A stretch of DNA of 64,000 nt from Sipunculus nudus (Eukaryota; Annelida; Sipuncula; Golfingiida; Sipunculidae): contig CM049308.1 in NCBI GenBank assembly GCA_026874595.1, forward strand, positions 11,807,501 to 11,871,500, read 5' to 3'. A program made the position numbers and the translations under genes. Of this stretch, positions 1 through 64,000 are shown one piece after another. The first letter of the stretch is position 1. Every line of letters starts with the position of its first letter. The notes beneath the pieces are model-generated. The model was not told the origin of the DNA. It did no database searches and saw only the letters and a list, made by a program, of their open reading frames with translations.

Positions 1-551
1 TGAGGCATGAACTCTGGTCACCCATGACCTGACCTGTGTCCTGACCTCTGGTGTATCAGAGTAATTTATTGCTAATAAATCCAATAAAAAAAAATCTTAT
101 TTCATGAATAATACTTATGAGTTAATGATAATATACGGCTACAATAAGTCCTTTATAAGTTTTTGGCTATATCTTTTAAGGTTTTAACAAATTTGCCTAT
201 GGAAGTTATGGAAACAATATTTACTATAATTTATTTGGGACAATAATCAGAGGACAACTTTTCTCATATCAATAAGGTCAAGGGCAGGGTCATGTGACAA
301 TAGATAAACATGACCGCATGGCAGGCTAAAAAAACCAACAGGAGTTGAAAACTTAACAATTTCCTTATATGGGCACTTCTACATAATTTATTTTTACTCC
401 AGAACATTTTATTAGCCATTATTGGTAAGAAATTTGCTAAATTGCCTCCATTTTCTCTGTTTATTTTGCAAATATCCCAATATACCCCTGCTACGCTTTT
501 CCATAAGAGGATCCCCATTAATGAAATCTCATTTCAGTTATGAACCCATAA
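1..551. repeat. Dispersed repeat, copy 1 (empty-site copy)
   Basis: The first ~550 bases recur at 25739-25836 plus 28991-29455 with about 90% visible identity. The shared sequence starts with a TGAGGCATGAAC segment and ends at CCCATAACAA. In this copy a run of nine A (86-94) sits where the other copy carries a 3.15-kb insertion (element C). The left edge is cut by the window, so the full length is unknown. It lies in the presumed first intron of RSPH9. No coding potential seen. Confidence 0.85.
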
Positions 552-1872
552 CAATCTCATTCCCTACTTTAACTCCTACTTTTCCCTGTAGATATCCCTA
601 CACTCAACTCTTCTAACATAAACAACTACTAAGCACCAGAAGTCGCCTGAACCGGGAATCGAACCTACAATCTCTAGACCAGGAGCCCTACACGCTACTA
701 AGTGAGCCGTGAAGACAAGATACTTGCCAGAGCAAGTTTTGTTCATTTATATCTGCTTGCCGGAGCAAGTTTTGTTCATTTATATCTGCGATTGAAGAGG
801 CATCTATCGCGAAAATGAGAAACCATTTACTATTTTAACAGGAAATTTAAGCTTTAGGTTGGGGCTCCGCCCCCACACCCCCGTTCAGACAGGGAACCCA
901 GGTTCCTCGGACCCCTCCTCCTCTAATATAATAAACTCCAGCTATGAGCAAAATTAAATACGGGAATTCTGAGGAAAATGATATGTATCGGCCTTTTCCA
1001 GGAAACAATTCATTATGCGACACCCATGTACCGGCGGTAGGCTGAAGCCCGGTTTCTATAGTTCTGCCGTTAATCCAATCGAAGTTCGCGAAAATAGTAC
1101 AATAATTGGCTATATGAATATTTAAATTGTAATAATCATCACTACCAGTACAACTCTATAATTTTATAGTCTTATCACCACAGACATAATGTTAATATTT
1201 TTATAATATTATTCCAGAACCCTAGACCTGTTTTAGAATATGAATTAATGAGTATTGGCAGTGCTTGATTAAACATCAAATGGGGTTGTAATTAAATAAT
1301 GTGTGCCTTTATCTGGTTCTTTTTTTTTCTTTTCAGGAGTTTTTTTAATTGAAAATAATGTTACTTGTGATATACTTGTACACTGTTTGATTGCAACCTG
1401 TGGTCTGGTATATTAGTGTGTGATACACTATAAACTTAACAGCAGAAGATGAAATGCAGGATTTTAGATTATCTCGATATTTATTTGCAATCTTGAATTG
1501 TGTTGTCATTTGGTGTTTGCATGTGAAGGTGTGGAATATGTAATTCTGGCATATTGCATCACAGCACTTCATTGATTATTATATATCAACTAAGTCAGTT
1601 CTGTAACTCAGTAAATTAAGTTTACATCTCGTTAGAACTCCCTTATCCTAACCTTTCACCAACCTACATAAATATGAATGGATGTTTATTACATTTGTTT
1701 ATTCATGTATTATAAATACTGTTATTTGCTAATAATAAGCCCACAAGTATAAAAATATTTCAGAATATGGGTTGTGTCCCAAGTTAAGAATAAGTTTAAG
1801 GATTGTTCTTTTACTGTAAACTCTCCTTGACATATTTTCTTTCTAACTAAAAATCTTGATTTGCTTTTCTAG
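552..1872. other. RSPH9 intron sequence upstream of the first visible exon
   Basis: No exon was found here. It holds the tRNA-like SINE head at 634-715 and two near-identical ~36-bp copies of a GAGCAAGTTTTGTTCATTTA-containing segment (about 722-790). A GC-rich stretch with GGGGCTCCGCCCCC (about 859-930) follows, then AT-rich unique sequence. The N-terminal RSPH9 exon (about 75 residues in relatives) is not recognisable in any frame, so it should lie left of the window. Confidence 0.5.
634..715 (-). mobile_element. tRNA-derived SINE head or tRNA relic
   Basis: Read on the minus strand it contains a good RNA polymerase III B box (GGTTCGATTCC) and, upstream, an A-box-like GGCTCACTTAGTAGCGTG at roughly tRNA spacing. 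The anticodon arm does not fold cleanly, so a functional tRNA is unlikely and a tRNA-derived SINE head is the better reading. Confidence 0.5.
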
Positions 1873-4800
1873 CAAAGACTGTGTCAACTGGGGCCTCCTA
1901 CCACCAGCAACAGAAGACATGAAAAAGCAAGCTCGATTAGCCAAAGGTCGTTTCACTGGAGATCCATCATTTGAATTTGAACACATTGAGGTAAAGAAAA
2001 CTGGGAGTGGAGATGAACAAACAGAAGAGGAGGAAGCGGTAAGAACAGCAGACAATATATAACTTGAGTTTATTACTACAGCAATGGGACAGGTATAACA
2101 GAGTTTGCGAAAACTTGCAGTTGGCAGCAGGACAGTAGGTCCTGTTGCAGAGGGCTTATAGCCGGTCCTGCTAGATTTCTGCAGGACCTGCCACGAAGTA
2201 TATTTTTGGATATTTTAATGCCCAATTATATTTTTCTATGATTAAAAATTATCATTAATAACTTGTGTCAAGAGAATTATTCATATAATACTGAGAAGTA
2301 TAAATACAAATTAACATCTCTAATATATTCAAAGGGGAAATGTTGTATGGAAATTAAAAAAAAATGAAATTTTATATGGTGAAAATGCCTCGGTATTTAA
2401 TTTATAATGGACAGTCAGTGAGTGTCAATACAAAAAATAAGGCTTGTATCAGTTAAATCTTTTATTGCATTTCCGATCGGTTTAAACTTAAAATGTTGTT
2501 TTGTAACCATGACGTTTTGTACAATCAAATTCGCCCCCCGATGTCCTGATCGCAACGCACGCAGCACACGTAGACTGGTACCCTGCTCTATTATGGCACC
2601 GCTGCTCTAGGCCAATCATAGGGTTGGCTGAGGGCCATAATAGAGCAGGGTACCAGTCTAGCAGCACATGTTGATTTAGGAACGACCTCTGGCGGGACAG
2701 TGGGGCACTATATTCTAAGACACCGCGCACGTCGTGTGAAATTTCTTATGCAGATAGTTCCCATCTGAGGGTCCGTACATAAATTTTTTGACACACAAGT
2801 ATACAAAACTGGCGAGTTATGGTTGATTATCTCATTTCAATTTAAAAATAATTTAGGCTCCTGGCCCCGTTGACAAGAAGTCGCGAAAACGTCTTGGGCG
2901 AAACGGCACGTTTGACGCTGCGAATTGGCATCTTGCGAAATGTCTGAGAACCAAATTATCCAATAATAGCGTCTGTTGTTTAGACTGACGGACTGAATGG
3001 CTAATAAGTAACTCTTATGGCAATTTTGATTGGCTGCGATTTTATCTTTTTAAAGAAATTAAATGCACAGGTGAATCACGGCCATCTGTATTCTGCCTTC
3101 GCTTTGCCATCAAATTTATGACAACAAATGCACATGGAGCAGTTAACGCAGTGACAGTAAAGCAAATTAAGGAAAGTTAGTCTCCAATTCGAATAATATG
3201 TAATGCTGGGAAACAGACGGACACCAGGTCCGGCTGGATTAGAGATTTTATCGGACCCGCACGTTTTCAGCCGGTCAGGTCCGCAGGACCGACGGATTTC
3301 GCATACTCTGGTATAATGATAATCTATATAATTTATAATAAAACTGAAAACATTTTTTTTTACCCTTCTTTCAATCAGGGTTGGCAGGTTTCTACCATGT
3401 ATGGTAATTACTTGGGTAATTTCAATACAGTAAAAATACTTTCTACCATGGGTAGAAATTGTAGATAGGGTTGAAATGGGAATTTAAAACATGTAAAATC
3501 ATTTGTTTAATGGCATAAAAGATAAATAAAAATATCACTGATATAAAGGTAACAAGTTAGTACCTTTATAAAGTTAAGTTAACCATCATCAGGGTTTGTC
3601 AAGCCTAGCTTGGCTTAGTTTTAATAAATATGAACAGATAATTATTATATGTATATTGTACGAAATTTTCTGTGCCATAAACTATAATTTGCTAACTGCT
3701 TATTATTTGTACACATTAGATATTTAAATTTGATCATCCTTTAAACAGGCTAGGCTTATATTTCAATACTTAATGTTGAAAATTTTGCTCTTATTTAAGC
3801 TTTATCATGTTTTATTTTTGGGTTCATTTGAGGTTTTAATTAATAAAAAATATTCATTTTCAATCCCTGACAAAGAAAATGCACATTTTTTTCCAGATAA
3901 TGATTAAAGAGGAAGACAGATTGGCTGCTATTATTTCTGATATTGACCAGGATGTTAATATTGTACCAAGGGCTGCCTTTGTTCGTACACCAACAGGAGA
4001 AGTGTTCCAAAACAGAAGCTTTGAGGGTATGTTATGTACTGTGTTGAATAATGTATCAAAACTAACATTAAAAAGAAAGAAAAGCAGGGCACTGGTTATA
4101 TCAGACTTAATAAATGGTGATTAGTTATTGTTATGCCTTTTAGGAACAGGTTTTAGTCACAAGTTTTTTTTTAGAATTTTTTCATTTTCTTCCCAAATTA
4201 ATTTGAAATCTTTGACAGATTCTTACACTATTTACACTTATATTACTGGTAATGGCTCACTATGTTTTCATTGTATCTTCACCCATTTTCTTAAGTTACT
4301 GAAAGGATAGTTTACATTATTGCATGTAAATCATAAGAACTTAAAATAAATATGCAAAATTTAACTCTGATAATCTTGCTACAGGAGGCAGTTCTAAGTG
4401 TGAATCTCTTGTGGTCCTTTTGTTCTATTGTGTTACTCCATTTTATGGGCACTGGAGGACTCTAAATAGTTGGGATATTATGAAAAATTATCTTAACTGT
4501 CCTTTTCAGGTCTGTCTGTAGCAGAAGCAGCCAAACTGTGCAGCTACATGCACTTCAGGGAACCAGTGAAACTTCAGGAGAAATCCCTCCTTCAAAAGGC
4601 AAACCTGGACCGTTCCCTAGACTTCCTGGATACAATTGATGAAGACATCCCAAAAGGTGAGTCGTGATGGTGCATGGCAAAAAGATGTCTATAATCCCAT
4701 GCAACTAAATATATGTAAGATTTCCTACGATATGCATGATTTGAATGCCATTATGCAAGATTCCCAATGAATGTTAAGTATCTATGTCATTATATGTTTT

Positions 4801-4987
4801 CCCTTTGAATATTAAATGACTACATGTGAATAGGCAAACCTCCACAGTAAATAAACATCAGCCACCCCCTCCCCAGATATATGAATAGTAAAGATTTTCA
4901 TTTTAGTATTAAATGATTCATATTAAAGAATCACCATGATATTAGTGTTGTGTTTACCAGATTAGTAATCTGTTCATCATTAAGACA

Positions 4988-5059
<72 letters not shown>

Positions 5060-5953
5060 TTTTTGGTGAAAGTTACTTTCATTGTACAAATGGAAAAGTT
5101 GTTATTGGTGTGAAACATCTGCTTTACCAAGAGGACCAGTTTCAATTAGTGTAAATAGTGAACTGTCCAGCAGCAGATGTTTATAGCAAATATAAAGTAC
5201 CAGGTTAAGTACATCCACAAGTTATTTCTGTCTTTATGTTTAATAATTTTCAAGAGTCCCCACACAACGCCCCTAAAGTTGATTACATGCAGTTTTGAAT
5301 TTTGATGTAGTGCTTGTTCTGTGGCTTAGTGTATTACATTTCATTGCAAGTACATTTACAATTTTTCTCTGAATTAATAATCCTAAATCCATAGTACTTG
5401 AAACATGACAGATAGCTTTAAAGCAAAAATTATTTGTGAAAAACCAACAGGTTAATTTCAGCTACGTTTTTTTCCAACACTCGATGCGGTTGGGCAATTT
5501 TTTTACATTTCTATTATATATTCATATGATCAGGTGACAACATGGTTTTTACAGAATTGTTTTGCTTACAGTTAAAAGCACATCCTAGCTAAACAAAATT
5601 TTATTTATCTAGAAAGAAATATCTGAGCAGCTGGAGCTCAAAATTTATGAATTTCAACTGAAAATCAAAATAACAAATTTTGATGGTGTGGGTTAAAATT
5701 GATACGCATGGTACTTGCAACCTTTGTGACTAATGATTATTTAAACCTCCACTTGAGACAGTGTATGACTGTGTTTGTTATAATTTTTTCAGGCTCCTGG
5801 AGCTTACAATTTGAACGTGGCAGTGGGCTGGTGACCCTGAGGAGTCTGTTGTGGATTGGATACACATTCTACCATGTTCCCGGAAAGCGGGCCTTTGGCT
5901 CGGTTTATGTTGGAACAGGAGAAAAGAACCTTGATCTGCCCTTTATGTTGTAA
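1873..5953 (+). CDS. RSPH9: Radial spoke head protein 9 homolog (3' exons; 5' partial)
   Basis: RSPH9 is a structural subunit of the radial spoke head in the 9+2 axoneme of motile cilia and flagella, and works with the RSPH1/RSPH4A-type head proteins. Four coding exons are joined at 1873-2038, 3897-4026, 4510-4656 and 5793-5953 (TAA 5951-5953). Every junction is GT/AG and phases match. They give 201 residues against about 276 in human, so about 75 N-terminal residues are upstream of the window. Diagnostic family segments are visible in order: WGLLPPATEDM, KGRFTGDPSFEFEH, IKEEDRL, the REPVKL and SLDFLDTIDEDIPKGSW stretch, LRSLLW, FYHVPG and the C-terminal YVGTGEKNLDLPFML. Exon 1873 begins mid-codon after a TTTTCTAG acceptor; the last exon follows TTTTTTCAG. 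Intron 1 (of those visible) carries transposons, and intron 3 carries a TA microsatellite. The frame is intact, so the gene is probably functional. Confidence 0.95.
2099..3310. mobile_element. hAT-like non-autonomous element in RSPH9 intron
   Basis: The ends are inverted: CAGAGTTTGCGAAA at the left and the reverse complement of CAGAGTATGCGAAA at the right. A 6-bp direct repeat GTATAA flanks them (2093-2098 and 3311-3316). Subterminal 'ggtcctg' segments also repeat in both arms. No transposase frame is present. A Mutator-type MITE (2571-2660) is nested inside. The superfamily is uncertain because hAT elements normally make 8-bp duplications. Confidence 0.6.
2571..2660. mobile_element. 90-bp Mutator-type MITE (short copy)
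   Basis: The terminal inverted repeats are near-perfect over about 27 bp (TAGACTGGTACCCTGCTCTA at the left and its complement at the right). They are flanked by GCAGCACACG and GCAGCACATG, a 10-bp target duplication with one mismatch. The interior matches the 5' end of the 529-bp element at 48405-48933, so this is an internally deleted sibling. A 9-10-bp duplication points to the Mutator superfamily. Confidence 0.8.
3311..3896. other. RSPH9 intron remainder
   Basis: AT-rich intron sequence ending in a polypyrimidine tract and CAG acceptor before exon 3897. Nothing else recognised. Confidence 0.5.
4657..5792. other. RSPH9 last intron with (TA)n microsatellite
   Basis: Starts with GTGAGT and ends with TTTTTTCAG. 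It contains an uninterrupted TA repeat at about 4990-5050 followed by a T run. No other feature seen. Confidence 0.7.
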
Positions 5954-6380
5954 CTTGTACTCCAAGTATGGTATGGACACTTGCGTAACACTATGCTGGT
6001 TACCCAGGTCTTTTGGGCCAGTATTGTTGAAGTCTGAGCAGATCAATTACTGCAGTCTAGAGGGGTCATACACAAAACTCTTTATCATGTTATCTTCTAA
6101 CAGTGCATCACAGGTTATATTCAGACAAATGCATGGTCATCAAAGTATTGTCAAAGCCTATCATGTTACATTTAACAAAACTTTGTTAGTAAATGAGAGA
6201 ATATAAAGTAAAGAATACTTTTCTGAGTGGTCTGACCTGTGCAATGGGCCCCATCTTGTTGAATCCATGTTTCATGGTTGATTTGCTGTTCCATGAACTA
6301 TTTGAAGGAATCCCTCTTACATTATACACATATATACAACTTGTATCATTTGTTAATAAAGTATTTGTGCCAATTTTCTT
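5954..6380 (+). other. RSPH9 3' UTR with candidate poly(A) signal
   Basis: Sequence after the RSPH9 stop codon contains AATAAA at 6355-6360, about 400 bp downstream, in a TTAATAAAG context. This is a plausible cleavage signal for the RSPH9 transcript. The exact cleavage site cannot be read from sequence. Confidence 0.45.
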
Positions 6381-7129
6381 TAGACTTTTCCTTCATTTCT
6401 CATAACCAGATGACACAATAGGAAAGTGACTGGGCTTCACAAAATGTATACTGTTTTATACTGTATAATTATTCAGTTAATTATTTTGTAAAGTTTGCTT
6501 TAGATTTTGGCTGTATCTGCACTGTCTATAAAATTGTATAACTAAATGCCACAAACTGACTTTTCATCTAGTTTAAGCAAAGATTTCTTCTGCATCAAAC
6601 CTCCCAGTGTTAGGTAATGAGATGCCCTGTATAATTTTTTTTTTCATTGCGTTGTTAATTTACGAGTTGAAAAACCAACTTGTGGACAGATTTTTTATGA
6701 AGCTTTTAGGGATAACTGCACCTATTAATGGAAAGAACCAGTTCTGATTCTTGTCAGGTTTGTTCTCATTCTCCATCGTCTCTTTAAATCAGACTGTAAT
6801 TGTTGCTCATAAATCAGAGAGATTCTTCCATAAAGAGTACATCTTTATTTTATCAGCTTACTGAAAGCAGTCTTATAAGTTAATAGCCCGACCCCCTCCC
6901 CTGGATCAATACTTTGTTCATACCTTACACCCACCACAGGTAAAAAGATTTTGTTTGCACCATTGGCCCACTGGAAAACTTGTCAGTCTCCAGACAGCAC
7001 AATCCACCTCTGTGATCAATATTTTCTCATACAGAATATGAGCGAAGGGTTGTGGAGGGTTGTATACAGACTTCATTTCTTAGTGCAGCACAAACCAACA
7101 AGAATACCGCAAATGGTGCATGATATACC
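6381..7129. other. Intergenic sequence
   Basis: No exon, transposon end or tandem repeat recognised between the RSPH9 3' UTR and the degenerate array that starts near 7130. Confidence 0.4.
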
Positions 7130-7615
7130 CATTGCATGTCTTGTGACCTCTGACCTATTTATATGTGTGAATTTTACTGAGAATGTTATAAAAGGCCAGA
7201 AACTATTGGTTATTATTCATAATGAGCTAAACGAAAGTCAATCATATTTTAAGTTAGTCATTATAGCGTCACCTAAGTCTGGTGACCTCTGACCCAATTA
7301 AATATGCATAAATTTTGTTGGAAATCAAACTTAAGCAAGATATTATATTGGTTAAGATTTCTGATGAGTTTCATCAATATCCATCATATTCCTGGTAAGT
7401 TATTGTGGATACACCACAAAGTAGCCCAATGGCCTCTGACCTTATTAAAAAATGCATGAATTTTTGCCAACAGTTGAACTTGGGTGAGAAAATCTACTAC
7501 TAATTACTTATGGTGAGATTCAAGAAAATCCGGCAAAGTTCCAGTAAGTTATTGTGTCAACACTGATAGGCAGACAGACTGTGGGTATAACATAATATGT
7601 CCTGTCATGGACAGT
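7130..7615. repeat. Degenerate ~140-bp tandem array, pearl-like remnant
   Basis: Units beginning 'gacctctgacc' recur near 7144, 7280 and 7431, each followed by a 'tgcat(a/g)aatttt' segment. A 'gcagacagactg' tail follows near 7570. The layout (satellite units, then a short GACA-type tract) is that of the larger elements in this window, but the ends are too decayed to define. Confidence 0.5.
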
Positions 7616-7619
7616 CAAA

Positions 7620-10600
7620 CAAGTGACCCATGGGTCATGACGCTCAGCTGACTGGGAAGAGATTCACAAAAGGAAATTTTATCATCAGAATGGTAGTATA
7701 TACTCGTTCAACTGAAGCATCAAACAGATTAACCAACAGACCAAGATTAAGTCTGTATTTATATATCTATAAATAGAGAAAAAATGTGTAAACTTTAAAA
7801 ACTAGAACATGGGTAGCCCACAAGTGACTGTGTATCCGCCAAAATCAGAGTGGAACGGGTGAAGTGAGGCATGGATTGAGTGGCAAGGGGAAAAAAAGTG
7901 AGGTATGTTGCATATTAGCATGAATGTCTGCAGCCTGAATGTGTATGTAGGTTGTGCCACCTACTACAAATCCAGAAAGCTGTTCAAGTTGTATACATAT
8001 GCGAAATTTTAGGCAGAAAAGTCAAACCACTACATGTGTATGAGTGATTATAGCCCACGGCAGACAAACAGACAGACGCTGTGCAAAAATTATTGCAGTT
8101 GGCCCCTACAGTTTTGTGTATGATAAAGACCTGTGTGAGATCTAAACACAAACACAATTTTGGCCAAATTAGTCAAACGGTTCCTGAGATATGAGCTTGG
8201 ATTTGTGCAGCGTTAACTAGAATTTAGGTGGCGCCACCTGTCATAAAATCAAGAAAGCTGTCCAGGATGCATAAACCTGCAAAATTTTAGGCAGTCATGT
8301 CAAACCACTACAGAAAAATGAGTGATTTTAGGCCTCAGCAGACAAACAGACAGAAGCTGTGCAAAATTTGAAAAATGGTTGCAGGTAGCCCCTCCAGTTT
8401 TGTGTATGATAAAGACCTATGTGAGATCTATACACATGCAAAATTTTGGCCCAATCGTTCAAACGGTTCCCGAGATATGAGCTTGGATGTCTGCAGCGTA
8501 AACTAGAATGTAGGTGGCGCCACCTGTCATAAAATCAAGAAAGCTATCCAGGATGTATAAAGCTGCAAAATTTTAGGCAGATACGTCAAACCACTGCTGA
8601 GATATGAGTGACATTACCCCATGGCAGACAAACAGACAGACGCTGTGCAAAAATGGTTGCAGGTGGCAACTCTAGTTTTGTATGATAAAGACCTATGTGA
8701 GATCTAAACACATACACAATTTTGGCCCAATCAGTCAAACTGTTCCTGAGATATGAGCTTGGATGTGTGCAGCGTTAACTATAATTTAGGTGGCGCCACT
8801 TGTCATAAAATCAAGAAAGCTGTCCAGGTTGTATAAACCTGCAAAACTTTAGGCAGTTATGTCAAACCACTACAGAGAAATGAGTGATTTTAGGCCTCAA
8901 CAGGCAAACAGACAGCTCTGTGCAAAAAAAATTGCAAGTAGCGCCACCATTTGTTGTGTATGTTATAAAGCTATCCAAGGGCTACATTTGTATAAATTTT
9001 ATTTCCTGATCAGTCAAACAGTTCCTGAGATATGAGCTTGGATGTGTGCAGCGTTAACTAGAATGTAGGTGGCGCCACCTGTCATAAAATCAAGAAAGCT
9101 GTCCAGGATGTATAAACCTGCAAAATTTTAGGCAGTTATGTCAAACCACTACAGAGAAATGAGTGATTTTAGGCCTCAGCACACAAACAGACAGACGCTG
9201 TGCAAAATGTGCAAAAATGGTTGCAGGTAAAGACCTATGTGAGATCTATACACATGCAAAATTTTGGCCCAATTAGTCAAACTGTTCCCGAGATATGAGC
9301 TTGGATGCCTGCAGCGTAAACTATAGTGTAGGTGTTGCCACCTGTCATAAAATCAAGAAAGCTATCCAGGATGTATACGCATGCCTAATTTCAGGTGAAT
9401 TAGTCAATTCACTGCAGAAATATGAGTGATTTTAACCCAAGGCAGATGAACACTGTGCAAACATGGTTACAGGTGGCGCCACCATTTTTTGTGTATGTAA
9501 TGAAGCTATCCAAGGGCTACATTTGTATAAATTTTATTTCCTGATCGGTCAAACGGTTCCCAAGATATGAGCTTGGATGTCTGCAGCATGAACGTGAATA
9601 TAGGTGGTGCCACCTGTCATAAAATCAAGAAAGTTATCCAGGATGTATAAGCATGCCGAATTTCAGGTGAATTAGTCAATTCACTGCAGAGATATGAGTG
9701 ATTTTAACACAAGGCAGATGAACAGATGGACACTGTGCAAACATGGTTACAGGTGGCACCACCATTTTTATGTATGTTATGGACCTATCCAAGGGCTACA
9801 TTTGTATAAATTTTATTTCCTGATCGGTCAAACGGTTCCTGAGATATGAACTTGGATGTCATCAATGTGAACGTGAATATTTGTTGGCGCCACCTGTCAT
9901 AAATTCAAGAAAGCTATCCAGAATGTACAAGCATGCCGAATTTCAGGTGAATTAGTCAATTCACTGCAGAGATATGAGTGATTTTAACCCAAGGTGGTGA
10001 ACAGATGGACACTGTGCAAACACAGTTACAGGTGGCGCCACCATTTTTGTGTATGTTATAAAGCTATCCAAGGGCTACATTTGTATAAATTTTATTTCCT
10101 GATCGGTCAAACGGTTCCTGAGATATGAGGGTTTATGTGATGAAACAGACGCACAAATGGACACTGGGCAGACAGGAAAGGTCAGAGGTCAACGCAAATT
10201 GGTTAGGCACCAGTTCACATGTGACCCGATAATTGGTGCAAGTTTCAGAAAAATCGTGTTGTAGTTATTGAGATACTGCAGTTTTTGTATCAAATTTTCC
10301 ATTATTCTGGGGGGGTATTTTGGAGTCATACAGCTTAAAGAATATGGGTAACAGAGACCTTATTTCAGGCTTCCATGGAGACTTTTCATGGGTCTCCCTG
10401 TGTGTCAAGAATGAAGATTCTAGGTCCAGTCTTTATGATTTGTGCCCTGTTAACAGATGTTCATATCTTAAAAGGTTTCAAAAATAGAGAAAAAATTTGT
10501 AAAAAAACCCGAACAAATACAGGTGGCACCACCAGTCTGCATAAACTGATGAAACACTCCATGATCAATACTTGAATGCCAAAAATCATGACCATCAATG

Positions 10601-11543
10601 ATGTAGTTAATGAGATATTGAAGTTTTTGTATGAAACTTTTGACTATTCTTGGGGGTACTTTGGGGCCCCATAGCTCGAAGGATATGGGTAACAGAGACC
10701 TAATTTCTGGTTTACATGGAGACTTTTCATAGGTCTCTCAGTGTGTTGAGAATGAAGATTCTAGGTTCAGTAGTTGAGATTTGTGCCACGCTAACAGATG
10801 ACAGCATCCTTAAAGGTCTGAAAAATAGAGGAAAAAATCATTTAAAAAATCGAACAATATAGGTGGCGCCACCAGTCTGCAGGAATTGATGGAACATCTC
10901 ATGATCAATATGTATGCCAAAAATCATGACCATCAGTGATGTAGTTATTGAGATATTGAAGTTTTTGTATGAAATTTTTGACTATTCTGGGGGGTACTTT
11001 GGGGACCCATAGCTTGAAGGATATGGGTAACAGAGACCTAATTTCTGGTTTCCAAGGAGATTTTTCATGGACCTCTCAGTGTGTCAAGAATTAAGATTCT
11101 AGGTCCAGTCTTTACGATTTGTGCCTTGTTAACAGATGTTCACATTTTTAAAGGTCTCAAAAATAGAGAAAAAAATTCGTAAAAATAAAAAAATACAGGT
11201 GGAGCCACCAGTCTGCAGGAAGTGATGGAACATCTCATGATCAATATGTATGCAAAAAATCATGACCATCAGTCAAGTAGTTAATGAGATATTGAAGTTT
11301 TTGTATGAAATTTTTTACTTTTCTGGGGGGTATTTTGGGGCCCCATAGCTCAAAGGATATGGGTAACAGAGACCTAATTTCTGGTTTCCGAGGAGATTTT
11401 TCATGGACCTCTCAGAATCCCAAGATACATGGTTCTAAGTCCAGTGGTTACAATTTGTGCCCTGTTAACGGACAGACGGCCGGACAGACGACGGACAAAG
11501 AGTGATCGCTATAGCTCAGATGACTTCCAGTCAGCTGAGCTAA
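7620..11543 (+). mobile_element. Pearl-like element A with two internal satellite arrays
   Basis: The start is CAAGTGACCCATGGGTCA, containing the 14-bp perfect palindrome TGACCCATGGGTCA. Next comes an array of about eight ~278-bp units (near 7860-10140), marked by 'gagatatgagcttggatg' and the palindrome GGTGGCGCCACC. A second array has about four ~339-bp units (near 10300-11400), marked by 'ggatatgggtaacagagacc'. A GACAGACGG microsatellite and a terminal hairpin (11512-11542, 14-bp stems TAGCTCAGATGACT / AGTCAGCTGAGCTA with one mismatch and a 3-nt loop) close the element, which ends CTAA. No protein is encoded. The layout matches bivalve pearl-like elements, probably mobilised in trans. Confidence 0.8.
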
Positions 11544-13082
11544 TAAAAAGTCAACTTGAATCTACATCCTCTTTACTAGGGCTGTATCAATATATCGATA
11601 TATCGATACACGACGACGATACGATAATCGAAATGCGTTGCATGCTGTATTGGTCGAATCCATTGATTGCTATTGCTTAGGGATATAACTCTAACTTATA
11701 TAATCATGACAATTTATAAATCTAAATGCACTGTATATTTGTTGCTTTGGCTTTTAAGACTTGTTAATAAAAGTATATGCATGCACGTCAGTACTTTCAT
11801 GACAAGCAGGCACATGTGAGCGATAAAAGGAGAATGATACTGACAATTCAATATAATACAAATATTTTATTTATGTCGGTTTTTACAAACAAAGATAACA
11901 TTAACCATAGGCTATTATGACCGACCACACTTTTATCATACATTAATTAAAATTAAATAATTTAAGATATTAAAAATAATAATAACAATACATTAACTTA
12001 CATAAAAATAAGTATCACAAGTCTAATCAATTTTAAGGATTAAAGTTAAGCATGAAGTTGTATAATGCGATTAACATTTGATTTATAGTCCTTATAAATT
12101 ACAGTGACCGATTTATATTGTGTTACATATGTCTGTTTTATTGTGAGCTGTTGACATGTCTCTTTTATTGTGTGCTGTTGACATTCTGGTTCGTGCTTGG
12201 CTCAAGCCCTGGCGTTACTATGCTACACAGTTTTTAGTTTTTAGTTCTAGCTGGCCAGGTGCGGCCCACGTGTAGACACAGCGGTTATGCTTCTCTTGGG
12301 CTTTCTCGCCTGGCCGAGCCCATGTGTGAACCCTGATATGTACAAACTCAGTGATGTTGTTCTAGATGTTTTCTGTAACTTGTGTACTATTGGTTTCTTT
12401 GGATTGTTCGAGAAATGGAAATTTCTCGGCTTGAGGTGAAAAGTTAAATAAAGGGGCTGTTTTTAGAGCCGAGAGAGAGGAGAGAAATATTCCAGCGGAC
12501 ACAGAAGCGTGTACATCAGTTGTGGACCTTTTCCGATAAGTACGGCAGTTATAGATTTTCTTCTTAATTTGTGACGGAACTTATATAGTCTCCAGTTTGC
12601 TTATGGGATTATATCAAGAACTTCACTTTGGGATTACAACGGATTGATTTTGTAAATGAACTGGACTGTTATTCTCTGAGAAGATTTATGTGAACTGTTC
12701 ATCTGGGTTGTACGTTATGAAGGACTCGTTGTTGCTGTGACAGTGGTGATTTACTGTTGTACTGTTGTTATACTGTGTAATTGAATTGATTTAGTGAATT
12801 GTAATGTTAGAATGAATTATTCTATGAATTGTTAATAGTTTTAAGAATAAATTATAATTATTTGTTAACAAAAAATTCATTCCCCTAGACATTTCAAGCT
12901 GCCTAGTGTTAGAGAATCTGATTTTTTTATCTCCTTTACAAAATTTATGTTCGTCACTACTACGTGATCTGTTCATATTAGATTCAGTACCAACTGAAAA
13001 AAAATCACAATAAGGCATGAAGTGACAGAACAAAATGGAAATGGCATACGGCCCAAAGGATGTCAACTTTTTCAAAGTGATA

Positions 13083-13376
13083 TTAAGTATTACACAGATT
13101 ACAACTGCAGGATGCCTCTTTACAGTACGATAACTTTATTTTGAATGCTCTACGGGACTCCGCATTTTTATAGTGTATCAGAAAAGAATTCCATAGCATA
13201 GAACCAAAATGATTTAGCGAGTGGGTACCATACGTAACACTATTTGTTACCGGCACTGCAAGTACATAGGTAGCTAGTCTAGTGACACGGCCAGAAATAG
13301 GTGTAGTGAAGTACTGTTTAAGATACACTGGCCTTAGATTATGAATTACTTTGAAAATCTTTACGCAGTAAGTCAT
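13083..13376 (-). pseudogene. LINE reverse-transcriptase C-terminal fragment
   Basis: A minus-strand frame of about 97 residues reads through the family features of a non-LTR ORF2 C-terminus. These are a VIHNLRPVYL-type helix, a SGRVTR segment, 'YGTHSLNHFGSMLWNS', a run ending in RRAFKIKLSY, and a terminal Cys-x2-Cys. The palm domain and everything upstream are missing, so it is a dead 3' scrap. CR1/Jockey-like clades have this type of tail; the clade is not certain. Confidence 0.65.
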
Positions 13377-13565
13377 AGGTTACTCTGAACTCCTGTGTTG
13401 GACATCAAATGTCAAATAAATGGTTAAAGTCTGGGGACAAATCCTGTACAAACAGGAGAGTGACTAATGGGATTCATATTCACAGAAATATACAAAAACT
13501 GTGTAATGACATGACATAAAAACTATGATCTTCCCCGCCAAACACACTAAACAGTGTTTGTGCAT

Positions 13566-13587
13566 GGGGGGGGGGGGGGGGGGGGGG
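13566..13587. repeat. 22-base G homopolymer
   Basis: Uninterrupted run of G on the + strand inside the hAT element at 11577-13884. The length may be an assembly estimate, and it can form G-quadruplex structure. Confidence 0.9.
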
Positions 13588-14018
13588 AGCTAAGGGCTCA
13601 AAGAAGCTCATATTTTGGTAGTCTTGATTAGATAGATTTTGATAATTTAAATCAACTGGTCTGATTATCTATTTAATATCAAGCTTAAGCTGCTTAAGTG
13701 CATAGCATACTAAATATGTTGTATGTTAAAATACAAATATATATATACATAAACAAGAAACAGAGCTTTTATTTAGAAATGGTATACAAAGAAAAATGAA
13801 CGTATTGTCAATACGTATCAGTATCGAATTAACTTTATCGCAATACGTATTGTATCGGAAGAGGCGAACCGATACCCAGCCCTACTCTTTACACTTGCAC
13901 AAAAGCACTTCTACACATTTAAAACCTGTCTAATGAAACTTCACATTGATAAAGAACCAACAGTAAAAGCAGCCATAGCTTATAAATTTATTGTTAAAAC
14001 TGTAATACATGTAGAATT

Positions 14019-17000
14019 TCATGATTTATATTTCACTGGATTTTCAAAATAAGCATTGTATTTTCTCCACTTGTAATTGCTCTCCAATGATGTCGTGATT
14101 TCCCCTCCAGGCAAGTCTGTTTTCAGTTCTGGCATCAGACCTACAAATATACAGCAAACAGGGGTTAAAATTCACACAATCTACTTAAACAGCAACGAGA
14201 GGTTCACAAACTTCACAAACTTAACAGATAAACAGCAAGCAAGGGATACAATTTATACAACAGTTATACAGCAAACGGGGGTTAAAATTCACACAATCAA
14301 CTTTTACAATAAAGAGAGGTTAAACTTCACAAAATTAACAGATAAACAGCAAACAAGAGAAACAATTTATACAACAGTTATACAGCAGACAGGGGTTGAA
14401 ATTCACACAACAGTTATACAGCAAACAGGGTTGAAAGTCTTACAATGAACAGCCCTTCAGATAAACAGCAAACAGGTTAAAATGTGCACAACAGTTATGC
14501 AACAAACATAGGTTGAAATTCACACAATGAAAAGCCTTTAGATAAACAGCAAACAGGCGGTAAAATTCATACAATAAACATTTATTCAGTGAACAGGCAT
14601 TAAATTTCACTCAACAGTTGAACAAAGGCAGGGTTCGAATTTCACACAATGAACAGACCTACAGAATACAGCACACAGGTAAGGTTGAAATTTACATAAT
14701 TTTACAAGTCCTCATTCAGAAATATAAACAAGTGACCCATGGGTCATGACGCTCAGCTGACTGGGAAGAGATTCGCAAAAGAAATTTTATCATCAGAATG
14801 GTAGTATATACCCATTCAACTGAAGCATCAAACAGATTAACCAATAGGCCAAGATTTAGTCTGTATTTATATATCTCGAAAATAGAGAAAAATGTGTAAA
14901 CTTTTAAAACTAGAATACGGGTAACCGACAAGTGACTACATGTATCTGCCAAAATCGGATAGTGAGGCATGGATTGAGTGGCAAGGGGAAATAGAGTGAG
15001 GTATGTTGCATATTAGCATGGATGTCTGCAGCCTAAATGTGCATGTAGGTTGTGCCACCTACCACAAATCCAGAAAGCTTTCCAAGTTGTATACACCTGC
15101 AAAATTTTAGGCAGAAAAGCCAAACCACTACATGTATATGAGAGATTTTTGCCCATGGCAGACAAACAGACAAACACTGTGCAAAAATCTTTGCAGGTAA
15201 CCCCTCCAGTTTTGTGAATGATAAAGACCAATGTGAGATCTAAACACATGCACAATTTTGGCCCAATCGGTCAAATGGTTTCTGAGATATGAGCTTGGAT
15301 GTGTGCAGCGTTAACTAGAATGTAGGTGGCGCCACCTGTCATAAAATCAAGAAAGCTGTCCACGATGTATAAACCTGCAAAATTTTAGGCAGTTATGTCG
15401 AACCACTACAGAGAAATGAGTGATTTTAGGCCACGGCAGACTAACAGACAGACGCTGTGCAAACATTGTTACAGGTGGCGCCACCATTTTTTGTGTATGT
15501 TACAGAGCTATCAAAGGGCTACATTTGTATAAATTTTATTTCCTGATCGGTCAAACGGTTCCCAAGATATAAGCTTGGATGTCATCAGCGTGAACGTGAA
15601 CATAGGTGGCGCCACCTGTCATAAAATCAAGAAAGCTATCCTCGATGTATACGCATGATGAATTTCAGGTGAATTAGTCAATTCACTGCAGAGATATGAG
15701 TGATTTTAACCCAAGGCAGATGAACAGATGGACACTGTGCAAACATGGTTACAGGTGGCGCCACCATTTTTTGTGTATGTTATAAAGCAATCCAAGGGCT
15801 ACATTTGTATCAATTTTATTTCCTGATCGGTCAAACGGTTCCCGAGATATGAGGGTTTATGAGTGGAAACAGACCCACAATTGGACACTGGATAGAGAGG
15901 AAAGGTCAGAGCTCAACGCAAATTGGTTAGGCACCAGTTCACATGTGACCCGATAATAGGTGTAAGTTTGGGAAAAATCGGTCCATTAGTCTCCGAGGAG
16001 CTCTCTGGAAACGAACGCCGCCGCGGTGGAGGAACTCCGTCAAAAACATAGTATCCGCAAAACTTCGTTTTGGCGGATACAAAAATACAGGTGGCTCCAC
16101 CAGTCTGCAGAAACTAATAAAAACACTTAATGGTCAATATCCATGCAAAAAATCATGGTGATCTCCCCATTAGTTGTTCAGATACTTCAGTTTTTGTATC
16201 AAATTGTCCATTATTCTGAGGGATACTTCGGAGTCCTATAGCTTGAAGGATATGGGTAACAGAGACCTAATTTCAAGTTTCCACAGGCACCTTTCATGGG
16301 CCTCCTTGCATGACAAGAATGAAGATTCTAGGTCCAGTTGTTGCGATTTGTACCCTGTTGACAGATAACCACATCTTTAAAGGTCTCAAAAAAAAGAAAA
16401 AAATTCGTAAAAATTTGAAAAAAAATAGAAGTGGCACACCCAGTCTGCAGAAACTGATGGAACAGCTCATGATCAATATGTATGCCGAAAATCATGACCA
16501 TCAGTGTTGTAGTTATTGAAATACTGCAGTTTTTGTATCAAATTTTCCATTATTCTGGGGGGGGGGGTATTTTGGACCCATACAGCTTAAAGAATATGGG
16601 TAACAGAGACCTAATTTCAAGTTTCCATGGAGACTTTTCATGGGTCTCCCTGTGTGTCAAGAATGAAGATTCTTGGTCCAGTTTTTATGATTTGTGCCCT
16701 GTTAACAGACGTTCATATCTTTAAAGGTCTCAAAAATACAGAAAAATTTCGTAAAAAAAACCGAACAAATACAGGTGGTGCCACCAGTCTGCAGAAACTT
16801 ATGAAACACTCCATGATCAATATCCATGCAAACAATTATGGTTATCTCTGCATTAGTTGTTCAGATACTTTAGCTTTTGTATCAAATTTTCCATTATTCT
16901 GAGCTGTACTTTGGAGTGCCATAGCTCAAAGGATATGGGTAACAGAGACCAAATTTCAGGTTTCCATGGAGACTTATCATGGGTCTCCCTGTGTGTCAAG

Positions 17001-20000
17001 AACGAAGATTCTAGGTCCAGTCGTTACGATTTGTACCCTGTTGACAGATAACTACATCCTTAAAGGTCTAAAAAATTGAGAAAACAATTCGTGAACATTG
17101 AAAAATACAGGTGGCGCCACCAGTCTGCACAAACTGATGAAACATCTCATGATCAATATGTATGTCGAAAATCATGACCATCAGTGATGTAGTTAATGAG
17201 ATATTGAAGTTTTTGTATGAAATTTTTGACTATTCTGGGGGGTAATTTTGGGCCCCATAGCTCGAAGGATATGGGTAACAGAGACCTAATTTCTGGTTTA
17301 CATGGAGACTTTTAATAGGTCTCTCAGTGTGTCGAAAATGAAGATTCTAGGTCCAGTCGTTACGATTTGTGCCACGCTAACAGATGACAGCATCCTTAAA
17401 GGTCTCAAAAATAGAGGAAAAAATCGTAAAAAATCAAACAGTACAGGTGGCGCCACCAGTCTGCAGGAACTGATTGAACATCTCATGATCAATATGTATG
17501 CCAAAAATGAAGACCATCAGTGATGTAGTTATTGAAATATTGAAGTTTTTGTATGAAATTTTTTACTATTCTGGGGGGTACTTTGGGGCCCCATAGCTCG
17601 AAGGATATGGGTAACAGAGACCTAATTTCTGGTTTCCAAGGAGATTTTTCATGGACCTCTCAGTGTGTCAAGAATTAAGATTCTAAGTCCAGTCTTTATG
17701 ATTTGTGCCTTGTTAACAGACGTTCACATTTTTAAAGGTCTCAAAAATAGAGAAAAAAATTCGTAAAAAATCGAAAAATACAGGTGGCGCCACCAGTCTG
17801 CAGGAAGTGATGTAACATCTCATGATCAATATGTATGCCAAAAATCATGACCATCAGTCAAGTAGTTAATGAGATATTGAAGTTTTTGTATGAAATTTTT
17901 GACTTTTCTGGGGGGTACTTTGGCGCCACATAGCTCGAAGGATATGGGTAACAGAGACCTAATTTCTGGTTTCCAAGGAGATTTTTTATGAACCTCTCAG
18001 AATCCCAAGTTACAAGGTTCTAGGTCCAGCGGTTACGATTTGTGCCTGGTTAACGGACGGACAGACGGACAGACGGACGACGGACAAAGAGTGATCGCTA
18101 TAGCTCAGATGACTTTCAGTCAGCTGAGCTAAAAATGATTTTTTGTATAAGCACAAATTTCACAGCAATGCACAGCATTTTGAAATTACATGTAACATAT
18201 TGATATTTTGTATGATGCAAGAGGACTGATATTATTATTAATGGCTCTGACAAGAATATATACCATAACTGATGGCTCTGTCAAGTCAAAATAAAATTAA
18301 ATATGATTTTCAGGTTTAAGATTATTCTCTATCTGTACCACACAAAATCATATTGCAGCAAAGATTTAGTCAAACAGGACACTTAAAGGCAAAGTAAATG
18401 AAGCCTTTCTGTTGTCTTCATCAAGACCACCCAGTAATTCTACTACTGGAGATCCATGAGAGCAATGCTACCAGGCAAAATTTAATTATATTTCACTGAG
18501 GCTCATACAAAAATATTAGTTTTTAATCATTTATCCCCAAAGCCATTTAAAAATTTTAATATTGCTGTAGATTCTTGCCTAATACTCAGCCATGATATTA
18601 TCAATATCAGTTGTAGAATCCTTCCTGAAATTGATAATCAATGACAACAATTCTAAGGAGAGACCAATCTTTGTTACAGGTAGGGTTGGGACCTATGATC
18701 TATTCAAGTCTATGGTCTATCAGCAGATGCAGATAATCTGTTGATCAATCTTGCATAGCCAAAATTTATTACAGAGTTTTTCTTTTTATAAGGTTAGGCT
18801 TTATAATGACTGAAAGTATGCTTAAATAAAATCTGAGAACAAACTTGAGGACAACCTGGTTTTTCTAAACAGATTTCAACCCAACTTTACTATATACACA
18901 TGTAGGCTACAGTTATCAGATATATTGGCCAATATTTAGGCCTATATATAAATTGAAAGGATGTACAGGCCTATATTTCATAAAATAAAATTTCACACTC
19001 CTAGAGTTTAGCAATTTTTACTGTATATTTGATCATAAAATTGCAACTGATTTCCCAACACTTCTCAAAAAGGACTAATAATTGATCACCAGCTGCTGAT
19101 ATACAGCTGATGATCAATCGTGACTCCCAACACAAGTTAATATCAAGACTGAATGTTCTGCTGATTCTGTAATTACCTGCACGTTTGGCCTGGTGGACCA
19201 TTTTTGCTAGACGTGACTGGGCTTTCCCACACAGTCCAGTGACTTGTCTTGACAGTATTTCGCCATCTGGTTGTAAAAACTGACTGATTATCATCACATC
19301 CTGCAGAAAACAAAATGTAAAACACCCTGTTACAAATCATCCATACGCAAAAGGTGAATTTCTCAGACTTTTATGTAGTACTTGTATACTGAAGTTGGAT
19401 TTATTTTCATGAGGCAAGGGTTTCATTTTTCATGATTTATCCATTTTGCAATTTTCCCGATTGCACCAGAACCTATAAAAATCTGAGTTAGGCAGTATTT
19501 GCATTTATAATAAAATAAAAATAAATCCCACACCTCACTCATTTTTGTTACAGTAATTATATTATGACCTGTGTTAGACTCAACATTTCCCCAGTGAAAA
19601 ATATAAATATCTCTTGCACAACTGGATCTATTCTTTTTCCATTAATTTGCAGTTTCCTTGTAATCACTAAGTAAAAACAGTATACATTTGTACTGAATCA
19701 ATTTAAAGTATTATGTAATATTACACTATTATGTTATGAATTTTAAATATGGTTATCTGGCTATCTATTGCTATAAAATAAATAGGGCAAAAAGGTTCAC
19801 AAACTTATTTGTGCATTGCCCTTGCATATCATGAATTGGTTCGTTTTGTGAGTTGCCTGGCAACACAGCCCTCACAAATACCTACCTGCAATATGTGCAA
19901 CAGAGACAGTACTTACTGTGTACTGGATATCATAATCCAGCTTCTTGGGACACAGTGGACAGAGACAGTACTTACTGTGTACTGGATATCATAATCCAGC

Positions 20001-23000
20001 TTCTTGGGACACAGTGGACAGAGACAGTACTTACTGTGTACTGGATATCATAATCCAGCTTCTTGGGACACAGTGGACAGAGACAGTACTTACTGTGTAC
20101 TGGATATCATAATCCAGCTTCTTGGGACACAGTGGACACAGACCTTTGGGGTTGTCAATACTGGCGAGTTTGTCCACCAACTTCTCTGAACAATTTGTTT
20201 TTATTTTGATTCCTTCAACCTGCAAACAAAGACAAGACCCATCTCCAAATGTCAAACAATGACCTTTAATGACAGATGTAGTGATAACTCTGATATTACA
20301 CTGGCACAACTCTGAACAATCATTTTTTATTTTAACTATCTCAAACTCTGAATAAACAAACATCTAATTTAATAAGAATGATTTATATATGTAATACATG
20401 AAAACACCTTGTTGCTTACTTTTTACAATGGGATTTAAGAACTTGGACAAGACCCATATCCAAACATCAACCAAGAACTTTTAATGATCGTTATGGTGAT
20501 ATTACACAGGCACAACTCTAAACAATCTGGTTTGATTTTATCTCAGCCTCTGAACAAACAAGCAAATTCTTTGGAGCTGGCGATAATAAATTTTCAGACA
20601 GTCACTCCAAAACAAATCCCAACCAAGGTATGCATGAGAGCAATCTGTGACCAAATTCAAATGAAATCGGATAATATTCAGGAAAGTTATCGCATGGAAA
20701 CAAAAACCTGACGGACAGACAGACAGATGGACAGACTAACAAACCCAAATGAATGTCCCCCCTTGCGTGGAAGCATGATTTATATCAGTAATACATGGTA
20801 ACATGGGGTTGAAGAACTTTGACCACTGATATGTTTGAAAATGCTAAAATACATTGTGTATGTTCAGTGGAACCAGTCTTTAAGACCACCAATATATTGT
20901 GAGGGTTTGCCCTTGCTTGTAAAATATTATTTCCATGGACGGGAGAAGTATTGTTGTTTACACTGGATGAAATAAACGCGATAGGCGTTAACAGTACTAA
21001 CAAGGGAGTAAAGCCGATTGCCCGGCAAGCCACCACTTCAGGAGCTGAAACGATGTCAAATTTTGTCATAAAACGCCAGTATTTACCTAAGAAATTTTTG
21101 TCAGGCGTTCAGGGAGGTAAAGCGAATCGTGTGGTCCGATAATTATACAGAAATCCCTTTAATTCCATCCAGAATACACCGGCAGACGCTGGAATTGCAA
21201 TATTCTTTCGTCAGCAACGGACTGCCTTGACCTAGTTGTCAGGTCGTCACGCATGCGCTCGTGTAACCAGGTCATGTTTACGTCCGATGACCACGTGGTC
21301 CCTCCAAAAATGCATAAAAAGAGGCCGAGCGGGCCAGAAGGGAACCATTTGCTCAAGTCGACTCAGACGAGCTGTGTCAGCCAGCCGACTTGCGGTGACG
21401 GCTGCATCATGCAGATGACCAAGGTAGCCACACACCTTATTTGGGCAATAATAGCAGTTAAAATACCGGGAATCACTTGGTATATACCGGTAAACAAAGC
21501 TCCAGATGCAGGCATAAGCATCCCATGTGACGTCCCATACCAATGACAGCTCAGTATGAACCCGGTGACCCCATACCGACCCAGACCATACCGATGACAG
21601 CTCGGTATAAACCTGATGACCTCATACCGACCCCATACCAGAATGTACCCAGACGACCCCAAGTATACCGTGCCCGTATAGGAATGATAGAGAGAAGAAC
21701 ATAGCTTTCTTAGACCAGGGATTGAAGTTTTATTCGTACATCACAAGTGAAGCAATAGAAGTGCAGCATAACTACCGGCCATACACATGCATGAATATTG
21801 ATGGGACTTTCATTTGAGGAATAAAAGTTTGAAGTTAAACCGCTCGGAGTTGCATCTTGACTGGAGTGATCTGTGCTTGCTAGGGAAAGAGAAAAAGAAG
21901 GAGAGAGAGAGAGAGAGAGAGTAATCACCCTAGCAACTTAAAACTGGTGTCAGAAACCTGCAACACCCCCCCCCCCCCCCCCCCCCCCCATTTTTGGTGT
22001 CGGAAGCTTAAACCCCCACATTTCCTGTGTCGGCAGCACAGACCCCCACAATATTAAGACCACCATTCAATAAACTCTCACATTAGTTATGACTGACATG
22101 ACTAATAAGGACACCTGTGAATAAGACAACTTAAATTGACCAATCCCAAACAGTGGTTTTATTGCACAAGTTCCACTGCATATCTGAAAGGAAGCTTCCC
22201 GATGGCTCTGAAAAAAGCAAGAACTACCAAATCACATATGCTCTTTATGCAAAGTAAAGAAAAACGAATTAAAAAAGTCAAATATGTGGACCCAAACCCT
22301 GTGCGAAGTTGGGTGCTCTGCTCAAAGAAAGTATCTCGAGACAGTACCCTGGATTGTTTGACATTAACCGATACTGTCCCTGAGAACTTTTTTCAGTGGC
22401 ATTTTGATATTGCTGCCCTTGATAAAATACAAAATGATCAGCACATATAACCAGGCTACCCATTCACCTACTTTCAGTTTTCCAGGAAACAGCATGTAGT
22501 AAGACATGAAAGATCGTGCTTCATGCCCTGAATAGTGCGTTATGGTCACGTTATATGCCCCCAATGGTAAACAGTGCTGCCAATATTCATAAAACACTAA
22601 TCTACTTTATTTATGGAGGGATTCACACCAAAGTTTAATCACTTTGAGATCTTCACACTCGAGATCTATATATTAAATTTAAATCATTCCATGGTACTGT
22701 TCTTAAGATTACTTGCAGATACACACACACACACACACACACAGAATCAACAAAGAAAAATGTGCATGGCAATTAATAAATTCTCATTCTCAATGTCCCT
22801 TGAAACTTCAATCTCAAATAATCTGAATTATAACTTTATGCACTATACTGACAGTAATCTATGCTAATACAGGATACAATTCAGTTTCTAACAGATATGT
22901 AAAATAGCTACTCACCACTGTTGTATCATTTTCTGTTTTAATGGAAACTGAAAGCAAATATATGTGAAGGTGTACTGAACAGGTATATCAGAAAATTGAA

Positions 23001-26000
23001 ATGTTTGTTAGAAACAAATATCACTGGATAGCCAGCTGTTAATTTCAGGAATACATTTTTAGCTTAGCTGATTATAAGTCAACTGAGCTATAGTTGTGGT
23101 CCATTTTCAGTCATCCGTCTGTCCGTCTGTTAGACTGGCAAATTTTGAAACCGTTAGACCTATGAACCCAAATTTTGCATACTGCTAGATGTCCCCAAGA
23201 TCTCCTACCAAACTGAAGATTTGGTCACTATGGCTTTGTTCCTTAGAGAAATTAAGGAAAAACCTCAAATTTCAATAAAAATCCGATTATCACACTTCAG
23301 GACTGTCTTATATTAAAACCACTGATCTGTTTCCTTAATATTTACCAGAATTATTCTTCAATATATTTTCTATATACATGCCAGAAATTAAGTTTGTGAC
23401 GTGTAATTTCTTGAAGTTATGAGATGAGCCTGGACATTATGCACTTTGTAAAAAGTCAGGAAAAATATTTACTCACTGAACATGAAATTTTTTTAAGCTA
23501 GAGAATTTTTCCCAAGTTTATTACTTTGTTTAATTAAGATTCAATTGTATACCCAAAATAAGATCCATATTTTGTAATTATTTCAAGGAGTAAACCAGAA
23601 GATGCCAATGTTTTGTAAATGTAGCATTTAAAAAAAAATAAATTTTCTTTTCAATGATTTTAACAAATTTAAAATAGAATAAGACCCATCAGTATGCATA
23701 AGCTTATTAAATATAAAGCAAAATTATGGATGAATAAAGGCACAATTTAAAATTGCGAAATCTAAATCAAGTATTATTTTTAGATATTTATTGTTTTGCC
23801 AATTTAAAAGATTGTTTTGTGGTAAAATATAAATATATACATTTGTATGCATGATGTGAAAAGATTGAGATCAATGATGATGCAATTTAGAATTTTAAAT
23901 CAACTTTTAGATTCAGATATATATGTTATATTAGAAATGCATATAAATATAAACTAAACATTAAAAAAAATTGATAAAAAGTGATAAAAAATGAGGATCT
24001 AATACAAACATTTGTTCTTTATTTTACTACCTCGGCAGAATAGGAGATCAGAACATTATTGCAAATGTGTAAAATATATTAAACTTAAAAAATAATTGGA
24101 TGAGAAAAAATTAAAATTAATTAAAACATATTCTTGCCTCCGGAGAATGGAACATAAAGTGATCCCTGTCTGTCCATCATCTCTCAATTATCATTAAATA
24201 TTTATTAATTATGAAACTATTCCTATAAGCACTGCTGAAATAACTTTCATATGCTGTATGTGGATTGATTAAAGCTATTCAGGTCTGAAACTGGAAAGCA
24301 ACTTAAAAATTCAGTTGTGTAATATTGCAGATGTTAAACTTTAAAACAATTTGATATAATAAGAAAAAATTAAGAAATTATTGAAACTTCATATTTTATC
24401 AGCTTTGTTTGTCTACCAGTCTGTTTGTCCTATTTTAAATATTATATTAAGTAATTGTCAATAAACTTCTTTATCCTGTAAGCAGAGTTAAATCAAGTGA
24501 AAATCCTATGTATATACACTATAATAATACAGAGATGTTGTACCTCCCATCATTCCACCCCCCCCCCCCCCAGTCCTTGCACCTGTGGACTGGAGACATA
24601 AGTTATATTTCAACTGTATACATTTTGTAAAATAAAAAAAATACATATATCTAATAATATATATTATAAGAAAAAAGGTCCAATTTAACAAATGTGTAAA
24701 CTGCTCGACTGTCAACAATTAATCAAAAAGTCAACCAATGATCATGGTTATAATATACATCTTATGTTCACAAACTGATCACATGCTTCAATTTTAACAT
24801 TAGGAAATGCATATTCTGGTCATAAAATATTATTTGCAACAAATTATTATTTGCAACACATCAATACAAACCAATCATGTCAACCAGCCATGGCTTATAT
24901 TACCTTTTCCTCTTAGACTTTATCTCCATTTGATAATATTTTTCGGTTTTTACCTTCAAGGTCAACTTCAGCTGAGCACAGTGACCCATGGGTCCTTTGT
25001 TTGATAAATGGAATTGGATCATTTGTTCCAAAGTTACTGGTTCCTATTCCCAGAGAAGTGTACATCAAAGTCATTGTTTGCAATGACATCAGATATTATA
25101 ATTAATTCTATATAATCATGCTTTGAACGAACATTAATTCTTTGCAGAATAAAATTAATTTACTGAAGTCATTAATTGTCTATGTTTTTGCAACTTTCGC
25201 AGACACTTGACTGCACTGGTTGGGTGCTATTCATGTGGATTTATGAGGATTTCCCGCTGGTATACACAATAAAAAGGACTGACAGACTGACACTAGTGAC
25301 AGTCAAATAATTTTCCTTAAAACAGGTATGGATAGAAATTAGCAGTGGGAGAAGTGTATCAGATTAAATAGGTTTTTGTACTAAACAGTCTTTGATGTGC
25401 AAAAGTCAGCAATGCCTATGAAGTGTACTAAAACATGTATATATGTACAAAATGCCTTGGTGCAAGGCTGAGAATTACATGCCAGGTGACCCGGGCTCCA
25501 TACTCAGCCTTGAATATGTTCTTACGAAATATCGTAGCGGTCCTTCTGAAGTATCAGAAGGAAAGAATAAAAGAGTAATTTAGAATAAGATGCAGCTTAA
25601 ACTATGTTCACTCTACCTATATATCCTTTATATATCAGTTTCCATACATGTGGAGTCTCCTGTTTATGTTATATATGATATAACAGCATTTTATCATGAA
25701 GAGAAGAGCAGAAGACCATCACTAACACAGCCATGTTGCTGAGGCATGAACCCTGGTCACCCATGACCTGACCTGTGACCTGACCTCTGGTGTACCAGAG
25801 TAATTTATTGCTAATATAGTAATAAATCTATTAAAACAAGGGACCCATGGGTCACGGCGCTCAGCTGATCGTGATTGGACTATAAATGTTTCTCCACTGT
25901 GATACTATATCGAGTCGATAAAGCTTATGAATATCATGTACATGTTGGGCTATTATAAAGGAATGTAATGTAATATGTGAGTAAATGATAAATGAAATTA

Positions 26001-29000
26001 CCTGACTGATGGATTAATAGAGTCAAATAAAGTGGTTCATTTTTTTTATTTATTTAGGAGGGGTTGAAAATTGTGATATATTTGAGCAAATATGAATGCA
26101 ATGACAGCAGTAATAAGTGCTTAGTAGTAGAATGATGATAAGGCTATTTGTTGAAGGATCTAAAGTGTATGGTAGTCTGCAAGCGTTCAATTTGACAGAT
26201 ATGATGTTATGATTAACTATGCTGAGGAAGTGATTTATGAATATGTGACTGTATGACACAATATCTCTCTAGTCTTGACAAGGTACATTATTGTGATGCC
26301 CACTATGTCTACATATTACACAATATTGACATAATTTCTGGCATGTACATAGGTACCTATGGACGAATAGTTATACAAAATATTAAAGTATGAATATATC
26401 TGATTCATCTTGTTCTTGCTTACTGAGGCTGACTTTGGGATGGGGTTCGGAGAATGGAAAAGTGAGGGCAGCACGGAGGTGGATGTAGAAATATTCTATT
26501 GTAATGTTTTTCATTTATATAAGAATATGAAAAGCTACGAGGAAAGGGGCCCTCCTACTTGGTTTTAGTAAAGTTCTAAATATATGATTGCAAACTAATA
26601 CTCTGACAAGACTGTCATGAAGAAAAACAGTAAAAGTTTTGAGATACTGTGTTGCATACGAAAATTTACAGATGAACAGGCAAGTGGACAGAATGGACTA
26701 ATACCTTTATTTCACTTTCAAGAGAATAATGCAAATAAGTTTATATATAATCCTATTTTTTTAAGCAGATCCACTTTTTCCATTAAGAAGTTTTTATCTG
26801 AATCATTTTTATTTATTTACAGGTTTATAAATTTTTAATTAAAAAACCTGAAAATATAAGTTAAAATATTAGAATTGTTGCAAAAGTTGCAATCATTATA
26901 TATACAGAGTAAAAAACATATTATGCATACACATATATATTTATTATTTTTAAATCATAAATGTTTAAACTGATTTTAAAAGAAAATAATGCCACAACAT
27001 GGCATCTACAAGAATATTACTTGAATCACTATTAAAAAGTTTTGCACATTGGAGTTTTCAGGACATGCTTAATTTTATTCACCAAAATAAAATAAAAGTA
27101 AATTTGATAAAATAAAACATCTTTTCAAATAAAGTATACACACTGTTGGTTGAATGAGGGACAATCAATATCATTGTGCTAACTACTATCCCAGTTTTAA
27201 TTAATTACTGGAATTAATAGTCAATTTCACACCTGGTGAAGTTTTTACTCTTCTGAAGTAAGGAATTACTTATCTCATGAACATCCACACTTTCACAGCA
27301 ATACACCACTTTGTGGACACAATTAAATGTACACTTTAATCAATGTAACCCTGGTGGTTCAATACAAACTCTAAAATGTAGCATGTCCAAGAATAAAATA
27401 AAATACAGAAAAATTATAACATTCATCTAGTTTATGCACCAGCTGGGGGGTGTGAGTGCAGGGCAGAGGGGAAGCCTGCTAGTAGTGGCCAAGCTGGGCC
27501 AAGGTAAGCTGCCTGGGGTGGGTTACATAATGCAAGTGAAGGCTGTACTACTAGGTGGGCTAGATGTAAACAACACTTGACATGGTGTATGAAAACATGA
27601 ATAAAAGCTATTCATTCCAATCAATTTCTTTTGAAAGTTCAGATTTTAAAAGATTAAATCCTTATGCATATATGCTGGGAAAATTAAATCAACAGTGCCA
27701 AAGTTGGACAAAATTTAAGGTATTGATTTTTTATTTATGCTAATAACTTGAAAAATTTGCAAAATTCAGATCTAATTTTGGTAAACAATTGAATCTTGAT
27801 TAAATAAAGTTATATTCCAGAAAAAAAGTCTCTAGGTTCAGCAATTCTCATGTTAGGTGAGTAAATATATTTCCTGATTTTTAAAAAAAATTGCATTATG
27901 TTTTGGCCCATAACTTCAAAATAATACCCAATACTGACCTAATTTTTGGTATGTTCATAGAAAATGTATAAAAGAATGTGAATACTAAATACGATCAAAA
28001 ACAAATCAGTGGTTTTGATATAAGGCAGCCTTGAAGTGTAACAATGGCTTTTTTTATGGAAAACAGAGTTTTTTTTCCTTAATATCTCGAAGGAACAAAG
28101 TCCTAATGACCCAATTTTTGGTATGGTAGGAGATTTTTGGGACATCTAAAAATATGTCAACAGCCTGGGGAGCATAGAGATGTGCACTGAATGACCTACA
28201 GTCATTAAAGTGGACTGCTTGACAATGTAAGGGAATACAACAAGAGCCTCCAAAAAAATTCAATAACTAGCCTAATTTTGCAGCTTTTATTTTCAAATTT
28301 CAGATTTTAACAGATTAAATCCTTATGTATACATGGTGTGAAAATTAAATCCACAGTACTTACAGGAAAAAAACGTGCCATGGCCAAAGTTGGGCAAAAT
28401 TTAAGGTACCAATTTTATATTTTTGCCAATATTTAAAAAAATTTAACAAATTTTGATCTAATTTTTGGTATACAATTAAATTTTGATTAATTAAAGTTGT
28501 ATTACTGGAAAAAAGTCCCTACCTTTAACACTTTTGGTCTTAAGTGACCAAATATCTTCCTGATTTTTTTACAAAGTCCATTATGTTTGGGCCCATAACT
28601 TTTTTAAATTATATAATACTGACTTAATATCTGGCATGTACATAGGAACTATATAGAGAAATATTTATGGTAAATATGAAGAAAACCAGATGAGTGATTT
28701 TGATATTAGGCAGTTCTGAAGTGTGAAAATAGATTTCTAATAAAAAATTGAGGTTTTTCCTTAATATCTCAAAGGAACGAAGTCCTATTGACCCAATTTT
28801 TGGCATGGTAGGAGATTATGGGGACATCTAACTGTATGCCGAAATTCAGATTCGTAGGTCCAACGGTGTCGAAACATGCCAGTCTTACGGACGGACATCC
28901 AGACGGACAGACGGACAGACAGACAGACGGACGGACGACGGACAATGGACCATGACTATAGCTCAGATGACTTATAGTCAGCTGAGCTAAAAATCTTATT

Positions 29001-30400
29001 TCATGAATAATACTTATGAGTAAATTATAATATATGGCTTCAATAAGTCCTTTATAAGTTTATGACTATATCTTTTAAGGTTTTAACAAATTTGCCTATG
29101 GAAGTTATGGAAACAATATTTACTATAATTTATTTGGAACAATAATCAGAGGACAACTTTTCTCATATCAATAAGGTCAAGGACAGGGTCATGTGACAAA
29201 AGATAAACATGACCGCATGGCAGGCTAAAAAAAAAACACAGGAGTTGAAATTTTTTTACAATTTCCTTATAAGGGCACTTCTACATAATTTATTCTTACT
29301 CCAGAACAGTTTATTAGCCATTACTGGTAAGAAATTTGCTAAATTACCTCCATTTTCTCTGTTTATTTTGCAAATATCCCAACATACCCCTGCTACGCTT
29401 TTCCATAAGAGGATCCCCATAACTGAAATCTCATTTCAGTTATGAACCCATAACAAATGTACATATTATTATATAACATATAAAAACATACATTTTATCC
29501 ACACACAAAACCTCCAAAAAGAACTCAAGACTTGCCGCATCCGCGTATAAGGTATCTTTAATTTAATGAGTACCTGGTCACTGTACAAAAACATACATTT
29601 TATCCACACACAAAACCTCCAAAAAGAACTCAAGACTTGCCGCATCCGCGTATAAGGTATCTTTAATTTAATGAGTACCTGGTCACTGTACTTTGCAGTA
29701 TTACTGAATAATCAGTCAAATGTCACTAATTAAGTAATTTTCACTTATTTATGGAACCAGTGCCTTTTAAAAATTCTTGGCATTTTGTTTTCTTTTAATT
29801 TTACTAAGGGTTAAAATATAAAAAAATTTTGAGCAAGTATAAAATCCAGTCTACAATAGTACATGGACAAGGTTATGGGGGTATACGGACGGACGTAATG
29901 CTGTTTAGGATTCATTTAATGGAGAAGTAAAGAAGCATATTGATGATGTCATATCATCAGGCATGTCATGGCTGATGTTGATTACTACTAATATGAGACG
30001 GTCAGTTTAGACCCATCTTGGAAATAAATGCCGGATTCTATACTCTGGCAAAAAATATATATTACCGAATCATACTCTAACAGAATGTAACGATTGTCAC
30101 ATTCTATAATGATAGTAACCTATATAGTGATCAGAGGTAAAAACTGATAATAGTGACACTGATATCATATAGTGATAATGAGACATGCCTCAATATGGGC
30201 GATAATTAAAGCAATTGTAGATACTTACTCTCTTTCAACCGGTGTACTGCTGTTCGAGAGAAATGTCTGACTGAAGTGTCACTGTTGTCACTGTTATGTA
30301 AGATGGCTAGCGCCGGCGTGACACATTGTCTCTTTAAATACAGTGTTTTTGCCACAGACTTTGTGTAATTTAAGGTTCTTGCCAAGGTCGCCGTGGCCAT
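14019..30400 (-). CDS. MRPS18A: Mitochondrial ribosomal protein S18A (mL66), five exons, complete
   Basis: This bS18-family protein is part of the mitochondrial ribosome; in mammals the S18A paralogue sits in the large subunit as mL66. Minus-strand exons are 30400-30229 (ATG 30400-30398), 22947-22916 (32 nt), 20219-20094, 19300-19177 and 14140-14019 (TGA). They total 576 nt, or 191 residues, against about 196 in human. All introns are GT-AG and phases (1, 0, 0, 1) agree. Residues 1-57 look like an import peptide (basic, Ser/Thr-rich, few acids). CPLC at 96-99 is the zinc-type pair. 'VMIISQFLQPDG' and 'TGLC' with 'VHQAKRAGLMP' are the family core. The short final exon was found by splice phase plus an open frame to the stop. 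A minus-strand AATAAA lies at 13992-13987. Introns 1, 2 and 4 are full of transposons, and the exon 3 donor is tandemly duplicated. Confidence 0.92.
14150..14700. repeat. Degenerate short tandem array in MRPS18A intron 4
   Basis: Segments like 'cagcaaacaggggttaaaat' and 'tcacacaat' recur every 30-90 bp. The open plus-strand frame across part of it is a by-product of the repeat, not a gene. It ends just before element B. Confidence 0.7.
14729..18132 (+). mobile_element. Pearl-like element B, sibling of element A
   Basis: It has the same start (CAAGTGACCCATGGGTCA), the same two unit types, the same GACGG-type microsatellite (about 18052-18090) and the same 31-nt terminal hairpin (18101-18131, loop TTC) as element A, again ending CTAA before an A-rich flank. 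Copy numbers differ: about three ~278-bp units (near 15285, 15563, 15843) and about six ~339-bp units (near 16249, 16591, 16931, 17267, 17608, 17939). It lies inside MRPS18A intron 4, antisense to the gene. A short unique GC-rich insert (about 15980-16075) separates the two arrays. Confidence 0.8.
18133..19176. other. MRPS18A intron 4 remainder
   Basis: AT-rich unique sequence between element B and exon 4. The intron begins GTAATT (minus strand, at 19176). No further element recognised. Confidence 0.5.
19301..19900. other. MRPS18A intron 3, unique part
   Basis: Intron between exon 4 (acceptor CTGCAG at 19301-19306 on +) and the 59-bp tandem array. Nothing else recognised. Confidence 0.5.
19901..20136 (-). 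repeat. Four perfect 59-bp tandem copies carrying the exon 3 splice donor
   Basis: Four identical 59-bp units start at 19901, 19960, 20019 and 20078. Read on the minus strand each unit contains the last ~41 bases of MRPS18A exon 3 (CCCAAGAAGCTGGATTATGA onwards) and the donor ACACA|GTAAGTACTG. The exon-proximal unit supplies the real exon end at 20094. The other three lie in intron 3 and carry identical donors starting at 20034, 19975 and 19916. Perfect identity implies a very recent expansion. Confidence 0.95.
20220..20780. repeat. Tandem repeats with GACAGACA tail in MRPS18A intron 2
   Basis: A segment starting 'acaagacccat' at about 20231 recurs at about 20448, giving a ~218-bp unit. Each copy holds 'ttaatga', 'gatattacac', 'ggcacaactct' and 'aacaat' in the same order. 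The array runs into 'cggacagacagacagatgga' near 20712. This is the usual satellite-plus-microsatellite order of pearl-like elements, but no palindromic start was found. The array directly abuts the exon 3 acceptor. Confidence 0.6.
20781..22915. other. MRPS18A intron 2 remainder
   Basis: Mixed intron sequence. About 20950-21680 is unusually CpG-rich for the window and has short repeats of the type 'cataccgatgacagctcggt' (21540-21650). A GA tract lies near 21900, a C homopolymer of about 24 bases near 21966-21989, and an AC microsatellite at 22721-22742. No exon of a second gene could be established. Confidence 0.5.
23059..24999 (-). mobile_element. Pearl-like element D (reverse orientation)
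   Basis: On the minus strand it starts CAAAGGACCCATGGGTCACT near 24999 and ends near 23059 in a TAGCTCAGTTGACT / AATCAGCTAAGCTA hairpin followed by A. A CAGACGGACAGACGG tract lies just inside (rc of about 23109-23130). The interior is AT-rich and similar in places to element C ('aaggaac', 'ctaatttt'), with no clear array. It sits in MRPS18A intron 1 in sense with the gene. Confidence 0.7.
25739..29455. repeat. Dispersed repeat, copy 2, split by element C
   Basis: Bases 25739-25836 and 28991-29455 align in order with window positions 1 to ~90 and ~90 to 551. The split falls within an A run: four A at the left junction, five at the right, nine A in the uninterrupted copy. It lies in MRPS18A intron 1. 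Confidence 0.85.
25837..28990 (+). mobile_element. Pearl-like element C, with a known empty site
   Basis: It begins CAAGGGACCCATGGGTCA and ends in a 31-nt hairpin (28959-28989, stems TAGCTCAGATGACT / AGTCAGCTGAGCTA type, loop TAT-like) after a long GACGGACAGACGGACG tract (about 28888-28945). The interior has two ~660-bp units (near 27641 and 28302), marked by 'agattaaatccttatg' and 'ctaatttttgg'. Comparison with window bases 1-551 shows the insertion exactly. No coding capacity. Confidence 0.85.
29482..29691. repeat. 105-bp perfect or near-perfect tandem duplication
   Basis: The block starting AAAAACATACATTTTATCC occurs at 29482 and again at 29587 with no visible difference across 105 bp. 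It lies in MRPS18A intron 1 directly after the dispersed repeat. Confidence 0.9.
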
Positions 30401-30528
30401 TTTTCAGTGTTGGCACTTGGTCTCACGAACGTTGTGAGAAAGAGATAACCAGTGCTGAATGTTCACCACTGGAGATCTGTCGTGTTGGCTGTTGTTCTGT
30501 TTTAATGATTTAACACAATATTAGAAAG

Positions 30529-30575
<47 letters not shown>

Positions 30576-31359
30576 AATTTCACAAGTCTTAATAGTCATA
30601 TTCAAGGTAAATGTACATACATTTTCAATGATTGGAAGGAGATGCATTGAATATGTACTTTAATTTAAAGTGCTATCTCGTTTTCTTCTTTTTTCATCTT
30701 TAAATTTAAAACAATTAAGCAGTGGTGTATATTGTGATACTTAATATATATTCACTGGTTCTGGTTTAAATAAAAGTAAAAAAAGAAGAAAATTATACTG
30801 GAATTATTTTTCATGAATGTGGCGAAATCAAAATTGACATATATAATTTGTTGTCTCTTCATATACTTTATACATGTATCATGTATATGTAATTTGATTT
30901 GAAAACTTTAAGTTTGGAACACGTAATTTCTTTGGATTCGGGAAAAATCCATTAGTTTAAGAATATTTCTCACAGATCAGTGATATCCAAACATGCAATA
31001 GTAGGCATTTTAAAAATAAATATCCAGTACCGGATATCAATATATATGTATATGTATATATGTTATAGGTCCGACTTAAAGAATTATGAATAGATTTTAA
31101 ATAATTTTAAATGACATACAGATAAAAAAAACATATATACATGTATATAATTAATTCAAGAAAAAGTTATGAGACCATTCTGTATCATATAACAAAAAGA
31201 GAACATCCATGCAGATCTATGTCTTGAATATCTTAAGATTACCAGGAAAAAATCGTTTTTCTGTATACTTAGTCGTGCACCCAAGTGAACCAACTCTTTC
31301 ATAATAAACAACTGATCGATGCAACTGATGTGAAAAGTTATATTAATAAAAAAAATTGG
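30401..31359. other. Region upstream of MRPS18A
   Basis: Immediate 5' flank of the MRPS18A start codon (gene on minus strand), so promoter and 5' UTR should be here. No TATA box or clear initiator could be singled out. An AC microsatellite spans 30531-30569; the rest is AT-rich. Confidence 0.4.
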
Positions 31360-31570
31360 TTTCCCTAGGCACCGCCCCTGTCACTTTTGACACCAAATAA
31401 AAAATTATTTAGACTACATTTTCATTGGAAATTTAACAGTTTTAACAATTTCTTTCATGGAAATGAAATAATAAATTTTCCCTTTTTCATGTTGTGGTTT
31501 TACCGGTTACACAAGGCAATGAAACCTATAAGTAAAAGTCGTCCGCCCGCGCCGATTTCTGAAACGGTTC
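31360..31570. repeat. Dispersed repeat with CCGCCCGC end, copy 1
   Basis: Starts 'aggcaccgccc' and ends 'ccgcccgcgccgatttctga', with AT-rich sequence between and a 'ttttaccggtta' landmark. The same order is found at 61985-62235. Probably a small non-autonomous element; termini and target duplication not resolved. Confidence 0.6.
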
Positions 31571-32700
31571 CTTTAGAAAGCACCTTTTTCTCGACATCCT
31601 CTGAAGTGATATTGAGCGAACTTAAATCATTCTATCTACCATCCTTGTCATGTGTTAAAAGGGCCTATTCACCTATCCTACCTTTATAAACTAAAGATAA
31701 TCCCTTGGAGCTTTTATTAAAGAAATTAGACAAAAAACGTGAATATCACTGCACACAGTCTGCTTGTTTTGTTTATATCAACGTGTTTTTAATATGTTGG
31801 GCCCGCAAAAATAAACAAAATCAACAAGGGCATCTGGCAGCAAGTCAGATTAAGCAGAGCTTTGCAAATGGCGTTTTGCAACAAATGACTCTTCTACCTC
31901 CGCATACTACCTTAGGTTACATGTTTTTCTCATTTGTCAACACTGCTGTTTTTACAATCATTATTGATAAACAAGTTCATACATCTTTCACGAAGGCGTT
32001 ATAAGAACTTTTCACAACCAAAATTACCCTTAGATCATTAATATATACCGGAACACAGAGGAAGCCAGGAATTACATAATTTCTTTAAAAAAAGGTGAAT
32101 GGGCATCTTTAAACTTATCTTGCAATAAGTTACAATATGCACGTAAACAGTAACAATATAAATACCAAGTAAAAAAATTACGTCTTCCTGACAATTGCAA
32201 TACTCATAAAGCTCAACAAACACCCTGAACTTTGTAATTTGTGTCAATATAAAAAAAAAATCTGGATTCCTCCAGAGTTCGTCAAGTTATTTTTTGTTGC
32301 AAAACACAGGTGGTAATTTTAAGATCTAGAACGCCTGAGGACATTTAATTATGTCATTTGGGAAACGTGCAACCTTTAACGTCTGTGATCACCCGGTGTA
32401 GGATTACACACGTTTCACTACAAAAATCTGAATCTAACACGGTTATGAGAATATACATAGCCTATACTTTACCATTACGAAACGTTCGGCCGAGCCCCTG
32501 AAGGGACATGGGTGCTATATTTATTTTTTTTTCGTGTTCCGTCGCAAACATTTCGTGTTCGCTCACAATCTTTTCGCGTTCCATCGAGTTCCCTCCCAAT
32601 ACCAATAGACCTACTACTTCAACGAGACGGTGAGATACGAAGGGCTCCGTACGTTACCGCCATCTAGCGAGTAGATGCCGGTTCTGCAAACGAATAATTT
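31571..32700. other. Unassigned AT-rich sequence
   Basis: No gene, array or element end recognised. Confidence 0.4.
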
Positions 32701-32945
32701 TTTTAGACCTGTATACGGCAGGCCTCTACGTAATTAATAGGTACAATAATGAATAAATAAACTAATGAATATGAACGAATGGATGGATGGATTGATGGAT
32801 GAGAAAGGATAAGAATGAATGAATAAATGAAGGAATGAATGAATGGTAGGAGTGAATTAATAAGTAAAGGAATAGAAAATAAAGGGAATGTATAAATGAA
32901 TAGACGGGTGGATGAATGAATGAATAATGAAAGAAAAGAAGACAC
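32701..32945. repeat. Degenerate (GAAT)n-type low-complexity tract
   Basis: Dominated by GAATGAATG and GGATGGATG tetranucleotides. The Ser/Ile/His-rich minus-strand frames across it are artefacts of the repeat. Confidence 0.8.
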
Positions 32946-34797
32946 AAAGAAAGAGGAAAAATTTGCCATTTATGAAAAGTTTATGTATACAATAATTCTT
33001 ATACATAATAGTAAGGTCCGCATTGTTATATGCTCACACTTAAAATATCATGCATTAAATTTGGCCTCTAAATAAATGCTGTATACTTCCGTTTTTTTGT
33101 TTAAAAAAATTCCACTGAGAACCAAACGAACAGAAGACGATTAGTTCTAAGTGATTTACATTTAATATTTGATTGGGTCATGTATTCCATATTATGACGT
33201 CACAATTTTTCTTGGTGTTTCTGTAAATGATTTTACCACATTTGAACCGCTGGATACAGGGAATGATAAAGTGCAAGTTTGCTCTCAACGATAGTACAGG
33301 TGAGTAATGAATGTGTTGAATGGTCTAGTTGATTAGTAAAAAGGTAAATATGCCTTTTAGAGTTTTTTCAAAGGCTTATTTAACTATCCGCATTATTTAA
33401 ACAATTTTATTGTTCTATTATAGGGTGATATGTATACTTATATAAAAATGAAATGAGGTTCATAGAATTTAATATGTAATTATTTACCTGCCCGAAGCAA
33501 AGGTAATTGTTTCCATTAGATTCTGTGTGTGTGTGTGTCAGCACGATATCTGGAGACGGTACCACGGATGTTATTGAAATTTATCATATAGGTTGGTATT
33601 GAGAAATATTCCAAGAAGTTCAGTTTTGGTGTTGGTGTAAATCCAAGCATTAATAACCCCAGAATACGTGTTTTATGGGTTTTTATAGCACATATGTTTA
33701 CACTAGGAAGTAGCATGGGACGATATGTCCATCTTACCATCTTAAGAGTGCAAGTCATGACGTCACAGAGGGCATGACACGGGGGGGGGGGGGGCGCATG
33801 ACTGTAATTTGTTATGTTTATAGTCAAGGACAACAATAATAAGATGTGCAGAATGTTTTTTCAAAATATTTTTAGTTAAAAGGTTTCGAGGATTAACACA
33901 GGTTTAATTAACACTCCATGGCACCAACTTTGAACACTATCTTCCGCGCAGGGCTTGCCTCCCCATATCGCACGCATTTTTCATTTTATAAATTACATGT
34001 ATATATATTAAACAAAAATGCTTGTACAATGCAACTTTTTTTGGCGATGTCATCAACGTCATCAATAACGTTTATGGCAGTGATAAAATTTGAGCGAAAA
34101 ATTCAACTTGCTTCTCAAACACACCAACTTTCATTATATAGCCCTTTTATTTCTAAAAGTATACACCTCGTCTATATTAAAGGATATTACCTTGTTTATA
34201 ATTTACGTGAGAGATTGTAAAATAAGCCTTTGAAAAATAACCCTCTCAGATAAACATTTACATTCATAAGGTATAGACGCTCACATTCGGGGACGCAAAC
34301 AAGTGAACCCACATTTGTATGCAGGAAAACTTTGGGTTAAGTGCATTATAAACAGTCAACCAGTTAACCTACATTTTATTTTTTACGGATTTCAACATTT
34401 CTTCATACCAGTCAGTGCAATTTTTCGATTAACCTGTAAGGTTAAAAACACACGCACACACACACAGTTTAATAGAATATACTATTAACAGTAGACTTGC
34501 TTGTATACATCCTCTTATACAGAATCCTCAAGATTACTGTTCATACACTGAGATTTCTTCCATCATAAAGCTGCATGGGGACCGAGTTATCTTGTTCAAA
34601 ACTGACGAGGAGTTATTTTGCATTACAATACATTGTTTTTGATTCCTTGAACCGTTTTGTATCATTATCATCATTTTCAAACAAGATGATTTAGGTATTT
34701 AACCAATGAGCCCGGGGTGTCTGGATTTCTTTGGTTAAATTAATCACCTTATTGGTTCAACAATAGCTGCATACCTGGCCAGGTAAGTCTATCAACG
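32946..34797. other. Unassigned sequence upstream of the SDR pseudogene
   Basis: Contains a GT tract (about 33523-33538), a G homopolymer (about 33780-33794) and a CRE-like TGACGTCA at about 33194. A good donor-like ACAG|GTGAGTAATG lies near 33300, which might mark a first exon of the decayed SDR copy. No coding exon established. Confidence 0.35.
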
Positions 34798-34930
34798 TTT
34801 AAGGGCTTCAGACAAAATTTTGCTGCCTGGACCCCCCTCCAGACCTGGGGACCTTTTTTGGGGGGTTTTCATTGGTCCTCCTGGGTTGGACCCCCCCCCT
34901 TTTCCAAAATCCTGGACCCGCCCCTGTTCA
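34798..34930 (-). mobile_element. Truncated C/G-rich MITE, reverse copy of the 49687 family
   Basis: 'gggcttcagacaaaattttg' followed by 'ctggacccccct' and 'aatcctggacccgcccctg' is the reverse complement of about 49687-49825. It includes the terminal CAGGGGCGG-type end. The other end is missing. Confidence 0.7.
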
Positions 34931-35143
34931 TAATTAGTTAATCCATCTGAACAAACAAAACTGAGACATATAGGTATTTACTTTAAAACAGAAGTTCTTT
35001 TCCCTTGCTCTTAATTGCTTCAGTTTCCTCAAATCAATGATCTGGTGCTCTTGCACAGGCGTGTGAGAAATGGAGGTTTAATTTATCATGTTTACATGAT
35101 AAGGAGATGATAATGAAAATATAATATCATTAGATAATTTCAG

Positions 35144-36430
35144 AAGTTCAGTGTGTACATCCATGGCAACTGGAGGGGGGCAAATTTGGTGACTGGGGCG
35201 TCGGATGACATCGCAACCCATGTTTTGAAATAGTTGCTTGAAGCTGGGTACAAAGTCCGAGGCATGGTGCGTAGTATATGAAGCATTAGAAAAAAAAAAC
35301 AACCCCGGCCTCCATGACATATATTGAGTCTGATAAGCGATAGCTATACACAGGCGCGAATTGAAGGGGGGGGGGGGGGGCCTTGCCATGCCCTCAACCA
35401 ACCACCCTTTTTTTAGACAAATTTTATTCATGACGGGGGGTTTTGGGGGGTCGAGAGCCCCCCCCCCCCCCTCCCCAACCAACGACCTCTACCCTGCAAA
35501 AATTCTGGATCCGCGCCTGGTACAATGAGTGTTTTTACAATATAAGCCCCAGACTACACACCACCCAATGCGCTTGTAAACAGTGTCAACAGGTGTTTAT
35601 TACCCCGTGCCAGCGTGTCACTCTTCAGAGCTGGGCCCGTTGAAACAAAATGTAACAAACTTCTAGCTGTCAATCACTTTATATGGCAAGGCCTAATATA
35701 ATTGAGTCTTATAAATCGGACTCGGAGGGAATTAACCCTGTCAGTGCTGAGGGCTCATAAAGCTGCAGGTGCAGTCAAAAGGGTGGTCTTAACTATTTCC
35801 ACGGCGTCTGCGGCATACTCGGCCACGAATGGTAAAATCTGCTCAGAGCAAGACTGGACTGACGAAGATGACATACGAAGAAAGTTGAAAGCAGAGAGGG
35901 CAGCTTGGACGTTTATGGAAGAGCTGGGAGAAATAGAAAAATTTGAATTAGCTCTGATCGTTAATTGATTTGTGATGGGACCTCCCTGTGTGCGACAATG
36001 TCGACCAGCATGGAAATCCCGAAACAGCTCATGCAACGAGAGATTCCAATGTTAGCTAGAATAAACTTTTCAGTTTGTGACGTCAGAGTTGTCGCCGTCG
36101 CCCATCTCAGAGCGATGACGATACCCGAGGCAGCGGGTCACCGTCACATCATCGCCAACGGATCGTTTTGCTCAGTGAGCTTGCTGCTATTATCGATTAT
36201 TCCCAACCAAAAATGTTTATTACATCTGTCAGGCATTTTGGACAAGACAGTGAAGGCGACTAGGAGATCTTGGAAGACAACAGACGCGACGGCTCGTAAG
36301 AGTCACGGGTATCAACCAATTTTCTCTGGATAAGACCATTATCGACGTGCTATAGTTTGGTAAACGCTGGTTACATCAGGAAAACTCCCTACGAGCAATT
36401 TGAGGACCGACCTTGCACTTCGAAAGCGAG
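35144..36430 (+). pseudogene. Unprocessed pseudogene of the DFR-like SDR gene
   Basis: This broken copy of the 62390-63469 gene is in the same orientation. It keeps the 5' UTR splice acceptor (TTTCAG at 35138-35143) followed by 19 nt and then ATGGCAACTGG (35163), exactly the spacing of the intact gene (19 nt, ATG 62390). So it arose by DNA duplication, not retrotransposition. The coding match runs to about 35285, is interrupted by ~440 bp of unrelated sequence that replaces ~195 coding bases, and resumes at about 35727 ('ctgtcagtgctgaggg') to near 36420. Damage includes frameshifts, an early stop at 35279-35281 in the first block, and an 18-nt deletion near 35870 that removes the catalytic Tyr region. 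Confidence 0.88.
35351..35519. mobile_element. C/G-rich MITE inside the SDR pseudogene
   Basis: It starts CAGGCGCGAATT and ends AATTCTGGATCCGCGCCTG, giving imperfect inverted ends. The interior is two G/C homopolymer-rich arms (about 35367-35382 and 35459-35472). No clear target duplication. It accounts for part of the sequence that splits the pseudogene. Confidence 0.55.
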
Positions 36431-36648
36431 ATTATCGGAGATATTATGATAAAAGAAGCCAAACATGTTACTTAATTTGAAAATAACACCACTTGTATAT
36501 TGCGTCTGAAAATATCAACACTTTAGTACACGTTTCAAGACAGCTGGTTTTATGCATCTACGCGCTGTCATGTGCGTGTGATTAAGAAAGTGGGAAAAAA
36601 AACTGCATGAACTGTTTTATATGGTTTCTTCTCAAAAATATTTTTTTT

Positions 36649-37941
36649 TCATAAGCTTTTATTCATAAATTCCATACATGTATGCAATATGACATCACAG
36701 TTTTTCAACGTTTTTAAACGTATATCCCTCTGTGTCTTATTATTCCTGTTTACGAGATTTATATAAATTTCCGTCTCAAATCTGAATGTTAAGTCTTGGA
36801 GACAAGCAGTAAAACGGACTTTTCTATTGTTAAACTTCTCCACATAAATATACCTTGTCCCTACCAAAATACAATAGTTCAGAATATCATATATCATTCC
36901 ATCTTCACTTCGTATTCCAAAAGAATATCCCTCAAACAGAGCTGTATGTAAATATCAATTATGTCGTTCCACCATGTCTGTAAGGTTTACTAAAAAATTA
37001 CGTACCACATGCATGACATTCAAATAAAAAATGTTCTATAGCGTCGATATCACTGCGATAATTACATCTAGGAGAGCTTATAATTTTTCATTAAATAACG
37101 TTTTATTACAAGGAAATATCAATGTCAATATTTTATATTGTAATGTCTGAAATTTTGTATCTCTGTGAACATGAAAAGGCAAACTGAATGTAACTGACCA
37201 ATCTATATCATCATAACTCTAGCTGTTAACAAATTGATGTCCACTTCACTAGTATAAAGTGTAAATACATCCGTTTAAGTTGTTATTAATGGACCCTCAT
37301 TTATCTGTTTTTTCCATGCTACTGATATAGCATCTACCAAACTAAAATACTTTAAGTATTCTCCTGGCCGTATATTAAATCTCTCCTAAATTCTATCAAA
37401 TATTAATACATTTTTACCTTCTATTATATTTTTTACATAAAAAAAGATTCGTAATAAACCACTTTTCCACCTAACATATGTTTACTGTTAAACCAGAGAG
37501 ACTCATCAAGAATTACCGTGTTACAGAATTCTTTTTTAAATTTCGACAGGATTTTAGGAACTGTTTGTAGAATCTAGGTAAATTTATCGGTATATCTCTT
37601 GGCCCATATGAAAATGTGATAAAGTCTCTTAGAGTGTGCCCTTTGAAATATACATCTATCACCGGATGGTACCATCTGTTACAAAATATTCTGCACCATG
37701 ATAACTTAAAACTTTGCAGAAAACTTTTTATTTCTACCATGTTCAAGCCTCCTTTGGTTATTTCATTACAAATAGCATATCTTTTTATTTTATCAGGCTT
37801 ACCTTTCCACAAATATGCATAAGACTTATGATTATTGTAATATTTCCTTTTAGAGGACAGATCTCTTTGTCTCCAAATATTTAACAAACAATTCAATTTA
37901 TCTAATCTTGAAGAAAAATATATGTTTTTTCTAAATGGCAA
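36649..37941 (-). pseudogene. LINE ORF2 C-terminal part
   Basis: A 142-residue frame (37941-37513) shows the post-RT region 'LNCLLNIWRQRDLSSK' and 'KGGLNMVEIKSFLQSFKLSW'. A further frame (36897-36649) reads 'CILVGTRYIYVEKFNN', the usual extreme C-terminus of L1-like ORF2. Sequence between them is frameshifted. Confidence 0.8.
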
Positions 37942-38069
37942 AACACTTTTATGAGAACATACAGGTCCTATTTCTTGTACCCCCTTTGTTTACCAGTGCG
38001 AGTGCACTGGGTTTGTTGTCATGTGCTGTCCTCCAAGGCTGTATCTGGTGTCCATGACCTGTTTGTGCT

Positions 38070-38217
38070 TACCCGATACTTTACCCTCCGAGAGATGCCA
38101 TCAGGCCAGGATGTCTGTCTGAACAATGGGATTCCAGCCCGAGCACATAGGTCATACCCACCAGTATATAGCAGAGGGCAGCTTTGACCCAGCCTCTTCT
38201 CCTGCTTGCACCACTGC
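38070..38217 (+). repeat. YR retrotransposon direct repeat, 5' copy
   Basis: Begins TACCCGATACTTTACCCTCC and ends 'ccaccactgct'-like sequence. About 88-90% identical to 43152-43303 in the same orientation. Confidence 0.85.
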
Positions 38218-38437
38218 TATATTCACCAGGTTGATGTTATTCCCGGTGAAATAACTTTCAATTACTACTTGCAGGCCGTATATGATGTATATTTTACATT
38301 TTATAACATTGGCAATTGTAAAACGAATTTGCCGTTTTTACAAGCCCACAGGATTTTAATTTGTGCAGACATGGATATGTGACTGTTTGTTTTTCCCCTG
38401 CTGACTTGCTTTTGCTGGTGGAATAATAACTTTTCAG

Positions 38438-39455
38438 ATGCCTCTGAGAAAGCGCAAAGCCCCTCGTCGCCTGGTGGAAGAGGACTTGTCGGCTTCACGC
38501 AAGCAGGGTCGTAGAAGGTCTGCATGCATGTGTGCGGGATGCAGATACGCAGCCGACACCCTCCACTTCTCCATCGTCTGATACTGGGCTGTCCAATGCA
38601 CAATTTCAGGCTTTAGTTTCTGCCATATCGGACAAGGTCGGCTCTGACATGGATACAAGAATGGAAGATTTCCTCCAGTCCAAGGGCCTCCTTAGTTCAG
38701 CCTCTGGACCAGCTGACCAGGTTGCTAACAGTGTAGCCACAACGGTATCAGGTGAGACACCCCCTACCCCGTCGTGTGATGCTGTTACTGACCTGGTTGA
38801 CGAGGTCATCAACATCGCTGATCGTGTTGACCAAGCCCTTCGTGATGCCATCTGGCGGGGAGAGTTCATTGAACTCCACTTGCTGCTTAGTCTGTCCCCC
38901 TTTTACAACATCACAAAACGAGCCGCCCCTGGAGACAAAACCGATACCAAACCCCGCTTGCTCAATATCAGTGAGTGGTCATGGGCCTTTCATGTCTACA
39001 TGGCTGTGTATTGCCTGAACCAGGCTAAAGCTTCAGAAGCATCTGCTATGTGTACATACATGGAAGCCATACGTGCTTTGTATAATAATGGCAATGATTG
39101 GGCAACATATGACATTGAATTCGGCAAGCTTCGCGCACGGACTGCGAGGCACTGGGATAGGCGACATAGGGATCTTTGGATGGAGGCCTTAACTCTGAGG
39201 GGTTCTGGTCAAACAAAAAACAATTATAGATCCTCAAAATCCTCTTTGCCCTTTCGTAAACAACTCTCAACCAACCCCTGTTGGGCTTACAACAAGGATA
39301 GATCCTGTGCCCGCCAACCCTGTCCATTTGTGCACAAATGTACCATTTGCGGCAAACAAAATCCTGCCAGAAATTGTTACATGCAAGAGCACTCCACCCA
39401 ACAGAATCCGTCATTCACGAAATCTGCCCCATCCGCAATACAAATACCAGGCTAA
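38438..39455 (+). pseudogene. gag-like protein of the YR retrotransposon
   Basis: A likely start ATG at 38438 gives a basic N-terminus (MPLRKRKAPRRL). A frameshift near 38520 moves reading into the 307-residue frame starting at about 38532. That frame has 'MEDFLQSKGLL', a conserved 'WSWAFHVYMAVYCL' and 'WDRRHRDLWMEA' region, and a C-terminal Cys/His cluster (CWAYNKDRSC, CPFVHKCTICG) likely to bind nucleic acid. It is the capsid-like ORF of the element. Confidence 0.75.
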
Positions 39456-39539
39456 ATAATTTTAACAGATCCCCAGTCGCCTTACCTGCCAGTCCCCCTG
39501 CCATTTCCAGGGCCACAAGCAAGTTCCCATTCAAGTCCA

Positions 39540-41129
39540 ATGTCTTGCCCTCCATCAGCCGTGCCCGATAATGCCTTTCTTCCAACTCCAGTGTGCCATG
39601 ACATCTTTGGCCACATGTTACAGAAATATAGCTACCCTAGACACCTCACAGCAGAACTTATACATGGATTCTCTAAAGGTTTTAGCTTAGGGTTTATTGG
39701 CACACCCAACAATCTTTGTCCCAAGAACCACAAATCAGCCTTAGCTCAACCAGAAATTGTAAATAAAACATTAGACAAAGAAAAGTCATTTGGCCGAATA
39801 GCAGGCCCTTTTCAACAGAAACCCTTTACATCTTTTCAAATATCCCCATTAGTAGTGGTCCCTAAAAAGCAACCGAACAAGTTCCGTTTGATTCACAATT
39901 TGTTTTACCCTGAATTCTACTCTGTTAATGCAGGAATCCCTCGTGATGCATCGTCGGTGTCATATGCTTCCATTCAAGATGCCATAGACCATCTACAGCC
40001 TTTAGGAACTAAAGCCTACCTAGCCAAAACTGATATATAAGCTGCATTCCGGCTTATACCCATATGCCCCAAATTCCACCATTTATTAGGTTTTCATTGG
40101 CAGGATCAGTATTATTATGATAAATGTTTATCAATGGGTTGCGCATCATCATGCAACATCTTTGAAAAGTTCAGCTCAGCTTTAGAATTTGTTGCTTCCA
40201 AATTATGTCAAATGGGTGCTATAGTTCATGTTCTGGGTGATTTTCTATTTATCAATGATAGCCCCGCCAAAACAAAGGCTATGCTCAGTGCATTTTTCTC
40301 ACTCTGTGAATCTTTAGGTGTACCTATAGCTCATGAAAAAAAACGAGGGTCCATCTCAAATTCTCATATTTTTGGGTATTGAATTAGATATAAAATCTCA
40401 ATCTGCTAGGTTGCCTGTTGACAAAATTATGAAAACCAAACACATGATCAATACCTATCTGTCTAAAGATAAAATAACTCTCCGAGAGCTGCAGTTCTTG
40501 ATTGGATTTCTCAATTTTGCCTGTGCAGTTGTGCTTCCAGGCAGGGCATTTTTGCGACGCTTATTGATAAGACCAGAGGCTTGTTGAAACCACATCATCA
40601 CACCAGATTAAATAAAGAAGTCAAATTAGATCTAAAATTGTGGCTTGAATTTTTAGAGTATTTCAATGGCAAATGTTTCTTTTTGGACGAAGACTGGCCC
40701 AATTCAGATTTGTTAGAGTTATACACTGATGCTGCTAAGGGTCTTGCTTTTGGTGCACTTTTTGGCCCTCAGTGGTTTTATGGAGAATTCCCCTCTAAAT
40801 GGAGCAATTATAACATTGTAACTCTAGAACTATGGCCTATTGTTTTAGCCCTGGAAACGTGGGGCTCACAACTAGCCAAAAGAAAGGTTCTAATTTTTAC
40901 TGATAACCAAGCATTGTTTTTTATTTTGAATAAACAGTCTACACCAGAACCCACCATAATGTATCTTGTTCGACGCTTTGTATTAGCGACATTGCGTCAT
41001 AATATCTTGTGCAAGGCACAACACATTCCCGGCCGTCTGAATTCTAAAGCTGATGCTTTATCCCGTTTTATCCCAACTGCGAACCTAACCCCAACTCAGA
41101 TCCAATCACTTCCTTCGACCCTGAATTAG
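39540..41129 (+). pseudogene. Reverse transcriptase/RNase H of the YR retrotransposon
   Basis: Conserved blocks appear in order: FRLIHNL, LAKTDI, AAFRLIPI, GCASSCNIFEKFSSALEF, the palm motif HVLGDFLFI, then RNase H motifs LYTDAAKG, LELWPIVLALETWG, FTDNQALF and SKADALSRF. It is dead: TAA at 40038-40040 between TDI and AAF, a frameshift in an eight-A run near 40336, and a second frameshift near 40570 that restores the frame. One of the two catalytic Asp of the palm motif is Gly (LGD for LDD). Confidence 0.88.
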
Positions 41130-41999
41130 TTCAACTGGGGAAACATCTCATCACCAACAGTATATCAGCAAACTCCATAAGAACCTATTCTCGGGGCTGG
41201 GATTCATTCAAGGCCTTTTGTCAACTACACGGTCATCCAGACTTGGCCATTATTCCTGTCACCTCATGGACCATATTTTTGTTTTTGTCTGATAAATTTA
41301 GATTATGCTCTTCTGGCAGCACTCTGACTTCTTTAGCATCAGCAATTGCCTTTCCTCACAGACTTGCCAACAAGCCTGATCCAACGGCCACTGAGATCAT
41401 CCGCAGGCTCCTTGCTGGTGCTCGCAGACTTACTCCTTCTGTTGATTTGCGTTTCCCTATCACTTATTCTGTCTTATACCAATTGCTATCTGCCCTGAAA
41501 CACACCGTTCAGTCCATTTACCTGAGGAGTCTGTTCTCTGCTTTATACCTCACTTGTTTTCATGAGTTAGCGAGCTGATCCCTTCCAGTAAGTATGTAAT
41601 ACACAGTGTCATCCTGGTGTCTGATATATCTTTCTCTTGTGACAAAAATTCAACAGCTCGCATCACACTTCGTCATAGTAAAAATATGCCATTGGGTCGT
41701 TGTCAGATCATTGTAATTCAGTCCAAAGCTGCAGGTCCTTGCCCTGTTGCTTCACTTCATAAATTCTGCAAATCTCGAGGAAGCCTTCCTGGGCTCCTTT
41801 TTGGATCTCCCTCTGGATGCCCTATATCCCGTGCTGAATTTAGCAGTCAACACGTGATCTTCATTTTTGTAACCTTGACACCCAGAAATTTAAAGGCCAC
41901 AGCTTTAGGACTGGAGCTGCCACAGAGGCATCAAGAATCTTGGCCGTTGGAAATCAAATGCATTTAAAAAATATATCAGATTAAACATGGCTCATTGAA
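41084..41999 (+). pseudogene. Tyrosine recombinase of the YR retrotransposon
   Basis: It starts in a frame overlapping the end of RT/RNase H. The N-terminal core-binding-like part reads 'ANSIRTYSRGWDSFKAFCQLHG'-type sequence, and the frame stops near 41578. The C-terminal part follows after frame changes. The catalytic box GHSFRTGAATEAS (H-x-x-R, about 41893-41931) and then GRWKS with the likely Tyr in KKYIRLN (about 41945-41985) are visible in different frames. The first catalytic Arg region looks deleted around 41560. It would have inserted circular cDNA without integrase. Confidence 0.85.
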
Positions 42000-42104
42000 T
42001 TCATGTGTAAATGTCATGTTTTCGTAGTAGTTTTACCTGTACCCTTAAAGCCCTGTACCTGCAGTTATGTACCTCTACTGGTCTTTATATGCCTTTATAT
42101 TTTG

Positions 42105-42995
42105 CAGGAAGGGTGGCTCAAATGAGCCTATTTAATGACCATGCAATTGTTATAGCTTTCAGGAATAGTGTCTCACGTGAGCCTATTCCATGATCATTAT
42201 GTAATATAACTTTCCGGGATAGTGTCTCAAGTGACCCTATACCATGATCATCATATAACTGTTATATCTTTTGTGTCTCAAGTGAGCCTATTTCATGACC
42301 ATGTAATTGTAATAGCTTTCAGGAATAGTGTCTCAAGTTAGCCTATTCCATGTTTATTTTGTAATATGTTAAAACTTTCAGGGATAGTGTCTCAAGTGAG
42401 CCTATTCCATGACCATCATATAATTGTTATATCTTTCAGGAATAATGTCTTAAGTGAGCCTATTCCATGATCATTATGTAATTTGTTTAACACTTCAGGG
42501 ATAGTGTCTCAAGTGAGCCTATTCCATGTTCACTATGTAATATGTTATAACTTTCAAGGATAGTGTCTCAAGTCAGCCTATTCAATGTTTATTATGTTAT
42601 ATGTTATAACTTTCAGGGATAGTGTCTCAAGTGAGCCTATTCCATGACCATCATATAATTGTTATATCTTTCAGGTATAGTGTCTCAAGTGAGCCTATTC
42701 CATGATCATTATGTAATTTGTTTAAAACCTCAGGGATAGTGTCTCAAGTGAGCCTATTCCATATTCACTGTGTAATATGTTATAACTTTCAAGGATAGTG
42801 TCTCCAGAGAGCCTTTTCCATAGTGATTATGTAATATTTTATAACTTTCAGGGATAGTGTCTCAAGTTAGCCTATTTTTGAGCATCATGTAATTGCTATA
42901 ACTTTCAGGGATAGTATCTCAATTGAGCTTATTGCCTCATAACATTTAAATTTCAATCTTTCAGGGATGGTGTCTCAAGTGAGCCTATCCCTTGT
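42105..42995 (+). repeat. ~57-bp satellite array of about 16 units in the YR element
   Basis: The unit core is 'ggatagtgtctcaagtgagcc' followed by TATTCCATG. Each core can fold because GGAATAG pairs with CTATTCC and TCTCA with TGAG. Units start near 42112, 42163, 42215, 42271, 42322, 42381, 42440 and onwards to 42964, varying at several positions. It lies between the recombinase frame and direct repeat A2. Confidence 0.9.
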
Positions 42996-43151
42996 GCACT
43001 GTTATTTTATTTATAGGCATGGGTAGTGTATTATATTAGCCACTGTATATTTTCAATCTGCTGTCTTTTCACTAACAATATGCACATGTTAGTTAAGGCC
43101 CGGCTTACATGTTTTATGTTCTTACTATCATATAATTTGTTTTGTTTTTTT

Positions 43152-43303
43152 TTACCCGGTACTTTACCCTCCGATAGATGCCATCAGGCCAGGATGACTG
43201 GCTGAACAAATGGATTCTGGCCGTGCACAGAGGTCATACTCACCAGTATATAGCAGAGGACAGATTTGACCCAGCCTCTTCTCCTGCTTGAACCACTGCT
43301 ACT
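43152..43303 (+). repeat. YR retrotransposon direct repeat, 3' copy
   Basis: Same orientation copy of 38070-38217, beginning TACCCGGTACTTTACCCTCC and ending near 'gaaccactgct'. Confidence 0.85.
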
Positions 43304-43549
43304 ATTAACCCCCCATTCGCCCCTTTCTCCTCCATGACTTTTTTTTTTTATTTTGATGTGTCTTATACATGTACTTGTATGATGTGTGGCGGTTTTGACC
43401 CCACCATACCTGGGTTTTGTTACTTATAATATTATTTTGTCATTTTTGGGGTGCGGGATAATTAATAATTTTTTTGGCCCCAGTGGGGTCCATTATCAAT
43501 CAATTGATGTCTAATGTTTTAATGTGTGCCTGGGCCTGAATGTGGTTCA

Positions 43550-45880
43550 TAAATTCAATTTATCCATCTCTTTTTTTGTTGTTTGTAAACCATACTCCCA
43601 AGATTTTAAACGGTCCCTTGTTAACTTTTATACCAATTAGCGCCTCTCTTGCTGGCAGTGTCTTTCCACGAAATATTATTTCATATTTGTCAACACCAAG
43701 TTTTAATCCAGCGGCCAATTAAAATCCTTCTAGCAGTCTTAAAACTGATCCCAGAATACTGAATCTCAACAAATATTGTTTTATCGTCGCTAGATGTACT
43801 AATCTTTATTCATTTTGCCCTACGCATATTCCCTGATATCTGGAGCATTTCTGATTCTTATTGATAATATTTCAACAGCAGTTATAAAGAGCAGCGCGGA
43901 TATTGGACACCCTTGTCGGATGCCCCTTTCCAATTTAAAAAATCTGGTTGTACTCCCATTATTTATCACACAACTTTCAATGTTTGTACATAAAATTTTA
44001 ACCCATCTTCTTAAACGTGGTCAAAATTAAAATGTTCTAAAGTTTTATTAATAAAGCTCCAACTTAAGCTATCAAAATCTTGTTTAAAATTTGCTATTTG
44101 AATGATGCCCTTCTGGCATTTTTTAATGCAATAATCAAAAAGGCTCTCTATTGTTCTAGTGTTACAACCTTTGCGCCTGTTTTTCAAATAACCAGTCTGA
44201 AATTCACTAATTATTAAAGGTAACACTTTTTGCATACGTATGGCTAAAACTTTTGTTAACAATTTACAGTCCGCATTGAGCAAGGTTTTGGGACGCCAGT
44301 TTTTAAGATATCTCAAATCTTTTTGCCCATTTTTGGTATTAAGTTTATTATCCATCTTCTTTTTTCTACACTGCGCAGTCCATTTTCAAAAGAATAAGAA
44401 TACGATTCTAATAATGAATCTTTTAGATTTAACCAGAAAATTTTATAAAACTCGACGGTAAATCCGTCTGTTCCCGGACTCTTTCCATTTTTCATTAAGC
44501 TTAATGCTTTTTTACATTAACTGAGTGTTATATCTACTTCACAAAAGGATGATTCAACTTCTCCTAAAGTAGGATCTTCATAATACCCTTTGAAAAAATA
44601 ATCTTCATTTATTTCAGATGTATCATCTTTCATATACAATTCTTCATAGAATTCTTTCTGTAGCTCAAGTATAAAGGTTGGATTTTTAATTAAACAATCG
44701 GCCTTCATTAAAGACACGATCAATCTAGCTGTTTTATTTCTCTTTTCTAAATTTAGAGAATGTTTCGTATTTCTTTCCCCTAATTCAACACAACTTGCTT
44801 CCGATCGTATAATAGCTCCTTTGGTATAGTAGGCATTAAATTGTTCAATTTTACACAGTAACTGTTCATATCTCCCTCCATCTTTCTCATTTTTATCATT
44901 ATCTAGTTTCTTTTTTAATATATTTAACTCCCTATTTATCTGATCTTCTTCTAATCTACGTTCCTTCGCTTTTGCAGTGGAGTATTGTGCACAAAATGCC
45001 CTCACATCACATTTAATAATTCTAAAGCCGTGTTTCTATTTATCAATCGCTAATTTGGATCTATACTGGTTTTAACAGTATTTATACATTCCAAAACGAA
45101 ATTATTATCTTTTAATAGATCAGCATTAAATTTCCAAAATCCCTTACCTCTTATCTTTGGTCATTTAGAATTATAGTAATAGAAATTAAACAATGATCAG
45201 TTTTAATTGTCGGGCATATCTGCGTGTTAAGAATATTAAATTGTAAATGCTCACTTACTAACCAGTAATCTAGATTTGACTGCATTTTTGGTCTGTTTTG
45301 CTGATAAGTGCAACCTTTTTTATTGATATTGCGCGATCTTAAGATTTCAACAAGTTTAAAAACATCCATCATGTTTACTATAGCCTAGGCATACCTTGTC
45401 CTAGCTTTGTTCAAAACAGGACATCTATCCAAACTAGGATTTATACAAGTATTTAGATCTCCACCCAATATAATGGTACAATCATTGTATGTCTCTAAAT
45501 ATTCATACACGTGCGATTCTATTTCTTCCTGGAATTTTAATTTATCCTGCATGTGATCACCAGTTGGCGCATAGCAATTCACCATTAAACACTTTTGCTC
45601 GTTTATATTCAACAAAACAAACTAGTATCTTCCATATTCGTCACTAATCTGCACTTGGAAACAAAATGGCTACTCCTTTAATTTTGGAAGTACAAAGTGA
45701 ATATAAAATATTACTACCCCACTCATTTTTCCAAATTTGTTCTATTGATTGCTCAGAATGCGTCTCTTGTAAAAATATAACACCTTTATGGAATCTTTAA
45801 GTTATCTAAATATCTGTCGACGTTTTTTCTTATCTCCTAGACCGTTAACATTTATGCTAGCAAAATAACACTCACTCATA
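43550..45880 (-). pseudogene. LINE ORF2 endonuclease and reverse transcriptase
   Basis: From the high-coordinate side: NVNGLGDKKKRRQIFR (about 45860-45800), LQETHS (about 45765), GGDLNTCINPSLDR (about 45470-45430), all from the APE-type endonuclease. Then a long linker frame (45005-44517), GKSPGTDGFTVEFYK (44495 region), NWRPKTLLNADCKLLTKVLA and QTGYLKNRR of the RT (44355-44011), and KILGVWF of the thumb (about 43590). Several stops and shifts; not functional. Confidence 0.85.
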
Positions 45881-46221
45881 AACTTGAAAAGCAATTAAAA
45901 ACTTAATACCCCGCAAAACATCAAATAGATTTAAAACCATATATGTCAGATCGCCATTACATCTACATCCCAACAATACCTTGTCAAAAATGTCAAATTG
46001 TACAAATATAAACAGAATCCTCAGACTTCTCACCATTCCAATATTGATGATCATAACTATCATCGGCTCAATGCCTCCTCGTGATATTTAGTTATTTATA
46101 CCTTGTAGTTATGGTAACAATAATACTGTAGATTATTAAACATCAGTAATCACTTCAAAATAGCGGTTTTATTTCTCAGATGTGAAACTGTAAACCCATA
46201 CCACAAGTACCCAGAATGTCA

Positions 46222-47114
46222 CTATTTCATAAAATCCCGGACTCTCATCAAGATATCACCAAACACATTTCTACCTCGCCACTTGGATTTTATATTTGCA
46301 TTGGCATCATTTAGACTGAGTCCAGCACCCAAAAATTTGTCAAATTTATTACAGTCTATCATAGGTCTGTCACCAGTTTCTACGAGTTCTTTTCTCAGGG
46401 CAATGTTTTGTTCATATTTTTCTCTTTCCGCTGCTTCCATTATTTGTTCGGCCCCTGTGTTGTTCCATCGATCTTTATCCCTTTGCACTCTGCGACCCAT
46501 CTTGTACTGCTCAACAGGTATATTTGTTTTCATAATCTCACCGGCGACATCTTCATTTCCTATGACCATAGCTCTCTGATACTGAAAATACTGATTTACT
46601 GAACTGTATTGTCTCCCATTCAGTATAAAGCAACAGGCACTAAAACTACTGAAATTTGAACTTGCCCATAGAATAAAATGGCATTCTCACAGGAGCGCAT
46701 CGCTAACTGACGAGGCTGCAGTCCGTCAGGAAGAGTATCTAAGTTGTCCAATGTGTTCCTGCGTCCTTCAATAATCAGTTAGTCGGCCACCAATGTAGCC
46801 TTCATTATCATTATGCGCGCTTTCTTCTTAATCGCGTACATTTTTACCCGCCTTTGTTCAATTTCCATCGGAAAGTCCTCCATCATAACTATGTCGGTTT
46901 CCTTCAGTTTATTTCTCAGCCTCCATACACAATCTCTATCACCAAACCGAACAAACCGAACAATTATATCTCTACACTTATTCCGGTTTCTCGAAGGATC
47001 CCCCAACCTATGACAGCGCTGAAATTCAATATCTACCACATTGTCTACCCTCAGCTTATCTATAAACAGATTCTGTACTTTCTTTGTACTTACGCTCTTT
47101 ACACAGCGCTTAAC

Positions 47115-47163
<49 letters not shown>

Positions 47164-48080
47164 TCAACTACCTATATCGTAAGCGCTGTTTGTTTTGACC
47201 TTGTATCCTGAATCTCTACACTAGAGGGGAGCACTGTATTTTGGTCCAATCAGATGAGACCCTGTGCTGGAAGACAAAACGGTTTACCAGCCAAGCGAGG
47301 AATACACGAAGTCAATGTTGTTCATTTCGTTTTTAATGACAGCTAATCGCCCCGGCGACAGTTTCAACAGGCCACAGGCTCAGAGAGAATGGCCCCGCGC
47401 GTGGTTTCTGGGCGGAGCCTGATGCCTGTCGATTGTTTGTTGACTTGCATTTGGATGGCTACTAGTCACATCAGCAGTTTTTTTCAGCAGACAGGCCCAT
47501 TTGCACCACCTGGTGTTTAAGTGCATCATAAACAGTCAAAGCAAGCAGCGGGAATATCAATAGCTTCTTTTGAAGCGCAGGATTTCCGCCGCCTCGCGAG
47601 CGTAATAGTACTCGATTCGTTAGAATCTTCAAGTAGTCCAGAAAATTTCAACTTCCCTCTCCTTAAATAAGTGTCGAAATGTAAAAGTCTCTCTTTTAAA
47701 TCATGATTTTCTGATTTATTTTCTTCTAACTGTTGCAATATTTTCGAGTACTCCCCTTTTTGTTCTTTTACTGTCTCAATTCAGATTTAGTCCCTTTTAA
47801 CTCAACCTGTGTGTGTTCAAGAGAATCTTGTTAACTTTAAAAGTTTTCAAATTCAGCTCTTAACTGACCAACCTCTGTAGCAAGACCAACCATGGAATTA
47901 TTCATTTTCTCAATCTGGCTTTGTAGCTCTCTCATACTTTTATTCAAATCTGTCATTTATATTGCTTGTGTTCCTTGCTCACCTCTATCAACATCTGGCA
48001 AAGTAAGTTCTTGGCCTTTGGGGTTCTGTCGAATGTTTTACTGTCACCACTTTTGTTCGTGCCTTGTATCCATTTTATGT
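46222..48080 (-). pseudogene. LINE ORF1 remnant
   Basis: Minus-strand fragments read as an L1-type ORF1. An N-terminal stretch is near 48080-47950, then a coiled-coil region (MQQLEENKSENHDLKERLLHF, near 47738). RRGKLKFSG begins the RRM, followed by VDIEFQRCHRLG and RDIIVRFVRFGDRD (47039-46850), then a basic C-terminal frame (46569-46222). About 400 bp between ~47520 and ~47100 does not fit and looks inserted. Confidence 0.7.
47103..47189. repeat. AT microsatellite bounded by a perfect 10-bp inverted repeat
   Basis: ACAGCGCTTA at 47103-47112 and TAAGCGCTGT at 47180-47189 enclose an uninterrupted AT run (about 47117-47160). It sits at one edge of the extra sequence that splits LINE ORF1 and may be one end of a small element. 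Confidence 0.7.
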
Positions 48081-48404
48081 CTATGTTCATGTGCCGTGTG
48101 TATCGTCAAACAGCCCTGGTCGCGTGTGTCACAGTTCATTAATTTGCAGTTGAGACCCCGGCATGATCTTAAAGCCGATTACGTAAGAGCTCAGAATAAT
48201 AGAAATGTGTCCGGCCACGTATTGGTTACCTTGTTCACATAATTAAAAATATCAACTTCAAAAAGCAGATGTTGATCTTTCCCGTTACGAAATTTTTTTT
48301 ATAGAAAATACACATTACCTCCGCATGCCGATTTGTAAGACTTATGGTGAACAATATCCCCACAGTTGGAAGCATTTCGCTGCTACTCTGATCACACACG
48401 TCCG

Positions 48405-48933
48405 TAGACTGGTACCCCCGCTCTATTATGGCACCGCTGCTCTAGGCCAATCATAGAGACGGGCGTACAACGCCATGTTATGTACTCCCGGCAGACTGGT
48501 TCCAACTCCAGTATATATTAAATATGATAAAAATAAGCATTTCGTTTGCTCAGAGAAGTTATCAAAAGTTGGCTGTACATTACGTGTGACATTAATGATT
48601 GGATTAATAGATATTAATAATAAATCACTGCTACGCACAGTGGAATATCAAAGATTCAGTATATCGTATTATCTATACATCCGGCCCATTATTCAATTTT
48701 TGTGCAACAACTCATTTTTCAATATTTGAAAACTAGAAATAAGAATAAGAAATCTTCACGGATACTCAACAAGGATCGCGTACACGTCCATGTCAACCGG
48801 TATGAGCGTGCATGCTGGAGGTGGAACCAGTCTACAGGTAAGTCAGGAGTTGCAACTGGGAGTGTTTAAGATGGCGTTGTACACCTGTCTCTATGCTTGG
48901 CTGAGGGCCATAATAGAGCAGGGTACCAGTCTA
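48405..48933. mobile_element. 529-bp Mutator-type MITE (long copy) with perfect 9-bp target duplication
   Basis: Ends are TAGACTGGTACCC and its complement. A perfect 9-bp duplication ACACGTCCG flanks them (48396-48404 and 48934-48942). The inverted arms extend about 110 bp imperfectly (e.g. 'gtacaacgccat' and 'agactggttcca' in both). Long arms and a 9-bp duplication fit Mutator-like elements. No transposase. Confidence 0.88.
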
Positions 48934-48999
48934 ACACGTCCGATCCTCAAAGGTCACGTGACGCCGTTCTTCTAACTGGATGTGTCGGAACGACACGAA

Positions 49000-51048
49000 T
49001 GCCCCCGCCTGGGGCAAATTAGAAACATTTGTTAAATTTTGTAAAATTTTTTAAGTTCAGGAAGTGTTGTATGGTCAAAAGTCGGTCAACAAGGGCAAAA
49101 TGCAATATAATATATTACCTTTAAAAGTAGGTCAAGATCACCCATCTTTGAACTTGACCAAGATTTTGTAAATATAATGCAATAGCACTGAAGAAATGAA
49201 GTTCCTGTGTTGAATACCTTTGGAGATATCCTGCACAAAGGGCCAAAATTGAAAAAATCCGATAAAATTTCATTAAAAAATCAGAAATTGCAGGTGGCGC
49301 CACCAAAATTGTGCAGCACATACAGACCATCAGTCCCAATGATCATAGTAAGTTTTGTGAAAATCCACACAATGGTTCCTGAGATATAAACTTCTGAGTG
49401 TTTTTCTATAATCAGCTCTAAAATGTAGAAAAATGGGTCAAGGTCACCCATCTTCGAACTTGACCGAGATTTTATCGATATACATCTTCACTGATGAAAT
49501 AAAATTCCAACGGGGAATCCTTTTAGAGATATCCCGCCCACAAGGTAAAAGTTAACAGACGCGGAACGCACGGACGGACGGACGGACAGACACCGGACAG
49601 ACAGATGGACAGACGGACAGCTTGGGTGACGACAATAGCCCATCAGCCTATGAGCTGAGGGATAAAAACAGCTGTACATGTGTATTCAGGGGCGGATCCA
49701 GGATTTAGGAAAAGGGGGGGTCCAACCCAGGAGGACAAATGAAAACCCTAAAAATAGGTCCTCAGGTCTGAAAAAGGGGGGGTCCAGGCGGCAAAAGTTT
49801 GTCTGAAGCCCTTAAAAAAACGTTGTTTCTGATGAAAAAGGGGGGGGTCCGGACCCCCTGGACCCCCCCCCCCTGGATCCGCTTCTGGTATTTGTCATGA
49901 AAATTTCTATTTTTCATGAATTTTTCTAAGTTTAGGAGCCGTAAAACGGTCAAAAGAAGGTCAACCGGGACGAAACGCGAACTCGATCTGTAACTGGTCA
50001 TTATCTGCCCATACACCAAAAATCAGGCCAATATCTGCAGGCATTGCAAAAAAAGGTCAGTACATGTGTATTTGTCATGAAAATTTCTATTTTTCATGAA
50101 ATTTTCTAAGTTTAGGAGACGTAAAACGGTGAAAAGTAGGTCAACCGGGACGAAACGCGAACTCGATCTGTAACTGGTCATTATCTGCCCACACACAAAA
50201 AATCAGGCCAATATCTGCAGGCATTGCGAAAAAAAGTCCGTACATGTGTATTTGTCATGAAAATTTCTATTTTTCATGAAATTTTCTAAGTTTGGGAGCC
50301 GTAAAACAGTCAAAAGTAAGTCAACTGGGACGAAACGCAAACTTGATCTGTAACTGTTCATTATCTGCCCACACACCAAAAATCAGGCCAATATCTGCAG
50401 GCCTTGCGAAAAAAAAGTCCGTACATGTGTATTTGTCATGAAAATTTCTATTTTTTCATGAAATTTTCTAAGTTTAGGAGCCGTAAAACTGTCAAAAGTA
50501 AGTCAACCGGGACGAAACACGAACTCGATCTGTAACTGGTCATTATCTGCCCACACACCAAAAATCAGGCCAATACCTGCAGGCATTGCGAAAAAAAAAA
50601 GTCCGTACATGTGTATTTGTCATGAAAATTTCTATTTTTCATGAAATTTTCTAAGTTTAGGAGCCGTTAAACTGTCAAAAGTAGGTCAACCGGGACGAAA
50701 CGCAAACTTGATCTGTAACTGGTCATTATCTGCCCACACACCAAAAATCAGGCCAATACCTGCAGGCATTGCGAAAAAAAAAGTCCGTACATGTGTATTT
50801 GTCATGAAAATTTCTATTTTTCATGAAATTTTCTAAGTTTAGGAGCCGTAAAACTGTCAAAAGAAGGTCAACCGGGACGAAACGCGAACTCGATCTGTAA
50901 CTGGTCATTATCTGCCCACACACCAAAAATCAGGTCAATATCTGCAGGCATTGCGAAAAAAAGTCCGTACAACTGTTTGATTTCGGAATGACGGAATGAC
51001 GGACATGGGTAAAACTATATGCCCCGGCCACTTTGTGGCGGGGGCATA
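49000..51048 (+). mobile_element. Pearl-like element E with ~181-bp satellite array
   Basis: The start TGCCCCCGCCTGGGGCA is palindromic. It carries a GGTGGCGCCACC motif (about 49291) and a GGACGGACGGACAGACA tract (about 49570-49620). An array follows whose units start with 'tacatgtgtatttgtcatg' at 50061, 50241, 50422, 50605 and 50788, with a partial first unit split by a MITE. The 3' end is a 31-nt hairpin (51018-51048; TATGCCCCGGCCAC / GTGGCGGGGGCATA, loop TTT) followed by A. Same architecture as A-D but different sequence. It may be two fused elements, since a microsatellite tract also lies mid-element. Confidence 0.7.
49687..49887. mobile_element. 201-bp G-rich MITE inserted in the satellite array of element E
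   Basis: Ends CAGGGGCGGATCCAG and the complement of CAGAAGCGGATCCAG, flanked by GTATT on both sides (49682-49686, 49888-49892). The uninterrupted satellite units contain a single GTATT at this place, which proves the boundaries. A truncated reverse copy is at 34798-34930. Confidence 0.85.
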
Positions 51049-52554
51049 AAAAAAAGCTTTGATTTATTATCCTCAACATTAGACAACCTTTTAAATAGGC
51101 ATACCATCTGCAATCAAGTTTGAATGATTTCACAACATTTCTTTATTTTCTTATTGTATTGTTTGGATACTGGCTTATGTTTTACGGATATTTGACTCCA
51201 CGGTCATACGTTCAAAGTTTTCTCAATTCGGCCTTACCTACGGAGACTTTGGTTGTTGGGGTCACCAGAGGTCTTTTCATATTCAATAAAATGATTCTAA
51301 TAACATTCATGCTCGATACAATCAATAGTTTTAATAATAATGTCAAACATTTGACATATTTACAAGTTCTCGCAGGCAAGGCAGATCTGCTCCTTATATC
51401 TTATGTGCATTGGTTTTTCAGAATTTATGGTTAACTTTTGGACTTGATTTAGTTGAGGAAAGATTTACCGTTTCTCGCAAACATCAGAAAAAATACTTGA
51501 GCATAACAGTCCAACCTTCCGGGCAATTTAGACACTGTGAGCCTCATATATAGATCTAATCCTATTATACACCCGGTGATGGGCCTGTGAAAATGGAGAC
51601 ACGGGATTTTATATTAATGAATGTAAACATGCAAAGATAATGAAAGGCAGCTGGGGTAAGAACATTTTATTAACTATATAAAACAGTATGTAGACGACCG
51701 ACCTATTTGCGAGTCCGATATCTAGTTTGCGACTGTTTCTTCGTATCGTTTTAACACAAAAATGTTTGAAGAATATTTTGTTAATGTGGTTGAAAATGTT
51801 GTATCTTTAACATGAGCATTGTCCTTTGACCAGGAAGGCGAGTAGAAAATTCAAAACCAAAGCAAGATCAACTGATTGAACTCCAGCTTCCCAAAACAAA
51901 AATACTTACATCGATTTTAAAGAACCGATAATTTGTAGCAAAGCAGAAAACCTGAAATTGCTGAAAAAGCATTTATGCCAGTTTTTCATCATGCTCAGTT
52001 ATGGGTACAGAATATGATGGGCTTTTAGGCTTTTTTTAGGATTAACAAAGTTAAAGTTACGCCTCTTTGGGTCGCTGGTTTGGGGTTCACAGTTACGTAC
52101 ATCTGATCTCCAATTACTGCTCACAGACGCCAAGCTTCCCTGATGAATCATGTAAGAGTCCATGACTCTGAGATTTTAAAATCGGTAAGCACGTCTTCAT
52201 GTCTGTAAATTTCCTCTTGAGTATGATTAAAATAGCTTTAATGTATACGATAACTCTTATAACATGAGCTTCACATCAATTTAAGGCTAGTTGGATTATC
52301 CTTCTAACCTTTTATAAAATATTATTGTCAATGCTACATACCTTAACATGGACTTTTCATTTCCAATTGTGAGAGTCCTTACTGTGAGTCACCATGACGT
52401 GTTCATAAGGGAGAAATGCTTGATTATATGATGCAAAGGTTTTACACAAGAAATGTTACAGTCCTGTTTGACTATACAGTTACTTATACTTTATACGTTT
52501 GCTTTCTTAATTAGTTTAAAATGCCCAGTGTACATGTCTGATAAACTTATAGAT
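51049..52554. other. Unassigned sequence
   Basis: No gene or element recognised. A 104-residue hydrophobic plus-strand frame (51120-51434) has no splice context or family resemblance I can name. Confidence 0.35.
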
Positions 52555-53040
52555 TTATGATCCCGTCGCAACGTCCGCCCGTCCGAATTGGCTTGTGGAC
52601 CGATTTTAAGCAAAGCCGTTTGACCAAAACCTTTCATCTTTCAAATATTGACCCCCCCCCCCCCCCTAAAGATGAAGAACCTTATAGATTTTGAGGTCAT
52701 GGGGTCAAAGAACAAGGCCACAGGACCTACTTCTTGAAAAAAAATTGTGGACCCTTATTAAGCAAAACCGTTTGACCAAAACCTTTCATCTTCTACGTAT
52801 GGCTCACCGAACCACCAATTAAGAACCCTATTGATTTTGAGGTAATGGGGTCAAAGGTCAAGGCCACATGACCCACTTTTTGGAAAGCCTGTGGACCGAT
52901 TTTTAACTAAACCGTTCGACCAAAACCTTTCATCTTTCAAATATGCTTCGCCCATCTACCGATGAAGTTCCCTATTGATTTTGAGATCATGGGGTCATAG
53001 TCAAGGCAACAGGACCCACTTCTTGAAAAATAGGTGGCCA
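52555..53040 (+). repeat. Three ~150-bp degenerate tandem units, pearl-like fragment
   Basis: 'gaccaaaacctttcatctt' recurs at about 52621, 52771 and 52919, each followed by 'gattttgag' and a 'ggggtca' block, preceded by GTCCGCCCGTCCG. Likely a truncated satellite-bearing element. A C homopolymer interrupts the first unit near 52652. Confidence 0.6.
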
Positions 53041-53549
53041 GCTGGCTAAGCGCTTGACTTCTACCGTGACCGAATTTTCAAGGTTTTCAGTTACTTGGTT
53101 TACAAGATGTGCGGTTATTGCAGAAAACTGGTTGTTTATCTCAAAAGGATGACGTCGCGATGTGAATATCCCACATTTAATTCACTTTTCATCGTCTGCA
53201 TTTCTGCGTCGTAGGGCTACAAAGCTAGCACTCTACACGTTTCAGCTCGGAATCTACATTAAGACTTACATGCCCGGATCTCGGGCATATATTTCCTTCG
53301 GAGTAAGACTATCTATTTATAGTGAAGAACTCACTCTCAACTACTCTTCCGGTGTATATGGTTTGCAAGGGATGACAAAACTGCATGCAGACAACATTGT
53401 GAGCAGAAATACTTACAACAAATTTGCCTATAGATTTGTCGTGTGAAAGAAGTTACCCATATACGTAATAATCTGCATGGCGCTTGGTTTTGTTGTTAGA
53501 ATAATTGACTTCTCTGGGGTCACCTTATCATGCATCATATGGCTTTAGT

Positions 53550-54850
53550 GTTTCCGGATAGAGTTCTCTCTTATCATCTTGTTTGAGAGATAGACTTCTC
53601 TTGAATCATCCATTTGTAGACTTAACGTTTCTTGCTGGCGTTTGTGAGTGCTCGAATAACGGAACAACACCGTATATAGTCCAAACAAAGAACTTTTATT
53701 CCCGTCCGTAAAGGCCGGCATACACGTTGCGACCCGATTCAACTCAACTGGGCCCGACTAAACAGGTTTCCTCAAGTTTTCTACAGTTTCTTCCAGTTTT
53801 TGACCCTGCAGACTGACGAAAACTGGGGTGCATACACATAACGACCCGACTCAACTCAACTGGATCGACGGCAGAGGCGGTACATTCAAATCAACAAAAA
53901 TGGTGATAAGCTTGTGACATATGAAAGCAAATTCATTAATACATGTCATATTATTAATCAGTATACATGTATGTATCTGTATGTCGCCCTTTCAATTCTT
54001 CTCATCGCATAGTTTGATAAATTTTAGTCTAGAAAATAGTATTCGATGTCCTGTGATATACACTATATATTCTACATCCGTGAACATGAAGCATATTGAT
54101 ATTATGCTGACTTTGTACTGGTGACATTGGTTATACAGATCGATATTCATATATAATGCGCGCATAGTGCTCATGTAATGTATTGCTGTCTTTCTCTGCA
54201 CCATACGATTTTGGCCTAGAAGATCACATGACCGAGGTACTCATGTGATCAGAGACGTAGATGTGATTGGTTGCTGACTGTACTTCTGAACGACGCGACT
54301 CAACTGGACACGATTTTTTCTGACACTGCCAGAAACCAAAAACTGACGCCGACTGGTGACGACTCTGGTTGAGTCGGGTCGTTTTCGCACATACACATTG
54401 CGACGCGACTCAACTCAACTAAACAGTTTTTGACCTGTTGAGTTGAGTCGGGTCGCAACGTGTATGCCGGCCTTAACACACACGTATAGAACACACAATC
54501 TGAGAGTGACCTCTGACCTTTAGGTCAATGGTGTCAAAGAATATCGTATCTCGCATAAGGTGTTACGGAATATTCTTTACCATGCTTAAAACACACATTC
54601 TAAATAGAATACTGTACATTACATAGACATAAAGAGTTTTCTTGATATATTTTACCTGAGATATAAGGTGCTCTTGAATGATTTGTCGGTGGGAAAGAGT
54701 TCTCTTGATTCATTAATTGGTGGAACAGAGTACTCATGATATATTTTGTATGAAGCATAGAGATCTATTATTCATGCTGTCAGAAAGATCAAGTTCTCTT
54801 GGTTCATCCTGTTGGAGAGAAAGTGTTCTCATGGATCATAGTGATTAACC
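53550..54850. repeat. Degenerate ~55-bp array split by a Harbinger-type MITE
   Basis: Loose units of the type 'gagagttctcttgattcat' occur at 53560-53660 and again at 54640-54850. They are separated by the MITE at 53712-54473. Strong divergence between units implies age. A similar array lies at 60420-61150. Confidence 0.5.
53712..54473. mobile_element. 762-bp PIF/Harbinger-type MITE with TAA target duplication
   Basis: The inverted ends of about 40 bp begin AGGCCGGCATACACGTTGCG at both sides. TAA flanks both ends (53709-53711, 54474-54476). A 3-bp TWA duplication and GC-rich TIRs fit Harbinger elements. The subterminal motif CGACTCAACTCAACT is repeated several times inside both arms. No transposase. 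Confidence 0.82.
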
Positions 54851-55828
54851 GTAGACATTTATTTTACATAAGTAAGTATACGTCAGTCACGAAACAAGTC
54901 ATACGGTTAAATGCACTGAAATGACCATCCATATTATTGCATGGATATCATGGTAAACAGCCGGTTATCTTACCATTAGGCTACTTGCGATGAATCAATA
55001 CATGTAAACTTGAAAATCGAAGTGTGAAACAATCTCTGTAATAACTAGTCATTTCTGGGTCATGTATACAATCCAGTAAACCGTGCGAGACATATTTGTA
55101 TTCATGAGGTCAGAAATTGCAGGGGGGACGGGGGTGGGGGGTGTTGCAAACATTGAGGATTGTCAAACATTCGACAGACGACATCCTGGTCGAGCGTTGC
55201 ATTGCGGTTGTCGTTATTGCTGAGCTTGGTCCTCTGACATCGGGTAGACTCTCATGTCAGAGGGGCAAGGTTGCGTTAAGCTCTTATATTATACCTGGTT
55301 TTTCTGTCATCCTACTGCTACATTGTGTTTTAAAACAAAACTAAAACTCAGGTATTATTCAAGAATGTGTTGTGACCCATTCATTTTGTGATTTTGATCA
55401 CAGGTCAGCCGTTTGTCTCCAGTTTCGTTCTACTTTGAATGTGCAAAGATCTCAATTAGATGTTGAAATTCGCCCCCTCGGACAGGGAATTTTTTTTCTA
55501 CGCCTCATTTTCGACAGTCTCAGGGTAAACCTCTATATGCATAAAAAGATCCTATGGGAGGTTCTTAGCGAAAACAACTTACTTTTTTTTTCAGAGGTAG
55601 AGTAGATACAACTAGGATGATGGGAAGTGTTTCCGAAAACGTCTTAAAAAATAAGCAAACTCTGTCCATGAGATTTTGTGAAAAGTTATTAACAAGCACC
55701 AAAAGCAAGTGAACAAGCAAAGTAGGTATAAGAAACTACATAAAATACAAATCTTTATTAAGACCTTGCCAAAATAAATTATAAGGATTTGTTTACGGTA
55801 TTGGAAAAGAGAAGTCGTAGTTGCTGAA
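54851..55828. other. Unassigned sequence
   Basis: No exon or element established. A short G-rich tract lies near 55120-55140. Confidence 0.35.
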
Positions 55829-55871
55829 CAGTGGCGTCAATTTTTCTCCAAGGGCGGGGGGGGGATGAGTT

Positions 55872-55926
<55 letters not shown>

Positions 55927-56300
55927 TTTCAGCGTCTCTGAGTGACATATTCAACTATATATATATAAATATATATATATATACGTTATATATATAATTG
56001 TTATATATATATAATATATATATTTATATATATACATAAACTCAATCATATTTCAGATAATTATAAAATTTTAGAAAATAAGTATATTCGTGAATCTAAG
56101 CAAGGTTTATATATCACATTTTTTAGTAAATGGATCCAATTATTAATTTATTAATATTAATTAATATTAATTTATTTCATTTGCAATATTATTTTATTAT
56201 TATCTGAAAAGTGGGGCGGATGATAACATTGACCATCCCCCCCTTGCCAAAAAGTGGGGGGTATATATACCCCCTATCCCCCCCTATATTGACGCCCCTG
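55829..56300. mobile_element. 472-bp hAT-type MITE with perfect 8-bp target duplication
   Basis: Ends CAGTGGCGTCAAT and the complement of CAGGGGCGTCAAT, flanked by TTGCTGAA at 55821-55828 and 56301-56308. The interior is an AT microsatellite (about 55873-55921) and AT-rich palindromic sequence between G-rich and C-rich subterminal tracts. No coding capacity. Confidence 0.9.
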
Positions 56301-56328
56301 TTGCTGAACAAACACACAGCTCGGAAAA

Positions 56329-56620
56329 GTTACTTCTTTGTCACGTGATTAAAATCTCGGCTACTATTATATAACGTCATCAACCGAGAGAGTGTATCGA
56401 TCCATATAACTATTATTTGCACGTTGGAGTATGCAGTGGCCAAGAAATCTTTGGACCTTAATTTACAGTCCTTTTTAACTGTACTACATATGGTCTGCTT
56501 AGCACACTCCCTGGGAAGAGGCCTTGCAGAACAACCACTCTGACATTTTAGATTGGTATGTAAAAATCCCCGGATTCTGTATAGGTTTCATTTGATTTTG
56601 TAAATTTATTGTCAGCTACT
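56329..56620 (+). promoter_or_regulatory. Candidate duplicated promoter/first exon, copy 1
   Basis: Colinear with 58692-58990 through short blocks in the same order: CACGTG, 'ctactattat', TCAACCGAGAG, AA(T/C)CTTTGGACCTTA, GGTATGTAAA and 'attcatttga'-like sequence. The shared GGTATGTAAA would be a good splice donor. Orientation fits the 5' UTR intron of the downstream SDR gene (acceptor at 62369-62370). Function is inferred. Confidence 0.4.
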
Positions 56621-56670
56621 CTTTATGTGTATTTACATTTGCAGTACTGTCTAGTAATATGTTAAGTCGT

Positions 56671-56732
<62 letters not shown>

Positions 56733-58540
56733 TATATCTGCTAAAAAGAATATCATCTGATTACATATATATGGTCAGTAAACATTGCATACGGGCCTGA
56801 CATGTTCACACATTATGCTGGGCAAGTTATTGTCAGCTGAGGTTAGACAGTGCTGCTGCAGTACTTCTGATGTTTGAGTACTTCAGAGGTAGGCAGTCTG
56901 CTTGTCCTAACCTCTGATATGAGTTATTTAGTGATGCCACAGAGAGTGAATGAGGCCCTGTTTGTACAAACCAAGCAGTATCTTTTAGTCTAAGTTGGCT
57001 TGAACTATGGCTTGAACTTTGAAAATCTAATGTTTATCTTGTGTAATAAACATCTCAAGATAAATTAAATTGGACTAATCTAAAGAGATTTAAAAAATTG
57101 GTGGTAGACACGAAATCCACATTATATGTTCTATAATAAAAGGGATACAGAAATACACACATATTTCTTGGTTATATTGTATTGAACAGGAACTGATCGT
57201 ATTTAATTACACTAATTTACACCAAATATTTCTTTAATATTTTTTTGTGTTTCAGGATTATTCAAACCGAACTCTTTTTCCTTTTAAACTGTGCTTAACA
57301 TGAAGTTGTTTATTTAATTAAGTATTTGTTTATTTAATCTTCTGTTGAACATTGTGTGTAATGTATAATTAAATGTAAAAGATATTCTTTGACTATGGGG
57401 AATATGAACAACATAACTGGTTTTATATTCTCCTGATCATGAACTAACTGGAAATAATGCTGAACTTAGGCAAATTGTGCGCATTAATTGCGAGAGAAAC
57501 CCCATTTTTTTTAAATCTAGGACAAAAATTGCAAGAATTACAATTTAAATATACGAACACGTGATTTTAATTGGATAGAAATAATTATTGTACAAACAAT
57601 TGAACGGAACTACTGTATATTTCCCCAAATTGAAGAAACCCCTGACACCTAAAATGTGTCGGCTTTTATCTCTTGTGACTTTCCTTAAGAAAGACATTCT
57701 CGCTTTTCCAGTCTATACCATTGTTTCGTTAAGGCATCTGACTGCATATGGGATAAAGCCCATGGCAGTGGTAATGGTAACAGGTAACGCATCTCACGTG
57801 ATGTATCACTGGGTACTATATATAGGAAAATATACGTTTACTGTATAACGCACATAGCCTACTTTATCCATATTTATTGGGTACACGCGATTCAAGTCAG
57901 GCAGAAACTTACAGCAACAGCTCAGGGATTCTGATTTCCCAGTTAGCATGTGCGTCTATATTTCCATAATATGTATTTTATACAGTATAAACGTAATTTC
58001 ATTTTTACAAAATAAGTAAGCCTTCACATTGGCTCATTGTTCATTATATTCTCCTATCTCACATTTCCTGTGCATAAGCCTATTTAAATCTTATTTGGAT
58101 TAACTGCAATGGTATTATATATATATATATATATATATGCACCAACTGTTGTTCCTTCAAGCATTGGGAAGAGGGGAACATGGCACAGGTGTTGGCATTA
58201 CTGATATGCTGAGTCACCGTTCTTCATTTGAGGGTGTTTTTTTTCAAGGGCAGTATGTAAATTTCCCCTGAATCAGGTAGAAGGGTCGTATCGGTTGAAT
58301 CTGACTGACTGCACAAGTCTGCTCACAAACTGACTTTATTTAACAGATCATTCTTAAATATTCTGAGTCATAAATGATGACATACGTGTTTCATATCTGA
58401 GCATTCGGCGGCCGGGATTATATGAAACAACAACATTCTTTCAGCACATATTGTCTACTATGTATTTTCCAATGAAAATAATTTCTACTACAATTTGCTT
58501 AAACAGTATAGGGAACAATGTACATAAATAAATCAATATA

Positions 58541-58590
<50 letters not shown>

Positions 58591-58691
58591 TGTGAAAGGT
58601 AGCTCATTTTGGTACGTACGTTGTACTGTGATTTATGCGGTCATAGGGGCTGCATAAATGGCAAAGTTCAAGAGGCTTATCTGTGGAAAAG
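56621..58691. other. Sequence between the duplicated blocks, with AT microsatellites
   Basis: Holds AT repeats at about 56672-56729, 58117-58138 and 58544-58589. No exon recognised. Confidence 0.5.
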
Positions 58692-58990
58692 GGTCATATC
58701 TTGAATGTTGACCACGTGAACAAGACCTGAGCTACTATTATGAACTGTTTTTTGTCAACCGAGAGCCTATCAGCCCAAATAAACCATCAACAAACATTGA
58801 TCTTACGGCTTCGAAACCTTTGGACCTTACTTATACCTGTCCCAGTATAGCTGTAATGCAAATCGTCGTTAATACAGTTACTGAGGGGTCGTGCTGTGTT
58901 TTTGAAGGTGTGGTAAAGGTATGTAAATGCAGATGCGTATTTCCGGGTCCTCTGGACTGATTCATTTTATTGTTAGTGCATGTTTACTAG
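58692..58990 (+). promoter_or_regulatory. Candidate duplicated promoter/first exon, copy 2
   Basis: Second copy of the 56329-56620 block, containing CACGTG, TCAACCGAGAG, AAACCTTTGGACCTTA and the donor-like AAAG|GTATGTAAAT near 58917. Could be an alternative first exon of the SDR gene; no TATA box singled out. Confidence 0.4.
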
Positions 58991-59827
58991 ACCTGTTGGT
59001 CGTTTTCCTTTATTAGAATATGATTTGTATAAAAAAAACTGGTTTGAGCGATATCACTGTATAGATGGGGCTAGAGGTATAGCGTCCCCGGCTAAAATCA
59101 TCTCGTTTAATATCAATCCAAAAGTCGTTTTAAGTTCATATAAATCTACGTTTTTCAGCACCATCTACATCTCAAAAGCTTGTCCTTGTTATAATTCACG
59201 TATAAAATTTAATTTATACTTATCTCAGTACACATAAGAAATTTGGAAATGAATAAGACACATGGGAGTCGATGGTTATTTTGCATGTTATCATGTGTAC
59301 TACTAAAAGCAATACATATATAAAAATATTTAAACATTATTTCTATCAGTCTAAAAGAAGGACTTTGAGCCTGAAATGTTACCTCAAAGAAATGGCATTA
59401 TGTATTGTGAGCAAAAATTTCTAGAGCGTATTTGTCTCGAGCGTTAATGTATATGTTTCATATAAAAGTATATTGGGCCACCGTGTTGTGTGGGAGGATA
59501 TACATTATATGCTGAGTCATTGTGACGCTTGCCGTAAAGCACAGCATTTGGGGGGGGGGGGGGGGTCATCATGTACGTTAATTATTAAGACAGTAATCTT
59601 GATTATACATTTTATGCTGAATCATTGTGGCGATAGCCGTGTACCACAGCCTGGTGGGTCATGAACGTCATGTCAGTCTTGGTTACTTTTACGTTTCCTT
59701 GACTATAGTTTTCCTCATGAAACGAGCTCTTTGTTCATTTTTGTGTAATCAGATCACAAGCGCTTGAACTGCTATTAGTGTAGGTTCCGGTTAAATGTGT
59801 TACTTTTCTGGGTCATTTCCATAAAAC
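58991..59827. other. Unassigned sequence with a ~107-bp imperfect duplication
   Basis: 'atacattatatgctgagtca' near 59499 recurs as 'atacattttatgctgaatca' near 59606, each followed by a CCGT and CACAGC block. A G run lies near 59550-59565. Confidence 0.5.
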
Positions 59828-60200
59828 TATTACTAATCTGACATTTTCCTAGCCTATTTCATACTATACGGTCTGTCTCTTCATTATTTACCTAATATTT
59901 GAGATAGGCAGGCAAGAAGGCCCGTTGTTAGGTCGGGGCATATATAGCAAACATGGACGCGCTTTCTGATTGGTTGATATGTCTACTACTGGAGTCTTCA
60001 CATGGTGAAACCGCTGATGTAACAATGGTTCAGCCAATCATGCATGTACTTCAAATTTAGCCTGAAACCGATGTGTCATGGCTGTTTGGCCTTACAACGG
60101 GGGCTTCTTGCCTGCTTATCTCAAATATTAAGTAAATAATAAAGAGATGGACCATTTAGTGCAAAACAACGCTAGGAATATGTCAGATAAGTAATAAGGA
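59828..60200. mobile_element. Foldback / long inverted-repeat element
   Basis: The outer ~100 bp are inverted copies. The left arm TATTACTAATCTGACAT, CCTAG, TAATATTTGAGATA and GGCAGGCAAGAAGG matches the reverse complement of 60105-60200 in the same order. The loop holds two CAATCA/TGATTGG blocks. It looks like a MITE of about 370 bp; the target duplication was not resolved. Confidence 0.7.
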
Positions 60201-61984
60201 AAAAAATCTAGCGCCTGTGATCAGATGATCAGATTTTCGCTTATTTTGAGATGTGCTGAGTTGGTCAGTGTGTGTGACATGTATATGTAGTTGTTACTCT
60301 CTAAATTTGCTGTCTAAATCTGGATCATTCATATTCACCTTTCACCTGCTCTTGTAATATATACTGAATGTGAGATAAGACATCATTTTAACATTCCATC
60401 ATCATTCATCATGGTGAGATGTGTTTCTCCGTATCGTTTGGTCGAGAAAGAGTTTCTTGCATTACACACTGGTGGTGAGATTAAGATATTTGCATCACAC
60501 TGTCGCATAGACAGATATCTCTTGCTTTACCTTGTCAGAGAGGTACAATATTTGTTTACTTGCATTACGACGATGAGAGAAATTCTTTCAGCCCATTACA
60601 GTGTGCATTTGTTTATTTTACTGGACAGATAATATACCCTAACACCATTTTGATGGAGGTTAGAATCCCCTTACATCACACTCTTCAAGAGAAGTAAGGA
60701 GAAAAACAAAAGAGTTCTTTTGCAGCATTATGTTTTTAGAGAGATACATTTGGGTTTTACAGTTTTCTTGCAGCATCATGTTTTTGAGAAATCAATTTTG
60801 TTGAATAGGAGTTTCTTACAGCATTAAATTTTGGGAGATTTTAATTTTGTTGGAAAAAATTATCATACGGCATTTTTATAAATAAATTTTGTCAGATATA
60901 GTTCTCTTACGGCATACTTTTTTGAGAGGTGAAGTTTATTGGGTAGAGTTTTCTTACAGCAATACCTTTTTTTGATTACATTTTCTTGCACGTTGGACAA
61001 TTACGATCTTTGCATCACACTTTTCGAAACTTTTGATCTTGTGTCGGAATTTTCGAAACTCCTGCACTCTCATATTGGATAGGTAGTTGTCTTGTATTTA
61101 CTGACGGAGATATCGGTTCATCTTGCACTCTACTGTTGGACAGAGAGTGTGAATTTCCCGGTTACATACTAGTATTGTAGGGCATTTCGAGCGCATCATT
61201 ATGTTGAATAATTTTATTTTTCTTTATATTGATGGAAGTTCAGGGTATCTGCCATTGGCGTAGACTTATGTCTGTTGATTTTCGCCATCTCTGTAGACAT
61301 ATCAGATAATTATGGATGTATTTAAATCCGCTGTTAAAAACAATAACTTGAAGTTTCCATTGTATTTATGAAACTTGAAATATTTTGCTGAATTGCATTC
61401 ATTCAACATGAAGGAGGAATTGTTAAGGTAATAAATGTAAAATACCATGGCACGTGGAGGTAGAAAAAATGGCTATGATCTTTTTCTACTGAAAATGCAA
61501 AGCAAAAACAAATACGGCGACTTTTGCCGAACACAGATTAATAGCTACCATTTATTAATAGGTTGCGTGCCGTGAAGACCTAGTCTGACCGGATTTCTGT
61601 CAGTTAAATTTAGTTTGAGTGTATATAAAGCCAAGTGTTTAAAAATCACAGGGATAAATGAATATATAGTGTATTTTTACACAAATTTATTAATTTTGTA
61701 TTAAAGGGATATTTTACCCATATGAATAGAGTAAAAGTTTGAAATTTCTTTTCCTCAGGGCCAGTTTTCTCTTAAAACAATGATACAAAGCGCTTCGAAA
61801 CTCCGTCGACTTCAATGTTGACATTAGTATGCTTTATATATATATATATATATAGTACAAACGTGTGGCTAAAGGTCATTTATAAAATTAGTTACCAAAC
61901 CTTTCATGCTCATTATAGGTTGTGAATGTGAATCAAGATGCATTAGGCCAAAAAAAGTTAAATAATAAATTAATAAATGGTGTT
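60201..61984. other. Sequence upstream of the SDR gene, with degenerate ~60-bp repeats
   Basis: From about 60420 to 61150 loose units of the type 'ttttgttggatagagttttc' and 'ttacagcat' recur every 55-70 bp. The rest is AT-rich, with a short AT run at about 61835-61853. Probably part of the SDR 5' UTR intron if the first exon is at 56-59 kb. Confidence 0.45.
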
Positions 61985-62235
61985 TTTTTAGGCACCGCCC
62001 ACGTCAATTTTAACCCCCGCTTCAATTTTTTTTCTTTATGTTCATCTTTCAAGAAGATAATATAATACATGCAATTTTGTTAATTTTTCCTTTGTTATGT
62101 AGTGCTTTTACCTGTTTAGAGAAAAAAATATGTTATTATTATGCTTTATACAGATCATATGACATTCTAATTGAAACATACAAAACAGGTAATAAAAAAC
62201 TGACCGCCCGCCCGCCCGCCCGCACTGATTTCTGA
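61985..62235. repeat. Dispersed repeat with CCGCCCGC end, copy 2
   Basis: Same order as 31360-31570: 'aggcaccgcccacgtca' at the left, a 'cttttacctgttta' landmark, and (CCCG)n then 'gcactgatttctga' at the right. It lies 135 bp upstream of the SDR coding exon. Confidence 0.6.
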
Positions 62236-62389
62236 CAAAAAAAAGTGCCTGAAAACTTTATACTTTTTTGGCCTTAGTTCTCCTTTATACCTGGCACTTG
62301 TATCTACATGGTAACAACAAAAATGTCTATGATATGAGAATGCTCACCAAAATTTTTCTCTTTTTTTTAGAATTTAATTGGATACAGAT

Positions 62390-63469
62390 ATGGCAACGGG
62401 AGGTGGAACGGTTCTGGTAACAGGAGCCTCGGGTTACATCGCAACTCATGTTGTAAAACAATTACTTCAAGCTGGTTACAAAGTCCGCGGTACTGTACGT
62501 AGTTTGAAGAATGAGAAAAAGGTACAGCCCCTACGTGACATCTGTCCTGAAGCCAAGGGCGCCTTGGAACTAGTTGAGGCGGACTTGATGGACGAAAGCT
62601 CATGGGTTCCCGCAGTAGAGGGTTGTGATTTTGTGATGCATTTAGCAAGCCCATACCCTGCTACTAATCCGAAGACAGATGACGAATTAATCAAACCTGC
62701 TGTTGAAGGAACACTGTCAGTGCTGAGGGCTTGTAAAGCTGCAGGTACAGTCAAAAGAGTAGTCTTGACAAGTTCAGTAGCGTCTGTTGCATATTCGGCT
62801 CCGAATGGTAAAATCTGCACTGAGCAAGACTGGACCGACGAAGATGACATGACCAACGGAGCTTACATACGGAGCAAGGTGAAAGCTGAAAAGGCAGCGT
62901 GGAAGTTTATGGAGTCTCTGGGAGAAGGAGAAAAGTTTGAACTAGCTGTGGTCAACCCAGGCTTTGTGATGGGACCTGCTCTGTGTGGGACAATGACCAC
63001 AAGCATGGAAGCCCCGAAACAGCTCATGCAAAACGAGATGCCAATGTTAGCTAGAATAAGCTTTGCACTATGTGACGTCAGAGATGTTGCTACAGCCCAT
63101 CTCAGAGCGATGACGATACCCGAGGCAGCCGGTCATCGCCATATCATCGCCAACCGATCGATGTGGCTCCAAGAACTTGCTGCTATTATCGATAAGGAAT
63201 TCCGACCACAGGGATATAAGGTCCCATCCAAAAATGCGCCTAAATGGTTACTGCGTTTGATAGGCCTGTTTGATAAAACAACGAAGCTGATGCTTCCAAT
63301 GATCGACAAAGAAATCTTAGTAGACAACAATCGGCTCGTGAAGGTCTTGGGTATCAACCCATTTCCTGTGGAGCAGACCATTATCGACATGTGCTATGAC
63401 ATGGTTGACTCGGGTCACATCAAGAAAACCCCGCAGTACAAATCCCGCGCCACCGGAGCACAGACCTAG
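62390..63469 (+). CDS. Dihydroflavonol-4-reductase-like NAD(P)-dependent reductase (extended SDR)
   Basis: A single uninterrupted frame of 359 residues encodes a cytosolic-type reductase with no signal peptide. Extended SDRs of the DFR/cinnamoyl-CoA reductase/Gre2 group reduce carbonyls with NAD(P)H. The Rossmann motif TGASGYIA is at 11-18. The basic RGTVRS at 33-38 after strand 2 suggests NADPH. The ASP pocket is at 86-88, catalytic Ser at 128-129, and the Tyr159/Lys163 pair in YIRSK. NPGFVMGP at 189-196 and a V-A-T-A-H-L helix near 233-238 are also typical. The length is normal (about 320-360). ATG 62390 is the first in-frame ATG, 19 nt after a TTTTTTTTAG acceptor, so the exon opens with a 5' UTR remnant. 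The KNWYCYGK signature of plant cinnamoyl-CoA reductases is absent and the substrate cannot be predicted. A broken duplicate lies at 35144-36430. Confidence 0.93.
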   Translation: MATGGGTVLVTGASGYIATHVVKQLLQAGYKVRGTVRSLKNEKKVQPLRDICPEAKGALELVEADLMDESSWVPAVEGCDFVMHLASPYPATNPKTDDELIKPAVEGTLSVLRACKAAGTVKRVVLTSSVASVAYSAPNGKICTEQDWTDEDDMTNGAYIRSKVKAEKAAWKFMESLGEGEKFELAVVNPGFVMGPALCGTMTTSMEAPKQLMQNEMPMLARISFALCDVRDVATAHLRAMTIPEAAGHRHIIANRSMWLQELAAIIDKEFRPQGYKVPSKNAPKWLLRLIGLFDKTTKLMLPMIDKEILVDNNRLVKVLGINPFPVEQTIIDMCYDMVDSGHIKKTPQYKSRATGAQT

Positions 63470-63555
63470 AACAATCCTGTAGGAGAAGAAGGAGACCAGA
63501 CTCTAAATTGTGTGTTGAAACATATCAAGGTGGTCTTTAAAATGCTATTCTTTTT

Positions 63556-63769
63556 CATGCGTTTGGGATATCCTTTCATAATCAGTGTCATGCGTTTGGG
63601 ATATCCTTTCATAATAAGTGCCATGCGTTTGGGATATTCTTTCATAATCAGTGCCATGCGTTTGGGATATTCTTTCATAATCAGGGCCATGTGTTTGGGA
63701 TATCCTTTCAAAATCAGTGCCATGCGTTTGGGGTATCCTTTCAAAATCAGTGACATGCGTTTCTGCATG
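63556..63769 (+). repeat. 33-bp minisatellite in the 3' flank of the SDR gene
   Basis: About six and a half units of 'catgcgtttgggatatcctt' plus 13 nt, period 33, start 87 bp after the stop codon. Since 33 is divisible by three, long open frames arise on both strands; they are not genes. Units differ by a few substitutions. Likely transcribed as 3' UTR. Confidence 0.9.
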
Positions 63770-64000
63770 ATATACTATCAGAATCAGATGTCTTTCTGTA
63801 AATACTCGGCGACCAATCAAGTAACATCATTTTCAGTTCAACTTTTTTTCAAACGTTTTATCAAACTTTGATAATACCCAGGCTCATTCCCTTTGACCTG
63901 ATGCTCCTCCATTTAATTAGACTGCAGTTGCACCTTTGACACTTTAGATGATAAGATGAAAATGTCAGCCTCAAAATATTGTGAGAAAATAAGAAATGAA

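What the first reader, a model, noticed from the sequence alone, without database searches (positions are those of the whole stretch)
19901..20219. Splice donor of MRPS18A exon 3 is tandemly quadrupled with its exon end
Four perfect 59-bp copies each carry the exon 3 end plus GTAAGTACTG. Only the exon-proximal donor (intron start 20093) keeps the frame. Using the next donor adds 59 nt and creates a TGA across the exon 4 junction (CA|G ATG TGA). The donors beyond that read a TAA at 20033-20031. The array is therefore a set of competing donors whose use yields early stop codons and probably nonsense-mediated decay. Copy-number change could tune expression of an essential mitoribosomal gene.
Basis: partly seen in the sequence, partly recalled or inferred. 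Interest (0 to 1): 0.78.

Follow-up and report, generated by a model that had tools for sequence, protein, structure and literature searches.

The report
Quadrupled splice donor in mitoribosomal gene
A 59-base piece holding the end of one exon and its splice donor sits four times in a row in a gene for a mitochondrial ribosome protein; only the first donor gives a working protein directly, and the array most likely reflects a recent copying accident, not an evolved switch.

Summary
Four identical 59-bp copies (42 exonic + 17 intronic bases) span the exon 3/intron 3 border of an MRPS18A (mL66) gene on the minus strand, with donors at 20093, 20034, 19975 and 19916. The frame claims hold: splicing from 20093 aligns without a gap at the junction to human mL66; the others meet stop codons. 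I extended the model to the stop codon (14019). A protein search of the assembly found no close second copy.

Donor use cannot be settled without RNA. Precedents conflict: identical tandem donors favour the first (PMC6783452), but a human MSH6 duplication across a donor gave no normal transcript in the carrier tested (PMC9818763). Repeats at exon-intron borders are a known kind. I read this as a recent, possibly variable tandem expansion; regulation by copy number is unsupported.

The parts
19900..20135 (-). array of four identical 59-bp units, each 42 nt of exon 3 end + 17 nt of intron 3 start
   Evidence: exact unit found in the assembly only here
20094..20219 (-).
   Evidence: reading frame, and match to mL66 without a gap at the D1 junction
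20088..20093 (-). donor D1 (GTAAGT), the only directly productive donor
20029..20034 (-). donor D2, gives TGA just after the exon 3/4 junction
19970..19975 (-). donor D3, reads the TAA at 20033-20031
19911..19916 (-). donor D4, +177 nt, in frame by length but reads the TAA at 20033-20031
19880..19885 (-). fifth site D5, CAG|GTAGGT: strongest U1 match of the window's minus strand, also acceptor-like (ratchet-like)
20031..20033 (-). in-frame TAA read by D3, D4 and D5 transcripts
20062..20063 (-). latent acceptor AG (CCCAAG|AAG) of copy 2; equivalents of copies 3 and 4 precede 20002 and 19943
   Evidence: recalled weight matrix; 234 of 3414 AGs score at least as high
19177..19300 (-). MRPS18A exon 4 (124 nt), donor at 19176
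14019..14140 (-). coding part of MRPS18A exon 5 with stop codon TGA at 14021-14019
22916..22947 (-). likely exon 2 (32 nt, donor GTGAGT at 22915)
   Evidence: frame, splice signals and a match of only its last few residues to mL66; weaker than exons 3-5

Best explanation
A recent tandem expansion of a 59-bp segment that happened to straddle the donor of MRPS18A intron 3. It probably arose by slippage or unequal exchange; a 3-base match (TGT) lies at the breakpoint. The first donor (D1) stays next to the real exon end and still yields the working mRNA. The three extra donors, and the presumably older strong site at 19885, divert some transcripts into forms with early stop codons. The array is thus a tolerated or mildly costly structural variant, possibly variable in copy number, not a dedicated control device. 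Shown: array, gene model of exons 3-5, frames. Inferred: origin, age, donor use, decay of stop-bearing transcripts, variability.
For: Four identical copies. Exact unit present nowhere else in the assembly. Breakpoint letters show the TGT match (my reading). Exons 3-5 are open and the only strong matches to the exon 3+4 protein in 1.43 Gb are this locus. A single mitoribosomal gene of this kind must make some correct mRNA if this allele is the only one (general knowledge). The D1 product aligns without a gap at the junction to human mL66. In a human reporter library, two identical consensus donors used the first predominantly (PMC6783452 section 7).
Against: The human MSH6 c.3936_4001+8dup, a 74-bp duplication across a donor, gave no normal transcript from its haplotype in the one carrier tested with a tag SNP. 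There the downstream copy was used over exon skipping at 7:1; in other carriers or samples exon skipping was the only aberrant form seen (PMC9818763 section 20; legend). As there, only the last copy here (D4) keeps its native downstream intron. D1 is the least accessible of the five sites in the predicted fold of the array (0.20 against 0.26-0.41). D5 pairs with U1 far better than D1 (-13.7 against -7.0), and in the PMC6783452 library the stronger of two unequal donors dominates. SRSF1 and hnRNP A1 can shift choice toward or away from the intron-proximal donor (PMC5585400 passages), so sequence alone does not decide.
Confidence: 0.5

Rival explanations
1. Hypomorphic or null allele: D4 (native intron context, nearest to exon 4), D5 or exon skipping takes most splicing, so the assembled haplotype carries a recessive loss of MRPS18A covered by a normal allele.
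For: Close human precedent MSH6 c.3936_4001+8dup: no normal transcript from the duplicated haplotype in the carrier tested. All five donors except D1 give early stops when joined directly to exon 4. D5 has the best U1 pairing of 3580 minus-strand GTs.
Against: No other strong MRPS18A match in the assembly by protein search; a collapsed or purged second haplotype would not show, and the DNA search for one did not complete. Reporter data favour the first of identical donors.
Confidence: 0.2
2. Intra-array or stepwise splicing rescues the frame: D1 joins the latent acceptor of copy 3 or 4 (intron 91-153 nt, 8 or 9 residues added in frame), or D1 joins the AG of CAG|GTAGGT at 19885 (208 nt) and the rebuilt donor then joins exon 4, giving the normal junction.
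For: Of 17 two-step paths through three kinds of internal acceptor (AAG and AAGAAG of each copy, and 19885) with first intron of at least 45 nt, 7 keep exons 3-4 open. Four of these add KLDYDIQYT or LDYDIQYT and join exon 4 in its normal frame, one restores the exact normal junction, and two end at D5 and read exon 4 out of frame. The 19885 site is the only one of 218 minus and 242 plus AGGT sites passing both U1 <= -10 and acceptor score >= 5 (thresholds set after seeing the site). Tandem repeats at exon-intron borders can form novel introns (PMC2812944 passages).
Against: 10 of the 17 paths meet a stop. The latent acceptor is weak (234 of 3414 AGs score as high). By eye I saw no good branch point. 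Ratchet points are described mainly from long introns (PMC8605326 passages), while this intron is about 0.8 kb.
Confidence: 0.12
3. A copy-number tuned splicing switch: the number of donors sets the fraction of transcripts lost to decay and is under selection.
For: Several donors of equal predicted strength, all but the first leading to stops, are present.
Against: No variation, expression or conservation data; identical copies suggest youth.
Confidence: 0.06
4. Assembly or consensus artefact that multiplied a single unit.
For: Perfectly identical copies; no raw reads seen.
Against: The assembly is contiguous (1.43 Gb in 153 contigs), which suggests long reads that would span 236 bp; assemblers usually collapse rather than expand repeats (general knowledge).
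Confidence: 0.08

Closest known systems
Human MSH6 c.3936_4001+8dup (PMC9818763)
   Same: Tandem duplication of an exon end plus intron start, doubling the donor; using the downstream donor reads a stop early in the retained intron piece.
   Different: 74 bp with 8 intronic bases, two copies, heterozygous disease allele with measured RNA; here 59 bp with 17 intronic bases, four copies, RNA unknown.
Internal tandem repeats at exon-intron boundaries in human duplicated genes (PMC2812944)
   Same: Tandem repeats across exon-intron borders that can change splicing and make new introns.
   Different: Those lie in genes of segmental duplications, with transcript evidence; here a gene with no close copy found and no RNA data.
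Intron gain by tandem duplication: potato RdRp, fission yeast SPOG_01682 (PMC4974935)
   Same: Duplication across a splice border, or multiple short tandem copies, supplying the missing splice signal.
   Different: Potato duplicated an intron-exon (acceptor) border and recruited a cryptic donor; here the donor border is duplicated and only a weak latent acceptor is present; no intron gain shown.
Recursive-splicing ratchet points (PMC8605326)
   Same: AG|GT site at 19885 resembling a juxtaposed acceptor and donor.
   Different: Intron of about 0.8 kb, no RNA evidence, no conservation test.

Membership tests
MRPS18A / mL66 | Ribosomal S18 domain | tested here: met
   PF01084 E 4.8e-14, 52.6 bits against cut-off 21
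MRPS18A / mL66 | Closer to mL66 (S18a) than to S18c or bacterial S18 | tested here: met
   mL66 chains E 1.8e-12 to 5.1e-12, S18c 7.5e-8 and weaker, bacterial 5.1e-5 and weaker (best 60 of 70 listed)
MRPS18A / mL66 | Intact coding frame | tested here: inconclusive
   Exons 3-5 open to a stop codon, exon 2 likely; exon 1 not located
Tandem duplication across a splice donor | Head-to-tail copies each with exon end and donor | tested here: met
Tandem duplication across a splice donor | Altered splicing in RNA | not testable with these tools
   no RNA data for this organism
Intron gain by tandem duplication | New intron spliced inside the repeat | not testable with these tools
   latent acceptor present but weak
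Recursive-splicing ratchet point | Juxtaposed acceptor and donor with good scores | tested here: met
   site 19885: U1 rank 1 of 3580, acceptor rank 74 of 3414, by recalled models
Recursive-splicing ratchet point | Cryptic RS-exon with its own weaker donor downstream (required according to passages) | tested here: inconclusive
   GTs at 19881 and 19875 have weak U1 pairing (-5.7, -4.9); farther sites were not examined for this
Recursive-splicing ratchet point | Use as a splicing intermediate | not testable with these tools
   no RNA data
Variable-number tandem repeat | Copy number differs between individuals | not testable with these tools
   one assembly only

The most novel reading that the evidence does not exclude
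The array changes the splicing route. By moving D1 from 31 to 208 nt away from a ready-made CAG|GTAGGT site, the expansion turns that decoy donor into a working ratchet point, so the correct mRNA is made in two steps that erase the extra donors. Repeat copy number would then decide whether recursive splicing is possible at all.
Probability: 0.07. Interest if true: 0.75.

Novelty: new member of a known kind. Interest (0 to 1): 0.4.

Why it matters
If the array is real and fixed, it is a natural test of how spliceosomes choose among four identical donors with identical flanking exon sequence, a question on which published results conflict. The only directly productive donor is the first, so transcript ratios in one RNA sample would read out the choice. 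It would also show how far a mitoribosomal gene without a close second copy tolerates mis-splicing, or expose a recessive allele in a reference genome.

Tried and rejected
Phmmer with exon 3 alone gave no MRPS18A; with exon 4 added it did. A stable fold as a special feature of the unit: rejected, z -1.04 as RNA and -1.15 as DNA for one unit. D5 as the normal donor: rejected, since joined to exon 4 it shifts the frame of the conserved S18 domain in the single-copy model and meets the TAA in the array. In the single-copy model its shifted frame stays open for 72 codons through exons 4-5 (chance about 0.014 with own codon use, 0.006 with uniform synonyms); I found no use for this and leave it as a curiosity. 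A scan for exon 5 with a pattern for the vertebrate start missed it; the low-stringency probe held the right hit. A retrocopy or close paralog that would record splicing: none among the 15 matches of the protein search, five of which are this locus; I recognised no host S18b or S18c among them either, so distant paralogs may be beyond that search. The search for papers holding both MRPS18A and mollusc returned none. Exon 1 was not found. The genome-contig scan with the bacterial S18 found no relative.

One search used starts off by one base for D5 and by two for the exon 4 donor; one search corrects both.

Full report
What is there. The minus strand carries an MRPS18A gene. Translating 20219-20094 and 19300-19177 as one reading frame gives a protein with a Ribosomal_S18 domain (PF01084, E 4.8e-14). 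Its best matches among solved structures are mL66/MRPS18A chains (E 1.8e-12), ahead of S18c (7.5e-8) and bacterial S18 (5.1e-5). The alignment to human mL66 crosses the D1 junction without a gap, which marks D1 as the ancestral donor; farther upstream in exon 3 the longer alignment has gaps. I found exon 5 at 14140-14019, ending in TGA, in a low-stringency probe and checked it in frame. Adding it and a likely 32-nt exon 2 raises the match to E 8.4e-17, though only the last few residues of exon 2 are aligned. AATAAA lies at 13992.

The array. Four identical 59-bp units, each 42 nt of exon end and 17 nt of intron start, run from 20135 to 19900. The junction between units shares three bases, TGT, with both parent sequences (letters, my reading). 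The unit is not found elsewhere in the window (14-mers) or, as an exact 59-mer, in the assembly (3 of 3 hits are in this array). G000 has 1,426,538,692 bases in 153 contigs. A protein search there gave 15 matches: five fall on this locus; eight lie on other contigs with E 0.0118-0.0156 and near-equal scores, of which one (L009) was read and is bacterial; two have E above 4. I therefore see no close paralog, retrocopy or second haplotype, but the DNA search meant to look for a haplotype did not complete.

Frames. D1 gives the normal protein. D2 adds 59 nt and stops at TGA, 117 nt before the exon 4/5 junction. D3, D4 and D5 stop at TAA 20033-20031, 179, 238 and 269 nt before that junction. By the usual mammalian 50-55 nt rule (recalled) all would be candidates for decay; this was not tested.

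First, CAG|GTAGGT at 19885 starts 31 nt past D4. Its pairing energy with a recalled U1 5' end is -13.7 kcal/mol, first of 3580 minus-strand GTs, against -7.0 for D1-D4 (rank 93, tied) and -10.8 and -8.1 for the exon 2 and exon 4 donors. It is the only CAGGTRRGT on the minus strand; the plus strand has three. Its acceptor score ranks 74 of 3414 AGs. Among 218 minus and 242 plus AGGT sites it alone passed a joint cut that I set after seeing it. It lies outside the repeat, so it presumably predates the array; before the expansion D1 and this site would have been 31 nt apart. Second, each copy has a latent acceptor, CCCAAG|AAG; in copies 2-4 it scores 5.62, and 234 of 3414 AGs score at least as high. 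Of 17 two-step paths examined, 7 stay open. D1 to the acceptor of copy 3 and on from D3, or copy 4 and on from D4, adds nine or eight residues in frame; D1 to 19885 and on from there gives the exact normal junction; two paths through D5 are open but read exon 4 out of frame.

Which donor wins. This is open. In a library of human tandem donors, two identical consensus donors used the first predominantly, and with unequal strength the stronger dominated (PMC6783452, section 7 and passages read). The nearest natural case, MSH6 c.3936_4001+8dup, gave no normal transcript from the duplicated haplotype in the one carrier tested by tag SNP, with downstream donor to exon skipping at 7:1 there; other carriers or samples showed only the skipped form as aberrant product (PMC9818763, section 20 and passages read). 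In DOK7, SRSF1 bound near tandem donors 11 nt apart suppresses the intron-distal one (PMC5585400, passages). Hicks 2010, whose title says that competing upstream donors enhance proximal splicing, was seen only as a reference and is not held. Predicted accessibility is lowest at D1 in the array (0.20; D2-D5 0.36, 0.37, 0.26, 0.41; single-copy model 0.37 for D1 and 0.33 for D5). These conflict, so I give 0.5 to a tolerated expansion with D1 carrying the gene and 0.2 to a loss-of-function allele.

Known kinds. Tandem repeats at human exon-intron borders that change splicing or form introns are described (PMC2812944, passages including part of the abstract). Duplications leading to intron gain are described across an acceptor border in potato and, within exons, in fission yeast (PMC4974935, passages and introduction) and discussed for Drosophila (PMC2891723, abstract and one section). 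Ratchet points rest on passages of PMC8605326. The listings of my searches on repeats and donors showed no title or abstract start about a four-copy donor array; they cover open-licence papers only, and most listed papers were not opened. I file it as a new member of a known kind.

Noticed in passing
G000 contigs C61, C62, C83, C89, C90, C72, C74, C77 (L009, on C61, read): Eight contigs of the assembly hold S18-like frames with near-equal scores. The one read, L009, carries ssb-rpsR-rplI-dnaB in a row, so bacterial sequence, perhaps from symbionts, is in the assembly. A scan of genome contigs with that S18 found no relative.
   Followed up: partly
63470-63871: A 33-bp array (63556-63762, 6.3 copies) lies shortly after a long ORF that looks epimerase/reductase-like by eye (62378-63469) and reads as an open 11-residue repeat, MRLGYPFIISA with variants.
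   Followed up: no
35965-36333: ORF resembling part of the 62378-63469 ORF (STSMEIPKQLMQ... against TTSMEAPKQLMQ...), possibly a decayed duplicate or paralog (by eye).
   Followed up: no
38448-41967: Run of ORFs that looks by eye like a retroelement with reverse transcriptase, RNase H and tyrosine-recombinase parts (label recalled, not searched).
   Followed up: no
29482-29691: Another perfect tandem duplication, 105 bp x 2.0 at 100%, so identical tandem copies are not unique to MRPS18A here.
   Followed up: no
7912-11469 and 15010-18059: Two blocks of roughly 280- and 336-bp tandem repeats; the 280-bp consensus units begin alike in both, the 336-bp ones were not compared. The second block lies in MRPS18A intron 4.
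   Followed up: no
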